Position numbers and translations under genes: made by a program. The notes beneath the pieces are model-generated. The model was not told the DNA's origin. It was given only the letters and a program-made list of their open reading frames with translations, and did not search any database. From assembly GCF_002094975.1 (NCBI RefSeq), contig NZ_CP015283.1:1287501-1351500 (forward strand): a DNA stretch of 64,000 nucleotides. Reading direction: 5' to 3'. Origin of the DNA: Streptococcus salivarius (GTDB lineage Bacteria; Bacillota; Bacilli; Lactobacillales; Streptococcaceae). Below, piece after piece: positions 1 through 64,000 of the stretch (positions are counted from its first letter, which is position 1; every line of letters starts with the position of its first letter).

Positions 1-1
1 A

Positions 2-1834
2 ATTCCTGCTGATTCTCCAAGCATTGATAATTTTTATACTTTAGATGAAGATATCAAAGGAAAACTAAAGAAGGATATCAAAAATTTAGGGGAGGGCAAG
101 GAAACGTCAGATATTACAGGGATGTCTGAGTTTATTACATTCTACAAGGCTGCTAGTGATTACAAGCAACGTGAGAAAGATGGCCTTGAACCTCTCAAAC
201 CTTATCTAAAAGAAATTGAGGATATCAAAGATCTTAATGATTTGGCCAGTAAATCTGCTAGCTTGACTGATAAAGGGATTCCTCTTCCATTTGGTTATGA
301 CGTAGGAACTAACGCAGAGAATACTAGCCAAAAACAAATCCAATTGAGTCCCCCAAGTATCTTATTGCCAGATGTGTCTATTTATAAAGACGAGGCCAGC
401 AAGAAACAATATTTAACTCCAATTGAAACAGCCACGCAAAAAGCCTTGGAAATGCTTGGATATAGCGAAAAAAATAGTAAACGCATTGTCAAAGAAGCAC
501 TGGAGTTCGACGAAATCATTGCTAAGTACAGTCTCAGTAACGAAGAGATGTCTGAAAGTAAGAATTTGGTTCACCCTAAAACAGCAGAAGAGATTAATGC
601 CTACTCTGGTTCCTTCAAATTATATGATGTCATTAAAGGCATTATGGGACGTGATTTAGAAACCATCAATGTCCCTAATACCAAGTATTTTGAGAATTAT
701 AGTAAGATCGTCAATCAGGACAATTTTTCTAAAATCAAATCATGGATCTTGGTGCAAGAAGCTATGGCAGCCTCAAATTCTCTGACAGAAGATTACCGCT
801 TGAATTTTGCATCGATTAGCATGGCTATTATGGGTACACAGAAGCCAGTTTCTAAGGAAGATACGGTTTACGAGATGAGTGTCCATCTGTTTAGTGATGT
901 CATGAGTGTCTATTATGGACGTAAATACTTTGGTGAGGAAGCAAAGACTGATGTGACAGGCATGATTGATAAAATCAAAAATGTCTATCGTGGCCGTCTC
1001 CAAAAGAATAATTGGTTGACGGAAAGCACACGCAACAAGGCTATCGAAAAGTTGGATAAAATGAAGGTTTTCGTAGGTTATCAGGAAGATGTCAATCCTG
1101 GTACTAAGGAACTACATCTTGACCCTAACAAGTCCTTCTTTGAACTGTCAGAAGATATTGCCCAGTTCGGAAAACGTTATACCATTGATCATTTTGATGA
1201 TCCTATTGATAAGAATAAATGGTCAGGTTCTGCTTTTGATATCAATGCTTATTACAACCCAGAAAGCAATAGCATCAACTTCCCAGCTGGCATTTTGCAA
1301 GCGCCGTTTTATGACAAAAATCAAAGTACTGAAAAGAACTATGGTGGTATCGGTGTCGTGATTGGACATGAAATTACCCATGCCTTTGATTCCAATGGTG
1401 CCGACTATGATGAGAACGGCGACATGCATAACTGGTGGACAAAAGCAGATACTAAAGCTTTCGATAAGAGGATCAAAGCCTTTGAAGACCAGTGGAATGG
1501 GTTGGAAATTTACGGGACTAAGGTAAATGGAAAACTCACAGTCACTGAGAATGTCGCAGATGCTGGTGGTCTCTCATCCACACTACAAGTTCTCAAAACA
1601 GATATGACAAAACCTAACCTCAAGGATTACTTTGAGAACTACGCAGATATCTGGAAACAAAAGGCCAGCCTACAGTACAATAAATATACCATGGTACAAG
1701 ACGTCCACGCACCAAATGAGTTACGTGTTAACCAACAACTTAAAAACCTTCCTGAGTTTTATGAGGCCTACCCTCAAATCAAAGAAGGAGACGACATGTA
1801 CTTAGCACCAAGCAAACGCATTAGTTTGTGGTAA
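2..1834 (+). CDS. pepO: Endopeptidase O, M13 (neprilysin) family zinc metallopeptidase, 5'-truncated by the window edge
   Basis: This is a zinc endopeptidase that cleaves oligopeptides, and it acts in the cytoplasm or at the surface in streptococci. The frame is open from base 2 without a start, so the N-terminus lies outside the window; about 610 residues are visible and the family is usually about 630. The zinc motif HEITH follows the stretch GVVIG, and the third-ligand motif ENVADAGG lies about 60 residues later. The C-terminus has the family block APNELRVN. A hairpin terminator follows the stop. M13 identity is secure from these motifs; the symbol pepO follows the streptococcal naming. 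Confidence 0.93.
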   Translation: MPADSPSIDNFYTLDEDIKGKLKKDIKNLGEGKETSDITGMSEFITFYKAASDYKQREKDGLEPLKPYLKEIEDIKDLNDLASKSASLTDKGIPLPFGYDVGTNAENTSQKQIQLSPPSILLPDVSIYKDEASKKQYLTPIETATQKALEMLGYSEKNSKRIVKEALEFDEIIAKYSLSNEEMSESKNLVHPKTAEEINAYSGSFKLYDVIKGIMGRDLETINVPNTKYFENYSKIVNQDNFSKIKSWILVQEAMAASNSLTEDYRLNFASISMAIMGTQKPVSKEDTVYEMSVHLFSDVMSVYYGRKYFGEEAKTDVTGMIDKIKNVYRGRLQKNNWLTESTRNKAIEKLDKMKVFVGYQEDVNPGTKELHLDPNKSFFELSEDIAQFGKRYTIDHFDDPIDKNKWSGSAFDINAYYNPESNSINFPAGILQAPFYDKNQSTEKNYGGIGVVIGHEITHAFDSNGADYDENGDMHNWWTKADTKAFDKRIKAFEDQWNGLEIYGTKVNGKLTVTENVADAGGLSSTLQVLKTDMTKPNLKDYFENYADIWKQKASLQYNKYTMVQDVHAPNELRVNQQLKNLPEFYEAYPQIKEGDDMYLAPSKRISLW

Positions 1835-1863
1835 AAAGTCTTGCTACTTTGCTAATCAAGAAT

Positions 1864-1902
1864 AAGAGAATTTGGAATGGAAACATCCCAGATTCTCTTT
1901 TT
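1864..1902 (+). terminator. Rho-independent terminator after pepO
   Basis: AAGAGAATTTGG pairs with CCAGATTCTCTT (one G-U) around a 12-nt loop, followed by a short T run. It ends pepO transcription before the promoter of the next gene. Confidence 0.75.
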
Positions 1903-1913
1903 ATGTTGTCGCT

Positions 1914-1941
1914 TTGGAGAATCATTTTCTAGTGTTATAAT
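1914..1941 (+). promoter_or_regulatory. Putative sigma-A promoter for the 107-residue gene
   Basis: TTGGAG and TATAAT are separated by 16 bp, 26 bp upstream of the ATG. The -10 is perfect and the -35 is weak. Confidence 0.5.
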
Positions 1942-1967
1942 GGTGCTATTAAGGAAAGGATTCAAGA

Positions 1968-2291
1968 ATGATGCATAAAAGGAATCTGATAGAAGATAAT
2001 AAAAGAGGTGAGAATCAGAGCTTTCTCTACTTCCTACACGAGGAGAAAAAATTTGACGTAAAAGCACTTGATGATTTGTGTCACTACATCATAGAACTGG
2101 ATACAATCAGCCTAGAGCAGTTGAGAGATATTCATTATATTGAAAATCAAATACTACGCCATCTCGTGTATCATTTTGATGAAAATGATTTAAGTAAAAT
2201 CTCAAATCTCCCTTTTGACTATTGGGAGTATATAGAGCCCTTTGAACGTTTGGTGGCATGTTTGTATGAGGGTGATGGTGAGGAAGAATAG
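1968..2291 (+). CDS. Hypothetical acidic protein, 107 residues
   Basis: I do not recognise this gene. It encodes a soluble, acidic protein rich in Asp, Glu, Leu and His, with no signal peptide or membrane segment and no clear motif; it is probably mostly helical. The start is the first ATG of ATGATG, about 8 bp after a purine-rich AAGGAAAGGA ribosome site, and a TATAAT promoter lies just upstream. It sits between pepO and a phosphoesterase gene, with its own promoter, which gives no strong functional hint. Confidence 0.7.
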   Translation: MMHKRNLIEDNKRGENQSFLYFLHEEKKFDVKALDDLCHYIIELDTISLEQLRDIHYIENQILRHLVYHFDENDLSKISNLPFDYWEYIEPFERLVACLYEGDGEEE

Positions 2292-2341
2292 TTGTTCTTA
2301 TATTAGTTTTAACTTAGTAGACCATCAGTAAAGGAGTATAG

Positions 2342-3174
2342 ATGAAACATCGTATTGCAATTTTGTCAGATATTCATGGGAATACAACAGCTCTTGAAGC
2401 AGTTATTAAGGATGCACAAGAGTTGGGTGCAACAGAATATTGGTTAATGGGGGATATTATATTACCTGGACCAGGAAGAAATGAACTCTTTGAGCTTCTG
2501 TCTTCTATCCCGATAACAGCTACCGTTCGAGGAAATTGGGATGATTGTGTTTTGGAGGCTTTAGATGGGGAATATGGTCTGGAGAATCCACAAGAAGTTC
2601 AGCTCTTGCGACTTACCCAGTACTTGATGGAAGAATTGGATACTGAATATGTTGATTGGATACGTTCTCTGCCTCTGGTTTTGAAGAAGGAAATCAATGG
2701 GATTCGTTTTTCTTTGACGCATCACTTACCGGAGAAGAACTACGGAGGTGAGTTACGTCCAGCTAATGATACCAGTCATTTTGATCAGTTATTAGATGAT
2801 CAAACAGATATGGCGATTTACGGTCATGTGCATAAGCAATTGCTTCGTTATGGTAGTAAGGGGCAACAGATTCTTAATCCTGGTACGATTGGGATGCCCT
2901 ATTTTGATTGGTCACCCTGCAAAATCATAGGGCTCAGTATGCCATAATCGATGTCGAAGAAGATGGTGTTACTAATCTCCAATTTCGAAAGATTGCCTAT
3001 GCTTATGAAGCAGAGTTGCAGTTAGCCAAAGACAAACAGTTGCCTTATATCGAGCTTTATCAAGAATTACGAAGAAATGACAATTATCCAGGCCATAATA
3101 AAAACTTGCTCGAGCGTTTAAATCAACAGTATGGCTATGCTAAAGATGTCAAGAAATATTTTGACTTGAAGTAG
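2342..3174 (+). pseudogene. Metallophosphoesterase (YfcE/MJ0936-like), split by a frameshift
   Basis: The first 201 residues (2342-2947) carry the calcineurin-like phosphoesterase motifs: DIHGN near the N-terminus, MGDII (GD), RGNWD (GNxD), THH, and YGHVHKQ (GHxH). After GTIGMPYFDWSP the frame runs into a stop. The +1 frame continues at once as LQNHRAQYAIIDVEEDG and stays open to 3174, so the intact protein would be about 278 residues. One lost C in the run at 2915-2917 would explain the break. All metal ligands lie before the shift, so a shortened protein could fold. It is either a real mutation or a sequencing error; the family is clear but the physiological substrate is not. Confidence 0.8.
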
Positions 3175-3224
3175 ATTGATGATAGAGATTTTGCCGGTAG
3201 CCTTACTAGGTTTTAGACAAAAAG

Positions 3225-3257
3225 AAAACACCAGAAAAAATGATTTCTGGTGTTTTT
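3225..3257. terminator. Bidirectional terminator between convergent genes
   Basis: AAACACCAGAAA pairs perfectly with TTTCTGGTGTTT around a 6-nt loop, with an A run on one side and a T run on the other. It serves the phosphoesterase gene on + and the repeat protein on -. Confidence 0.85.
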
Positions 3258-3314
3258 GAATACATTTTGGCAAAAATGAGGTATTTTTAAATGCTTACAG
3301 TTGTTAGTTTGATA

Positions 3315-6300
3315 TTAATCCTTTTTCTCTGTAGCTACGCCATTTTCGTCAATAATATAGGTTTTTCCATCTTTTTCAAGCGTAGTGTTAGTGGTAATTG
3401 GAGAACCTTTTGAGTATGGACTAACTGATATCGGCATTTCAAAATGATAAAGTTTACCATCAAACTCTGCCCATTCGCCACTAAAAGGAGTAGTCATATA
3501 AATTTCAGGGTTGAAATAATAAAGCCTATTATCTTCTAACCGAATGACACCTGTTTTTACAACTCCATTTTCATCAGAGATACAGAAACCATTCCAAGAG
3601 GTCGAGGTGTCTGTAGCTGTATTCCTTAGAAGTCGTCCTTTAGGGCCCAAAAGATAGGTCTTTTCATTGATAGTTTTTAGATATGTTCGGTCTTCAGCTC
3701 CCCATGGTGGGCTAATATAGTAGGTTTCATTATTGTGATTAACCCACCCGAACTGTAGATGACCGTCCTTATCAGCATAATAGTATTTGTAGTTGCCGTC
3801 AATATCATTAGCAAGCATACTACCGTCTTTTTTGAAGAAATAATCGAAACCACCTATCTTGTATGTATCATTTCGAACTTGGTAGCCATCTTCTTTAAAA
3901 TAAACACGTTTACCGTCAATAGTTGCCCAACCAAATATCTGGCTTCCATCCTCGCCAAAATAAGTATATTTTTTAGAAAAGTAATCGCCTGTTTCATGGA
4001 ATTTATTTACGAACATAGCACCAGTATCGTTATCGAAGAAATAGTACTTTCCATCAAGCAGAAGTCGTTTTCCTTTGGCTTGTTTTCCAGTTGGATCAAA
4101 GTAGTATTTTTGATGATTAATAATTTGAAGTCCAGTGGCTAACTGTCCATTTTCTTTAATATAAGCCCAATCACCATCTTTATCTTGAATAAATTGTCCA
4201 GGTTTGTTCATCGTTACATAACCATTTTGGTCAATGACATAACGAATACCATTAAGTTCAAGTGTTCGGTTAGTCCACATAGCTCCGCTGTCTCTATCGA
4301 AATAATGTGTTTGACCGTCAATTTCGACAAGTCGTCCCTTAGCTTGTTTGCCCTCTTTATCAAAGTATAGAGTGACATTATCTATTGAATGGAGTCCGGT
4401 GACAGCTTTTCCCTCGTTATCAAAGTAGTACCAATTCCATGCATCATCGTGTTCGAAACGATTTGTTAGTTTAGTTTCGGTCGCTACTCCTTTATCATCA
4501 ATGAGGTAGGCTTTTTTATTGTAAACTAAGGTCTTGGAAACTGTAAGAGGGGAAGTTTCGGAAAGCGAACTTGTTCTATTGAAAGCATAGAATTTATTGT
4601 CACTTTGAATTACAGTTTCTTCAATCTTGGTTAAATCTGTGTTTTCTGGAAGTAGATGTCCGATGTAAAAATCATTGTTTTCATCAAGATAGTATAGATT
4701 ACCAAAATCATCATCAATAATACGTTTAATCTTATCGGTCTTTGTTCGTACTCCGTGGTTAATAATGTCTACTTCTTCTCTGACGGTATAGGTTCGGCTT
4801 CTTCCAGATTTGTAAGTTCTGTTTATGCTAGGTTCTAAGTGGTATAGCTTACCATCAATCGTTTTCCATGTAGGTGTTGTAACTGTAACCATTTGGGGGA
4901 TATATCTTTCATGGTAAATATCTCCTTTATTTTCAAAATAATAGAGTTTACCATTATTTGCAGTGCTAACACCAGTAAGTACCCTCCCATCCTTATCTGT
5001 ACCTACGATGCCATGGTAGTAAGTATAATCATCCATATACTGACGTACGAGTAAAGGTCCGAGATAGTTTTTCAGAAGTTTACCTTCAAAATAATAATAA
5101 TCCTTGCCACCTTTTGTGACAATAGCAGTGACTGCTGAACCAGAATTTGAAAAATAGTAGTCATCACCATTAATATGATGTTCTCCGGTTAGTACTTGAC
5201 CAAATTTATTGGAGCGATAACTAGTATTTAAAGTTCCAGCAAAGACACGTAATGACTGAATATAAAAGGCATCTTTTACCAATTTTCCATGATTATCAAA
5301 GAGGTAGTCTTGTCCTTTGAAGGTAGTAAGAGCATTTTCAACTCGACCAGTATGATCAAAATAATAAAGTTGATCGCCAACTCGATGCCATCCATAGTAA
5401 CGTCGACCATCAGAACCATAATAGATGTTATACGTTTTTGCAAATGGTTCCCATCTTCTGATTTCAATAGACCAAGTATGCCAATAGTTGGTTTTTACAG
5501 CACCTGAATAGTGACTAAAATAGTAATGGAAGCCGTCTATGATTCTTTCGCCATCTTTCGCTTGACGACCTTCTTCATCAAAGTAAAGAGTTACTCCATC
5601 TACATTTTGCCATCCTCTTAGTTTCTCTCCTGTTGCGGTGTAATAATACCAGTTCCCTGAGGAATCCTCTTGGAAATGGCCACCAGAAACAAGTGGAAGT
5701 TGTGGAAGTTTCTGCTCAGTTTCAATCAAAAGTCCATTAGCTTCTGCGTGGTAAGTTTTTCCATTAATAGTGATGTCGGTATTTATAACCTTATGACCAC
5801 TATCCTTATCAAAGTAATAGGGTTCGATACCTATTGTAACGATTTCACCCTTGGCCTGAACACCGTCTGGGTAGAAATACATGTCGAAGCCATCTATAGT
5901 CTGTTCGCCTGTTAGAAGTTTCCCTTCTTTATCACTATAGTACCAGTTGCCGTCGTCATCCGACCAAAAACGGTCACGAACCAATTGGCCAGTATCTTTT
6001 TGAAAATAATAGGAATTTCCATCTAGGATGACAAAGGCATCTTTAGCTTGAACACCATTAGGGTAAAAGTAGAGTGGAATATTGTCAATAACTTGGCTAC
6101 CAGTAAGTGCTTTCCCATCGTGGCCTAAATAGTACCAATTTCCATTCTTATCAGATGCAAAAGCATTACGGGTAAGTCGTCCACTATCTTTCTCAAAGTG
6201 ATATGTTGCTCCATTAACATGACGGGTGTCTCCTTTGACTTGCTTACCATCGGCATCGAAGTAGACATTCACATTATCAATATTTTGCATACCAGTAAGT

Positions 6301-6821
6301 GCTTTCCCATCCTTAATATAGTACCAGTTGCCCTGATCATCGCTAGTGTAATGACCGCCGGATATTACGGGACTTTCTTCTACTTCATGGGCTGTATTTG
6401 TTTCAGAATGTGATGTTTCAGAGCTTACGACTTCACTGCTAGTAACAGTAGAGACTTCCGAACGAAGAGCTTGTTGAGAGTTAATTTCAGAAGTACTTGT
6501 TTCTGGAACAGTTGCTTCAGTGGTACTTAGGTCAGATTCAGTAGAAGTAGTTTCAGTGATGTTTTCTCTTGTATTGGGGGCGTCGAAAGATTTGTTTTCT
6601 TCTGGTTTAGTAATAACTTCATTAGTTGACGAGCTTACGACATCAATTGCGTTTTCTTGGATGCTGTTTTCAACAGTTGGTTCTGAGGTGGGGTGAGTCT
6701 GTTCAGCTGCGGACACATAGCCCAAGCTTGCAAAACTAAGTCCTAGAGCTAGACCAGTTACTGCAATGGTTACCCATTGCTTTTTTACTTTGTGAAGTTT
6801 AAAGTATACTTTCTTTTCCAT
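3315..6821 (-). CDS. Secreted glucan/choline-binding-type repeat protein, 1168 residues, no catalytic domain
   Basis: This is a secreted surface protein likely to bind glucan or another wall or matrix polymer. Residues 1-39 form a long Gram-positive signal peptide of the KxYKxGKxW-like type (FKLHKVKKQW, hydrophobic core, VSAAE). Residues 40-150 are a Ser/Thr/Glu-rich linker. From about 155 to the end run aromatic repeats of the cell-wall-binding (CW_binding_1/glucan-binding) type: GNWYY, GKALTG, LYFD or VYFD, GKQAKG, YYFDKDSG, repeating about every 65 residues. There is no GH70 glucosyltransferase core, protease or amidase domain, and no LPXTG anchor; attachment would be by the repeats. A GAAAGGAG ribosome site precedes the ATG. 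The ligand (glucan versus choline) cannot be decided from sequence alone. Confidence 0.85.
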   Translation of the reverse strand: MEKKVYFKLHKVKKQWVTIAVTGLALGLSFASLGYVSAAEQTHPTSEPTVENSIQENAIDVVSSSTNEVITKPEENKSFDAPNTRENITETTSTESDLSTTEATVPETSTSEINSQQALRSEVSTVTSSEVVSSETSHSETNTAHEVEESPVISGGHYTSDDQGNWYYIKDGKALTGMQNIDNVNVYFDADGKQVKGDTRHVNGATYHFEKDSGRLTRNAFASDKNGNWYYLGHDGKALTGSQVIDNIPLYFYPNGVQAKDAFVILDGNSYYFQKDTGQLVRDRFWSDDDGNWYYSDKEGKLLTGEQTIDGFDMYFYPDGVQAKGEIVTIGIEPYYFDKDSGHKVINTDITINGKTYHAEANGLLIETEQKLPQLPLVSGGHFQEDSSGNWYYYTATGEKLRGWQNVDGVTLYFDEEGRQAKDGERIIDGFHYYFSHYSGAVKTNYWHTWSIEIRRWEPFAKTYNIYYGSDGRRYYGWHRVGDQLYYFDHTGRVENALTTFKGQDYLFDNHGKLVKDAFYIQSLRVFAGTLNTSYRSNKFGQVLTGEHHINGDDYYFSNSGSAVTAIVTKGGKDYYYFEGKLLKNYLGPLLVRQYMDDYTYYHGIVGTDKDGRVLTGVSTANNGKLYYFENKGDIYHERYIPQMVTVTTPTWKTIDGKLYHLEPSINRTYKSGRSRTYTVREEVDIINHGVRTKTDKIKRIIDDDFGNLYYLDENNDFYIGHLLPENTDLTKIEETVIQSDNKFYAFNRTSSLSETSPLTVSKTLVYNKKAYLIDDKGVATETKLTNRFEHDDAWNWYYFDNEGKAVTGLHSIDNVTLYFDKEGKQAKGRLVEIDGQTHYFDRDSGAMWTNRTLELNGIRYVIDQNGYVTMNKPGQFIQDKDGDWAYIKENGQLATGLQIINHQKYYFDPTGKQAKGKRLLLDGKYYFFDNDTGAMFVNKFHETGDYFSKKYTYFGEDGSQIFGWATIDGKRVYFKEDGYQVRNDTYKIGGFDYFFKKDGSMLANDIDGNYKYYYADKDGHLQFGWVNHNNETYYISPPWGAEDRTYLKTINEKTYLLGPKGRLLRNTATDTSTSWNGFCISDENGVVKTGVIRLEDNRLYYFNPEIYMTTPFSGEWAEFDGKLYHFEMPISVSPYSKGSPITTNTTLEKDGKTYIIDENGVATEKKD

Positions 6822-6894
6822 GATAATGCTCCTTTCATTAAACTGAACAATGTTAGCAAGGATATGGTTAACTCATGAGTAAAATTAAGTTAGT

Positions 6895-6921
6895 ATTATA
6901 GTTCTATTGCTTACATATCAA
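6895..6921 (-). promoter_or_regulatory. Putative promoter of the repeat-protein gene
   Basis: On the minus strand TTGATA (6916-6921) and TATAAT (6895-6900) are separated by 15 bp, about 75 bp upstream of the start. The spacing is short, so confidence is moderate. Confidence 0.45.
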
Positions 6922-7146
6922 GTTTATCATCACATTTTAATAAAATCAAAGAATTATGTAAGCGTTTTTGCTTTTTGTATAAACTCTTTCCAACTCTACT
7001 CAAAACAAAACTGATAGTATATGAATGATGAATTTTCATTAAAGAGAGTTAATGATGTATTTGCTTTAAGTTAGCAGCGGATAGATCCTTGAGTAGGGTA
7101 TTTTTGATATTCTTAATATGCTATTCACTGATTTTAGAACGTCATC

Positions 7147-7180
7147 AAAAAAGCCACTGGCATACAAAACCAATGGCTTT
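7147..7180 (-). terminator. Terminator of the ThrE-like gene
   Basis: Read on the minus strand, AAAGCCATTGG pairs with CCAGTGGCTTT (one mismatch) and is followed by a T run. It lies 8 bp past the stop codon. Confidence 0.8.
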
Positions 7181-7187
7181 CAACAAT

Positions 7188-8453
7188 TTATTTTTTCTTC
7201 CCTAGTACAAAATAGCGGCTAGGGATTTGTTGTGTCAAACTGACTGCGATGGCGATGGTAAATGAGGCCAGGAAACAAGCTCGTAGGAAGCTGAGGCCGA
7301 GGTCTGCATTTCCGATTAAGAGGAAGTAGACCGCACGGTAGAAGCTCATCCCTGGGATGAGTGGGAACATGCTTGAGGCTAGGAAGACTGTAGCTGGACA
7401 TCTACGGTAGTGGGCCAAAAAGCGTGAGGTGATAGTGACTAATAGGGCTGGGAAGAGGATGGCGAGGACCTCGTGATGGGTATTGTTCCAAATCAAGAGG
7501 TAGAGGAGCCATGAGCCGGCACCTAGGGTCCCAAGGTCTAAGAAGTATTTCTTAGGCACTCGGTAAAGCACGGAGAAGGCTGCTGTCCCAAGTCCTGCCA
7601 TGAAGGTCTGAATCAAGACCCCCAGCCATGAGGTTGACGGTGTTGAGAATATGCCTGATAACTGTTCCGCAAAGGGGAGGATGGAAATCATGGCAAGAAC
7701 ACCGACAGAGATAGATAGACAAGTGGAGACCCCTGACAACATCAGGGCCAGACCGCTATAGTAGTTGTTCTGGGTGAATTCTCGAATGGCATTTACAAAG
7801 TAAGCCCCAGGAATCAAAATCATCAAGGTGCCCAGAATAATCACGCTACGATGTTGCCCGATACCCAAATAATAGAGAATGTTAGCTGATAAAGCGGCAA
7901 TGGCACTAGAAAGGATAATCTGCAAGAAACTGGTATGAATAAAACGGGAAAAGAGTTGCATGCCAATCCCTACAAAAACTCCCGATATAGCCGCAGCAGT
8001 TCCATCAATCCAGCTACTTCCAAGGGCTAGCGAGAAGCTCCCTGCACCAATGACACAGGCTATAATATCCTCTAAAGGACGATAGAAAGTCTTCTGCTCA
8101 ATGGTTTTCAGCTTTTGGAAAATGCTAGATACAGGCTGATTTGGCTGTTCTGCCAGTTCTCGAGACAGGCGGTTTACTTCCTCTAGTTTACCTAGATGGA
8201 TAGACGGGACTGAGGTAGCTAGGACACGAGACTCTTTAAGACCTGAGCGGTTGAGTCCAGAAATCATGACTCCTCGATTGACCACATAAGTGGAGAAGTC
8301 TCTGATACCAAGAGACTTGGCCATGTGTCCCATGGTGTCTTCGATACGGTAAATCTCGGCACCGCTCTCCATAAGGACACGGCCTGCCTGAAGGACGGCA
8401 TCCATTTCATTTTTGGTTTCTATTTCTGTCTCTCTTGGAAAATCGATGGTCAT
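7188..8453 (-). CDS. Threonine/serine exporter family protein (fused DUF1212 + ThrE_2)
   Basis: This is a membrane protein of the ThrE family, known for exporting threonine and serine. The N-terminal third (about 1-120) is the soluble DUF1212 (PF06738) segment with the characteristic MESGAEIYRIEDTM and VNRGVMISG stretches. Residues about 125-410 contain roughly ten hydrophobic segments and include the C-terminal ThrE_2 (PF12821) half. In many bacteria the halves are separate proteins (YjjP and YjjB); here they form one chain of 421 residues. A strong AAGGAGG ribosome site precedes the ATG. It is monocistronic with its own terminator. The substrate is inferred from the family. Confidence 0.85.
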   Translation of the reverse strand: MTIDFPRETEIETKNEMDAVLQAGRVLMESGAEIYRIEDTMGHMAKSLGIRDFSTYVVNRGVMISGLNRSGLKESRVLATSVPSIHLGKLEEVNRLSRELAEQPNQPVSSIFQKLKTIEQKTFYRPLEDIIACVIGAGSFSLALGSSWIDGTAAAISGVFVGIGMQLFSRFIHTSFLQIILSSAIAALSANILYYLGIGQHRSVIILGTLMILIPGAYFVNAIREFTQNNYYSGLALMLSGVSTCLSISVGVLAMISILPFAEQLSGIFSTPSTSWLGVLIQTFMAGLGTAAFSVLYRVPKKYFLDLGTLGAGSWLLYLLIWNNTHHEVLAILFPALLVTITSRFLAHYRRCPATVFLASSMFPLIPGMSFYRAVYFLLIGNADLGLSFLRACFLASFTIAIAVSLTQQIPSRYFVLGKKK

Positions 8454-8603
8454 TTGAACCTCCTTATCACTTAATTCGTCATTCCATTATAAGGCTTGAA
8501 TGGTGGTTTTTCAATAGCTTTGACGACTAAAATAGGACTTTCTATGAGATTTTTCTTCTACTTAATGATAGGGGGCAGGAAAATGGAGGGCTTGCCTTTT
8601 GCC

Positions 8604-8632
8604 TTGCTATTGGTAGAGGCAAATGCTACAAT
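8604..8632 (+). promoter_or_regulatory. dha operon promoter
   Basis: TTGCTA and TACAAT are separated by exactly 17 bp, and the cre site begins 13 bp after the -10. Confidence 0.6.
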
Positions 8633-8644
8633 TAAATTATAAAA

Positions 8645-8658
8645 TGTATGCGTTTACA
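8645..8658 (+). promoter_or_regulatory. Candidate cre (CcpA-binding) site of the dha operon
   Basis: TGTATGCGTTTACA matches the cre consensus TGTAANCGNTTNCA except at one position. It lies just past the likely transcription start, a position compatible with CcpA repression. Confidence 0.65.
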
Positions 8659-8779
8659 TATTTTTACGCTACCTTTCTTAAAAAGCGTTTAAGTCCTTTA
8701 TTTATAGGGGTCTTAGCAATTAAAGAAGGGAACAAATGTAAGTGCAAATAGATGATACCTTTGAAAAGGAGACAATTCC

Positions 8780-9769
8780 ATGAAAAAAATTATCAATAAA
8801 CCTGAAAATGTTGTGACAGAGATGCTAGATGGTTTGGCTTATGTTCACAGTGATTTGGTGCATCGTGTTGAGGGGTTTGACATCATTGTAAGAAATGAGC
8901 AGGCTGCTGGTCAAGTTGGTCTCATTTCTGGTGGTGGAAGTGGTCATGAGCCAGCCCACGCTGGTTTTGTGGGTGATGGTATGCTTTCAGCAGCCATCGC
9001 AGGTGCAGTGTTCACATCACCAACACCTGATCAAATTTTGGAAGCTATCAAGGAAGCAGATCAAGGGGCTGGTGTCTTCATGGTTGTTAAAAATTATTCT
9101 GGGGACATCATGAATTTTGAGATGGCTCAAGAATTGGCTGAAATGGAAGGTATCGAGGTTGCCAGTGTCGTTGTGGACGACGATATTGCTGTGGAAAATA
9201 GCCTCTATACTCAAGGTCGTCGTGGGGTTGCAGGTACCATTTTCGTGCATAAGATCCTAGGTCATACGGCTCGCGAAGGTAAGTCACTGGCTGAAATCAA
9301 AGACTTGGCTGACAAGATTGTTCCTAATATCCACACCATTGGTTTGGCCCTTAGTGGTGCGACGGTTCCCGAGGTTGGTAAACCTGGTTTTGTCCTAGCA
9401 GAGGATGAAATTGAATACGGTATTGGTATCCATGGTGAACCAGGCTATCGCAAGGAGTCTATGCAACCTTCTCGACAGTTAGCTGAAGAATTGACTGGTA
9501 AGCTCCTTGAAGCCTTTGAGGCTAAGTCAGGTGAACGCTATGCCCTTCTCATCAATGGTATGGGTGCGACACCTCTCATGGAGCAGTATGTCTTTGCTAA
9601 TGATGTGGCAAGTATTCTTGGAGATGCCGGACTAGATGTGGCATATAAAAAATTAGGTAATTACATGACATCTATTGATATGGCAGGCCTCTCATTGACT
9701 CTGATGAAGATTGAAGATGAGGCTTGGCTTGAGGCTTTGGAGAGTCCAGTTAAGACTATTGCTTGGTAG
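8780..9769 (+). CDS. dhaK: PTS-dependent dihydroxyacetone kinase, substrate-binding subunit DhaK
   Basis: DhaK holds dihydroxyacetone covalently as a hemiaminal so that DhaL can phosphorylate it. The 329-residue length fits the PTS-type subunit. The glycine-rich GGGSGHEPAHAGFVGDGML block (about 51-69) is present. The substrate-binding histidine falls in YGIGIHGEPGY at residue 218, the same number as in E. coli DhaK. A ribosome site AAAAGGAG precedes the ATG. It is the first gene of dhaK-dhaL-dhaM-oxidoreductase. No dhaS or dhaQ activator is visible nearby, so regulation probably rests on the upstream cre site. Confidence 0.95.
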   Translation: MKKIINKPENVVTEMLDGLAYVHSDLVHRVEGFDIIVRNEQAAGQVGLISGGGSGHEPAHAGFVGDGMLSAAIAGAVFTSPTPDQILEAIKEADQGAGVFMVVKNYSGDIMNFEMAQELAEMEGIEVASVVVDDDIAVENSLYTQGRRGVAGTIFVHKILGHTAREGKSLAEIKDLADKIVPNIHTIGLALSGATVPEVGKPGFVLAEDEIEYGIGIHGEPGYRKESMQPSRQLAEELTGKLLEAFEAKSGERYALLINGMGATPLMEQYVFANDVASILGDAGLDVAYKKLGNYMTSIDMAGLSLTLMKIEDEAWLEALESPVKTIAW

Positions 9770-9800
9770 TCTGACGTGAGAACTAGAAATTAGGTATATT

Positions 9801-10376
9801 ATGGATAAAACAGTTGCAGTAAAATGGATGCAAGACTTTGACCAAAAAGTTGAAGCAGAAAAAGACCACTTGTCTGAATTAGACGGTCCTATTGGAGATG
9901 GTGATCATGGTGCTAACTTGGCGCGTGGTATGGCGGCAGCCATTGAGGCTATTAACACTACTGAACCAAAAAGTGCAGCAGAAGTTTTTAAGGCGGTGTC
10001 AATGGCCTTGATTAGTAAGGTTGGTGGTGCCTCAGGTCCGCTTTATGGGTCTGCCTTTATGGGCATGATGAAGGCTGAACAAGCTGGTCAGGATTTGGCA
10101 GGTGTGCTTGAGGCAGGTCTCGAGATGATTAAAAAACGTGGCCATGCAGAAGCCGGTGAAAAGACCATGGTGGATGTTTGGCATCCAGTTGTTGAAGCTG
10201 TCAAACAAGGCCAACTCACCATTGATGTCATTGATCAAGCTGTTCTTTCAACCAAGGAAGTTGCGGCTACAAAGGGGCGTGCCTCTTATGTCGGTGAGCG
10301 TTCAATTGGTCACATTGACCCAGGTTCCTATTCGTCTGGCTTACTCTTCAAAGCCTTACTAGAAGCGGAGGAATAG
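9801..10376 (+). CDS. dhaL: Dihydroxyacetone kinase, ADP-binding subunit DhaL
   Basis: DhaL carries a tightly bound ADP that is rephosphorylated by DhaM and then donates phosphate to dihydroxyacetone on DhaK. The nucleotide/Mg site is visible as DGPIGDGDHGANLARG (about residues 28-43), with KVGGASGPLYGSAF and GRASYVGERS, GHIDPGSYSS further on. The 191 residues match the family size. It sits 31 bp after dhaK and 3 bp before dhaM, so it is clearly co-transcribed. Confidence 0.95.
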   Translation: MDKTVAVKWMQDFDQKVEAEKDHLSELDGPIGDGDHGANLARGMAAAIEAINTTEPKSAAEVFKAVSMALISKVGGASGPLYGSAFMGMMKAEQAGQDLAGVLEAGLEMIKKRGHAEAGEKTMVDVWHPVVEAVKQGQLTIDVIDQAVLSTKEVAATKGRASYVGERSIGHIDPGSYSSGLLFKALLEAEE

Positions 10377-10379
10377 GAC

Positions 10380-10754
10380 ATGCCAGAACTTGGAATTGTG
10401 ATTGTATCCCACTCTGCTGATATCGCTAAAGGTTTGGTGAGTCTGATTCGTGAAGTTGCACCAGATATTCCTTTAACGGCTACAGGCGGTCTTGAAGATG
10501 GTGGACTGGGATCTAGTTTTGACCATGTTCAAGTAGCAGTGGATAGTCAGCCTGCTAACCGTCTCTTGGCCTTTTATGATCTGGGCAGTGCTCGCATGAA
10601 TTTGGAGATGGTTGAAGAATTTTCAGACAAGGAAATCCTTATTCAGCAGGTACCTCTCATTGAGGGGGCCTATGCGGCATCAGCCTTGCTTCAGGCAGGA
10701 GCGAGTGAAGTTGAAATCTTATCACAGATAAATGAATTAACCATTCAAAAATAG
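10380..10754 (+). CDS. dhaM: PTS-dependent dihydroxyacetone kinase phosphotransferase subunit DhaM
   Basis: DhaM passes phosphate from HPr to the ADP on DhaL. It is a single EIIA-mannose-like domain of 124 residues with the phospho-acceptor His11 in GIVIVSHSADIAKGL and the GTGGLEDGG-like loop (TGGLEDGGLGSS). Unlike E. coli DhaM it has no fused HPr or EI domain, which is the usual Firmicute form and means it relies on the general HPr. It starts 3 bp after the dhaL stop. Confidence 0.93.
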   Translation: MPELGIVIVSHSADIAKGLVSLIREVAPDIPLTATGGLEDGGLGSSFDHVQVAVDSQPANRLLAFYDLGSARMNLEMVEEFSDKEILIQQVPLIEGAYAASALLQAGASEVEILSQINELTIQK

Positions 10755-10768
10755 AATAAAGGAAAACT

Positions 10769-11752
10769 ATGACAAATCAAATTAAGTATAAATGGGCTAG
10801 TCTTGGGACGGGTGTTATTGCCAATGAATTAGCGCAAGCACTTGCAGCACTTGGCGGTAAACTCTATTCCGTTGCAAATCGTACCTATGATAAGGGAGTG
10901 GCCTTTGCTGAGACATATGGTATTGAAAAGGTTTATAAAGAGATTGATGAAGTGTTTAAAGATCCTGAAGTGGATATTATCTACATTTCAACGCCTCACA
11001 ATACGCATATCAATTTTCTTCGCAAGGCACTCGCAGCAGGTAAACACGTCCTCTGTGAAAAATCTATCACCTTAAATAGTGAGGAATTGGCAGAAGCTAT
11101 CCAACTCGCCGAAGAAAATCATGTCAAACTGGCAGAAGCCATGACCATTTTCCATATGCCTATCTATCGAAAACTATCTGAAATCGTGGAAAGTGGTAAG
11201 CTAGGTCCCCTTAAGGTTATTCAGATGAACTTCGGTTCTTATAAAGAATATGACATGACCAACCGCTTTTTCAATCGTAATCTAGCTGGTGGTGCCCTAC
11301 TTGATATCGGTGTCTATGCCCTATCCTTCGTGCGTTGGTTTATGACATCACAACCGACAGAGATGGTTTCACAGGTTAAATTAGCTCCAACTGGTGTTGA
11401 TGAACAAGCGGGTATTCTCCTTACCAATGCAGAAGGGGAAATGGCGACGGTGACGCTAAGTCTTCATGCTAAACAACCTAAACGTGGCACCATCGCTTAT
11501 GACAAGGGCTATATCGAACTTTACGAGTACCCACGTGGGCAAAAGGCGGTCATTACCTATACGGAAGATGGCTCACAAGAAGTCATCGAGTCAGGAGAAA
11601 CTGCCAAAGCCCTCCAGTATGAGGTCCTAGACATGGAAGCAGCTGTTGCAGGCGAGGATGATCATACCTACCTCAATTACAGCCGAGATGTCATGGAGCT
11701 CATGACTCAACTCCGCAAAGATTGGGGCTTGGTCTACCCAGAAGAAGAGTAG
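10769..11752 (+). CDS. Gfo/Idh/MocA family NAD(P)-dependent oxidoreductase
   Basis: This is a predicted sugar/polyol or diol dehydrogenase of 327 residues. The N-terminal Rossmann fold starts with WASLGTGVIANELA (GxGxxA-like). The dehydrogenase hallmark CEKS is present in HVLCEKSITLN, where Lys is the usual catalytic base, and the C-terminal domain has GGALLDIGVYALSF, the common GGxxxDxGxH/Y motif. It begins 14 bp after dhaM with its own ribosome site (AAAGGAAAA) and so belongs to the dha operon. A role in triose or glycerol metabolism is inferred from position; the substrate is unknown. Confidence 0.88.
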   Translation: MTNQIKYKWASLGTGVIANELAQALAALGGKLYSVANRTYDKGVAFAETYGIEKVYKEIDEVFKDPEVDIIYISTPHNTHINFLRKALAAGKHVLCEKSITLNSEELAEAIQLAEENHVKLAEAMTIFHMPIYRKLSEIVESGKLGPLKVIQMNFGSYKEYDMTNRFFNRNLAGGALLDIGVYALSFVRWFMTSQPTEMVSQVKLAPTGVDEQAGILLTNAEGEMATVTLSLHAKQPKRGTIAYDKGYIELYEYPRGQKAVITYTEDGSQEVIESGETAKALQYEVLDMEAAVAGEDDHTYLNYSRDVMELMTQLRKDWGLVYPEEE

Positions 11753-11895
11753 CGATTAGATGATAAACAAGACCAGTATAATGTACTGACTACAAAAGAT
11801 AGACAGTCTCTTAAAAGGATTTAGCCCTGCATAAGATAGGAATAGGTCCATTTAACCGATTCTATATAAATACATTTATGTCAAAGGAGAAAGAC

Positions 11896-12987
11896 ATGAG
11901 AAATTTTGCAAGTCCGTCACGTTACATTCAAGGTGAAAATGCCTTATTTGAAAATGCAAAAGCCATTTCAGAATTGGGAACTCATCCTGTTTTACTATGT
12001 GACTCAGTCGTTTATGATATTGTAGGTAAACGTTTCGAAGAATACCTTGTTCAAAATGGACTCACAGTTGTACCAGTCTTCTTTAATGGAGAAGCATCGG
12101 ATAATGAAATTAATCGTGTGGTCAGCCTAGCCAAAGAAGAAGACTGTGATTTAGTTATTGGACTCGGTGGTGGTAAGACTATCGATAGTGCAAAAGCTAT
12201 TGCAGACCTTCTACAATCGTCAGTTGTTATTGCCCCAACTATCGCATCTACAGATGCTCCAGTTTCAGCTTTGTCTGTTATCTATACTGACGAGGGTGCC
12301 TTTGAGCGCTATATCTTCTATTCTAAGAACCCAGAGTTGGTTTTGGTGGATAGTAAAGTGATCTCTCAAGCACCAAAACGTTTGTTAGCATCTGGTATTG
12401 CAGATGGCTTAGCAACTTGGGTAGAAGCTCGAGCAGTTATGCAAGCCAACGGAAAAACTATGCTAGGTAAACACCAAACTCTAGCAGGGGTTGCCATTGC
12501 TGAACGCTGTGAAGAGATTCTTTTTGCAGATGGTCTACAAGCCATGGCTGCTTGTGAAGCTAAAGTGGTAACGCCTGCCCTGGAAAATATTATTGAAGCT
12601 AATACCCTTCTTAGTGGTATTGGATTTGAAAGTGGTGGTTTGGCTGCTGCTCATGCCATCCATAATGGTTTCACAGCTCTCACTGGCGATATTCACCATT
12701 TGACTCATGGTGAAAAAGTAGCCTACGGAACTCTTGTGCAATTGTTCTTAGAAAATCGTCCAAAAGAAGTTTTGGATAAATACATTCGCTTCTATCAACA
12801 AATTGGCATGCCAACTACTCTTAAAGAAATGCATCTTGAAAATGCAAGCTACGAAGATCTTCTCAAGGTTGGTCAACAAGCGACTATTGAAGGAGAAACT
12901 ATCCATCAAATGCCATTTGAAGTGAAAGCCTCTGATATTGCCCAAGCAATCGTAGCAGTAGATGCTTATGTTAATGGATTGGACTAA
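11896..12987 (+). CDS. gldA: Glycerol dehydrogenase, iron-containing alcohol dehydrogenase family
   Basis: It oxidises glycerol to dihydroxyacetone with NAD, providing the substrate for DhaK. I start it at ATG 11896 because AAAGGAG lies 7 bp upstream; an in-frame ATG at 11878 has no ribosome site. The NAD-binding GLGGGKTIDSAKA is present, and the metal ligands are the Asp in GIADGLATW and the His residues in AAHAIHNGF and HLTHGEKVAYG. The length (363 residues) is usual for GldA. A 143-bp gap separates it from the oxidoreductase and contains a TATAAT (11775-11780), so it may have its own promoter in addition to read-through. Confidence 0.92.
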   Translation: MRNFASPSRYIQGENALFENAKAISELGTHPVLLCDSVVYDIVGKRFEEYLVQNGLTVVPVFFNGEASDNEINRVVSLAKEEDCDLVIGLGGGKTIDSAKAIADLLQSSVVIAPTIASTDAPVSALSVIYTDEGAFERYIFYSKNPELVLVDSKVISQAPKRLLASGIADGLATWVEARAVMQANGKTMLGKHQTLAGVAIAERCEEILFADGLQAMAACEAKVVTPALENIIEANTLLSGIGFESGGLAAAHAIHNGFTALTGDIHHLTHGEKVAYGTLVQLFLENRPKEVLDKYIRFYQQIGMPTTLKEMHLENASYEDLLKVGQQATIEGETIHQMPFEVKASDIAQAIVAVDAYVNGLD

Positions 12988-13010
12988 GTAAATGAGGTCT
13001 TTTGTAAGGA

Positions 13011-13056
13011 AAGTGCCTCTATTCCCGTATAGGAATACTATCCCCCTCAGGCACTT
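13011..13056. repeat. Nested inverted repeat downstream of gldA
   Basis: AAGTGCCT (13011-13018) pairs with AGGCACTT (13049-13056). Inside, TATTCC (13020-13025) pairs with GGAATA (13032-13037). No T run follows, so it is not a simple terminator; it could stabilise the mRNA end. Confidence 0.5.
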
Positions 13057-13086
13057 ATCCCAACAGGATAGACAAATTGTTATAGG

Positions 13087-13127
13087 AAAGGGTTCAGTTC
13101 TGTATTAGATAGGACTGAGCCCTTTTT
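13087..13127 (+). terminator. gldA terminator
   Basis: AAGGGTTCAGT pairs with ACTGAGCCCTT (one G-U pair), followed by five T. Confidence 0.85.
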
Positions 13128-13228
13128 ACTATTTAAAAACCAATATTTCCAAAGTCCCTCAAAGCGGTTTAAGAACTTTTGAAAACATAAAACATTTTCA
13201 AGAAATCTTGATTTAACAGTCATTTCCC

Positions 13229-13257
13229 TTGTGTAAGCGTTTCAAAAGGTGTATACT
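13229..13257 (+). promoter_or_regulatory. Promoter of the 114-residue membrane protein gene
   Basis: TTGTGT and TATACT are separated by 17 bp, 33 bp upstream of the GTG start. Confidence 0.6.
13232..13245 (+). promoter_or_regulatory. Candidate cre site inside the promoter spacer
   Basis: TGTAAGCGTTTCAA differs from TGTAANCGNTTNCA at one position. It overlaps the -35 and spacer, so binding would block polymerase. Confidence 0.45.
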
Positions 13258-13289
13258 ATAAATGAAAAGATAGGAAAAGGAGATGACTA

Positions 13290-13634
13290 GTGGCTAGTAT
13301 TACAATTGAAGCGAGCAAGGTAGCTAGAAAGAGTCCTATTCGCGTAGACACTAGTCTTGTGGGGACAGTTTCTGGAGTGGAAGACGTGAGCGTTTCCCTA
13401 CCATCGTCAAAAGCTCGTTTGAGTGTCGGAAAATTGGGTTACAAGTCTAACACTATTACGGTGGAGGACGGGCAAATTGTCCGTGTTACTAGCAATTTTC
13501 TAAATCGCTTTATAGCGATAGCGCCATTGTTACTTTATCTTGTTGGAGGTCGTTATCTTCCACTTGTTGCTGTCCTATCTACTATAATTTTGCTTTTTAG
13601 CTTACCTTTTCTCAAGTTAGAAATCGTAGGCTGA
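13290..13634 (+). CDS. Hypothetical small membrane protein, 114 residues
   Basis: I do not recognise a family. The start is a GTG at 13290 placed 7 bp after AAAGGAG; the nearby ATG at 13283 is out of frame and closes at once. Residues 1-68 are hydrophilic, basic and beta-rich (KARLSVGKLGYKSNTITVEDG), and residues about 70-110 form one or two membrane segments, giving an N-terminal soluble domain anchored at its C-end. It stands alone between terminators, with a promoter overlapped by a cre-like sequence. Confidence 0.65.
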   Translation: MASITIEASKVARKSPIRVDTSLVGTVSGVEDVSVSLPSSKARLSVGKLGYKSNTITVEDGQIVRVTSNFLNRFIAIAPLLLYLVGGRYLPLVAVLSTIILLFSLPFLKLEIVG

Positions 13635-13642
13635 TTAGAATC

Positions 13643-13709
13643 GGGAGTGGCTTAGCCCTCTGTTTGATACCTTTAACTCACTTTTTCATAATAATGCTAG
13701 GCCACTCCC
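13643..13709 (+). repeat. Intergenic hairpin element, copy 1 (about 70 nt, GGGAGTGG ends)
   Basis: GGGAGTGGC and GCCACTCCC form the outer stem of a 67-nt element. Its interior contains a 22-nt stretch (13671-13692) identical to the reverse complement of 46665-46686 in a second copy of the element. The T-rich right flank could let copy 1 act as a terminator for the preceding gene. Confidence 0.65.
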
Positions 13710-13750
13710 TTTTCATTGGGAACGGGTCGAGACGAAAGAGTGGGTTATCA

Positions 13751-13783
13751 AAAAGGGAACTCGATAGAGTTTCCCTTTTTTTT
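13751..13783 (+). terminator. Terminator downstream of the 114-residue gene
   Basis: AAAAGGGAACTC pairs with GAGTTTCCCTTTT (one bulge) around a GATA loop and is followed by a T run of eight. Confidence 0.75.
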
Positions 13784-13803
13784 CTCCAGCTAAAGTGATT
13801 TCG

Positions 13804-13840
13804 AAAAGACCCCAGTTGGTAAAACTGAGGTCTTTCTTGT
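13804..13840 (-). terminator. Terminator of the DUF1846 gene
   Basis: AAAGACCCCAGTT pairs with AACTGAGGTCTTT (one mismatch) just past the minus-strand stop codon. T-rich sequence is short on the minus side. Confidence 0.6.
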
Positions 13841-13853
13841 TTTAAATCATGAA

Positions 13854-15338
13854 TTACTTACGGTACAATTTGTCGTATTGATAGTAAGGATCGAAGGTCA
13901 CATTGATACCGAGCTTACGAAGAACATTTTTGTCTTCATCGGTAAGAATGATTGTTGAGTGAGCTTCAGAACCTTTGAGGTTACCAAGTTCCTCCATGGC
14001 ACGGGCCGCATCCGCATTGTTGGCAGCAGTAATGGCCAAGGCGATAAGGATTTCGTTGGAGTGGAGACGAGGATTACGGCTACCCAGATGGTCAATTTTC
14101 AGACCTTGGATAGGTTTAACCACTTCAGGCTCGATAAGTTTAGTATCCTTATCAATACCTGCAGAAGTCTTGATAGCATTAATCAAAGCAGCTGCAGTTG
14201 GACCAAAGAGTTCTGAATTCTTACCAGTGACGATTTGACCATTTGGCAATTCGAGGGCAAGAGCAGAACCACCTGTTTCTTCAGCCTTAGCGCGTGCTGC
14301 AACGACCACTTGGCGATCTTCAGGAGTAATACCAAGATCATTCATGAGCAACTCAATCTTCTTGACAGCAGTCTCAGGAACACGTTCATTTTTGAAATCA
14401 AGAACGGTTTGATAGTAGCGACGGATGATTTCTTGTTTAGAAGCTTCTTTGGCTGCCTCATCATCCGTAATGGCAAAACCAACCATGTTAACACCCATAT
14501 CCGTAGGTGAAGCGTAAGGTGACTCACCAAGGATGCGCTCAAGCATACGTTTGAGGACTGGGAAAATCTCGATGTCTCGGTTGTAGTTTACCGTAGTTTT
14601 GCCATAAGTTTCCAAGTGGAAGGGGTCAATCATATTGACATCATCAAGGTCGGCAGTGGCAGCTTCATAGGCCAGGTTGACTGGGTGATGAAGTGGCAAA
14701 TTCCAAACTGGGAAGGTTTCAAATTTTGCATAACCTGATTTGATGCCATTGATTTGGTCGTGGTACATGTTAGACATACATGTCGCCAATTTACCAGAAC
14801 CAGGACCAGGAGCAGTAACTACGATAAGGTTACGGCTAGTCTTGATATAGTCATTTTTTCCCATACCTTCAGGAGAAATGATATGGTTCATATCCGTCGG
14901 ATAGCCCTTGATAGGGTAGTGGATGTAAGACGTGATGCCATTTTTTTCCAGTTGGTTACGGAAGGCATCAGCCGCAGGTTGACCTGAATACTGCGTAATA
15001 ACAACAGAACCCACATAGATATTGAGCTCGTTGAATTTATCAATCAGACGAAGGACCTCTTGGTCGTAAGAAATGCCAAGGTCACCACGAGCCTTAGAGT
15101 GCTCGATATTGCTAGCATTGATGGCGATAACCACTTCAACCTGATCTTTGAGCTCTTGAAGGAGCTTGATTTTATTGTCAGGCTCATAACCAGGAAGGAC
15201 ACGAGCAGCGTGGAAATCCTCCAACATTTTACCACCAAACTCCAAGTAGAGTTTCCCGTCAAACTGGTTAATACGCTCCAAAATATGGTCGCGTTGCAGA
15301 TTCAAATACTGTTCAGAACTAAAAGCTTGTTTCTTCAT
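13854..15338 (-). CDS. DUF1846 family protein, 494 residues
   Basis: This is a conserved cytoplasmic protein found widely in streptococci and clostridia. The sequence matches the DUF1846 (PF08903) pattern throughout: [25 protein letters not shown] near the N-terminus, [15 protein letters not shown], then [18 protein letters not shown], where the glycine-rich loop suggests a nucleotide or phosphate site. Length is normal for the family. The biochemical function is not established; the structural resemblance to nucleotide-dependent enzymes is only a hint. It is monocistronic and divergent from the restriction locus. Confidence 0.88.
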
Positions 15339-15656
15339 AAATAAAAATACCTCTGAGAAAAATTATATCAAATGCCGAGGGTAAATGCTATTGGCGAGAG
15401 ACGATTTATGGGAGAAAGAAGAGTGTGAATCTTAAATTTAGATGGAAAAGGTAGGAGTTTGATTCAGATTTTATGATGACTCAAAATCATACTAATGTCG
15501 GTAATAAGCCTGGGATGCCCTTTGTGTGAAGGTGAAATAGAAAGAATAATGGTTGTCAACTAACTGTTGATGACCATTTGTTATATCCCCTATTTTTACA
15601 GCTTAAAATATGCTAGAATAACAGTTATATATCATAGTTAGAAAAGGTCATATAAT
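15339..15656. other. Divergent intergenic region before hsdM
   Basis: The 318 bp contain an imperfect hairpin at 15548-15578 and an extended -10-like TGCTAGAAT near 15608-15616 that may be the hsdM promoter, although a convincing -35 was not found. No gene is seen. Confidence 0.5.
15548..15578 (+). repeat. GGTTGTCAAC-type hairpin, copy 1
   Basis: GGTTGTCAAC pairs with GTTGATGACC across a 5-nt loop with two G-U type mismatches. The stem is nearly the same as the dexB terminator at 35432-35470, but there is no T run after it. Confidence 0.5.
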
Positions 15657-17228
15657 ATGTCAAATAAAGAAAACAGAGAGATTGAAGAGCTCCAAAATAA
15701 AATTTGGAAAATTGCGGATGATGTCCGTGGAGCGGTTGATGGTTGGGATTTCAAACAATATGTTCTAGGAATTCTATTTTATCGTTTTATTTCAGAAAAC
15801 ATGGCTGCATATTTTGATAAAGCTGAACATGAAGCAGGCGACTTAGAATTTAGCTATGCAAATTTGAGTGATGAAGAGGCAGAAGAAGATTTCAAACCAG
15901 GGACTGTCGAGGATAAGGGATTTTTCATTCTTCCAAGTCAGCTTTTTAAAAATGTTGTGAAAAATGCGTCTAAAAATCAAGAGCTAAACACTGATTTAGC
16001 AAATATCTTTCAGTCTATAGAGGAATCAGCAATTGGTCACAAGTCTGAAGATGCTATCAAAGGTTTGTTTGATAACTTAGATACACGGAGCAATATCTTA
16101 GGTGGAACAGTTGCAGAAAGAAATAAACGTTTATCTGACATATTAAATGGCATTAATAGTATTAACTTTGGAAATTTTGAAGAAAATGATATAGATGCTT
16201 TTGGTGTCGCTTATGAATTCTTGATATCCAATTATGCCAGTAATGCAGGAAAAAGCGGAGGTGAATTTTTCACACCACAGACTGTATCTAAATTACTCGC
16301 AAAACTAGTTATGGTGGGAAAAGATAAAATCAATAAAGTTTATGACCCCACTTGTGGATCGGGATCACTATTACTACAAATGAAAAAACAGTTTGAAGAT
16401 CATATTTTGGAGGATGGATTTTTTGGGCAAGAAATTAATATGACCAACTTTAACTTGGCTCGTATGAATATGTTCTTGCACAATATCAACTACAATAACT
16501 TCGATATCAAGCGAGGAGACACCCTTTTAAATCCTCAGCATTTAGATGAAAAACCGTTTGATGCTATTGTTTCTAACCCTCCTTACTCTGTCAAATGGGT
16601 GGGAGATGAAGATCCAACTCTCATAAATGATGACCGTTTTGCTCCAGCAGGGAAACTAGCTCCTAAGTCAAAAGCTGACTTTGCCTTTATCATGCATAGT
16701 CTAAACCACTTGTCTAATAGAGGTCGAGCAGCCATTGTTTGTTTCCCTGGTATTTTCTACCGTGGTGGTGCAGAGAAAAAAATACGTCAATATTTAGTAG
16801 ATAATAACTTTGTAGAAGCGGTTATTCAGTTACCTGACAATTTATTTTACGGAACTTCTATTGCGACCTGTATTCTGATTTTGGCAAAGAATAAGTCGAC
16901 GAATGATGTTCTTTTTGTTGATGCTAGTAAGGAATTCAAAAAAGAGCCTAAAAATAATGTCTTAGACCCTATCAACATCAAGAATATCCTTGAATTATTC
17001 GCTAATTATCAAAGTGTGGATTATAAAGCAGCCCTTGCTGGTAATGATGTGATTGGTTCAGAGCAGGATTATAACCTTTCTGTATCAACCTATGTCGATA
17101 AAGAAGATACACGTGATAAGATTAAAATTGATGTGCTCAATAAAGAAATAGCAGAGACCGTTTCAAAAATTGACCACCTACGTTCAGAAATTGACAAAAT
17201 AGTAGAGGAACTGAGCTATGGTAAATGA
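15657..17228 (+). CDS. hsdM: Type I restriction-modification methyltransferase subunit HsdM
   Basis: HsdM methylates adenine in the bipartite target chosen by HsdS and is needed for both modification and restriction complexes. The N-terminal helical HsdM_N domain covers about 10-160. SAM motif I is DPTCGSG at 230-236 and the catalytic motif IV is NPPY at 307-310, as in N6-adenine methyltransferases. The 523 residues match type IC enzymes such as EcoR124I HsdM. It overlaps the next gene by 11 bp and opens a tightly packed five-gene operon with compact junctions. Confidence 0.95.
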
Positions 17229-18216
17229 TGTGATTCTCTATAGAACAGATGATGGCGAGTCAGCTATTGAGCTACATTTGGATAATGGAACAGTCTGGCT
17301 GACCCAACAGGAACTAGCTGAGCTTTTTCAAACTTCCAAGCAAAACATTAGTAAACATATCAAGGCGATCTTTGAAGATGGTGAATTATCGGAGGAGGCA
17401 ACTGTCAACTATAAGTTGACAGTTCAAAATGAGGGGAGTAGAAGTGTTCAGCGAAATGTTGCTTACTATAATCTCGATATGATTTTAGCGATTGGCTACC
17501 GTGTGCGCTCTCCTCGTGGAATCCAGTTCAGGAACTATGCTTCGACAGTCTTGAAAGAGTATCTGATCAAAGGTTTTGCGATGGATGATGAACGCTTGAA
17601 AAACTTGGGTGGAGGCTCTTATTTTAAAGAACTTCTAGAAAGAATCCGAGACATTCGCTCGAGTGAAAAAGTCTTTTACCGTCAGGTTTTGGATCTTTTC
17701 GCGACATCTAGTGATTACAATGCAAATTCACCAGAAGCAAAGAAATTCTTTGCGACGGTTCAAAACAAGATGCATTATGCTATTCACCACAATACTGCGA
17801 GCGAACTCATCTACAATCGTGTTGATAGTAAAAAGGAGTTTATGGGCTTGACTACCTTTAAGGGAGACCTCCCTACTCTATCTGAAGCAAAGGTTGCCAA
17901 GAACTATCTGACAGAGAAGGAACTTCGTGGGCTTAATCAGCTGGTATCAGGATATCTAGACTTTGCTGAAAGACAGGCAGAGCGAGAAGAAGTCATAACC
18001 ATGGCAGACTGGGTGACACATGTAGACCGCATCCTTCAGGCTACTGGCGAAGACTTACTTGATAACAGTGGCTCTATCTCTCGGGAACAGATGAAGCAGA
18101 AGGTAGATAAGGAATATAAGAGCTACCAAGCCAAGACCCTCAGTCAAGTTGAAAAAGATTACCTCAAGGAAATCAAAAGTATTGAAAATCTAGCCAAGGA
18201 AGGAGGGAAATCATGA
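17218..18216 (+). CDS. RhuM family protein within the restriction operon
   Basis: The 332-residue protein matches the RhuM virulence-protein family (PF13310), named from Salmonella SPI-3; its molecular role is not settled. Residues about 25-55 ([26 protein letters not shown]) look like a winged-helix or helix-turn-helix DNA-binding segment. The family blocks [26 protein letters not shown] and [12 protein letters not shown] are present. It overlaps hsdM by 11 bp and hsdS by 4 bp (ATGA), so translation is coupled. RhuM genes recur beside type I systems, which suggests a defence-related accessory or regulatory role; that is inference. Confidence 0.85.
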
Positions 18217-19376
18217 ACATCCTAGAAGAAATCCAAAACTGTCCCGTTGAGTGGAAAGAGTTGGAGGCAGTGGTTGATACTGTGACATGTCCAATAAAGT
18301 TAACTAAAAAGGAGTATCAAGTAACAGGCAAAATACCAATTGTTGATCAGGGTGAACAATTCATAGCAGGTTATTCAGATAATGAAAAATATCTTGAAAA
18401 AGACGAATATATCATTTTTGGGGATCACTCAGAGCATGTAAAATATGTAAATTTCGCTTTTATTCAAGGAGCTGATGGTTTAAAAATTTTGAAACCTAAG
18501 AGTGGTATAAAAGCAAAATATTTATACTATTGCTTTTGTAATTTTTATAAGAGGGAAGGAAGTTATAAAAGACATTGGAGTAAGGCAAGAACTACTCTTA
18601 TACCAATTCCTCCTCTAAAAATTCAAGAGAAAATCGTGCAAATACTTGACAAATTCACCGATTATGTTACAGAATTGACCTCAGAATTGACCTCAGAATT
18701 GACCTCACGTAAAAAGCAATATTCTTATTATCGAGATAAACTTTTGTCCTTTGAGGATGAGGTTTATCAGGTTGAGTGGAAAACACTCTCGGAAATAGCA
18801 AAAGATTTTGGTCGTGGAAAATCGAAACATCGGCCTAGAAATGACGTAAGACTATATGGTGGTGATATACCATTCATACAGACTGGAGATATAAGAGAGG
18901 CTGGTAAATGGATTGAAAACTATTCTCAGACTTATAGTGAATTTGGATTACAACAAAGTAAGCAGTGGGAAAAGGGAACATTATGTATCACAATTGCTGC
19001 TAATATAGCGGAAACTGGATTATTAGGATTTGATGCATGTTTCCCTGATAGTATTATAGGGTTTGTTGCAAATCCAGAATTTGCCATTACAGAATATGTT
19101 TACTACTATTTAAATTCAATAAAAGATTATCTTGCAAATAAGAGTTATGGTAGCGCACAGGATAATCTTAATTTATCTACATTTTCATCTTTGAAAATCC
19201 CAGTTCCTTCTCTAGAAATCCAATCTCGGATTGTTCAAGTTTTAGATAACTTTGACATGGTTTGTAATGATTTAAATATAGGACTCCCCAAGGAGATTGA
19301 ACTACGTCAAAAACAATATGAATATTGGAGAAAAATGATGTTCAATTTTAATAAAAAAGGTGACAGTATACTATGA
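18213..19376 (+). CDS. hsdS: Type I restriction-modification specificity subunit HsdS
   Basis: HsdS picks the two half-sites of the DNA target. It has two target-recognition domains (about 10-150 and 185-365), each followed by a conserved helix: RKKQYSYYRDKLLSF (about 166-180) and ELRQKQYEYWRKMMF near the C-terminus. The central helix carries a tandem repeat TSEL encoded by three perfect 12-bp units (18671-18706). In EcoR124I, a TAEL repeat at the same place sets the spacer length of the target. The 387 residues are typical. It overlaps its neighbours by 4 bp on each side. The target sequence cannot be predicted. Confidence 0.93.
   Translation: MNILEEIQNCPVEWKELEAVVDTVTCPIKLTKKEYQVTGKIPIVDQGEQFIAGYSDNEKYLEKDEYIIFGDHSEHVKYVNFAFIQGADGLKILKPKSGIKAKYLYYCFCNFYKREGSYKRHWSKARTTLIPIPPLKIQEKIVQILDKFTDYVTELTSELTSELTSRKKQYSYYRDKLLSFEDEVYQVEWKTLSEIAKDFGRGKSKHRPRNDVRLYGGDIPFIQTGDIREAGKWIENYSQTYSEFGLQQSKQWEKGTLCITIAANIAETGLLGFDACFPDSIIGFVANPEFAITEYVYYYLNSIKDYLANKSYGSAQDNLNLSTFSSLKIPVPSLEIQSRIVQVLDNFDMVCNDLNIGLPKEIELRQKQYEYWRKMMFNFNKKGDSIL
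18671..18706 (+). repeat. Three perfect 12-bp tandem repeats in hsdS (TSEL spacer repeat)
   Basis: The unit AGAATTGACCTC is repeated three times without mismatch, in frame, and adds four residues per copy to the helix between the two recognition domains. Such repeats expand and contract by slippage. Confidence 0.95.
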
Positions 19377-20590
19377 CAGAATTCGAAACATTGGAAAGCC
19401 TTGCGGCAAATCTTATTACAAAAAAATCAAAGAGTTCCCTTCTATATGCTTTTAATGGAAGTGGAAAAACTAGACTATCTATGGCTGTTAAGGAAAAATT
19501 GGATAGCGATGAACTTGGTCAAATTCAGAATATGGGGATAGACGAAAAGAAAATTTTTTATTTTAATGCATTTACAGAAGATTTATTTTCTTGGGATAAT
19601 GATTTGCAAAACGATTGGGATAGAAAATTAAATATAAATCTAGAATCAACATTTTTGAAGTATATTCTTGAAGAACAGGGAAAGGAAAATGAGATAATTG
19701 ATTTATTTCAAGATTACCTTGGAATTTTTCCAGAAGGTAATGATTTGAGAACTAAACAGCAAATTATTTTACCAAGTTTCCAAGACAACTTTACGACAGT
19801 TAAATTTTCAAAAACTTACACTGCCAAAAATGGAAATGGTGAAGATGAAAGAATTACAGAGAATAATATAAAAATTTCTAAAGGAGAAGAAAGTAGTTTT
19901 ATCTGGAGTATTTTCTATACATTTCTGAATGAAGTTATTCTAACTAAGAATGATGATCAGGACTCCTTTCCAAATTTAAAGTATATTTTTATAGATGATC
20001 CTGTTTCCTCTTTAGATGACAGAAAAATTATTGAAATGGCTGTTGATTTAGCTAGTTTAATAAAGAAAAGTAACTTTACAAAAGCAACTGAAACTGTTCC
20101 TAGATCTAGTGGTTTAAAATTTATTATCACAACTCATCATCCACTATTTTTTAACGTATTATTTAATGAGTTGAAAAGTGATTCATGTAGTAGATTTGTA
20201 CTTGAACACAAGTTACAATTGACTACTGGTGATGAAACCTACCATTTGAAAGAAACCTCTGATTCTCCATTTGCTTACCACTTGAAGGTTATAGATATAA
20301 TAGATGAAGCTATTAAAGAGAATCAATTAGAAAAATATCACTATAATTTATTAAGATCACTTTTTGAAAAAACATCTACATTTTTAGGATATAGATCATG
20401 GGAAGAAATTATACCTGAGAGTGAAAAAGATAAGGTTCATAGAAGATACTTAAATTTGTTCAGTCATGACAAACAATCGGTTGAAGAATTTCCAGATATA
20501 ACAGAAGATGATAAAGAACAATTTAAAGTGATTTATAAGTCGTTTATTGAGAAATACTATTTCAATACAGATATTAGTCATTTGAACTAG
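19373..20590 (+). CDS. ABC-type ATPase between hsdS and hsdR, candidate PrrC-like anticodon nuclease
   Basis: The 405-residue protein has an ABC-type nucleotide-binding domain: Walker A FNGSGKT (27-33), signature ISKGEESS (168-175), Walker B YIFIDDP (204-210), D-loop SSLDD (212-216) and an H-switch TTHH (253-256). After it, Arg328 and Glu332 (RSLFE) and His365 (NLFSHD) reproduce the spacing of the EcoPrrC catalytic triad Arg320, Glu324, His356. Length (396 in PrrC) and position between hsdS and hsdR of a type IC locus also match the prr locus. PrrC is a tRNA-Lys anticodon nuclease kept silent by the restriction complex and released by phage anti-restriction. The ATPase is certain; nuclease activity is inferred. 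Confidence 0.65.
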   Translation: MTEFETLESLAANLITKKSKSSLLYAFNGSGKTRLSMAVKEKLDSDELGQIQNMGIDEKKIFYFNAFTEDLFSWDNDLQNDWDRKLNINLESTFLKYILEEQGKENEIIDLFQDYLGIFPEGNDLRTKQQIILPSFQDNFTTVKFSKTYTAKNGNGEDERITENNIKISKGEESSFIWSIFYTFLNEVILTKNDDQDSFPNLKYIFIDDPVSSLDDRKIIEMAVDLASLIKKSNFTKATETVPRSSGLKFIITTHHPLFFNVLFNELKSDSCSRFVLEHKLQLTTGDETYHLKETSDSPFAYHLKVIDIIDEAIKENQLEKYHYNLLRSLFEKTSTFLGYRSWEEIIPESEKDKVHRRYLNLFSHDKQSVEEFPDITEDDKEQFKVIYKSFIEKYYFNTDISHLN

Positions 20591-20620
20591 AATGTACATA
20601 GATTAGTGAGGAAGCATGCT

Positions 20621-23600
20621 ATGGTTGATTATTCAAAAATACATGAAGTAATTGCGGAAACAAATGAAGGTATTCTCTTGGCTGAGTATCAACCAGAGTA
20701 TCGTACAGATAGGGAGTATCAGTCAGAAGCTGATTTAGAAAATCAGTTGATTTCTGATTTGGTGAATCATCTCAACTATGAACGCTTAAATATTCATACA
20801 CCTGAAGAGCTCTTAGCAAATGCCAAGGTGCAAATAGAAAAACTCAATAAGGTAACCTTTACGGATGCTGAGTGGAATCGCTTTGTAGTAAAGTATCTGG
20901 ATTGTCCAAATGAAGGATTAGTTGAAAAAACTAGAAAAATTCAAGAGAATTATATCTATGATTTTGTCTTTGATGATGGACGAATTAAAAATATTTTCAT
21001 CCTTGATAAGAAAAACATTCATAACAACAGCATGCAGGTCATTAACCAAGTGACTCAAGTAGGCAGCCATACTAACCGTTATGATGTCACTATATTGGTA
21101 AATGGCCTTCCTTTAGTTCAGATTGAATTGAAGAGACGAGGGGTTAGTCTTAAAGAAGCTTTCGAACAAATCCATAGATATAGCAAGGAAAGCTTCAATA
21201 GCGAAAATTCTTTATACAAATATATTCAGATTTTTGTTATTTCAAACGGTACGTATACTCGTTACTTTGCAAATACGACGGCTCAAAATAAAAATCATTA
21301 TGAATTTACGTGCGAGTGGGCGGACCGTAAAAATAGGACAATTCATGATTTAGAAGATTTCACCAACTATTTTTTGAGTAAACGTGTGCTTTTGGAAGTC
21401 TTGACAAAGTACTGTGTATTTGATGCTGATAACACCTTGTTAATCATGAGACCTTATCAAATTGCAGCAACAGAGAGTATTCTGTGGAAAATTAAATCAG
21501 CTAACGACAATAATAACTTTGGAACATTAGATGCCTGTGGTTATATATGGCATACAACAGGTTCTGGAAAAACCTTAACAAGTTTTAAAGCTGCACGACT
21601 TGCAACGAGTTTAGACTATATTGATAAGGTATTCTTTGTTGTTGATAGAAAAGATTTAGATTACCAAACGATGAAGGAGTACCAAAAATTTCAGCCAAAT
21701 TCAGTAAATGGAAGTAGTAGTGCAAAAGAATTAAAACGTAATATTGAAATGTCAGATGATAAAATTATTGTTACGACGATTCAGAAGCTAAATAATTTCA
21801 TTACAAAGAACACTGACCATCCTATTTATGACAAAAAATGTATTTTGATTTTTGACGAGTGTCATCGTTCTCAATTTGGTAAAGCGCAAAAGAGAATCAA
21901 GAAAGCCTTTAAGAAGTTTTCATTATTTGGTTTTACAGGAACTCCTATCTTCTCAGCGAATACATTAACTGGTGAGACAACCCAAGATGTATTTGGTAAA
22001 ATGTTACATTCCTATGTTATTACCGATGCCATTAGGGATAAGAAGGTATTAAAATTTAAAGTAGACTATAACTATATTAAGCCAGAGTTGAATAAATACC
22101 GAGAGGCAGAGCAAGCAGTAGGGGTAATTGGAGAAGAGATTGATGAGAAGAAGTTGAAAAAAATTGAAAAGGAACTTCTTAATCATCCTGAACGTATCAC
22201 TACTGTAACAAAATATCTTTTGGATGTTTATGATGTTAAGACCCACAGGAATCAACTTTATACACATAAACAAAAACAGTTAGCTGGTTTTAATGCCATG
22301 TTTGCTGTTCAGAGTGTAGAGGCCGCAAAGCTTTATTATGATGAAATCAAAAAGCAACAAGAATCTCTTCCAGAATCCAAACGTTTAAAAATCGCAACAA
22401 TTTTCAGTTTTGCCCCTAACGAGGAACAATCAGCCTATGGTGAAATTCAAGATGAAGAATTAGAATCTTTGAATATTGAAATGCCTAAATCATCAAAAGA
22501 GTTTCTTGAGAAAGCTATTGATGACTACAATCAAATGTTTAAGACGAATTTTTCTACTGAAGGAAGAGAATTCCAAAACTATTATCGTGATCTGTCTAAG
22601 CGTGTTAAGGCAAAAGAAGTCGATTTGCTTATTGTTGTAGGGATGTTCTTAACAGGTTTTGATGCTCCAACTTTGAATACTTTGTTTGTCGATAAAAACC
22701 TTCGTTATCATGGTTTGATTCAGGCCTTTTCTAGGACTAATCGTATCTTTAACAAAGTTAAACCTTTTGGTAATATTATTTGTTTCCGTGATTTAGAGAA
22801 AGCAACACAGGAAGCTATAAAGACCTTCGGTGATTCTAATAAAGTGGATATTATTCTTGAAAAAAGCTTTGATGAGTATATGGAAGGTTTCACTGATGAA
22901 TTAACTGGTGTTTCAGTAAAAGGTTATGTAAGTGTTTGTAAGGAAATTCTAGAGAAATTCCCGAATCCACAAGAGATTTATACTGAGAAAGATAAAAAAG
23001 AGTTTGTTAACTTATTTGGTGAATTACTTAAATTAGATAATGTATTAAGAAACTATGACGAATTTCAAGAAATTGAAAAACCAATTTCTGAAGGATACAT
23101 GCAGGATTTGAGAAGTACCTATGTTGAGATTCGAGATGAGTTCTTAAACTTAAAAAATTATGAAAAGAACAATGATTTAGATATTGATCTCTCAGATGTT
23201 GAATTTGAAGTTGAACTGTTGAAAACTGATGAAATCAATCTTGATTATATTCTTTCCTTAATTTTAGATAAATCAAAGGATTCAAATTCTAAGGAAGAGT
23301 TAAAAGCTGAAGTTAGTCGGGTTATTCGTTCAAGTATTGATATTAGAGCCAAAGAGGACTTAGTTCTTGACTTTATCAATGAAACAAACTTAGATGAACT
23401 GAAAACTAATGATGATATCCTTTCAGCCTTTTACAATTATGGGAAACAGCGCAAAGAAGCTGAAATCAAAGTATTAGCAGAGTCTGAAAACCTTAATGAT
23501 GGTTATCAATTATTTATTGAAAAAGCCATTCAAAGAGGTTTCGCAGAAAATAACGGTACAGATTTAGATGCTATTATTCCACCGACTTCTCGCAGACGAG

Positions 23601-23674
23601 GAGCTCGTGAGCGTAAAAAACAAGAAGTTCTAACCAAGATTCAGAAATTAGTTGAAATATATGAAGGTATCTAA
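20621..23674 (+). CDS. hsdR: Type I restriction endonuclease/translocase subunit HsdR
   Basis: HsdR translocates DNA with ATP and cleaves at a distance from the unmodified site. I start at ATG 20621, 6 bp after GAGGAAG, rather than the in-frame GTG at 20606. The PD-ExK nuclease is seen as Asp155 and Glu169-Leu-Lys171 (QIELKRRG), near the EcoR124I residues 151, 165 and 167. Motor motifs follow: Walker A TTGSGKT at about 312-318 and DECH in IFDECHRSQFG near 404. The C-terminus is a helical assembly region. Length (1017) and motif numbering point to type IC. It ends the operon before a strong terminator. Confidence 0.95.
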   Translation: MVDYSKIHEVIAETNEGILLAEYQPEYRTDREYQSEADLENQLISDLVNHLNYERLNIHTPEELLANAKVQIEKLNKVTFTDAEWNRFVVKYLDCPNEGLVEKTRKIQENYIYDFVFDDGRIKNIFILDKKNIHNNSMQVINQVTQVGSHTNRYDVTILVNGLPLVQIELKRRGVSLKEAFEQIHRYSKESFNSENSLYKYIQIFVISNGTYTRYFANTTAQNKNHYEFTCEWADRKNRTIHDLEDFTNYFLSKRVLLEVLTKYCVFDADNTLLIMRPYQIAATESILWKIKSANDNNNFGTLDACGYIWHTTGSGKTLTSFKAARLATSLDYIDKVFFVVDRKDLDYQTMKEYQKFQPNSVNGSSSAKELKRNIEMSDDKIIVTTIQKLNNFITKNTDHPIYDKKCILIFDECHRSQFGKAQKRIKKAFKKFSLFGFTGTPIFSANTLTGETTQDVFGKMLHSYVITDAIRDKKVLKFKVDYNYIKPELNKYREAEQAVGVIGEEIDEKKLKKIEKELLNHPERITTVTKYLLDVYDVKTHRNQLYTHKQKQLAGFNAMFAVQSVEAAKLYYDEIKKQQESLPESKRLKIATIFSFAPNEEQSAYGEIQDEELESLNIEMPKSSKEFLEKAIDDYNQMFKTNFSTEGREFQNYYRDLSKRVKAKEVDLLIVVGMFLTGFDAPTLNTLFVDKNLRYHGLIQAFSRTNRIFNKVKPFGNIICFRDLEKATQEAIKTFGDSNKVDIILEKSFDEYMEGFTDELTGVSVKGYVSVCKEILEKFPNPQEIYTEKDKKEFVNLFGELLKLDNVLRNYDEFQEIEKPISEGYMQDLRSTYVEIRDEFLNLKNYEKNNDLDIDLSDVEFEVELLKTDEINLDYILSLILDKSKDSNSKEELKAEVSRVIRSSIDIRAKEDLVLDFINETNLDELKTNDDILSAFYNYGKQRKEAEIKVLAESENLNDGYQLFIEKAIQRGFAENNGTDLDAIIPPTSRRRGARERKKQEVLTKIQKLVEIYEGI

Positions 23675-23680
23675 TTTAAG

Positions 23681-23718
23681 AAAAGTCCATAGTCCTGTAC
23701 AGGACTATGGACTTTTGG
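23681..23718. terminator. Perfect 36-bp palindromic terminator after hsdR
   Basis: AAAAGTCCATAGTCCTGT pairs perfectly with its complement on the right arm (23699-23716). It can act in both directions and separates hsdR from convergent msmR. Confidence 0.9.
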
Positions 23719-23790
23719 TTTTACATTAATTTGTTTGTTGTTGTAATAATTAATCTAGTTTATAAAAGCTTGTTTCAATTTAGACAATTG

Positions 23791-24618
23791 TTATTGTTTC
23801 GAGGTGCGATATTGACTTGGCGAGCAATCATAATACTGTCTGAAGGCTTTTGAAAAATGTAAAGGGTCTAGGTATCCTACAAAATAAGCTATAATTTTGA
23901 TGGGTTGATTGGTCGTCTCTAAAAGTTCCTTGGCGCGTTTCATACGTACCTCGAGTAGGTATTCTTTTGGGGAAATTTTATGAAAATCTTTGAAGATGGA
24001 AGATAAGTAGGAGCGGTGCACACCTAGTTTATCAGCTATATCTTGGATACTAATGTCCTGTGAGTTATAACCAATATCGATTAGGTGTTTGGCTTCGCGA
24101 TAGAGTTTTTGACTAGGCGAGATGGTTTCTTGATCAAGGTTAGGTGAGAGTGCATTCAACTGATGCATGAGCTCAAAGAGTTGGCTAATAACGTGCAGTT
24201 GAGATGCCTTACTTTCATCTAGCCGTTCAGCATCTTTGATAATGGTCCCTATGAAGTTGCCTAGTGCTTCGGTATGAGGGGACGACCTAAGATAAGCCGT
24301 CTCATTGATTTGTGAGAGGTGAAAGTACTCCTGAGCTTTGATACCACTAATCCCAAGCCAATAGTAGGACCAAGGAGTCTGATTATCCGCAAAATAATAA
24401 GTGACTTCACCTGGTATGAGAAGGAAGAAATCGCCCTTTTGAAGGGGGATTTTTTGCTCCTTATATTCAAGGTAGCCTTTACCTTCAGTGATATAGTGAA
24501 GCACGTAGTTTTCTCGAATGGCAGGACCAAAAAACTGGTCTGGTAAACAATCCTCATAGCCGTAAAAATCAAGTCGTAGGTCTAGGGGTCCTGTTTCAAG
24601 TTCAGAAAAAATGAGCAT
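23791..24618 (-). CDS. msmR: AraC family transcriptional regulator of the raffinose/msm operon
   Basis: The protein has an N-terminal cupin-like sugar-sensing domain (about 1-150; LQKGDFFLLIPGE) and a C-terminal AraC helix-turn-helix pair (about 175-273; DIADKLGVHRSYLSSIFKD and HFSKAFRQYYDCSPSQYR). It is divergent from aga with a 105-bp shared control region, the same arrangement as msmR in S. mutans, where it activates the operon when alpha-galactosides are present. GGAGGATAAAAC precedes the ATG. Effector identity is inferred from the neighbours. Confidence 0.88.
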   Translation of the reverse strand: MLIFSELETGPLDLRLDFYGYEDCLPDQFFGPAIRENYVLHYITEGKGYLEYKEQKIPLQKGDFFLLIPGEVTYYFADNQTPWSYYWLGISGIKAQEYFHLSQINETAYLRSSPHTEALGNFIGTIIKDAERLDESKASQLHVISQLFELMHQLNALSPNLDQETISPSQKLYREAKHLIDIGYNSQDISIQDIADKLGVHRSYLSSIFKDFHKISPKEYLLEVRMKRAKELLETTNQPIKIIAYFVGYLDPLHFSKAFRQYYDCSPSQYRTSKQ

Positions 24619-24673
24619 GTTTTATCCTCCTTACCTAACATTTTACCATATTGTAGCGACAAAATTCCATTTT

Positions 24674-24687
24674 AGAAAGCGCATACA
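24674..24687 (+). promoter_or_regulatory. Cre-like site in the msmR-aga control region
   Basis: AGAAAGCGCATACA keeps the GAAA-CG-CA core of cre with two mismatches, and the -10-like TATAAT of aga follows at 24693-24698. No good -35 is visible, as expected for an activator-dependent promoter. Confidence 0.45.
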
Positions 24688-24723
24688 TTATTTATAATTA
24701 AACTTGTAAATAAGGAGAACACT

Positions 24724-26889
24724 ATGAGCATTGTTGTTAACAAAAATTATTATTACATCACTAGCAAAGATTTGTCGCTCATTATTGAAGAACATGACGG
24801 TGATCTTTTGCTAAGACACTTAGGTCGAAAGGTAAATCGCTACCATGGCTCAAATGCTGTAAATGAAAGAGATCATGCTTTTTCAGGGCAGCTCAATCCA
24901 GACGTCAGAACCTATAGTTATGATACACAACGTCAAGTGGTAGGCCTGCATGGTTTGGGGGATTTTCGTCAACCGTCTTTGAAAATCCAGCATGGGGTCT
25001 CAGATGTGACACGCTTTGAATTTTCAAAAGCAGAAGTGGTCAAAGGGATTTCACTAGAAAGCAAACTTCCATATCCACATTCTTTGGAAAATGCAGAAAC
25101 ACTTATTTTCACCCTAGTCGATAAAGTCGCTAACATGGAATTGAAACTCTACTATACAGTAGTGGAAGATAACAACACAATTGTAACTTATAGCGAAGTC
25201 ATCAACCGTTCTGAACAAGCCGTGGTAATCGACCGAGCACTCAGCGCTATGGCTGATGTACCTGCTCGTGACTATGATGTGGTCACTCTCCAAGGTGCTT
25301 ACGCTCGTGAGAAAACGGTTCGTCGCCAAAGAGTTGAGCAAGGTATCTTTAAAGTCGCTTCTAACCGTGGTGCCTCAGGTCATGCTCAGACACCAGCTTT
25401 AATTCTTTGTGATCACGAAGCTAGTGAGGGAGCAGGCGAGGCTTTGGCCTTCCAACTCATGTATAGCGGTAATTTCCAAACATTTGTTCAAAAGAGTCAA
25501 ATCAATGAGGTGCGTGTAGCTATCGGAATTGAAGATGAGAACTTTGCCTGGGAACTTGCTTCAAACGAAAGTTTTGAAACACCAGTTGCCCTCATTACTT
25601 ACTCCCACCAAGGTTTAACTGGACTTAGTCAAGAAAGTCAAGCCTTTGTTACAGACTACATCATTCCTAAGCGGTTTGCCCATGAGGAACGTCCGATTCT
25701 CCTAAATAACTGGGAGGCAACCTACTTTGATTTTGAGAAAGAAAAACTGCTTGAGTTAGCAGAAGATGCTAAACAAGTAGGTGTTGAACTCTTTGTCTTG
25801 GATGATGGTTGGTTTGGAAATCGTTTCGACGACAACCGTGCTCTAGGAGATTGGTTTGTCAATGAAGAAAAACTTGGTGGACCGCTTCAAGACTTGATTG
25901 AAAAAGTTCATGCCAAGGGGCTTAAGTTTGGACTTTGGTTTGAGCCTGAAATGATTTCGGTGGATAGCGATCTTTATCGAAAACATCCAGACTGGGCCAT
26001 CCAAGTGCCTAATTATGGTCATACCTACTCACGCAACCAACTTATGTTGAACTTGGCTAATCCAGATGTGGTGGCTTACTTGAAAGATGTCTTGGACAAG
26101 ATTCTTACAGATAATGCTATCGATTACGTTAAATGGGATTATAACCGTAACATGACCAACATCGGAAATGGAGCAAATTACCTTGAAAGTCAGATGCAGA
26201 GTCATCAATACATGTTGGGACTATATGACTTGGTGGATTTCCTTACAAGTAAGCATGAGAATATTCTCTTTGAATCTTGTTCTGGTGGAGGTGGTCGAAA
26301 CGACCTCGGTATGATGCGTTATTTCCCACAAGTTTGGGCGAGTGATAATACGGATGCCATTGCACGATTACCGATTCAATATGGTTCAAGCTATCTTTAC
26401 CCAACCATTTCTATGGGAGCTCATGTGTCAGCTGTCCCTAACCACCAAATGGGACGCATAACACCTCTGGAAACGCGTGGAGATGTAGATATGATGGGGA
26501 ATCTAGGATACGAATTGGATTTGACTAGCTTGACTCAGGAAGAAAAAGATGTCATTGCTGCACAAATCGCGCATTATAAGGATATTCGTCCAGTGGTTCA
26601 ATTTGGTAAGCAATACCGCCTCATAAATCCTGAAGCTGGAAGCAATGAAGCAGCTGTTCAATTTAACTATGAAAATAAGGTTCTAGCAACCTATATACGA
26701 GTTCTTTCAACAGTTGAGACGGTTGAAACGACACTCAAACTGAAAAATCTCGAACAAGATGCCAACTACATGTTACAAGGAACAGGTCAAGTTTATTCTG
26801 GCGCTGAACTGATGTATGCTGGAATCACAGTCGTTCTTCCACAGGGAGACTTCCTCAGTAAACAATTTTATTTTGTCAAAGAAGATTAA
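24724..26889 (+). CDS. aga: Alpha-galactosidase, GH36
   Basis: It removes terminal alpha-1,6-galactose from raffinose, melibiose and stachyose in the cytoplasm, giving sucrose or glucose and galactose. The 721 residues match the tetrameric GH36 enzymes. Signature blocks are [16 protein letters not shown], the nucleophile Asp472 in [10 protein letters not shown], the loop [14 protein letters not shown], and the acid/base Asp541 in [17 protein letters not shown] lies 8 bp before the ATG. It opens the operon with msmEFGK; its galactose product would enter the gal genes 12 kb downstream. Confidence 0.96.
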
Positions 26890-26904
26890 TAAGGAGACTA
26901 AGCA

Positions 26905-28155
26905 ATGAAGTGGTACAAAAAACTTGCTCTGGCTGGACTAGCAACATTAGCTGTTGTGGGGCTTGCAGCCTGTCAAAAGAAGGATCAGTCAGCTGATGGT
27001 AAAGTAACAATTGAGTATTTTAACCAAAAAACAGAAATGACTGATACTCTTCAAGAAATGGTAAAGGATTTTGAAAAAGAAAACCCAAATATCCATGTCA
27101 AATTAACTACAGTTCCATCAGCTGGTATCGTCTTGAAGACACGTATCCTGTCTGGGGATGTGCCTGATATCATCCACATTTACCCACAAAATATGGACTT
27201 TCAAGAATGGGCAAAAGCTGGTTATTTCCAAGATATGACTGGTAAGGATTATTTGAAAAGAATCAAAAATAATTATGCCGAAAAGTATGCCATAAATGGC
27301 AAAATTTACAATGTCCCATTGAATGCCAATGTTTCTGGTATCTACTATAACAAGACTAAATTCAAGGAACTTGGCCTTGAAGAACCAAAAACTTTCGAAG
27401 AATTCCAAGAGATTACCAAGAAAATTAAGGATAGTGGTACATCACCATTTGCAGTTGCAGGAACAGAAGGTTGGACACTTAACGGATACCACCAATTGTC
27501 ATTCATTACAACAACTGGTAGTGGAGATAAAGCAAACGATTATCTCCGTTTCTCAAAACCAAATGCTATCAAGGCAACTGACCCAACTCTAAAAGAAGAT
27601 GCTAAGAAAATGGATCTTCTAGCTGAAAATGCACAAAATGGTTGGCGTGGTGCTTCCTATAATGATGCTGTTGTTGCCTTTGCTAATGGTAAAGCTTTAA
27701 TGATGCCTCAAGGATCATGGGCTTTAGCAGCAGTTAAACAACAAGATCCAAAGTTTGAAATTGGTATGTTCGCCTTTCCTGGAGATAAAGCAGGACATGA
27801 GGCTACAGTGGGAGCAGGGGACTTAGCCCTCTCAGTATCAGCTAAAACAAAACATCCTAAGGAAACTGAGAAATTCATCGAATACATGACCTCAGCTAAG
27901 GCAATGCAAAAGTATTATGATGTTGATGGTTCACCAGTTGCCGTAGAAGGGGTGAAACAGGATCCAAAATCACCACTTGCTAATATTTCAAAACTTGCCT
28001 TCACAGATAAACACTACGTTTGGTTGGGACAACACTGGAACTCTGAAGAAGATTTCTTTAACTTGAGTGCAAGTTACTTGATGGATCAAAATATCGATAA
28101 CATGGCTAATAACCTCAATGCCTTCTTCAACCCTATGAAGGCCGATCTTGACTAG
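26905..28155 (+). CDS. msmE: Sugar ABC transporter substrate-binding lipoprotein
   Basis: It captures raffinose-family and isomalto-oligosaccharides outside the membrane for import. The signal peptide ends in the lipobox GLAAC with Cys23 as the lipid anchor, and the mature part is a family 1 solute-binding protein (TVPSAG, PQGSWAL, EKFIEYMTS). Its 416 residues match MsmE. It starts 15 bp after aga with AAGGAGA, and the msmF gene follows. Confidence 0.93.
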   Translation: MKWYKKLALAGLATLAVVGLAACQKKDQSADGKVTIEYFNQKTEMTDTLQEMVKDFEKENPNIHVKLTTVPSAGIVLKTRILSGDVPDIIHIYPQNMDFQEWAKAGYFQDMTGKDYLKRIKNNYAEKYAINGKIYNVPLNANVSGIYYNKTKFKELGLEEPKTFEEFQEITKKIKDSGTSPFAVAGTEGWTLNGYHQLSFITTTGSGDKANDYLRFSKPNAIKATDPTLKEDAKKMDLLAENAQNGWRGASYNDAVVAFANGKALMMPQGSWALAAVKQQDPKFEIGMFAFPGDKAGHEATVGAGDLALSVSAKTKHPKETEKFIEYMTSAKAMQKYYDVDGSPVAVEGVKQDPKSPLANISKLAFTDKHYVWLGQHWNSEEDFFNLSASYLMDQNIDNMANNLNAFFNPMKADLD

Positions 28156-28171
28156 GAGGAGTAATAACAAA

Positions 28172-29038
28172 ATGCGAAAATTTTTGAATAAATATTGGGG
28201 ATGGACCTTCCTCATCGTACCAATCATCTTACAAGCTGTCTTCTTTTACTTCCCTATGGTACAAGGAGCGTTCTATAGTCTCACTAACTGGACTGGTTTG
28301 ACTTACAATTATAAGTTTGTCGGTCTCAATAACTACAAACTCCTTATGATCGATGGAAAATTCTTCCAAGCAATCATCTTTACCATCATCTTAACCTTGG
28401 CTTTGATTATTGGTGAAATCTTCATCGGAATGGTTGTGGCGCGTGCGCTCAATTCGAAAATTAAGGGACAAACCTTCTTCCGTGCTTGGTTCTTCTTTCC
28501 AGCAGTACTTTCTGGTTTGACTGTTTCCTTGATTTTCAAACAATTCTTTAACTATGGTCTTCCAACAATCGGCAAGGTTTTGGGTATCGGTTTCTTGCAA
28601 GAAAGCTTACTCGGAACTAGCTTTGGAGCAGTCATTGCAACAATTTTTGTACTCCTTTGGCAAGGGGTCGCAATGCCAATCATCCTATTTCTTGCAGGTC
28701 TTCAAAGTATTCCAGATGATATTCTTGAAGCTGCAGCTATTGACGGGGCTACTGCTAAACAAACCTTCTGGAAGATTGAGTTGCCATACTTGCTTCCAAC
28801 AGTTTCAATGGTTTTCATCCTAGCACTTAAATCAGGGTTGACAGCTTTTGACCAAATCTTTGCACTTACAGGTGGTGGACCAAATAACGCCACAACCTCT
28901 CTAGGTCTCTTAGTTTATAACTATGCTTTCAAGAGCAACCAATACGGTTATGCTAATGCGATTGCCATTATCCTCTTCTTGATTATCGGTGTCGTATCAG
29001 TCCTACAAATCAAACTATCTAAGAAATTTGAAATTTAA
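28172..29038 (+). CDS. msmF: Sugar ABC transporter permease
   Basis: This is one of the two membrane subunits of the multiple-sugar importer. It has six predicted membrane segments and the permease EAA loop EAAAIDGATAKQTFWKIELP that contacts the ATPase. I start at ATG 28172 because GGAGGAG lies 10 bp upstream; the open frame extends 8 codons further but those codons overlap the msmE stop and ribosome site. It is 288 residues, followed by msmG after 16 bp. Confidence 0.93.
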   Translation: MRKFLNKYWGWTFLIVPIILQAVFFYFPMVQGAFYSLTNWTGLTYNYKFVGLNNYKLLMIDGKFFQAIIFTIILTLALIIGEIFIGMVVARALNSKIKGQTFFRAWFFFPAVLSGLTVSLIFKQFFNYGLPTIGKVLGIGFLQESLLGTSFGAVIATIFVLLWQGVAMPIILFLAGLQSIPDDILEAAAIDGATAKQTFWKIELPYLLPTVSMVFILALKSGLTAFDQIFALTGGGPNNATTSLGLLVYNYAFKSNQYGYANAIAIILFLIIGVVSVLQIKLSKKFEI

Positions 29039-29054
29039 TGGAGGAGTATCACAA

Positions 29055-29888
29055 ATGAAAAAAGAAGAAAAAGTAACGAATTTTTGGAAATACGCCCTCC
29101 TCGTTGTCGGTGGTATCCTCATTCTCGTACCACTCTTGGTAACAGTCTTTAGTTCCTTTAAGACTACTAAGGACATCATGAATCATTTCTTTAGCCTGCC
29201 TAACCCATTTACGCTAAGCAACTACCAGCGTTTGATTGCGGACGGTATTGGTGGTTACTTCTGGAACTCAGCAGTTATTACAATCCTCTCACTTATTGCG
29301 GTAGCAATATTCATCCCAGCAGCAGCCTACTCAATTGCTCGTAACATGTCAAAACGTAAAGCTTTCAACATCATGTATTCACTGTTGATTTTGGGAATCT
29401 TTGTACCTTTCCAAGTTATCATGATTCCAATCACTGTCATGATGAGTAAACTTGGTCTTGCTAATATGTACGGCTTGGTAATCCTTTATCTAACATATGC
29501 CATTCCACAAACCCTCTTCCTTTATGTAGGTTACATCAAAATTAGTGTGCCAGATAGTTTAGATGAAGCGGCAGAAATTGATGGTGCGGATAAGTTCACA
29601 ACCTACCGTCAAATCATCTTCCCAATGCTTAAACCAATGCATGCGACAACCCTAATCATCAATGCTCTTTGGTTCTGGAATGACTTCATGCTTCCATTGT
29701 TGGTATTGAACAAAGATTCAAAAATGTGGACGCTTCCACTCTTCCAATACAACTATCAAGGGCAATACTTCAACGATTATGGACCAAGTTTCGCATCATA
29801 CATCGTAGGTATCATTACCATCACAATCGTTTACCTCATTTTCCAAAAGAATATCATTTCAGGAATGAGCAACGGTGCAGTAAAATAA
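29055..29888 (+). CDS. msmG: Sugar ABC transporter permease
   Basis: The second membrane subunit of the importer, with six membrane segments and the EAA loop DEAAEIDGADKFTTYRQIIFP. The start ATG 29055 follows GGAGGAG by 9 bp; the frame is open further upstream but inside msmF. It has 277 residues, normal for the CUT1 group. Confidence 0.93.
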   Translation: MKKEEKVTNFWKYALLVVGGILILVPLLVTVFSSFKTTKDIMNHFFSLPNPFTLSNYQRLIADGIGGYFWNSAVITILSLIAVAIFIPAAAYSIARNMSKRKAFNIMYSLLILGIFVPFQVIMIPITVMMSKLGLANMYGLVILYLTYAIPQTLFLYVGYIKISVPDSLDEAAEIDGADKFTTYRQIIFPMLKPMHATTLIINALWFWNDFMLPLLVLNKDSKMWTLPLFQYNYQGQYFNDYGPSFASYIVGIITITIVYLIFQKNIISGMSNGAVK

Positions 29889-29969
29889 GCTATTTAGACA
29901 CTAGCCCAACTCAATAAAATATAACAGTAACAATCAAAGAAAGAATCACTCAGATAAAGGGAGAAAACA

Positions 29970-31103
29970 ATGGTCGAATTAAACCTTAACCACATCCACA
30001 AAAAATACCCAAATGCTACACATTATGCAGTTGAAGATTTTAACCTCAATATCAAAGATAAAGAGTTCATCGTCTTTGTCGGACCATCAGGGTGTGGTAA
30101 ATCAACAACACTTCGCATGGTGGCAGGACTTGAAGACATCACTGAGGGGCAATTGAAAATCGATGGTGAAGTCGTTAACGACAAATCACCTAAAGATCGT
30201 GATATCGCTATGGTCTTCCAAAACTACGCTTTGTACCCACATATGACAGTTTACGATAACATGGCGTTTGGTCTTAAATTACGTAAATATAGCAAGGAAG
30301 AAATTGATAAACGTGTTCGTGAAGCAGCAGATATTCTTGGACTAAAAGAATTTTTGGAACGTAAACCAGCTGACCTTTCAGGTGGACAACGCCAACGTGT
30401 AGCCATGGGACGTGCCATCGTTCGTGACGCTAAAGTCTTCCTCATGGACGAACCTCTCTCAAACTTGGATGCTAAACTTCGTGTGTCAATGCGTGCTGAA
30501 ATCGCTAAAATCCACCAACGTATCGGTTCAACAACAATCTATGTTACTCACGACCAAACTGAAGCTATGACCTTGGCTGACCGTATCGTCATCATGAGTT
30601 CAACAAAAAATCCTGATGGTTCAGGAACAATCGGACGTGTGGAACAAATCGGTACACCTCAAGAACTTTATAACACTCCAGCTAATAAATTTGTAGCCGG
30701 CTTCATCGGTAGCCCTGCTATGAACTTCTTCGAAGTCACTGTTCACGACGATAAGATTGTGACTGATAGTGGGTTTGAGCTTGAAGTACCACTTGGTCAA
30801 CTTAAAATTTTGAAAGACAAAGGTTACCTTGGTAAGAAAGTCATCTTTGGTATCCGTCCAGAGGATGTTACCAGTGAACTTGTTGCTCGTGAAGCCTATC
30901 CAAATGCTACAGTAGAAGCAGAAGTGAATGTCGCTGAACTCCTCGGAGCTGAAACGATGCTCTACGTCAAAATCGGTCATGATGAGTTCGCAGCCCGTGT
31001 TGATGCTCGTGACTTCCACAATCCAGGCGAAAAAGTTACCTTGACATTCAATGTTGCTAAAGGACACTTCTTCGATGTAACTACTGAAAAAGCTATTCGA
31101 TAA
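29970..31103 (+). CDS. msmK: Sugar ABC transporter ATP-binding protein
   Basis: It powers MsmEFG and in streptococci can also serve other CUT1 importers. Motifs are Walker A GPSGCGKST, Q-loop AMVFQNYALYPHMTV, signature LSGGQRQRVAMGRA, Walker B VFLMDEPLSNLDAKL and H-loop VTHDQTEAMTLADRI. The C-terminal third is the MalK-type regulatory/TOBE domain (FGIRPEDV). The 377 residues are usual. In S. mutans msmK closes the operon after gtfA and dexB, but here it lies directly after msmG. Confidence 0.95.
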   Translation: MVELNLNHIHKKYPNATHYAVEDFNLNIKDKEFIVFVGPSGCGKSTTLRMVAGLEDITEGQLKIDGEVVNDKSPKDRDIAMVFQNYALYPHMTVYDNMAFGLKLRKYSKEEIDKRVREAADILGLKEFLERKPADLSGGQRQRVAMGRAIVRDAKVFLMDEPLSNLDAKLRVSMRAEIAKIHQRIGSTTIYVTHDQTEAMTLADRIVIMSSTKNPDGSGTIGRVEQIGTPQELYNTPANKFVAGFIGSPAMNFFEVTVHDDKIVTDSGFELEVPLGQLKILKDKGYLGKKVIFGIRPEDVTSELVAREAYPNATVEAEVNVAELLGAETMLYVKIGHDEFAARVDARDFHNPGEKVTLTFNVAKGHFFDVTTEKAIR

Positions 31104-31111
31104 AACTGTTT

Positions 31112-31182
31112 GAAAATTGTCCTCTGATAGAGTAAAAATGTCCTGACGATTGTCCAAGGCAAACTATCAGGTGGCAATTTTC
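31112..31182 (+). other. Imperfect long hairpin between msmK and fructokinase
   Basis: GAAAATTG and CTGATAG on the left pair with CTATCAG and CAATTTTC on the right, with an internal loop. The right arm is followed by T-rich sequence. It could attenuate or process the message between the transport and catabolic halves of the operon; weak evidence. Confidence 0.4.
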
Positions 31183-31209
31183 TTTGAAAACTGATATAAG
31201 GAGACAAGT

Positions 31210-32145
31210 ATGTATGATTTAGAAAAACCTTTACCTTTGGGAGAAAAAGCAATTGATGTGCTTACAGTGGGCGAGGTTTTAGTAGACATGATTGATCTTG
31301 AAGGGAGTTATCATCCTTTCTTTGGAGGCTCCCCTGCTAATATCGCCATGAACGTCAAAGCCTTAGGGGGACGCTCAGCTTTGGTAGCTGCTGTGGGTAA
31401 AGATCGTATGGGCGAGTTTTTGAAAGAGACTATCAAACAGCGTGGCCTAACCGATGGCATTATTCAGGAAAACAAGGCATCTACCAGTATGGTTTTGGTC
31501 AATAAAACGACTGGCACACCGATTCCTATCTTTTATCGTGGTGCTGATTACCAGCTAGATTACACTAACGAATTGAAAGAACTGGCTTCTGAAAGCAAGA
31601 TTCTTCATTTCTCATCTTGGCCAATTTCTCAAGAGCACTCTCGTCAAACCATTGAAAGTTTGATTGAACAAGCCAAAGCAGAAGGAACATTGATTTCCTT
31701 TGATCCCAACTATCATCCTGGTCTCTGGCAAGAAGGACATGATGGCGTTGACTACATAAAAGAGTTGATTAAATATGTAGATATTATCAAACCTTCTGAA
31801 GATGATGCCGAACGCATTTTTGGACCTGACACTGTTGACAATCAAATCAAGAAATTCCTGGATTTGGGTGCTAAACTGGTCGTCATGACACTTGGCAAAG
31901 ATGGTCTAGTTGTTGCTAATAAAGAGCAAATGGTTCGTAGAAAAACCAAAGCTACAAAAGTTGTAGATGCGACAGGTGCTGGCGATGCTTTCTGGTCAGG
32001 GTTCTACACAGGGCTTTGTAAAGGAAAAACAATTCTAGAAGCTGTAGACGATGGCAGTCGTACCTCAGCCTATAAATTACAGTATGTTGGAGCAGTCGTT
32101 GAATTGCCAACATTGGAAAAATTGGAGGATGTATTCAATGGTTAA
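31210..32145 (+). CDS. Fructokinase, PfkB/ribokinase family carbohydrate kinase
   Basis: It is predicted to phosphorylate fructose released by the sucrose phosphorylase encoded next. The PfkB signatures are present: the N-terminal FFGGSPANIAMNVKALGG and the C-terminal DATGAGDAFWSGFY with the catalytic Asp in GAGD. The size (311 residues) fits. The start has AAGGAGAC 4 bp upstream. Its last 8 bp overlap the gtfA start, so translation is coupled. The sequenced S. mutans msm operon lacks this gene. Fructose as substrate is inferred from the coupling with gtfA. Confidence 0.88.
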   Translation: MYDLEKPLPLGEKAIDVLTVGEVLVDMIDLEGSYHPFFGGSPANIAMNVKALGGRSALVAAVGKDRMGEFLKETIKQRGLTDGIIQENKASTSMVLVNKTTGTPIPIFYRGADYQLDYTNELKELASESKILHFSSWPISQEHSRQTIESLIEQAKAEGTLISFDPNYHPGLWQEGHDGVDYIKELIKYVDIIKPSEDDAERIFGPDTVDNQIKKFLDLGAKLVVMTLGKDGLVVANKEQMVRRKTKATKVVDATGAGDAFWSGFYTGLCKGKTILEAVDDGSRTSAYKLQYVGAVVELPTLEKLEDVFNG

Positions 32146-33601
32146 AAATAAGGTACAACTCATTACCTATCCAGACTCACTAGGTGGAAATTTAAAAGCA
32201 CTCAAATCAAATCTAGATACTTACTTTCCAAACCTTTTTGAAGGTGGAATCCACATTCTGCCACCCTACCCTTCTTCAGGGGACCGTGGTTTTGCACCAC
32301 TAACCTATTTTGAAATCGATCCTCAGTTTGGTGACTGGGAGGATGTGAGAAATCTAGCAGAGGATTACGATATTCTTCTTGATATCATGGTTAACCACAT
32401 TTCTCAAAAATCTCCATATTTCCAAGATTTCTTGAAAAATGGCCGTGATTCTCAATATGCTGATTATTTCTTGACGCTTGAAAAAATCTGGGAAGATGGT
32501 GTGCCAGTTCAATCTGATATTGATCAAATGTTCTTGCGTCGCAAAGTACCGTATTCAGAGTTCATTATTGAAAAGACTGGTGAAGTAGAAAAAGTTTGGA
32601 CAACTTTTGGTAAAACAACCCCATCTGAACAAATTGACTTGGATGTACACTCAGAGCAAGTAAAACAACTGTTTGTCGATATTTTTAAACATTTCCATGA
32701 TAATGGGGTTAAGATTATTCGACTAGATGCTGTCGGCTATGTTTTGAAAAAACTTGGAACATCATGTTTCTTTGTAGAGCCTGATATCTATGATTTCCTT
32801 TACTGGATTCTTGATGTGGCAAAATCTTACGATATTGCCCTCTTACCAGAGGTGCACGCCCATTATTCTATTCAATACAAATTGGCAGAGCATGGTTGCT
32901 GGATTTATGACTTTATCTTGCCGTACCGTATTTTTGAGGCTCTTAGTAATGAAGAATCTAAGTTCCTTGTTGATTATCTTCAAACACGTCCACATGGTCA
33001 ATTTACGATGCTTGATTGCCATGATGGCCTTCCGGTAAAACCAGACTTAGATGGACTTATCGATAGTAAAGATGCTCGTAAGTTGGTTGACTTGGCTTTG
33101 AATCGAGGTGCTAACCTCAGTCTTATCGTATCGGATGAGCATAAGGATGAGGATGGTTTTGATGTCCATCAAATTCGCTCAACGATTTATTCTCTCTTTG
33201 GTGAAGATGATGATACTTATCTCGCTGCACGCGCTCTACAAGTCTTCACACCAGGTATTCCACAAATCTACTATGTTGGTTTACTTGCTGGTAAGAACGA
33301 TATTGAAGCAGTTGAAGCACGAGGTGATGGTCGTGAAATCAACCGCCATAATTTTGATGAAAAAGAAATCGCAGCAGCGGCAGAAACTGAAGTGGTTAAA
33401 CGTTTAGTTAACCTTATCCGCTTCCGAAATCAACACCCAGCCTTTGAAGGTGATTTCACTGCTCAAGCTTCAAGTCCAACCGAATTGGTTCTCTCTTGGG
33501 AAAATGGTACTGAACGTGCAAGTTTAACTATTGACTTGAAAGCTAAAACTGGACGTGTGGCTTACACGGAAGATGGTCAGGAAAAAGTCTTCACAATTTA
33601 A
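32138..33601 (+). CDS. gtfA: Sucrose phosphorylase, GH13
   Basis: It splits sucrose with phosphate into glucose-1-phosphate and fructose in the cytoplasm. I start at ATG 32138 (MVKNKVQLITYPDSLGG), 8 bp after GGAGG; the longer frame runs inside the fructokinase gene. Catalytic blocks of the family are IIRLDAVGYVLKK (nucleophile Asp), LLPEVHAHYS (acid/base Glu) and MLDCHDGLPV. The 487 residues are close to S. mutans GtfA. It handles sucrose freed from raffinose by Aga. Confidence 0.95.
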   Translation: MVKNKVQLITYPDSLGGNLKALKSNLDTYFPNLFEGGIHILPPYPSSGDRGFAPLTYFEIDPQFGDWEDVRNLAEDYDILLDIMVNHISQKSPYFQDFLKNGRDSQYADYFLTLEKIWEDGVPVQSDIDQMFLRRKVPYSEFIIEKTGEVEKVWTTFGKTTPSEQIDLDVHSEQVKQLFVDIFKHFHDNGVKIIRLDAVGYVLKKLGTSCFFVEPDIYDFLYWILDVAKSYDIALLPEVHAHYSIQYKLAEHGCWIYDFILPYRIFEALSNEESKFLVDYLQTRPHGQFTMLDCHDGLPVKPDLDGLIDSKDARKLVDLALNRGANLSLIVSDEHKDEDGFDVHQIRSTIYSLFGEDDDTYLAARALQVFTPGIPQIYYVGLLAGKNDIEAVEARGDGREINRHNFDEKEIAAAAETEVVKRLVNLIRFRNQHPAFEGDFTAQASSPTELVLSWENGTERASLTIDLKAKTGRVAYTEDGQEKVFTI

Positions 33602-33642
33602 TTATGTTATCTTTGTTATCGATTATTGATAACAGATATATG

Positions 33643-33674
33643 AAAGTTCTCCCTTATCTCCAGGAGAACTTTTT
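33643..33674 (+). terminator. Terminator after gtfA
   Basis: AAAGTTCTCC pairs perfectly with GGAGAACTTT around a 10-nt loop, followed by T. It implies that dexB is at least partly on its own transcript. Confidence 0.8.
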
Positions 33675-33686
33675 CAAAATAAAAAA

Positions 33687-33700
33687 CGAAAACGCTTGCA
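33687..33700 (+). promoter_or_regulatory. Candidate cre site upstream of dexB
   Basis: CGAAAACGCTTGCA matches the cre consensus except at the first base and overlaps the -35 of the dexB promoter by five bases. Confidence 0.65.
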
Positions 33701-33723
33701 CAAATAGATAAGAAGCGTAAAAT
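33696..33723 (+). promoter_or_regulatory. dexB promoter
   Basis: TTGCAC and TAAAAT are spaced by 16 bp, leaving a leader of about 90 bp before dexB. Confidence 0.55.
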
Positions 33724-33798
33724 AAAACTAGCAATGAAAAATGCTTACCTTAACTCAAGAAAGTTAATCTGAAAAGTAAGCAATTAAAAAAATAATGA

Positions 33799-35431
<1,633 letters not shown>

Positions 35432-35433
<2 letters not shown>

Positions 35434-35470
35434 AAAGTGGTTGTCAACCTACAGTTGACGACCACTTTTT
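35432..35470. terminator. Terminator between convergent dexB and galR
   Basis: AAAAAGTGGTTGTCAAC pairs perfectly with GTTGACGACCACTTTTT (one G-U) around CTACA. The left arm overlaps the dexB stop codon. The stem is nearly shared with 15548-15578. Confidence 0.9.
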
Positions 35471-35484
35471 AGTCTATTGAGTAA

Positions 35485-36522
<1,038 letters not shown>

Positions 36523-36562
36523 TCATCCAAAGTATATCATAAATTCTAAAATTTTACCTATT

Positions 36563-36584
36563 TTTTACTAAAAAAACAGTAAAA
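36563..36584 (+). promoter_or_regulatory. Putative GalR operator between galR and galK
   Basis: TTTTACT-N8-AGTAAAA is a perfect 7+7 inverted repeat placed just upstream of the galK -35. It resembles in half-site and spacing the lacS operator TTTAGT-N8-ACTAAA, with half-sites inverted in sequence. Confidence 0.55.
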
Positions 36585-36587
36585 ATA

Positions 36588-36616
36588 TTGATTTTCCTTG
36601 TGAAAGGGGTTACACT
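36588..36616 (+). promoter_or_regulatory. galK promoter
   Basis: TTGATT and TACACT are spaced by 17 bp, 34 bp before the start codon. Confidence 0.65.
36601..36614 (+). promoter_or_regulatory. Cre-like site in the galK promoter
   Basis: TGAAAGGGGTTACA fits the cre consensus except that the central C is G. It overlaps the -10. Confidence 0.45.
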
Positions 36617-36626
36617 GTTAGTGTAA
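36610..36626 (+). promoter_or_regulatory. Short palindrome over the galK -10
   Basis: TTACACT-GTT-AGTGTAA is a perfect 7+7 inverted repeat covering the -10 and the likely start point. It may be a second operator or an RNA hairpin at the 5' end of the message. Confidence 0.45.
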
Positions 36627-36650
36627 AAAAGAATAAGCGAGGAAAATTCT

Positions 36651-37817
36651 ATGAAAACAACACAACTAAGAGAAGCTTTTAAAGAAGTCTTTGGAGTAGA
36701 AGCAGATCATACTTTCTTTTCACCTGGTCGTATTAATTTGATTGGTGAGCATACGGACTACAACGGTGGTCACGTCTTTCCAGCAGCCATTACCCTAGGT
36801 ACTTACGGAGCAGCCCGTAAACGTGATGATAAAGTTTTGCGTTTCTTCTCAGGTAACTTTGAAGATAAGGGCATCATCGAAGTACCACTTGAAAATCTTC
36901 GTTTTGAAAAAGAACACAACTGGACAAACTATCCAAAAGGTGTTCTTCATTTCTTGCAAGAAGCTGGGCATACAATTGATTCAGGTATGGATATTTACGT
37001 TTATGGTAACATTCCAAATGGATCAGGTTTGTCATCATCATCATCTTTGGAATTATTGATTGGTGTTATTGCTGAAAAACTATTTGACCTTAAATTGGAA
37101 CGCCTTGACTTGGTTAAAATCGGTAAGCAAACGGAAAATGACTTTATCGGCGTAAACTCTGGTATTATGGACCAATTCGCTATTGGTATGGGAGCTGATC
37201 AACGTGCGATTTACTTGGATACCAATACTTTAGAGTATGACTTGGTGCCGCTTGACCTTAAAGACAATGTTGTAGTTATCATGAACACTAACAAACGTCG
37301 TGAATTGGCAGATTCTAAATACAATGAACGTCGTGCTGAATGTGACACAGCTGTATCTGAACTTCAAGAAAAACTTGATATCCAAACACTTGGTGAATTG
37401 GAGCTCTGGACATTTGATGCATACAGCTACTTGATTAAAGATGAAAATCGTATCAAACGTGCCCGTCACGCAGTTCTTGAAAATCAACGTACACTTCAAG
37501 CTCGTAAAGCTCTTGAAGCAGGAGATTTGGAAGGCTTTGGTCGTCTTATGAATGCTTCTCACGTATCATTGGAACATGATTACGAAGTTACAGGTCTTGA
37601 ACTTGATACTTTGGCACACACAGCATGGGAACAAGAAGGTGTTCTTGGAGCTCGTATGACAGGAGCGGGATTTGGTGGATGTGCCATCGCACTTGTAAAT
37701 AAAGATAAAGTTGAAGATTTCAAAAAAGCAGTTGGTCAACGTTATGAAGAAGTCGTTGGTTATGCACCAAGCTTCTATATTGCTGAAGTAGCTGGTGGTT
37801 CACGAGTACTTGATTAA
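36651..37817 (+). CDS. galK: Galactokinase
   Basis: It phosphorylates alpha-galactose at C1, the first Leloir step. GHMP kinase motifs are all present: [14 protein letters not shown], the nucleotide loop [13 protein letters not shown], and [12 protein letters not shown] near the end. The 388 residues are standard. GCGAGGA lies 8 bp upstream of the ATG. It begins the galK-galT-galE transcript. Confidence 0.97.
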
Positions 37818-37836
37818 TGAGAAAGAAGTAGAGATT

Positions 37837-39318
37837 ATGGCTGAAAATTTAGTAAACGCTTTTGTAACTTTGGTTATTGAAAACAGTGACTATGAGGAAT
37901 TAGACCGTATCTATTTGACAAACAAAGTTTTTGCTTTGGTTGGAGAGGGAGTTGCTGATGTTGAAACTGAAAGCTCTGAATTGATTGACCTTAAAGACCA
38001 GTTGCTTCAAGCAGGTGTTAAAGCTGGTTCTGTAGGTGAACTTAATGAAGAACAAGATATCATCGGTGCTCAACTCATGGACTTGATTACACCAAGCCCT
38101 AGTGCTGTCAATCGTAACTTCTGGGATACCTATAAATCAAACCCAGAGCAAGCAATTGCTGACTTTTATGTACAAAGTAAACGAAATGATTATGTAAAAG
38201 TTAAAGCTATTGCACAAAACATTGCTTATAAAGCACCTACTAAATACGGTGACTTGGAAATTACGATTAACCTTTCAAAACCTGAAAAAGATCCCAAAGC
38301 CATCGCTGCAGCTAAAAATGCGGTAGCTTCTGATTATCCAAAATGCCAACTTTGTATGGAAAATGAAGGTTATCTAGGTCGCATCAATCACCCAGCACGT
38401 AGTAATCACCGTGTTATTCGTTTCCAAATGGAAGGAAATGACTGGGGCTTCCAATATTCACCATATGCTTACTTTAATGAACATTCTATCTTCTTTTATG
38501 GTAAGCACGAACCAATGCACATCAGTCCATTGACGTTTGGTCGTCTCCTATCAATTGTTGAAGCATTTCCTGGTTACTTCGCAGGTTCAAATGCCGATCT
38601 TCCAATTGTAGGTGGTTCAATTCTTACACACGAACACTATCAAGGTGGTCGCCACACTTTCCCAATGGAAGTAGCAGGCATTAAAGAAAAAGTTAGCTTT
38701 GATGGATACTCTGATGTTGAAACTGGTATTGTTAATTGGCCTATGTCAGTTCTTCGTTTAAGAAGTGAAGATAAGGAAAGACTTATTGCTCTTGCAACCA
38801 AAATTTTAAATTGCTGGCGTGGTTATTCAGACGAAAAAGCTGGAGTCTTAGCTCAGTCTGATGGACACCCTCACCACACCATTACCCCAATTGCTCGTAG
38901 AAAAGACGGCAAATTTGAATTGGATTTGGTTCTTCGTGACAATCAAACTTCTGAAGAACATCCAGACGGTATCTACCACCCACATAAAGATGTTCAACAT
39001 ATTAAGAAAGAAAACATTGGTTTGATTGAAGTTATGGGATTGGCCATTCTTCCTCCTCGTTTGAAAACAGAACTTAAAGATGTTGAAGATTATCTATTAG
39101 GTCAAGGTAACCAAGTTGCTCCAATTCACCAAGAATGGGCAGATGAACTCAAAGCTCAAAATCCGAATGTTACGGCTGAGGAAGTGACAGAAGTTGTTCG
39201 ACAATCTGTTGCAGATATCTTTGCTCGTGTACTAGAAGATGCAGGTGTTTATAAGACTAATAGTGAAGGCTTAGATCAGTTTAAAGCATTTGTAGATTTT
39301 GTAAATTTAGCTGATTAA
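37837..39318 (+). CDS. galT: Galactose-1-phosphate uridylyltransferase (Gram-positive long type)
   Basis: It exchanges UMP between UDP-glucose and galactose-1-phosphate. I start at ATG 37837 (MAENLVNAFVT) after GAAAGAAGTAGAG, 19 bp past galK; the longer frame begins inside galK. The 493-residue Firmicute form is much longer than the E. coli enzyme (about 348). Recognisable segments are CMENEGYLGR, NDWGFQYSPYAYFNEHSI, the GGSILTHEHYQGG block and QSDGHPHHTITPIAR with the active-site HPH. Confidence 0.95.
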   Translation: MAENLVNAFVTLVIENSDYEELDRIYLTNKVFALVGEGVADVETESSELIDLKDQLLQAGVKAGSVGELNEEQDIIGAQLMDLITPSPSAVNRNFWDTYKSNPEQAIADFYVQSKRNDYVKVKAIAQNIAYKAPTKYGDLEITINLSKPEKDPKAIAAAKNAVASDYPKCQLCMENEGYLGRINHPARSNHRVIRFQMEGNDWGFQYSPYAYFNEHSIFFYGKHEPMHISPLTFGRLLSIVEAFPGYFAGSNADLPIVGGSILTHEHYQGGRHTFPMEVAGIKEKVSFDGYSDVETGIVNWPMSVLRLRSEDKERLIALATKILNCWRGYSDEKAGVLAQSDGHPHHTITPIARRKDGKFELDLVLRDNQTSEEHPDGIYHPHKDVQHIKKENIGLIEVMGLAILPPRLKTELKDVEDYLLGQGNQVAPIHQEWADELKAQNPNVTAEEVTEVVRQSVADIFARVLEDAGVYKTNSEGLDQFKAFVDFVNLAD

Positions 39319-39347
39319 TTGTTTTTTCTGAAGAAAGGAGATAAGAA

Positions 39348-40349
39348 ATGGCAATTTTAGTATTAGGTGGAGCTGGTTATATCGGTTCTCACATGGTTGA
39401 TCGCTTAGTTGAAAAAGGTCAAGAAAAAGTAGTAGTAGTAGATAGTTTGGTAACCGGTCACCGTGCTGCCGTACATCCAGATGCTATTTTCTACCAAGGC
39501 GATCTCTCTGATCAAGATTTTATGAGAAAGGTCTTCAAAGAAAATCCTGATGTTGATGCCGTTATTCACTTTGCGGCCTATTCATTGGTTGGTGAATCAA
39601 TGGAAAAACCACTCAAATATTTTGATAACAATACAGCTGGAATGGTTAAATTGCTTGAAGTTATGAACGAATGCGGTGTTAAATACATTGTCTTCTCATC
39701 AACAGCAGCAACTTACGGTATCCCAGAAGAAATTCCAATTCTTGAAACAACACCACAAAATCCTATCAACCCATATGGTGAGAGCAAGCTTATGATGGAA
39801 ACCATTATGAAGTGGTCAGACCAAGCTTACGGCATCAAGTATGTCCCTCTTCGTTACTTTAATGTGGCGGGTGCCAAACCTGATGGTTCTATCGGAGAGG
39901 ATCACGGTCCTGAAACCCACCTCTTGCCAATTATTCTCCAAGTAGCTCAAGGTGTTCGTGAAAAAATCATGATTTTTGGTGATGACTACAACACTCCTGA
40001 TGGAACAAATGTTCGTGACTATGTTCACCCATTTGACTTGGCTGATGCTCACCTCCTTGCTGTTGAATATCTTCGTAAAGGTAATGAATCTACAGCCTTT
40101 AACTTAGGTTCATCAACAGGTTTCTCAAACCTTCAAATTCTTGAAGCCGCTCGTAAGGTAACTGGTAAAGAAATTCCAGCTGAAAAAGCTGATCGTCGTC
40201 CTGGTGATCCTGATACATTGATTGCTTCATCTGAAAAAGCACGTACAGTTCTTGGATGGAAACCACAATTTGATAACATCGAAAAAATCATCGCAAGTGC
40301 TTGGGCATGGCATTCTAGCCATCCAAAAGGGTACGATGATCGAGGATAA
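39348..40349 (+). CDS. galE: UDP-glucose 4-epimerase
   Basis: It interconverts UDP-galactose and UDP-glucose. The extended SDR fold shows [19 protein letters not shown], the catalytic Ser/Tyr/Lys as SSTAATYG and NPYGESK, and RYFNVAGA. The 333 residues fit. AAAGGAG lies before the ATG. A terminator-like hairpin follows and would separate it from galM. Confidence 0.96.
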
Positions 40350-40370
40350 TTAAAATAATAAACAAAGGGT

Positions 40371-40407
40371 CAAAGAGTATATATAATTATTGTACTCTTT
40401 GTTTTTT
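40371..40407 (+). terminator. Terminator between galE and galM
   Basis: CAAAGAGTA pairs with TACTCTTTG and is followed by six T, ending 11 bp before the galM start. It may let only part of the transcripts continue into galM. Confidence 0.75.
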
Positions 40408-40418
40408 GAGGAAATAAT

Positions 40419-41465
40419 ATGAAAATAAACTGCGAAATTATTGGAAAAGTTGATTCAGGCGATGTCAGTAAAATTTCAATGGAAAATAATAATGGTGTTG
40501 TCATTTCCACACTCACAACAGGTGCCACACTTCAGGAGTTTTTGGTTCCAACGGAAACTGGTGCTCTTAAAAATATAGTACTTGGTTTCAGTGATTACGA
40601 GGATTACTATAAGAATAATTTATGTGCCTGCCAGTCCATTGGTAGGGTTGCTGGAAGAATTGGGAAAGCTTCGTATACTCATAATATGGTTCTTTATAGC
40701 CTTCCTAAGAATGAGGGAGAAAACTGTTTACATGGCGGTCCAAAAGGAATGCAGGTTCAAAATTGGAACTATGTCACAAACCTGAATGATGAATATGTTG
40801 AGACAAAATTTATTAGAAGACTTTATTCAAGTGTAGATGGCTTTCCTGGTGATGTTACAGTCTCTATTAGTTATAGACTTAACAATAATAACCGCTTAAC
40901 AATACTCTTTGAAGCCTTCGATGTTACAGAGTCAACAGTCTTTAATCCGACAAACCATGTTTACTTTAATCTTAGCGACAAACAGGATTTATCAAGTCAT
41001 GAGTTACAAATCTATTCAGACTATCGTTTAGAGTTGGATTCTGAGTTAATTCCAACAGGACAAAAAATTAATGTAGATGGAACGAATTATGATTTCAGAA
41101 AGACAACTGACTTGCTACCTCGAATTGAAGCAAATAATGGTTTTGATGATGCCTTTGTAGTTGGAGGGGAAACTTGTGATCATGTGAAAGAAGTAGCTGT
41201 TCTCCATGATAAAGAGAGTGGAGATGGTATCGAAATCTTCTCAAACAGAAATGGTTTAGTTATTTATACTATGGATATTATAGAGGATAATATTTACTTT
41301 GCGAGAGATCGAGGAACAATTGCAAAAGGACGAGAAGCTATAGCTATGGAAGCTCAAACACTCCCAGATGCCGTTAATCATACAGATTTTGGAGATATCA
41401 TCTTGGAGGAGGGTCATAGTGTAAGCTATGAAATCGGTTTCCAATATTTTAATTCATCAAAATAA
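40419..41465 (+). CDS. galM: Aldose 1-epimerase (galactose mutarotase)
   Basis: It converts beta-galactose released by LacZ into the alpha form used by GalK. Conserved features are LVLGF-like IVLGFSDYEDY, the RVAGRIG segment, LHGGPKGM (first active His), PTNHVYFNLS (second His) and DDAF, with the glutamate in AMEAQTLPDA. The 348 residues are normal. It lies between the galE terminator and the lacS promoter, so expression may depend on read-through. Confidence 0.94.
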   Translation: MKINCEIIGKVDSGDVSKISMENNNGVVISTLTTGATLQEFLVPTETGALKNIVLGFSDYEDYYKNNLCACQSIGRVAGRIGKASYTHNMVLYSLPKNEGENCLHGGPKGMQVQNWNYVTNLNDEYVETKFIRRLYSSVDGFPGDVTVSISYRLNNNNRLTILFEAFDVTESTVFNPTNHVYFNLSDKQDLSSHELQIYSDYRLELDSELIPTGQKINVDGTNYDFRKTTDLLPRIEANNGFDDAFVVGGETCDHVKEVAVLHDKESGDGIEIFSNRNGLVIYTMDIIEDNIYFARDRGTIAKGREAIAMEAQTLPDAVNHTDFGDIILEEGHSVSYEIGFQYFNSSK

Positions 41466-41482
41466 CCATATTTTAGTAAAAG

Positions 41483-41502
41483 TTTAGTAAAAAACCACTA
41501 AA
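41483..41502 (+). promoter_or_regulatory. Putative GalR operator upstream of lacS
   Basis: TTTAGT-N8-ACTAAA is a perfect 6+6 inverted repeat ending 4 bp before the -35. The left half-site is also repeated directly as TTTAGTAAAA 11 bp upstream. Confidence 0.55.
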
Positions 41503-41506
41503 ACTA

Positions 41507-41535
41507 TTGACGATTTAAACTAATACTTATATAAT
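41507..41535 (+). promoter_or_regulatory. lacS-lacZ promoter
   Basis: TTGACG and TATAAT with a 17-bp spacer, a near-consensus sigma-A promoter. Confidence 0.85.
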
Positions 41536-41548
41536 GTAAGCGTATTCA
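41535..41548 (+). promoter_or_regulatory. Cre site of lacS-lacZ
   Basis: TGTAAGCGTATTCA matches the cre consensus with one mismatch and sits across the likely transcription start. CcpA control of lacS is established in S. thermophilus. Confidence 0.75.
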
Positions 41549-41575
41549 AAAAACAACTAACAGGAGGTTTTCGTA

Positions 41576-43480
41576 ATGGGAAAATCTAAAGGTCAAATGA
41601 AGTCTCGTCTATCCTATTCAGCTGGTGCTTTTGGTAACGACGTCTTCTATGCAACGTTGTCAACATACTTTATCATGTTTGTGACAACTCACTTGTTTAA
41701 CACAGGTGATCCAAAGCAAAATAGTCACTACGTACTATTAATTACTAACATCATCGCTATTTTGCGTATCTTGGAAGTATTTATCGATCCATTGATCGGT
41801 AACATGATTGATAACACTCATACTAAGTATGGTAAATTCAAACCATGGGTAGTTGGTGGTGGTATCATCAGTTCTATCGCCTTGTTGCTTCTCTTCACCG
41901 ATTTAGGTGGTTTGAATAAAACAAATCCTTTCTTGTACCTTGTACTTTTCGGAATTATCTACCTTGTAATGGATGTCTTCTACTCAATTAAAGATATCGG
42001 TTTCTGGTCAATGATTCCTGCCTTGTCTCTTGACAGTCATGAACGTGAAAAAATGGCAACTTTTGCCCGTATTGGTTCTACGATTGGTGCCAATATTGTA
42101 GGTGTTGCCATCATGCCAATCGTTTTGTTCTTCTCTATGACGAACAGTAGTGGTTCTGGAGATAAATCTGGATGGTTCTGGTTTGCATTTATCGTTGCTC
42201 TCATTGGTGTGATTACATCAATTGCTGTTGGTATTGGTACACGTGAAGTTGAGTCAAAACTTCGTGATAACAAAGAAAAAACTAGCCTTAAACAAGTCTT
42301 TAAAGTTCTTGGTAAAAACGACCAATTGATGTGGTTGTCTCTCGGATATTGGTTCTATGGTCTTGGTATTAATACACTTAATGCTCTTCAACTTTTTTAC
42401 TTCACATTTATCCTTGGTGATCCAGGGAAATATTCAATCCTTTACGGATTGAATACAGTTGTTGGTTTGGTTTCAGTTTCACTCTTCCCTAGCCTAGCTG
42501 GTAAATTCAACCGTAAACGTTTGTTCTATGGATGTATTGCAGTAATGCTCGGTGGTATCGGAATCTTTAGTATTGCAGGAACATCACTTCCAATGATCTT
42601 GACTGCTGCTGAACTCTTCTTTATTCCACAACCTCTTGTGTTCCTTGTTATCCTCATGATTATCTCTGACTCAGTAGAATATGGTCAATGGAAATTGGGA
42701 CACCGTGATGAATCACTTACTTTGTCAGTTCGTCCACTTGTTGATAAACTTGGTGGTGCGATGTCAAACTGGCTTGTTTCTACAATTGCCGTAGCTGCTG
42801 GTATGACAACAGGTGCCTCAGCATCAACAATTACAACACATCAACAGTCTATCTTTAAGCTTAGCATGTTTGGTTTTCCAGCAGCAGCAATGCTTATCGG
42901 AGCCTTCATTATTGCTCGTAAAATCACTTTGACTGAAGCACGTCACGCTGAAATTGTTGAAGAATTGGAACATCGCTTTAGCGTAGCAACTTCTGAAAAT
43001 GAAGTTAAAGCTAACGTCGTATCTCTTGTAAACCCTACAACTGGCCATTTGGTTGACCTCTCAAGTGTTAATGATGAACACTTTGCTTCAGGTAGCATGG
43101 GTAAAGGTTTCGCCATTAAACCTACTGATGGAGCTGTCTTTGCACCAATTAGTGGTACCATTCGTCAAGTTCTTCCTACTCGCCATGCAGTTGGTATTGA
43201 AAGTGAAGATGGTGTCATTGTTCTTATCCACGTTGGTATCGGAACAGTTAAACTTAAAGGTGAAGGATTCATTAGTTACGTAGAACAAGGTGATCGTGTT
43301 GAAGTTGGACAAAAACTTCTTGAGTTCTGGTCACCAATTATTGAGAAAAATGGTCTTGATGACACAGTACTTGTCACTGTAACCAATTCAGAAAAATTCA
43401 GTGCTTTCCATCTTGAACAAGAAGTTGGAGAAAAGGTAGAAGCTTTGTCTGAAGTTATTACCTTCAAAAAAGGAGAATAA
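41576..43480 (+). CDS. lacS: Lactose permease LacS with C-terminal IIA-glucose-like domain
   Basis: LacS imports lactose with protons or in exchange for galactose. Residues 1-455 form the 12-segment GPH/LacS carrier ([21 protein letters not shown] between segments 2 and 3). Residues about 475-634 form a IIA-glucose-type domain whose phosphorylatable His is 552 in [13 protein letters not shown], the same number as in S. thermophilus LacS; HPr(His-P) regulates it. AGGAGG lies 8 bp before the ATG. LacZ follows after 3 bp. Confidence 0.97.
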
Positions 43481-46501
<3,021 letters not shown>

Positions 46502-46538
46502 AGTATTATTGGACTTTGCCTCCAACGATATATTTGAT

Positions 46539-46565
46539 AAAGGAAACTCGAAAGGGTTTCCTTTT
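46539..46565 (+). terminator. lacZ terminator 1
   Basis: AAAGGAAAC pairs with GTTTCCTTT, followed by T. Confidence 0.75.
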
Positions 46566-46583
46566 GTCATGGTTTGAAGTAAG

Positions 46584-46613
46584 AAAAAAGGAAACAGACC
46601 TCTGTTTCCTTTT
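46584..46613. terminator. lacZ terminator 2
   Basis: AAAAGGAAACAGA pairs perfectly with TCTGTTTCCTTTT across a 2-nt gap; A and T tracts on both sides make it bidirectional. Confidence 0.8.
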
Positions 46614-46647
46614 AAAATATAACTCAGTTTTCAATTCCCTTAAAAAT

Positions 46648-46719
46648 GGGAGTGGTCAAGTAAAATTATGAAAAAGTGAGTTAAAGTTATTGATATAGAA
46701 AAGGGACTAAACCACTCCC
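46648..46719 (-). repeat. Intergenic hairpin element, copy 2 (about 70 nt, GGGAGTGG ends)
   Basis: GGGAGTGGT and ACCACTCCC are the ends of a 72-nt element. On the minus strand it aligns along its whole length with 13643-13709, sharing GGGAGTGG-TTAG, a 22-nt identical core (46665-46686) and CCACTCCC. Confidence 0.65.
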
Positions 46720-46992
46720 AAGACGTTAATGATTTTTTGTAGCTTTGGATGAAATTTGAAGATTATGCCTTGACGTTAATCGTCCAATAGCACTCTATCT
46801 AATATAAGTATACAACTTTGGGTTTAGATGTCCCAAAATAAGACTCTATGGATTCTTATCTGTATTGTGATTGGCGACTATTTTTGTCAATAAAAATTTA
46901 AGAGGTTGTTGATTTCACTTAGAATATAGTAACGCTCTATGAAAACGTATACAATAGTAGTTAGAGAAATAAACATAGATTGGAGAAGATTG

Positions 46993-48159
46993 ATGACATC
47001 ATCTTTTGAAGACTTCACAAAAAAAGCAGAAGCATTCTTAGAAGAACATATTACAGAGTATCTCAGTGTGGACATGGCTCTTGAAGATTTTGCAAGACAA
47101 TATAACCAAGGGCTTTTTGATGAGATCACTTCCTCTGATTCAAAGCAGGAGAGAGCTTGGAAACTCATTGAAGAGGCTTATCATTATCACGAGGAAGATC
47201 CTTCGAGAAGTCAGGAATTTTTGACAGAAGCTTTAAAACTAGATCCTGAAAATCTTGATGCTAAGCAGATGCTCTTAACTTTTCAAAGTCCACTTGAACA
47301 TCTAAAAGGCCTAATTGCTTTAGAAAAAGAGCAAAGGTCCAAGTGGGATCAAGGTCCAAAAATGGGCTGGGCTAATCTTGACGAGCGTCCTTATTTGTCT
47401 TTGAAGTATAATCTTGCTAAATTTTATTTAAGCAACAGTATGAAGCGGTTTGCTATTAAGGAATTTGAAGAGATTCTAGAGATAGATGTTCAAGATCACA
47501 TGGGAGTCCGTTACGAATTAATGGCTACCTATTGTAATCTGGAGGAGTTTGATAAGGCTAAAAACTTTTTCGAATGTGAGCAAATGGAATATCACGAAGA
47601 AGATTTGATGATAGTACCAATGATGACGCTCTCTCTAATGACGGGACATATTGAGGATGCGGATTTCTATTTTGATCTTCTCTATGCAAAAAATCCAGAG
47701 TTCGAAAATTATTTAAAAATGATTGAACAAGGTGATGAAGAGCGTCTAGTTGCCGAAACGCTTAAAGTCAACCCTATCTTATTTGAAGCCAATAGTATGC
47801 AAAGTCTTTTGATGGTTTTTAATCAAGTCGTTGATCTATCCCAATCAGAATATTATTTTACTTGGTTAATCGAAAAATATCGTGCAAAACGTCCACAAAG
47901 ACATGTTGCGAAAAAGAAAAATCCAGAATTGCACAAACTAATTAGAGAATTGGAAAAAAGTATAGAACCAAGCAAAGCCCTCCAAGGTCTTTCAATAAGT
48001 GTGGAGCGTATACTTCGTCAACATGGCTTAATAGAATTTAAAGATTTTAAAAAGAAAACGGAAGAGGAAGTAGCAGCGATTAGAGGAGTTGGAAAGGTGA
48101 GCATGGAAATCCTTAAAGAAAATGGTGTTGTCTTTAAAAAGAAGCGGAAAAAGAAGTAA
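46993..48159 (+). CDS. Tetratricopeptide-repeat protein with C-terminal RNA polymerase alpha-CTD-like domain
   Basis: I start at ATG 46993, 7 bp after GGAGAAG; the open frame reaches back 18 codons without support. Residues about 60-300 are TPR-like helical pairs (AWKLIEEAYHYHEEDPSRSQEFLTEALKLDPENLDA; AIKEFEEILEIDVQD). Residues about 325-383 (GLSISVERILRQHG, FKDFKKKTEEEVAAIRGVGKVSMEILKENG) follow the fold pattern of the RpoA C-terminal domain, including the helix-hairpin-helix RGVGKVSMEIL. A very basic tail KKKRKKK ends the chain. TPRs bind proteins; the alpha-CTD-like part suggests contact with DNA or the transcription machinery. Function is unknown. Confidence 0.72.
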   Translation: MTSSFEDFTKKAEAFLEEHITEYLSVDMALEDFARQYNQGLFDEITSSDSKQERAWKLIEEAYHYHEEDPSRSQEFLTEALKLDPENLDAKQMLLTFQSPLEHLKGLIALEKEQRSKWDQGPKMGWANLDERPYLSLKYNLAKFYLSNSMKRFAIKEFEEILEIDVQDHMGVRYELMATYCNLEEFDKAKNFFECEQMEYHEEDLMIVPMMTLSLMTGHIEDADFYFDLLYAKNPEFENYLKMIEQGDEERLVAETLKVNPILFEANSMQSLLMVFNQVVDLSQSEYYFTWLIEKYRAKRPQRHVAKKKNPELHKLIRELEKSIEPSKALQGLSISVERILRQHGLIEFKDFKKKTEEEVAAIRGVGKVSMEILKENGVVFKKKRKKK

Positions 48160-48252
48160 GGAACTATTCATCAAACAAGCCATAGCAAATTTTTGCAATT
48201 TTATCTTATATCCTTTAAGATAATTCTGTTACAACTTGAAAAGGAGAACAGG

Positions 48253-49095
48253 ATGGAAACATATACACTTTCAAATGGCGTTACGATTCCTAAAATTGGT
48301 TTTGGGACTTGGCAGATTCCAGAAGGCGAAGAAGCCTATAACAGCGTTAGTTTTGCACTTAGGGCGGGTTACACACATATTGATACAGCACAAATCTACG
48401 GTAACGAGGTTTCTGTAGGTAAGGCGATTGCTGATAGTGATGTGGCGCGTGAGGATATTTTCCTAACGACTAAACTCTGGAATGACAAGCACGATTACGA
48501 TTTGGCTAAGGCCTCTATCGACGAATCTCTCGAAAGATTAGGTGTGGATTATTTGGATCTTTTGCTTATCCACTGGCCAAATCCAAAGGCACTTCGTGAG
48601 AATAATGCGTGGAAGGCTGGCAATGCAGGCGCTTGGAAGGCAATGGAAGAAGCCTACAAAGAAGGTAAGGTGCGTGCTATCGGTGTGTCTAACTTTATGC
48701 AACATCACCTAGAAGCTCTCCTTGAAACGGCTGAAATTGTGCCACATGTCAATCAAATCCTCTTGGCTCCAGGTTGTGCCCAAGAAGATTTGGTTGCCTA
48801 TTGCAAGAAGCATGACATTCTTCTTGAAGCATACAGCCCACTAGGTACAGGTAGCATTTTTGGAAATGAAGATGTTGAAGCAGTGGCTGAACGTAACGGT
48901 AAATCTGTGGCACAAGTTGCTCTGCGTTGGAGCCTTCAAAAAGGTTTCTTGCCACTACCTAAGTCTGTGACACCTAAAAACATTGAAGCCAACTTGGATA
49001 TATTTGACTTTGATTTGTCAGAGGAAGATATGGCAGTCTTGGATAAGATTCAAGGCATCAAAACTCAGGATGATCCTGACACAGTTAATTTTTAA
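48253..49095 (+). CDS. Aldo/keto reductase (2,5-diketo-D-gluconate reductase-like)
   Basis: This NADPH-dependent carbonyl reductase has 280 residues. ATG 48253 lies 6 bp after AAGGAG; the longer frame is unsupported. The catalytic tetrad is visible: Asp and Tyr in HIDTAQIYGNE, Lys in LTTKLWN and His in LLIHWPN. The cofactor block RWSLQKGFLPLPKSV is present. The fold group is AKR5-like. The physiological substrate is not determinable. It is monocistronic with a terminator. Confidence 0.92.
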   Translation: METYTLSNGVTIPKIGFGTWQIPEGEEAYNSVSFALRAGYTHIDTAQIYGNEVSVGKAIADSDVAREDIFLTTKLWNDKHDYDLAKASIDESLERLGVDYLDLLLIHWPNPKALRENNAWKAGNAGAWKAMEEAYKEGKVRAIGVSNFMQHHLEALLETAEIVPHVNQILLAPGCAQEDLVAYCKKHDILLEAYSPLGTGSIFGNEDVEAVAERNGKSVAQVALRWSLQKGFLPLPKSVTPKNIEANLDIFDFDLSEEDMAVLDKIQGIKTQDDPDTVNF

Positions 49096-49104
49096 TAGGA
49101 TTTT

Positions 49105-49129
49105 AAGCAACTCGTAAGGGTTGCTTTTT
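49105..49129 (+). terminator. Terminator after the aldo/keto reductase
   Basis: AAGCAAC pairs with GTTGCTT around an 8-nt loop and is followed by T. Confidence 0.75.
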
Positions 49130-49194
49130 GCTTGTTTTTGTTGATTTGCTATAATGAAACTGTCATTTTTTTATTTATAGATGGGAGTTACGTA

Positions 49195-49881
49195 ATGGAG
49201 TCTCGAAATCTTTTGCCTCAGAATACACGTATGATGGCTAATTTGCTCAGTTTTTCAGGGGGAGCTTTGGATGTCTTTTGTCATATGTATTACCATAGTT
49301 TGGTTGCCACTCAGACAGGGAATATTCTCCTGTTAGTTGCTGACTGGCGTAGTAGTAGCATGTACCATAACATGTTACGATGCTTTTCCATTTTTTTCTT
49401 TACCTTAGGTTTTCTTTTTGGCATGTGGTTTAAAGACCATCGTAAGAATGCTTATTGGCGTGTTTATGGTTTACTTCCTCTTTGTGTGATGACTGCCATT
49501 TTACCATTCTTAACGCCAAATGCTCTATTGGAGCTTCCGATTATTGCTTTTTCTGCAGGTGTCATGATGAAGACTTTTACCGGTAGTCAGATTGAAAATC
49601 ACCCCTTTGTGATTTTTATGACTTCAGGTAATTATCGAAGGATGCTGACGGCACTTTACTATGTTATTCAGGGAAGCGATGATCAGAAAGAATATCGTCG
49701 TCAGGCTGTCAATTATAGCTTTGTCGTAGGAAGTTTTGTGGTTGGTGCTGTTGTATCAGCTCTTCTAATGCACATCATTTATATTAAGTCAATCTGGCTA
49801 ATTACACTCAGCCTCATTACCATCATGGTTTATTATTCATCTGAAGTGAAACGACTAGGACTCAAGGAAACCAATCTTTAA
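49195..49881 (+). CDS. DUF1275 (YoaK) family membrane protein
   Basis: The 228-residue protein has six predicted membrane segments and matches the DUF1275 family (PF06912): FSGGALDVFCHMYYHSLVATQTGNILLL near the N-terminus contains the conserved GxxDxxxxxxxxxxxxxxxTGN pattern. ATG 49195 follows GATGGGAG by 8 bp; the longer frame is unsupported. The family is related in fold to SLC26-like transporters but no substrate is known. Confidence 0.82.
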   Translation: MESRNLLPQNTRMMANLLSFSGGALDVFCHMYYHSLVATQTGNILLLVADWRSSSMYHNMLRCFSIFFFTLGFLFGMWFKDHRKNAYWRVYGLLPLCVMTAILPFLTPNALLELPIIAFSAGVMMKTFTGSQIENHPFVIFMTSGNYRRMLTALYYVIQGSDDQKEYRRQAVNYSFVVGSFVVGAVVSALLMHIIYIKSIWLITLSLITIMVYYSSEVKRLGLKETNL

Positions 49882-49975
49882 GCACTTATGTAGCAATTAT
49901 TTTTGATAAAAAATCTCCTATGTTATAATCTTGATTATATTAATTTTTTTTAACCCTGAATAAAGGAGACATAAG

Positions 49976-50608
49976 ATGCCTGTAATAAGTAATGATTTTT
50001 CAGATATTGTGTATAACCGTCGTTCCATTCGTAACTTTGATACTTCTGTCAAGATTCCACGAGAAGAAATGTTGGAAATCTTGGACAAGACTGTTACAGC
50101 ACCATCATCAGTGAACATGCAACCCTGGCGTTTTGTTGTCGTTGATAGCGAAGAAGGCAAAGAAAAATTGAAACCCTTTATCAGCTACAATGGTGTACAA
50201 AATGAAACGTCATCAGCCATGGTTCTCATTTTTGCCGATTTGAAGAGTCAAGAAAGAGCAGAAGAAATCTATGGTAAGGCCGTTGCGCAAGGAAAAATGC
50301 CCGAAGAGGTCAAGGAGAAACAACTATCAAGCATTGTACCAATGTATGAAAATGCTCCTTTCGAAGTGATGAATGAAATTGTTCACATCGATGCTAGTCT
50401 GGCTGCTATGCAATTGATGTTGGTCGCTCGTTCATACGGCTATGATACCAATGCCATCGGTGGCTATAAAAAAGAAGGTCTTGCCAAAGCGTTCGGACTT
50501 GATGCTGACCGTCATGTGCCAGTCTTGCTCATTGCCCTTGGGAAGGCCAATGAAGAAGGTTTCGAATCTGTTCGTTTGAATGCTTCTGATGTGACTACTT
50601 TTGCTTAA
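49976..50608 (+). CDS. Nitroreductase family protein, 210 residues
   Basis: An FMN-dependent NAD(P)H oxidoreductase. The FMN-binding N-terminus reads YNRRSIRNFD, and TAPSSVNMQPWRFVVV is the second FMN block; AIGGYKKEGLAKAFG near the C-terminus contacts the phosphate. AAAGGAG precedes the ATG. It likely reduces quinones or nitro compounds, but the true substrate is unknown. It lies alone with a terminator downstream. Confidence 0.9.
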   Translation: MPVISNDFSDIVYNRRSIRNFDTSVKIPREEMLEILDKTVTAPSSVNMQPWRFVVVDSEEGKEKLKPFISYNGVQNETSSAMVLIFADLKSQERAEEIYGKAVAQGKMPEEVKEKQLSSIVPMYENAPFEVMNEIVHIDASLAAMQLMLVARSYGYDTNAIGGYKKEGLAKAFGLDADRHVPVLLIALGKANEEGFESVRLNASDVTTFA

Positions 50609-50618
50609 TAAATAATTG

Positions 50619-50653
50619 ACCGTAAGTCTCGAAAATGGGGGCTTACGGTTTTT
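50619..50653 (+). terminator. Terminator after the nitroreductase
   Basis: CCGTAAG pairs with CTTACGG around a 15-nt loop and is followed by five T. Confidence 0.75.
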
Positions 50654-50836
50654 GTATGTGATGATTAAAGAGGGTTCAAAAAACTAAAAATAAATAAGAA
50701 AGTGATTGCTAGGAGTATTGAGAAAGTGATGATTTTTGCTTTAACCCATGATTAAGGTAAGTCCCTTTCCTTTGTGCTATAATGATAGTGAATGTTTAAT
50801 ACAAGGGCGAGTGTGGCCTTTTTCTAGGAGTCTTTT

Positions 50837-52129
50837 ATGACAAACTATTTGATCCGAAGTTTTCTCTGGTTTCGTGAGCGTGGCTTTGTTCAGATTACAC
50901 AGAAAACTTTGGTTTCGCTATTCCCCTTTTTACTATTTTCAGGGATTATTCGGGTGATTTCACTATCTGTTTTTTCTGAGATGGGGTATATTAACCAACT
51001 TTTTTCAGTTTCTGATTGGCTTCCGGCCTTTAAGACGTCAGGTCAGGTGCTTATTAATCTTTCTAGTTTTCTCGGTGGATTAGCAGGTCCCTTATCGACT
51101 TATTTTGCTGGAAAATACACGGCTGGACATTATGGTAGAAGTACTGGTACGGCTGGTGTGACTTCCCTTTTGGTCAGTTTGATTATAGGGTCGCAAGAGT
51201 TACTAATGTCTCCACTAAACGATGGCGATTTGACACGTATCAATTTACCGGCTTCGATTAATATTATGTTGGCTATCTTCGTGGGTTATCTGGTTGGTCA
51301 GATTTTTCGATTTTCTAGAGCCAGTGATGACCAAATTGTGGATAAGAACTATATTTATCAGCCTAAGACGGTTCGTCCCATTTTTTTGTCCTTAATTTTG
51401 GCAATTGGACTTAATATTCTATTGGTTATTGGTGAACGGGAAAATATCTTTCAGTCTATTAGACAGTTTACATCGACCATTACTGTCACTGGTAATCATC
51501 TTTTCTCAACCTTTATGATGGGACTTTTGAGTACTTTTTCTGCTTGGATTGGGAATAGTCAAGCCTTCGCTCTCAATTCTATAGCTGAAGATAGCTTTGC
51601 TTTGGAAAATCTGACTTATGCGGTTTCCCATCATACGACGACAGGGCTTCCCCATCTTTTTACTCTGACAAATCTTTATCACAGTTACGGTTTGGTTGCT
51701 GGCGTTGGATCAATCTTGGCTCTCTTGGTAGCCCTTCTTTTAACCTCAACCAGTTATAAGGACAAGAAAGTCAGTCTTCTTAGTGTTTTCCCTAGTCTCT
51801 TTAATAATGGCGCTCCTTTGATGGTGGGTGTACCAGTTTTGCTTAATTTGGTTTATCTGGTTCCCTTTCTGTTAGCACCAATGGTCAACATGGGAATAGC
51901 AGCAATTGCTTTAGCGCTTCGTCTTATGCCGGCGGCAGTTTATCCTGTACCAGATGGTACCCCTAGCCTGCTCTATGCTTTTATCGGTACTGGTGGTAGC
52001 CTTCGTGCCTTGTCTGTAAGTCTGTTTTGTTTTGCGGTTGATGTCGCTATCTTTATTCCTTTCGTAAGACTTTCTAATAAGGTACAACACGGTTTAAAAG
52101 AGGAAGGAGAAACTAATGAAGCTCAATAA
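50837..52129 (+). CDS. Orphan PTS EIIC-like membrane protein
   Basis: The 430-residue protein has about ten hydrophobic segments and resembles the cellobiose/lactose-type EIIC (PF02378): FLFSGIIRVI at the start, the amphipathic re-entrant regions, and NNGAPLMVGVPVLLNLVYLVPFLLAPMVN. In working members that last region reads NEPxxFG with a sugar-binding Glu; here it is NNGAPLMVG, so the Glu is missing. No EIIA or EIIB gene is adjacent. TAGGAG precedes the ATG. It overlaps the DUF915 hydrolase by 14 bp. It may use shared EIIA/B proteins, sense sugars, or do something else. Confidence 0.75.
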   Translation: MTNYLIRSFLWFRERGFVQITQKTLVSLFPFLLFSGIIRVISLSVFSEMGYINQLFSVSDWLPAFKTSGQVLINLSSFLGGLAGPLSTYFAGKYTAGHYGRSTGTAGVTSLLVSLIIGSQELLMSPLNDGDLTRINLPASINIMLAIFVGYLVGQIFRFSRASDDQIVDKNYIYQPKTVRPIFLSLILAIGLNILLVIGERENIFQSIRQFTSTITVTGNHLFSTFMMGLLSTFSAWIGNSQAFALNSIAEDSFALENLTYAVSHHTTTGLPHLFTLTNLYHSYGLVAGVGSILALLVALLLTSTSYKDKKVSLLSVFPSLFNNGAPLMVGVPVLLNLVYLVPFLLAPMVNMGIAAIALALRLMPAAVYPVPDGTPSLLYAFIGTGGSLRALSVSLFCFAVDVAIFIPFVRLSNKVQHGLKEEGETNEAQ

Positions 52130-52979
52130 AAAAATGAAGTTAGTCTTTATTTTGGTTGCTGTCTTTCTCATCGGCTTAGCTGTGCCTTCTTATAGCTGGA
52201 CCAAAAGAAATGTCAAGGAAATTGAGACTTTCTACAACTCGAAATTGTCTCCTATTATCATGATTCCGGGGAGTTCCGCTACGGAAAATCGTTTTGATGG
52301 TCTAGTGCGTAAGCTTAATCAAGATCGTCGTGGGGCCAAGCACAGCTTGCTCAAGGTCAAGGTTTGGAATAATGGGCGTATTACCTTTGAAGGAAAAATC
52401 AAGAAAAATGACAATGAACCTATTATTGTTATCGGATTTGAAAATAACAACGACGGCTACAGCAATATCAAAAAACAAGCCAAAATGATGAATCAGGCCT
52501 TTGAAGCCCTGCAAAATAAATATAATTTTAATAATTTCAAAGGCCTAGCACATTCAAATGGTGGTCTTATTTATACAGCCTTTATTGAAAATTATCTTAG
52601 CGACTACGATGTCAAGATAAATTCTTTGATGACTATCGGAACGCCCTATAATTTCACTGAAACTAATATCAAAAATAAATCGGTGATGCTGGCGGATTTC
52701 ATAGCAGCCAAGAAAAATATCCCATCAACCTTACATGTCTATTCGGTAGCAGGTACTATCACCTATGACTCGGATGAGTTGGTTCCTGATGCTAGCGTTT
52801 CAGCTGGGAAGTACATCTATCAGAATCAAGCAAAGAGCTATACCGAAATCACTGTTACGGGCGAAGATGCCCAGCACTCGGACTTACCAACCAATGATGA
52901 AGTTGTGGAACTTGTCAAACAACATATCGAAGGGCAAGGTGTCCGTAAGAAGCAAAAAACTAAGCTAGAGCCACAGTGA
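52116..52979 (+). CDS. Alpha/beta hydrolase, DUF915 family, membrane-anchored or secreted
   Basis: The N-terminal hydrophobic stretch (about 8-27) is a signal anchor, so the enzyme faces the outside. The rest matches DUF915 (PF06028) alpha/beta hydrolases: the oxyanion segment MIPGSSATENRFD, nucleophile Ser147 in GLAHSNGGL, Asp in YDSDELVPDAS and His in DAQHSDLPT. The 287 residues are typical. It overlaps the EIIC-like gene by 14 bp, implying coupled expression. Substrate is unknown. Confidence 0.85.
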   Translation: MKLNKKMKLVFILVAVFLIGLAVPSYSWTKRNVKEIETFYNSKLSPIIMIPGSSATENRFDGLVRKLNQDRRGAKHSLLKVKVWNNGRITFEGKIKKNDNEPIIVIGFENNNDGYSNIKKQAKMMNQAFEALQNKYNFNNFKGLAHSNGGLIYTAFIENYLSDYDVKINSLMTIGTPYNFTETNIKNKSVMLADFIAAKKNIPSTLHVYSVAGTITYDSDELVPDASVSAGKYIYQNQAKSYTEITVTGEDAQHSDLPTNDEVVELVKQHIEGQGVRKKQKTKLEPQ

Positions 52980-53017
52980 GAATCGTATTATTAATGCTTT
53001 AGTTACAAATGAGAACT

Positions 53018-53057
53018 CAAAAAAACAGATAGGACCGTGAAAGGATATCTGTTTTTT
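53018..53057. terminator. Terminator after the DUF915 gene
   Basis: AAAAAACAGATA pairs perfectly with TATCTGTTTTTT around a 14-nt loop. Confidence 0.85.
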
Positions 53058-53082
53058 AGGTTAAATTGAGAGGATTTTATAT

Positions 53083-53122
53083 GTTGTAACTCATTGATTT
53101 ACAACTTAATTTCTGTTATAAT
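53083..53122 (+). promoter_or_regulatory. rrf2 promoter with operator A
   Basis: The operator TTGTAA-N9-TTACAA is at 53084-53104, within the wider match 53083-53105. It overlaps the -35 TTGATT (53094-53099); the -10 TATAAT (53117-53122) follows after 17 bp. This suggests autoregulation. Confidence 0.75.
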
Positions 53123-53158
53123 CAAGAAAATCATACAATTAAATGGGAGGTTTATGTT

Positions 53159-53608
53159 ATGCAAATTCCAAGTCGTTTTACCATTGCCGTTCATATTTTG
53201 ACTCTTATAGCACAAAATAAGGGAAATGAAACTAAGTTAACCAGTGACTTTATGGCTGGTAGTGTGGGAGTTAACCCTGTTATTATCCGCAAAACCTTGT
53301 CGCAACTAAAGAAAGCAGACTTAATTTCAGTTCAAAGGGGAACAGGTGGAGCTAGCTTGCTCAAGGACCCAGAAGAAATCAACCTTCTTCAGGTTTATCG
53401 TGCTGTGGATAGCATCGGCCCAAGTGGTCAACTCTTTAGTTTCCATGACAATCCTAACCCAGCCTGTCCAGTAGGACGAAATATTCATGGGATTTTGGAC
53501 CAAAGCCTAGAAGACGTTCAAATGGCAATGGAAAAAGAGCTTGAAAAGAAAACCTTGGCTGGTATTTTAAAAGGTGCCAAGGTAAACTGGAAAGAAGCCG
53601 GAGCTTGA
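53159..53608 (+). CDS. Rrf2 family transcriptional regulator with a single cysteine
   Basis: A dimeric winged-helix repressor of 149 residues. The N-terminus IPSRFTIAVHILTLIAQ and the recognition helix region VNPVIIRKTLSQLKKADLISVQRGTGGASL are typical of Rrf2/YwnA proteins. It lacks the three-cysteine cluster of iron-sulfur members such as IscR and NsrR; the only cysteine is Cys103 in NPACPVG, which could be a redox or electrophile switch. The palindrome in its own promoter and in those of the next two genes makes it their likely repressor. Confidence 0.88.
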   Translation: MQIPSRFTIAVHILTLIAQNKGNETKLTSDFMAGSVGVNPVIIRKTLSQLKKADLISVQRGTGGASLLKDPEEINLLQVYRAVDSIGPSGQLFSFHDNPNPACPVGRNIHGILDQSLEDVQMAMEKELEKKTLAGILKGAKVNWKEAGA

Positions 53609-53628
53609 TTGTTTAGTCAGTAAACGCT

Positions 53629-53659
53629 AAGAAATCGAAAGCTATTCGGTTTCTTTTTT
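53629..53659 (+). terminator. Terminator after rrf2
   Basis: AAGAAATCGAA pairs with TTCGGTTTCTT (one G-U) and is followed by T. Confidence 0.8.
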
Positions 53660-53667
53660 ATTTGCAG

Positions 53668-53727
53668 GTTGTAATGATTGACATTACAATTAAACTAAGT
53701 ATAATATTGTCATATAAAAGATTACAA
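53668..53727 (+). promoter_or_regulatory. VOC gene promoter with operators B and E
   Basis: Operator B (TTGTAA-N9-TTACAA, 53669-53689, inside the wider match 53668-53690) covers the -35 TTGACA (53678-53683). The -10 TATAAT is at 53700-53705 with a 16-bp spacer. A second site, TTGTCA-N9-TTACAA (53707-53727), lies just downstream of the -10. Confidence 0.8.
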
Positions 53728-53744
53728 CACAGGAGAAAAATCAT

Positions 53745-54602
53745 ATGACATACGATTACAATAGTAAGATTTACCTCGCAGAAGCGGTACTTAATGTGAA
53801 GGATTTGGCTGGTCAGACAGCCTTTTATACACAGATTATAGGTCTTGAAATCCTCTCCCAAACGGAAAAAGAGGTTATCTTGGGAGCTGGAAACAAGCCC
53901 TTGGTCCACTTGATTCAAACCAATCGAAAGGAAGTGGTCAAGTCCAGTTACGGTCTTTACCATATGGCGATTTTGTTACCTTCTCGCGAGGATTTGGCAG
54001 ATGTTTTCAAACATATCGCCGAGCTGGACTATCCTTTTGTTGGTGCAGCTGACCACGGTTATAGTGAAGCTCTTTATTTGGAAGACCTTGAGGGCAATGG
54101 TATTGAGCTTTATAGAGACAAGCCTGTTGCCGAATGGGATATTCGTGAGGATGGTCGCATTGTTGGTGTAACAGAAGAACTCTCAGCCCAAGAAATTTAC
54201 GAGATGGGACGCAAAGTTGAGCCATTTTTGATAGCTAAGGATACTCGCATGGGGCATATTCATTTATCAGTCAAGGATAGTCAGCTAGCTTCATCTTTCT
54301 ATCAGGAGGTTTTGGAGCTGGCAGATAAGTTTACCATTCCAAGTGCTAGTTGGATTGCTTCAGGTGATTACCATCATCACCTAGCGGTCAATGAATGGGG
54401 TGGAAAAGACTTGGCCAAACGTGAAGAAAATATGCCTGGTCTTGCCTATTACGTCGTTGAAGTTGAAGTTAAGGAAGATTTGATTGCTATTGCAGAGCGT
54501 GCTAATAATCGTGGAGCCGAGGTTAAATGGTTATCTTCTAATGCCTTAACATTCGAGGACAATGATGGTATTTTGACACGGGTAAGAAAAAAATATCAAT
54601 AA
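53745..54602 (+). CDS. VOC family ring-cleavage dioxygenase-like protein (CatE-like)
   Basis: The protein has two vicinal-oxygen-chelate modules: residues about 8-120 and about 165-282. Putative metal ligands lie in HMAILLPSRED, NGIELYRDK and GHIHLSVKD and in HHLAVNEWGG. The Firmicute relatives called CatE or YfiE/MhqO-type act on catechols and quinones. The 285 residues fit. AGGAG precedes the ATG. Control by the upstream Rrf2 is strongly suggested by the double operator. Activity on quinones is inferred. Confidence 0.85.
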   Translation: MTYDYNSKIYLAEAVLNVKDLAGQTAFYTQIIGLEILSQTEKEVILGAGNKPLVHLIQTNRKEVVKSSYGLYHMAILLPSREDLADVFKHIAELDYPFVGAADHGYSEALYLEDLEGNGIELYRDKPVAEWDIREDGRIVGVTEELSAQEIYEMGRKVEPFLIAKDTRMGHIHLSVKDSQLASSFYQEVLELADKFTIPSASWIASGDYHHHLAVNEWGGKDLAKREENMPGLAYYVVEVEVKEDLIAIAERANNRGAEVKWLSSNALTFEDNDGILTRVRKKYQ

Positions 54603-54615
54603 TTAGTGATTTTGG

Positions 54616-54679
54616 GTCGTAACTATTGACATTACATTTCAAACGGCTATAATGGTTATTGTAATCAAAGTTGTTACAA
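54616..54679 (+). promoter_or_regulatory. Nitroreductase promoter with operators C and D
   Basis: Operator C (TCGTAA-N9-TTACAT, 54617-54637, inside the wider match 54616-54638) covers the -35 TTGACA (54626-54631). The -10 TATAAT (54648-54653) follows after 16 bp. Operator D, a perfect TTGTAA-N9-TTACAA, is at 54659-54679 in the leader. Confidence 0.8.
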
Positions 54680-54725
54680 ATAAACTTAACATTTAACATA
54701 TATCACAAATAAAGAGGAAATAACG

Positions 54726-55328
54726 ATGACAAACTTTACAGATTTACAAACAAAACGTCGTTCTATCTATGCATTGGGAAAAGATGTGGAACTTTCAAAT
54801 CAAGAATTGATTGATACTATCCAAGAAGCGGTTCTTAACACACCAACTGCTTTTAACTCACAAACATCACGTGTGGTTATCTTGCTGGATGAAGAATCAG
54901 ATGCCTTCTGGAATGAGATTGCTTACTCTGAACTTGAAAAAGTGACACCTGCAGAAGCCTTCGAGGGAACAAAAGAACGTTTGAAAGGTTTTGCCCAAGC
55001 TAAGGGAACAATCCTCTTCTATGAAGATCAAGATGTGGTGAAAGGCCTTCAAGAGCAATTCCCACTTTATGCAGATAACTTCCCAATTTGGTCAGAACAA
55101 GGTCATGGAATCGCTCTTAATGCGACATGGTTGGCTTTGGCTGAGAAAAATATCGGCATGAACGTGCAACACTATAACCCACTTGTTGATGCCCAATTGG
55201 CTGAAAAATATGATATCCCAGCGAACTGGAAGCTCCGTTCCCAAGCACCATTTGGTCAAATCGTAGCACCAGCTGGAGATAAGGACATCCAAACAGAAGG
55301 CCGTTTCAAAGTTTTTGGCGACAAATAA
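54726..55328 (+). CDS. Nitroreductase family protein (Frm2/HBN1-like), 200 residues
   Basis: An FMN-dependent oxidoreductase of the nitroreductase fold. The N-terminus reads LQTKRRSIYALG, the second FMN block is TPTAFNSQTSRVVIL, and WSEQGHGIALNATWLALAEKNIGMNVQHYNP is typical of the short Frm2-like group. AAGAGGAAA precedes the ATG. It shares the operator and promoter layout of the VOC gene, so both probably respond to the same electrophile or quinone stress through the Rrf2 regulator. Confidence 0.88.
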   Translation: MTNFTDLQTKRRSIYALGKDVELSNQELIDTIQEAVLNTPTAFNSQTSRVVILLDEESDAFWNEIAYSELEKVTPAEAFEGTKERLKGFAQAKGTILFYEDQDVVKGLQEQFPLYADNFPIWSEQGHGIALNATWLALAEKNIGMNVQHYNPLVDAQLAEKYDIPANWKLRSQAPFGQIVAPAGDKDIQTEGRFKVFGDK

Positions 55329-55817
55329 TCACCTTAACTTAGTCAGTTGGTTATGTACTGACTGAACAAAATCATAATGATAAGACAAATGACTAGCAGG
55401 ATTGAAGAATCTTGCTTTTTTTCTATTTCAAAACTAGTAATGCCCAAGAAAATGTATAGCTTGAATTTTGAAACTATCCTTAGGTGATAGCAAATGTCAG
55501 CGATCTTCTCCGAAGTTTCATGAGTAAAGTTTGAGCCCTCGATTTTTAATTTTTAGGCTCAGGTTAAGACAGTTCTCCAAACTTCTGAGTATTTGAAATT
55601 ATTTGGTTATGGGTGCTTTCTTAACGGTATCTTGCACATCAATTTCTCCAAGTCGTTTATCGAAGGAGAGATAGTCTAAAAGGTTTGAAAAGATGAGCTA
55701 CTTATATCTTATTTTCAATAATTTTGACAATATTCTTTTTATTTTTGACAAAGATGCTTGTCAAAAATAAAAAGAAGCGTTACAATAGTTTTAGACGAAG
55801 AAAGGAGAGAAATTACG
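55329..55817. other. Intergenic region, no supported gene
   Basis: After an inverted repeat AGTCAGT/ACTGACT (55341-55363) and a terminator, about 390 bp show no full gene. On the minus strand 55599-55697 is open for 32 residues in protein-like composition (NLLDYLSFDKRLGEIDVQ) but has no start, so it may be a gene relic. Confidence 0.5.
55395..55422 (+). terminator. Terminator after the 200-residue nitroreductase
   Basis: AGCAGGATT pairs with AATCTTGCT (one G-U) and is followed by a T run of seven. Confidence 0.8.
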
Positions 55818-56132
55818 ATGGAATTTATTTGGCTATCTTTTATTCCACTTCTGTTTCTGATTTATACGAGCTCTGAGAAGAAGATAAAAAGATTGAACAA
55901 ACGTATCAAAGGGTTGGAAAAACAATTGAAAGGAAATCAAGAAATGTCTAGACTTTTAGAAGAATTGAAAGGGCAAACGGTCAGTATTAGACTAAATGGT
56001 TTTGGAAGTAATTGGGAAATTGTTGATTGTGATGAAGATTGGGTTAAATTAAGCCGTGAGGGCATTAAACAACATAGGGTGACAAAATTAGTTCGTATTG
56101 AAGATGTTGAATTAATTCAGCAATTGAGGTAG
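55818..56132 (+). CDS. Hypothetical small membrane-anchored coiled-coil protein, 104 residues
   Basis: I start at ATG 55818, 9 bp after AAAGGAGAG; 20 further open codons upstream are not supported. Residues 1-18 are a hydrophobic anchor (MEFIWLSFIPLLFLIYTSS), residues 20-55 a basic coiled-coil-like helix (KKIKRLNKRIKGLEKQLKG), and 58-104 a compact beta-rich domain (GQTVSIRLNGFGSNWEIVD). It is 5 bp upstream of an XRE regulator gene and co-transcribed with it. It resembles small proteins found with XRE/DUF3169 modules; the function is unknown. Confidence 0.72.
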   Translation: MEFIWLSFIPLLFLIYTSSEKKIKRLNKRIKGLEKQLKGNQEMSRLLEELKGQTVSIRLNGFGSNWEIVDCDEDWVKLSREGIKQHRVTKLVRIEDVELIQQLR

Positions 56133-56137
56133 TCATC

Positions 56138-56347
56138 ATGAGATTAAAAAATCGTCTGAAAGAGTTGAGAGCGCGTGATGGGCTCAACCAATCTGAGCTA
56201 GCCAAGCTAGCAGGGGTCTCACGCCAGTCCATCAGTCTCTTGGAGCGAGGGGAATATACCCCCTCAGTTATCATTGCTATTACCATCGCTCAAGTTTTCA
56301 AAGAGCCTGTGGAAAATGTTTTTAGTCTTGTAGAGGAAGAGGAATGA
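56138..56347 (+). CDS. XRE family transcriptional regulator, 69 residues
   Basis: A minimal Cro/CI-type helix-turn-helix protein. The motif reads GLNQSELAKLAGVSRQSISLLERGEYTPS (about 15-43), typical of the YozG-like short regulators. Its stop overlaps the ATG at 56344 just upstream of the DUF3169 start. It probably represses its own three-gene operon, as such modules often do. Confidence 0.9.
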   Translation: MRLKNRLKELRARDGLNQSELAKLAGVSRQSISLLERGEYTPSVIIAITIAQVFKEPVENVFSLVEEEE

Positions 56348-56349
56348 TT

Positions 56350-57147
56350 ATGAAAAAGCAACCACAAAAAAGATCCCCACGTTACCGTTTTTGGAGAAAA
56401 GTAGGTTTGATGACTGCTGCTGGCTTGATTGGAGGAGGTCTTGGAGTTTTGACAGGGATGTTCGGATCAGAAAAGCCAATTGAAATTCAATCTTTCTTTA
56501 GTAAAGAAGTACTCTATTTGGGATCTGTAGTTTTATTCCTGATTGTGTTTATGATTACGATGGGCTTACTGATGTGGGGAAGAAAAGTCCATCAAAAGAT
56601 GCTTCAAATAGAAGATGAAGATGAGGCATATCACTATGACGTTCAAAAGAAAAAACTTTATGGTTTAGCAACCATTGTTAAAGGAATCTTGATCTTACCA
56701 TACTTTTTAGTCGTCATATTTTATAGTCAATTGATGTCTATGGATAGACCTGGAACAGGAAACTTGTCTTTTATCTTTGGAACTTTTACCATGCTCTATC
56801 TTCTTCTTGTCTTGTTTGTTCTATTTATCCTAGTGGATTTCTTCTATCGTAAGACCTTTCATCTGATTTATGGAAAACCAATTCCTCGCAATGCCAATGC
56901 CAAGGAAGTGCGTGAATTTATGATGAGTATGATGGATGAAGCAGAAAAGCAGATTAGCTACGAAGAAAATTTCGAAGTGGTGGTCAAGTTAAGCAATTAT
57001 ATCTTACCTATCATGCTAATTGGAATTTTAATCATTGGGATTGCCTTCCAGACGGATATCCTCTTGGCTTTGAGTGTTGTATCCATCATCTATATTTATA
57101 TACTTATTTCACAATACAAGATTACCAAACGTTATTATAAAGAGTAG
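56350..57147 (+). CDS. DUF3169 family membrane protein
   Basis: The 265-residue protein matches DUF3169 (PF11368), usually found beside short XRE regulators. Predicted membrane segments lie near residues 19-38, 51-76, 107-130, 140-168 and two close together at 215-258. I prefer ATG 56350, 8 bp after AGGAAGAGG; ATG 56344, which overlaps the regulator stop, is also possible. No catalytic motif is visible and the role is unknown. Confidence 0.82.
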   Translation: MKKQPQKRSPRYRFWRKVGLMTAAGLIGGGLGVLTGMFGSEKPIEIQSFFSKEVLYLGSVVLFLIVFMITMGLLMWGRKVHQKMLQIEDEDEAYHYDVQKKKLYGLATIVKGILILPYFLVVIFYSQLMSMDRPGTGNLSFIFGTFTMLYLLLVLFVLFILVDFFYRKTFHLIYGKPIPRNANAKEVREFMMSMMDEAEKQISYEENFEVVVKLSNYILPIMLIGILIIGIAFQTDILLALSVVSIIYIYILISQYKITKRYYKE

Positions 57148-57152
57148 AAGAG

Positions 57153-57268
57153 TCATCAATGTTAAAAATTTGGAAAAAGCTTTTGGAAGTGATAGAGAGC
57201 TCTTCTTATTGAAAATCTTATCTTTCATTTCCTTATATAGAATCAATGGGTGTGTTATCAGTCTTTAA
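57153..57268 (+). pseudogene. Possible remnant of an ABC-transporter ATPase N-terminus
   Basis: The frame from about 57154 reads VINVKNLEKAFGSDRELFLLK, which looks like the first strand and loop of an ABC ATPase, then stops at 57266-57268 before any Walker A. It follows the DUF3169 gene, where an ABC ATPase would be plausible. It has no clear start or ribosome site. Likely a decayed gene; low confidence. Confidence 0.4.
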
Positions 57269-57324
57269 TCTTAGGTATTATGGGAGATTATCAAACTTTC
57301 CCTTAGCAATCGTTTATTATCTAA

Positions 57325-57351
57325 GCCCTCAGTTGATGCTGAGGGCCTTTT
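57325..57351. terminator. Terminator after the XRE/DUF3169 module
   Basis: GCCCTCAG pairs perfectly with CTGAGGGC around TTGATG, followed by T. Confidence 0.85.
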
Positions 57352-57360
57352 AATTCTCAA

Positions 57361-57389
57361 TTGATTTTTGAAACCCTTTTCACTACAAT
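57361..57389 (+). promoter_or_regulatory. Promoter of the second aldo/keto reductase
   Basis: TTGATT and TACAAT are spaced by 17 bp, 25 bp upstream of the start codon. Confidence 0.65.
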
Positions 57390-57413
57390 AGAGATACAGA
57401 AAAGGAGGCAGTG

Positions 57414-58337
57414 ATGAAGTATATTGATTTTGCTGAAAATGAGCGTTTGTCAACGATTGTCCTTGGGATGATGCGTATTAGCGAATTGAGTGAAGACGAG
57501 GTCGAGGCCTTGGTGGAGGCAGCCTTGTCGATTGGAATTAACACATTTGATCTGGCGGATATTTATGGAAATGGACAATGTGAGCAGCTCCTTGGTAAGG
57601 TCCTCAAACGTCGCCCAGATCTTCGTGATCAGATGTGGATTCAGTCTAAGTGTGGGATTCGCAAAGATGGCTTTACCTATTTTGATTTTTCTAAGGACTA
57701 TATTTTGGACTCCGTTGATGGCATCCTCGAGCGTTTGCAGATTGAACGCTTAGATAGTCTTCTCCTTCACCGACCGGATGCCCTCATGGAGCCTGAAGAA
57801 GTGGCAGAAGCCTTTAATCACTTGGAGCAAGCTGGCAAGGTCCGTCATTTTGGGGTATCCAATCAAAATCCTATGATGATGGAATTGCTCAAAACGGCAG
57901 TCAAACAACCTCTCAAGGTCAACCAGTTGCAGTTGAGTGCTGCCTTTACACCGAGCTTTGAAGCTGGTTTTCATGTCAATATGGAAGGGGCAAAAGCAGC
58001 TGTGAGAGATGGCAGTGTCTTTGAGTATTGTCGCTTATACGATACGGTGATTCAGGCCTGGTCTGTCCTCCAGCATGGCTATTTCAAGGGAAATTTTGTC
58101 GGCAATGAAGAGTTTGCGGACCTCAATCACGTCCTCAATGACTTGGCGAAAAAATACCAAGTCACTCCGACAGCTATCGCCCTTGCTTGGGTCCTTCGCT
58201 ATCCAGGTAAGATGCAGGCAGTCATTGGAACGACCAAGCCACAACATGTCCTTGAAGCAGGGAAAGCAGCAGAAGTTACCCTAACGCGCAAGGAATGGTA
58301 CCAAATCTACCTAGCTGCAGGAAATGATTTGCCTTAG
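57414..58337 (+). CDS. Aldo/keto reductase, YdhF-like
   Basis: A 307-residue NADPH-dependent reductase. ATG 57414 lies 5 bp after AAAGGAGG (the preceding GTG is less likely). The tetrad is seen as FDLADIYGNG (Asp, Tyr), IQSKCGIRK (Lys) and LLLHRPDALM (His), with GVSNQNPMMM and the cofactor block GTTKPQHVLEAGKAA. The pattern matches the YdhF group. The substrate is unknown. It has its own promoter and terminator. Confidence 0.92.
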   Translation: MKYIDFAENERLSTIVLGMMRISELSEDEVEALVEAALSIGINTFDLADIYGNGQCEQLLGKVLKRRPDLRDQMWIQSKCGIRKDGFTYFDFSKDYILDSVDGILERLQIERLDSLLLHRPDALMEPEEVAEAFNHLEQAGKVRHFGVSNQNPMMMELLKTAVKQPLKVNQLQLSAAFTPSFEAGFHVNMEGAKAAVRDGSVFEYCRLYDTVIQAWSVLQHGYFKGNFVGNEEFADLNHVLNDLAKKYQVTPTAIALAWVLRYPGKMQAVIGTTKPQHVLEAGKAAEVTLTRKEWYQIYLAAGNDLP

Positions 58338-58349
58338 AATCTTGTTATC

Positions 58350-58386
58350 AAACCAGATTACACTCTTATCGGTAGTCTGGTTTTTT
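58350..58386 (+). terminator. Terminator after the YdhF-like gene
   Basis: AAACCAGATTAC pairs with GTAGTCTGGTTT (one G-U) around a 10-nt loop and ends in T. Confidence 0.85.
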
Positions 58387-58409
58387 GTTTTGTGGTCTTC
58401 AGTTTTTTC

Positions 58410-58439
58410 TTGACAAGCCTTTCCTTTTTATGATATCTT
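58410..58439 (+). promoter_or_regulatory. Promoter of the TetR-ABC operon
   Basis: TTGACA and TATCTT are separated by 18 bp. The palindromic operator follows 17 bp after the -10. Confidence 0.6.
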
Positions 58440-58455
58440 TTAGGCAACATGTGTT

Positions 58456-58473
58456 GCGCAACGAACGTTGCGT
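58456..58473 (+). promoter_or_regulatory. Putative TetR operator
   Basis: GCGCAACG-AA-CGTTGCGT is an inverted repeat with 7 of 8 matching pairs, between the promoter and the tetR ribosome site. It is GC-rich against AT-rich surroundings and well placed for autorepression. Confidence 0.65.
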
Positions 58474-58485
58474 GAAAGGAGTCTT

Positions 58486-59061
58486 ATGCCACCCAAGGTT
58501 AAATTTAGTAAAGAGACTATCATTGGGACAGCTTTACAATTGGTACGCGAACAGGGCATGTCTAGTTTGACAGCTAGAGCATTAGCGGAGAAACTGGGAG
58601 CTACACCAAGAGTCATTTTTGGGCAATTTGCTAATATGGCTGAGTTACAAGCAGAGGTTATTGGTGCTGCGGAGATGGTGGTGGTGGAGTATATTCGCAA
58701 GGCCTTAGAAGATGAGAAACCTTTCCGATCTGTCGGGGTTGCCTATATCCTTTTCGCCTCAAAAGAGCCCCAACTCTTTCAATTGCTTTTCCAAAATCCT
58801 AGCAAAGATCCGATTCGTCGTTTTCAAGATTTTCTTCCCATGAAGGATCATAGTTACCAAATGGTTCTGGATTCGATTGTCGCAGACTATCCTTTGACTG
58901 TAGAGGAGGCTAGTCGCTTGTACCAGCATCTATTTATCTACTCACACGGGATGGCCTCGATGGTTGCTTCTGGTATTTATCAGTTCAGCATGGAAGAAGT
59001 GATTGGATTACTGACAGAGGTTTGTCAATCTCTCATCAAAGAAATGGTAGGAAAGAAATGA
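58486..59061 (+). CDS. TetR family regulator
   Basis: Residues about 8-55 form the TetR helix-turn-helix (IIGTALQLVREQGMSSLTARALAEKLGATPRVIFGQF); the C-terminal 130 residues are the helical ligand-binding part. ATG 58486 is 6 bp after AAAGGAG; six earlier codons overlap the operator and are unsupported. The stop overlaps the ABC ATPase start as ATGA, so the regulator is translated with the exporter it probably controls. Confidence 0.88.
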   Translation: MPPKVKFSKETIIGTALQLVREQGMSSLTARALAEKLGATPRVIFGQFANMAELQAEVIGAAEMVVVEYIRKALEDEKPFRSVGVAYILFASKEPQLFQLLFQNPSKDPIRRFQDFLPMKDHSYQMVLDSIVADYPLTVEEASRLYQHLFIYSHGMASMVASGIYQFSMEEVIGLLTEVCQSLIKEMVGKK

Positions 59062-59738
59062 TTCAACTAGAAAATGTGCACAAAAGTTACGGCCAAACCA
59101 AGGTTTTAAAAGGGATTGATTTGCAGATTCAAGACCAGGATGATGTGGTTATCCTCGGCCCTTCTGGATCGGGGAAATCAACTCTCTTAAATGTGCTGTC
59201 AGGCTTAGAAAAGGTAGACGAGGGGCATATCCTTATTCAAGGACAAGATTTATCACAACTCACGGATGCTCAATTGACAGCCTTTAGACGGGAGAAGATT
59301 GCCTTTATTTTCCAGCAGTATTATCTATTGCCTAATCTAACGGTTAGACAAAATGTAAAGATGGGAGCTGACCTGGCAAACAATCATGATTTTTTGCAGA
59401 TTATCGAGGATTTGGGACTTGGCGATAAGCTGGACAAGTATCCGAGTGAATTGTCTGGTGGGGAACAGCAGAGAGTCTCCATTGCTCGGGCCTTGGCCAA
59501 AAAGCCAGAGATTCTTTTCTTAGATGAGCCTACGGGAGCCCTCGATGAAGAAACAGGACGCAAGATTCTCGACTATATCTGGAAACTGAAGGAAAAACTG
59601 GGCTTCACTTTAATCATGGTGACGCACAACCAAAATATTGCGGATATGGCTAGAACCATCATTCGTGTCAATAGTGGTAAGATTACCGAAGTTGTGACCA
59701 ATGATCAGCCTCAGACTGCTTATGAGATTGGATGGTAA
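59058..59738 (+). CDS. ABC transporter ATP-binding protein (MacB/LolD-like)
   Basis: The 226-residue ATPase starts at ATG 59058, overlapping the tetR stop by 4 bp. Motifs are Walker [11 protein letters not shown]-loop [14 protein letters not shown], signature [14 protein letters not shown], Walker [17 protein letters not shown] and H-loop VTHNQNI, all of the MacB/LolD group that pairs with FtsX-type permeases. The permease gene follows after 3 bp. Confidence 0.95.
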
Positions 59739-59741
59739 GCT

Positions 59742-60887
59742 ATGTTTTCAGTAAAAGATATTCGAAAATTAGTTGTCGTCAGTATCATTGGGGCTTGTGC
59801 GGTCTTTGTGGCCAATCTCTTCTTGAATTTTTACCTGGACATCGAGCAGTTGGAGATTTCGAAAACCAATCCCATGATTCAGACCTACTATGATGCCCAG
59901 GTTTCGCTTTCCTGGATGGTGGCCATGGTCAGTGGAGTCGTCTTGTCCTTGACGTCGGTCCTTCTCATGTGTTTTTATATCAAACAATTTGTTGATGACC
60001 ACAAGGAACAATTAGGGATTTTAAAGGCCTTGGGCTACAGCAATGGCCAGTTGGCTAAACGATTTTGGGCTTTTGGGCTCAGTTTTGGAGCTGGGGCGCT
60101 TCTTGGCTATTTTGCTTCTTTTCTTATGATGGGACATTTTTACGACTTTCGTAATGAGAAGAGGATTTTGCCAGAAATTACCATTCACTTTCACTGGCAG
60201 CTTTTGCTTGCTTTGGTGATCCTTCCAACGGCATTTTTTATGCTTCTCGCGATTGGTTATGCTAGAAGACAACTACAAACGCCGGCTCTTCGCTTATTGA
60301 AAAAGTCCCCAAGTCCGATCAAGGTCAAAAGGAGAAAGAGGGCTTTCAAGAAAGACAAATCCTTCTTAAAAGAGCTGTCTTCGTCACTGATTTGGGGGAG
60401 AAAATCTATCTTGTTCTTTGTGGTCTTTGGCTCCATGTGTTTTGCGGCCATGGTTCAATTGTCCTTTGGCTTAAGAGATTACACAGATGACATCATCCAA
60501 ACCATGATGATTATGATTGGCTTAATTCTTTCTTTCTCGATTCTCTTTTTGTCATTGGGGATTGTCGTCTCAGAAAGTCGCGAAACCTTAGCCTTGATGA
60601 AGGCTTTTGGCTACACCAATCGTGAATGCCAAAATCATATTCTCGCTCCCTATCGTTTTTGGGCCTATTTAGGATTTGTTCTTGGGACGGTTTATCAATA
60701 TGGCATCATGGAAATCTTGATTGATGTAATCAAAGATACAGTTCCTGAAAAGATTGAGCATAGCTTTGATTGGAATGTTTGCTTCTGGACCTTGATTGGC
60801 TTTGCTGTGGTTTATGAAAGCCTGTTTTATCTATCCAACAGAAAACTCCAAAAGCAAACCATCAAAGAAGTACTTTTAGCTGAATGA
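59742..60887 (+). CDS. FtsX-like ABC permease
   Basis: The 381-residue protein has two FtsX-type membrane modules: segments near 10-30, 57-80, 104-128 and 152-172, then 222-244, 255-280, 305-325 and 343-362. Each contains the family loop with alanine-leucine-glycine (LGILKALGYSNGQL and LALMKAFGYTNREC). It lacks the large external domain of MacB, so the exporter is a compact type. With the ATPase and TetR it likely exports a drug, peptide or lipid sensed by the regulator. Confidence 0.9.
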   Translation: MFSVKDIRKLVVVSIIGACAVFVANLFLNFYLDIEQLEISKTNPMIQTYYDAQVSLSWMVAMVSGVVLSLTSVLLMCFYIKQFVDDHKEQLGILKALGYSNGQLAKRFWAFGLSFGAGALLGYFASFLMMGHFYDFRNEKRILPEITIHFHWQLLLALVILPTAFFMLLAIGYARRQLQTPALRLLKKSPSPIKVKRRKRAFKKDKSFLKELSSSLIWGRKSILFFVVFGSMCFAAMVQLSFGLRDYTDDIIQTMMIMIGLILSFSILFLSLGIVVSESRETLALMKAFGYTNRECQNHILAPYRFWAYLGFVLGTVYQYGIMEILIDVIKDTVPEKIEHSFDWNVCFWTLIGFAVVYESLFYLSNRKLQKQTIKEVLLAE

Positions 60888-60952
60888 TTTATGACAGTAA
60901 TCCTTAATATCAGTGTTTTTTAATGAGAAAAAATAGAAGATTCATTGACTTT

Positions 60953-60975
60953 AGACCTCTTAAAGAGGTCTTTTT
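60953..60975. terminator. Terminator after the FtsX permease
   Basis: GACCTCTT pairs with AAGAGGTC over a short gap and is followed by five T. Confidence 0.8.
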
Positions 60976-61009
60976 CTCTTATGAAAACGCTACATAAGAG
61001 ACTAAATGC

Positions 61010-61031
61010 ACTATCACAATCTTGTGATAGT
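61010..61031. promoter_or_regulatory. Perfect 22-bp palindrome upstream of the SemiSWEET gene
   Basis: ACTATCACAA pairs perfectly with TTGTGATAGT over a 2-bp centre. There is no T run, so it looks like an operator rather than a terminator. The binding protein is unknown. Confidence 0.55.
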
Positions 61032-61182
61032 TTACATCTTCTTAACATTGTCCCGAAATTCTTGCATTCTCTATTGTTAAAGCGTAAGATAGACACTGTT
61101 TTAATTTTAGTGCATTAAAACATGTCTTGAAATATTTCTAGATGTATAAGGCAAATAGAATTTTATGAAAGAGGAGTCTCGA

Positions 61183-61443
61183 ATGTCAGATAAACAAATG
61201 AAAACCCTTGGTTGGGTGGCAACCTTCATGTCAGTTATGATGTATGTATCATACGTACCACAAATCATGGACAATTTGTCTGGTCATAAAGGAAACTTTA
61301 TCCAACCATTGGTAGCTGCAGTCAACTGTAGCCTTTGGGTTTACTATGGTCTCTTTAAAAAAGAACGTGACCTTCCCCTTGCTGCGGCCAATGCACCAGG
61401 TATTATCTTTGGTTTAATTACAGCATTGACAGCTTTGTTCTAA
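61183..61443 (+). CDS. SemiSWEET family sugar transporter, 86 residues
   Basis: A bacterial half-SWEET of three membrane segments (about 6-26, 38-57, 64-84) that forms a dimeric pore for sugars. The conserved PQ motif is in YVSYVPQIMDNL, and VNCSLWVYYGLFKKERD is typical of the MtN3/SWEET family. ATG 61183 is 6 bp after GAGGAG; ATG 61165 would add six residues containing that ribosome site. Substrate not determinable. Confidence 0.9.
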   Translation: MSDKQMKTLGWVATFMSVMMYVSYVPQIMDNLSGHKGNFIQPLVAAVNCSLWVYYGLFKKERDLPLAAANAPGIIFGLITALTALF

Positions 61444-61485
61444 AATAAAGCAAAATTTCTTTCTATACTTTTTTTCTTAACGCAG

Positions 61486-61546
61486 AAAACGAGAGCAGAA
61501 CTAGCGACAGTTAAAGATTGTCGTTCTAGTTTCACTCTCGTTTTTT
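61486..61546. terminator. Long bidirectional terminator
   Basis: AACGAGAG pairs with CTCTCGTT, and inside AGAACTAGCGACA pairs with TGTCGTTCTAGTT with a bulge. A and T tracts on both sides serve the convergent SemiSWEET and glutathione peroxidase genes. Confidence 0.8.
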
Positions 61547-61550
61547 GTTT

Positions 61551-62033
61551 TTAGTTACTAAGAAGAGCCTTGATAGCATCTTCCATTTTTAGTGGTTCAG
61601 TTTTGGAAGAAAAGCGTTCGACGACTTGACCTTCACGGTTAATCAAAAACTTAGCAAAGTTCCATTCGATTCTAGCCCCAAGCGGTCCAGATTTTTCTTG
61701 TTTTAGCCAATCAAAAAGTGGTTCTGCTTCCTTACCATTGACCTTGATTTTGGCAAAACGAGGGAAGGTAGTATGGTAATTGAGGGTACAGAAGGTATTG
61801 ATTTCTTCAGCACTACCAGGGGCCTGCCCCATAAATTGATTACAAGGAAAATCAAGAATCTCGAAACCCTGGTCTTTGTATTTGTCATAAAGTTCCTGCA
61901 AACCTTGATACTGTGGCGTCAAACCACAACCTGTTGCTGTATTGACGATTAAGACGACCTTGCCCTTATAATCATTTAGGGATACGGGCTGGTCAGCTTG
62001 ATCTGAAACTGTAAAATCGTATAAGGTTGTCAT
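61551..62033 (-). CDS. gpo: Glutathione peroxidase family protein
   Basis: A thiol peroxidase of 160 residues reducing hydrogen or lipid peroxides. The peroxidatic residue is Cys36 in NTATGCGLTPQY (cysteine in place of selenocysteine). The blocks FPCNQFMGQAPG (with a possible resolving Cys) and IEWNFAKFLINREG carry the conserved Gln, Trp and Asn of the active site. AAAGGAG precedes the ATG. In streptococci these enzymes often use thioredoxin. Confidence 0.93.
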   Translation of the reverse strand: MTTLYDFTVSDQADQPVSLNDYKGKVVLIVNTATGCGLTPQYQGLQELYDKYKDQGFEILDFPCNQFMGQAPGSAEEINTFCTLNYHTTFPRFAKIKVNGKEAEPLFDWLKQEKSGPLGARIEWNFAKFLINREGQVVERFSSKTEPLKMEDAIKALLSN

Positions 62034-62414
62034 AAAAAACTCCTTTGGCTTAGTTGAGACTATTATAGCAAAGTTAGTTAGAGAAGTGTTTATTCAGGAA
62101 GAATAGAGATTAAATGGTGTTTGTGATAGTAATTCTTTATATTGGCGTTAAGAATTACTTATAGCTGACGGTAATAATACTATGTAAGGATATGTACTTA
62201 AAAGAAGTTAACAATAGGTTTTAACGTTATTTGGGTTACTATATCATAAATTTTATTTATGGCTAGGGATAAAATTTCTTTATTTTTCGGATGTGATAAT
62301 CTCTGATAAGATAATGTCATTCAGTTTTGAAGCAGCTAGTGATAATAGGAGTTGAAAGTATTTTAGGTATGTTCATTAGCTGTTGATATTAGGATAAGAG
62401 AAAAGGAGATTCTT
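62034..62414. other. Divergent intergenic region with a hairpin
   Basis: The 381 bp have no gene. A perfect 10-bp stem AGTAATTCTT/AAGAATTACT lies at 62128-62159 without a T run. No T-box, SAM or cobalamin riboswitch pattern was recognised, and no clear promoter could be fixed for the downstream gene. Confidence 0.5.
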
Positions 62415-63413
62415 ATGTCAGAAAAAAGAGAGTTAGTTTTGAAAGCATTTCGTGGAGAAAGTGTTGATCGTGTCCCGGTGGGATTTTGGCATCATTTTAC
62501 TACTGAAGCAGAGTGGTTACATGGTTTTGAAAATCCAGAAATTATTGATAAAAATAAGGCTGGTCATAAAAAATTTATAGAAGAAGTCAAACCCGATTTT
62601 GTTAAATTGATGAGTGATGGTTTCTTTGCATACCCACAACCTGCTTTTAAAGACTTTAAGTCAATCAGTGATTTGCAAACAATTGAACCTTTAGGTGCAA
62701 ATCATCCTTGGATTTCTGCCCAAGTTGAACTTGTAAAAAGTTTGATTGCTGATTTTCCTGAAGATATCGTTGCAATTTACAATATCTTCGCTCCGGTTAC
62801 TTATTTTAAATGGTTAGTTGGAAAGGTTTCGGGTGGAGATGACGCTATCGCAGATTACATTGAGGAGAACCGTGAAGCTTTGAAGCATGTTTTAGATGTT
62901 ATTGGAGAAGACATCGCAAGTCTTAGTCAGAGAGTGATTAAAGAAGCTGGTGCTGATGGTATTTACCTAAGTGTTCAAAGTATTCAAGATAATCGTGTTA
63001 GCGCTGAGACTTATAAGGAAATCATTTCTCCAAGTGAATTAAAGGTTTTAGATGCAGCTAATGAGGTCAAGGGTCACAATATTCTACATATTTGCGGTTA
63101 CGAAGGGGCTCGTAATAACATCGAACTCTTTAAAGATTATTCTGCTCAGGTAATTAATTGGGCGGTTGGTCCTGAAGGAATTAGTTTGGCAAAAGGCCGT
63201 AACATTTTTGGAGGTCGCACAGTTCTTGGTGGGTTTGAAAATGGAAAAGATGGTCTTCTATATACTGGAACTAAAACAGCTATTCAAGAAAAGGTTAGGG
63301 AGATTATTGCTGATACTGGAACCCATGGGTTAATCATTGGTGCTGATTGCACGATTCCAAGTGATGTTAACCATGAGCGTATTGAATGGGTACGTGAAGC
63401 AGCAATTTTGTAA
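62415..63413 (+). CDS. UroD-superfamily protein with MtaA-type zinc motif (predicted methyltransferase)
   Basis: The 332-residue protein has the uroporphyrinogen decarboxylase fold (PF01208) but lacks the UroD N-terminal RQAGRY signature; its N-terminus reads VPVGFWHHF. It keeps the methylcobamide methyltransferase zinc ligands: His225-x-Cys227 in ILHICG and Cys312 in GADCTIP. This fits MtaA/MtbA/CmuA-type enzymes that move a methyl group to a thiol. AAAAGGAG precedes the ATG. A substrate-binding protein follows 18 bp later, suggesting import and use of a methylated or thiol compound. The substrate is unknown. Confidence 0.75.
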   Translation: MSEKRELVLKAFRGESVDRVPVGFWHHFTTEAEWLHGFENPEIIDKNKAGHKKFIEEVKPDFVKLMSDGFFAYPQPAFKDFKSISDLQTIEPLGANHPWISAQVELVKSLIADFPEDIVAIYNIFAPVTYFKWLVGKVSGGDDAIADYIEENREALKHVLDVIGEDIASLSQRVIKEAGADGIYLSVQSIQDNRVSAETYKEIISPSELKVLDAANEVKGHNILHICGYEGARNNIELFKDYSAQVINWAVGPEGISLAKGRNIFGGRTVLGGFENGKDGLLYTGTKTAIQEKVREIIADTGTHGLIIGADCTIPSDVNHERIEWVREAAIL

Positions 63414-63431
63414 GAAAAAGGAGAGATTAAT

Positions 63432-64000
63432 ATGAGTAAAAAGACATGGATTATTGGTGGAGCAGTTGTTGTAGCACTTATTGGGGCTACAGTTATTGGA
63501 CGTAGCTTAACAGGAGATAAAAAAGCAAAATCAGACTCTGGAAAGGTAACAACATTAAAGGTTGCCCATACTCAAAACTATGTTCCTTATGATTTTGTTG
63601 ATAAGGATGGTAATTCTGATGGCTATGAGGTAGCTGTATTAAAGGAAATTGATAAAAAGCTTCCACAGTACAAATTTGAATATACTGGAACAAGTGATGA
63701 TGACCTTTTGATTGGTTTAGAGTCAGGTAAATATGACATTGGTACTAAGGGCGCGTGGTATACAGATGAACGTGCTAAAAAGTTTATTATTCCTAAAGAT
63801 CCAATTGGAGCAAGTATTATTGGATTTACCATTCGTAAGGATGATAAAGATAAATATAAAAATATCTCTGATTTTGCAAAACAAAATGGTCGATTGGTGC
63901 CAATTTCACCACAAAATGCTCAGTGGAATGTTATCAAAGACTACAACGATGAGCATAAAGATCAACCAATCGAGTTGACATCTGCGGAATCTTTCCAAGT
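63432..64000 (+). CDS. ABC transporter substrate-binding protein, amino-acid type, 3'-truncated by the window end
   Basis: The frame is open from ATG 63432 (after AAAGGAGAG) to the end of the window; 189 complete residues are visible. It is a family 3 solute-binding protein: LKVAHTQNYVPYDFVDKDG, GYEVAVLKEIDKKL, GLESGKYDIG and the lobe change IGFTIRKDD are typical of amino-acid binders. The N-terminal hydrophobic stretch (6-26) has no lipobox cysteine, so it is a signal anchor rather than a lipoprotein. It is co-transcribed with the UroD-like gene. Confidence 0.88.
   Translation, partial: MSKKTWIIGGAVVVALIGATVIGRSLTGDKKAKSDSGKVTTLKVAHTQNYVPYDFVDKDGNSDGYEVAVLKEIDKKLPQYKFEYTGTSDDDLLIGLESGKYDIGTKGAWYTDERAKKFIIPKDPIGASIIGFTIRKDDKDKYKNISDFAKQNGRLVPISPQNAQWNVIKDYNDEHKDQPIELTSAESFQ

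Follow-up and report, generated by a model that had tools for sequence, protein, structure and literature searches.

Does a type I restriction operon of Streptococcus salivarius carry a latent anticodon nuclease of the PrrC kind, and does the rhuM gene in its middle belong to the same device? PrrC of E. coli is kept latent by the restriction enzyme EcoprrI and is unmasked by T4 Stp, or by dTTP, with GTP hydrolysis and unmodified DNA; it cleaves tRNA-Lys 5' of the wobble base (PMC3014915). We have taken up both questions in a window of 64,000 nucleotides (the whole stretch of DNA that was analysed) and find that the operon is a type IC restriction-modification operon with prrC built in, an ordinary member of a known family.

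Layout of the operon

Five open reading frames lie on one strand at 15657-23674 in the order hsdM-rhuM-hsdS-prrC-hsdR (Table 1; ORF listing). This is the order that an earlier sequence-only reading had proposed, and all five frames are open and placed as it said. Successive genes overlap by 11 bases at hsdM/rhuM (17218/17228) and by 4 at both rhuM/hsdS (18213/18216) and hsdS/prrC (19373/19376), which makes their co-translation very likely. Where relatives lack PrrC, their hsdR frame begins at an ATG after a leader like AGGAAGCATGCT, and since the equivalent ATG in the window is that at 20621, HsdR most likely starts there and not at 20606. Similarity to the PrrC-less relatives resumes at AGGAAGCATGCT (20609), an indication that the 3' edge of the prrC segment lies at this point. 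A scan for promoters gave 36 sites, no more than shuffled sequence would lead one to expect (32.4).

Table 1. Features of the operon, in positions of the window
Feature	Position	Strand	Basis
hsdM, type I DNA methyltransferase subunit, 523 aa	15657..17228	+	PF02384 E=2.6e-110, HsdM_N; TIGR00497 672.6 bits (cut-off 242.75)
rhuM, RhuM family, 332 aa; cargo of the hsdM/hsdS slot	17218..18216	+	PF13310 E=5.2e-106; PADLOC PDC-S05 E=1.3e-148
hsdS, specificity subunit with two domains, 387 aa	18213..19376	+	PF01420 E=1.6e-36, 2 stretches
Three exact 12-bp repeats (GAATTGACCTCA) coding TSEL, hsdS spacer, type IC mark	18672..18707	+	Sequence scan
prrC, latent anticodon nuclease (predicted), 405 aa	19373..20590	+	PADLOC PDLC02360 PrrC E=1.4e-119
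Walker A of PrrC, N28-T33, NGSGKT	19454..19471	+	N28, G31, K32, T33 in 33/33 sequences
C-terminal helical nuclease domain as modelled, residues 287-405, HEPN-like	20231..20587	+	Model
Arg328 codon, equivalent of EcoPrrC Arg320	20354..20356	+	Alignments
Glu332 codon, equivalent of EcoPrrC Glu324	20366..20368	+	Alignments
His365 codon, equivalent of EcoPrrC His356	20465..20467	+	Alignments
AGGAAGCATGCT, hsdR leader with ribosome-binding-like site	20609..20620	+	Side-by-side alignment with PrrC-less relatives
hsdR, type IC motor/nuclease subunit	20621..23674 (likely ATG 20621; mechanical ORF from GTG 20606)	+	PF12008 EcoR124_C E=2e-56; TIGR00348 591.7 bits; PADLOC REase_I 1217.4 bits; start by comparison
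Terminator-like hairpin 3' of hsdR, 16 pairs	23681..23716	+	Weak: region has 5 such sites, 3.7 expected (shuffles)

Type IC features

HsdM, RhuM, HsdS and HsdR are all named by Pfam, and HsdM and HsdR by NCBIfam above its cut-offs. The assignment of HsdR and HsdS to the type IC class, also made in the earlier reading, is borne out by the EcoR124_C domain of HsdR and by the spacer repeats of hsdS. EcoR124 and EcoprrI have TAEL repeats in the HsdS spacer (PMC3874165), the counterpart of which in the window HsdS is TSEL, present three times; among relatives that show the pattern, most have two or three copies of the GAATTGACCTCA-type unit. Elsewhere in its own genome there is a second HsdR with an EcoR124-type C-terminus (G000:C1:1974805-1975617, 102.4 bits), and a search of that genome for a second PrrC gave none at E ≤ 0.001.

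PrrC family and catalytic triad

The 405-residue ATPase matches the PADLOC PrrC profile over residues 5-400 with 397.4 bits, far above chance, as the family check proposed for it had anticipated. Its N-terminal part has the motifs of an ABC ATPase in sequence and the fold in the model, where the head is Rad50/SMC-like. Two alignments, both including the window, were used to follow individual residues: a genus alignment of 33 PrrC sequences of at least 330 aa (L005, L006 (173 aa) and the interrupted L028 left out), and an alignment A2 of 31 sequences made up of the window, 26 of 33 viral-contig loci (L144, L147, L158, L160, L167, L169 and L173 left out) and 4 of 6 genome loci. Arg328, Glu332 and His365 are found in the protein as claimed, at spacings of 4 and 33, and are conserved in 33/33 and 31/31 sequences, so that the sequence-only reading passes the conservation test it had set for its nuclease claim.

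The triad of EcoPrrC is Arg320, Glu324 and His356 (PMC3014915). In an E. coli relative annotated as anticodon nuclease (L037, 399 aa) the triad is R323/E327/H359, at spacings of 4 and 32, and its numbering minus 3 is that of the published triad. This relative is 46% identical to the window PrrC in the multiple alignment and sits in the order hsdM-hsdS-anticodon nuclease-hsdR, an order found also on one Enterococcus, one Klebsiella and one Zymomonas plasmid. Plasmid relatives of the window PrrC are found by tblastn in 113 of 72,556 records, every one less than 60% identical and some of them annotated 'anticodon nuclease'; phage records gave no PrrC match at E ≤ 1e-5. Each sequence feature of the EcoPrrC device that was checked is present in the window PrrC.

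The C-terminal domain is helical in the model, and its best matches, which are weak, are HEPN toxins; Foldseek returns no match for the C-terminal model at E ≤ 0.001. A HEPN Rx4-6H motif is present as R358-x6-H365. R358 occurs in 31/31 sequences of A2 but not throughout the genus set, where L054 and L055 have neither this residue nor an adjoining arginine. We tentatively suggest that the modelled domain may be HEPN-like. On the expectation that the triad clusters in a predicted structure, the model gives a partial view from helix positions: a single turn of helix 321-338 separates R328 from E332, and H365 comes after the next helix, 349-363, in a block with a mean pLDDT of 46.

Proposed action and tRNA substrate

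We infer the latency, the trigger, the tRNA substrate and the role of RhuM, and hold with high confidence to the explanation as a whole, that of a type IC operon with an embedded PrrC orthologue, latency and release like those of EcoprrI/PrrC, and RhuM as separate slot cargo. PrrC, an ABC-ATPase with a putative HEPN-type nuclease, would be produced alongside the Hsd subunits, and the HsdMSR complex would keep it latent. A phage factor that disables the restriction enzyme would bring about a nucleotide-driven rearrangement of the ATPase head and free the nuclease, and the freed PrrC would cut a tRNA anticodon loop, most likely that of tRNA-Lys UUU, with the effect that translation would stop and phage growth end. 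RhuM, in its separate exchangeable slot, would most likely be an independent defence or toxin cargo. By analogy, PrrC probably cuts a host tRNA once a virus disables restriction, and the two-layer defence of the sequence-only reading, restriction with tRNA cleavage when restriction is disabled, rests on the EcoPrrC literature. Klebsiella PrrC with its type I system protects against T1 and T7, and alone it arrests growth and targets tRNA-Lys (PMC11555353).

The nuclease might be of the PrrC type and yet act on a substrate other than tRNA-Lys, or on several tRNAs, which we regard as rather unlikely though worth weighing. The T4 review states that PrrC substrates may vary and that the recognition region differs among PrrC proteins (PMC3014915), and the recognition stretch of the window indeed diverges from that of L037, being two residues shorter between S298 and P299. 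Against this, Asp297 aligns with L037 D290 and is kept in 31/33 sequences (it would correspond to EcoPrrC D287 if the 3-residue offset holds), and the characterised EcoPrrC (PMC3014915) and PrrC170 (PMC11555353) both target tRNA-Lys. The host has two genes for tRNA-Lys UUU, with the anticodon loop CTTTTAA, and one for tRNA-Lys CUU among the 14 tRNA loci scanned, out of 30 fetched (59 hits overall).

RhuM and the two slots of the operon

Across 284 genomes of the genus we found a PrrC relative in 26 (E ≤ 0.001), RhuM in 86 (E ≤ 0.001) and HsdR in 47 (E ≤ 1e-150). Comparison of the 49 genomes that have PrrC, or an HsdR relative at E ≤ 1e-150, by way of fetched stretches and the window, revealed two places of variable content. 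Slot 1, between hsdM and hsdS, holds RhuM, Abi_2, Fic or DUF6978 with DUF1828/1829, or is empty; slot 2, 5' of hsdR (hsdS/hsdR), holds PrrC or an XRE-IrrE gene, or is empty. Pfam named Abi_2 and XRE-IrrE on one protein each, and tblastn with that protein found them in the other genomes.

Abi_2 (PF07751) is in slot 1 of five genomes, in the PrrC-less operons L128, L131, L132, L133 and L143, four of which have beside it a rhuM stump of ~30%, the first third of the gene. Fic (PF02661) is in slot 1 of two genomes, as a Fic/DOC-family gene between hsdM and hsdS of PrrC operons (L047:4468-5067, L209:1887-2486), and this agrees with the 2013 remark that RhuM and DOC occupy a similar position (PMC3710099). 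DUF6978 with DUF1828/1829 is found in one genome, with a rhuM stump. The XRE-IrrE gene lies 5' of hsdR in three PrrC-less genomes (L136, L138, L139; HTH_3 and Peptidase_M78 in L138); in L138 and L139 it stands between hsdS and hsdR, in PrrC's place, and one genome's stretch is without hsdS.

Intact RhuM is found, by hand tally, in 13/22 type IC operons of the genus with PrrC and in 8/18 without (Fisher p=0.53). The tally takes operons with both hsdM and hsdR on the fetched stretch, counts their presence and not their intactness, and thus includes operons with split hsd genes (G275, G020, G092 and others). Left out of the 49 were operons not whole on the stretch (G079, G165, G011, G196, G085, G171, G259) and those with a different type I backbone (G135, G083). 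G096 was counted as PrrC-bearing despite its interrupted prrC and G102 despite an hsdM of another lineage (36% identical); shortened RhuM copies (G245, G166, G047, G112, G092) were scored as absent and G091, with a stop inside the match, as present. The closest clade comprises the operons whose HsdR is at least 83% identical and one broken copy at 81-87%. Here an intact RhuM is present in 7/7 operons with PrrC and in 4/13 without, p=0.005 for a subset chosen post hoc in which genomes are not independent.

Four operons have a RhuM 91-97% identical to that of the window together with HsdM at 70-71%, HsdR at 54-55% and PrrC at 41-42%. Another four operons show the converse, with HsdR at 84-85%, PrrC at 37-38% and HsdS at 40-42%. 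These unequal identities suggest that RhuM and the hsdS-prrC segment have moved separately. RhuM, judged from its distribution, is most likely a separate, swappable cargo of the operon and not part of the tRNA-cutting device, since the genus-wide tallies with and without PrrC are similar; the closest-clade pattern is the main evidence against. A fixed partnership of RhuM with PrrC is unsupported genus-wide; the trend in the closest clade is the opposite. The sequence-only reading had described RhuM as an extra part that the E. coli locus lacks; the novelty which this implies is not supported, as the combination has been in print since 2013 (PMC3710099) and RhuM behaves within the genus as a separately exchanged cassette, although in the closest clade it does accompany PrrC.

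RhuM, PrrC and the restriction enzyme could instead form one dedicated three-layer system with RhuM as a second effector or as a regulator of PrrC, an extension of the 2013 proposal that RhuM is a toxin working in concert with PrrC and restriction-modification (PMC3710099). This is unlikely: the closest operons favour it, but the genus-wide counts, the separate movement indicated by the four operons in which RhuM is 91-97% identical and the presence of Fic, Abi_2 or DUF1828/1829 in RhuM's slot elsewhere all speak against it, as does the finding of RhuM in 2/43 loci outside the genus, many of these loci being incomplete. With RhuM in so few of those loci, the systems studied so far give no guide to how the five-gene form is regulated. 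A search for solved relatives of RhuM gave a single weak row (E=0.027).

A further proposal, which we put forward as a long shot, is that one type IC enzyme would act as a chassis that guards swappable suicide effectors (RhuM/Fic/Abi_2-type in slot 1, PrrC/XRE-IrrE in slot 2), all silenced by the same Hsd complex and released jointly when restriction is disabled. In that case RhuM would be another of the effectors under guard. Closely related backbones, some with a given cargo and some lacking it, could serve as natural controls in studies of RhuM function and of whether one restriction enzyme can guard several effectors.

Integrity of the operon and identity of the ATPase

A decayed operon with a PrrC silent in its host is very improbable. 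Decay does occur in this operon, since prrC of the genus relative G096 is broken by two stops and several relatives have split hsd genes; in the window, however, all five frames are open, the PrrC motifs are present and the starts are coupled.

A generic ABC/AAA ATPase without nuclease is scarcely credible and was rejected: Pfam and NCBIfam name no family for the ATPase at E ≤ 0.001 and no solved relative of the single sequence appears at E ≤ 1, but the PADLOC match, the invariant triad and the position of the gene stand against it. The suggested match to AAA_13 was not obtained (none in Pfam at E ≤ 0.001), and profile searches for solved PrrC relatives gave weak rows only, including Rad50 (0.008), CNOT1 (0.003 to 0.7) and a neutrophil-activating protein (0.036). 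RloC, an ABC ATPase with the same triad (PMC2610378), was likewise rejected as the identity of the protein: RloC contains an inserted coiled-coil/zinc hook and seldom occurs with type I restriction-modification, whereas the window protein, at 405 aa, is without such an insert and lies inside a restriction-modification operon. There is no CXXC in its translation, because it has a single cysteine.

Relation to known systems

The locus resembles EcoprrI/PrrC of E. coli in its type IC restriction-modification genes, in gene order apart from rhuM, in the ABC ATPase and in an R-x3-E...H triad at near-identical spacing, and differs in the extra rhuM between hsdM and hsdS. Set against L037, its E-to-H spacing is 33 in place of 32. 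PrrC170 of Klebsiella quasipneumoniae is also a PrrC with a type I system, toxic alone and with tRNA-Lys as target, and is described with four genes, HsdR, HsdS, PrrC and HsdM, RhuM not being among those given (PMC11555353).

Little is new in the PrrC operon itself. PrrC has been predicted in S. suis and S. thermophilus (PMC12479173, PMC12322248, PMC11514479), and for an S. mutans protein anticodon nuclease activity is stated as unpublished work (PMC2610378). Loci with PrrC-like, restriction-modification and RhuM genes, the same three components in one locus, were described by Anantharaman et al. (2013), who proposed that RhuM is a toxin in DOC's position (PMC3710099); in passages of their text on these loci we found neither the window locus nor slot exchange. 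Slot exchange was not found in the open-licence literature searched, in searches not aimed at slot exchange alone. The window adds a well-preserved PrrC operon to the known family, and the comparison adds the two variable slots.

Other features of related operons

A third specificity domain follows hsdS in many same-genus relatives among L041-L060, L124-L143 and L207-L211, whether or not they have PrrC; it is either split off or fused, and the junction is a 5-bp repeat. Among the 37 rows of a pattern scan, two copies of the AGAGT unit go with a fused three-domain HsdS (10/10) and 3-6 copies with a stop 14 codons on (10/10); the remaining rows have ACAGT units (mostly split), 21 copies of AACGG (L141) or, in four cases, no repeat. 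From its sequence this looks like a phase-variable specificity subunit, for which NgoAV hsdS with its poly-G offers a comparison (PMC7394358). Beside PrrC-less copies of the operon we also observe an AbiH gene and a reverse-transcriptase gene (L134:8691-9842, L131:855-2231).
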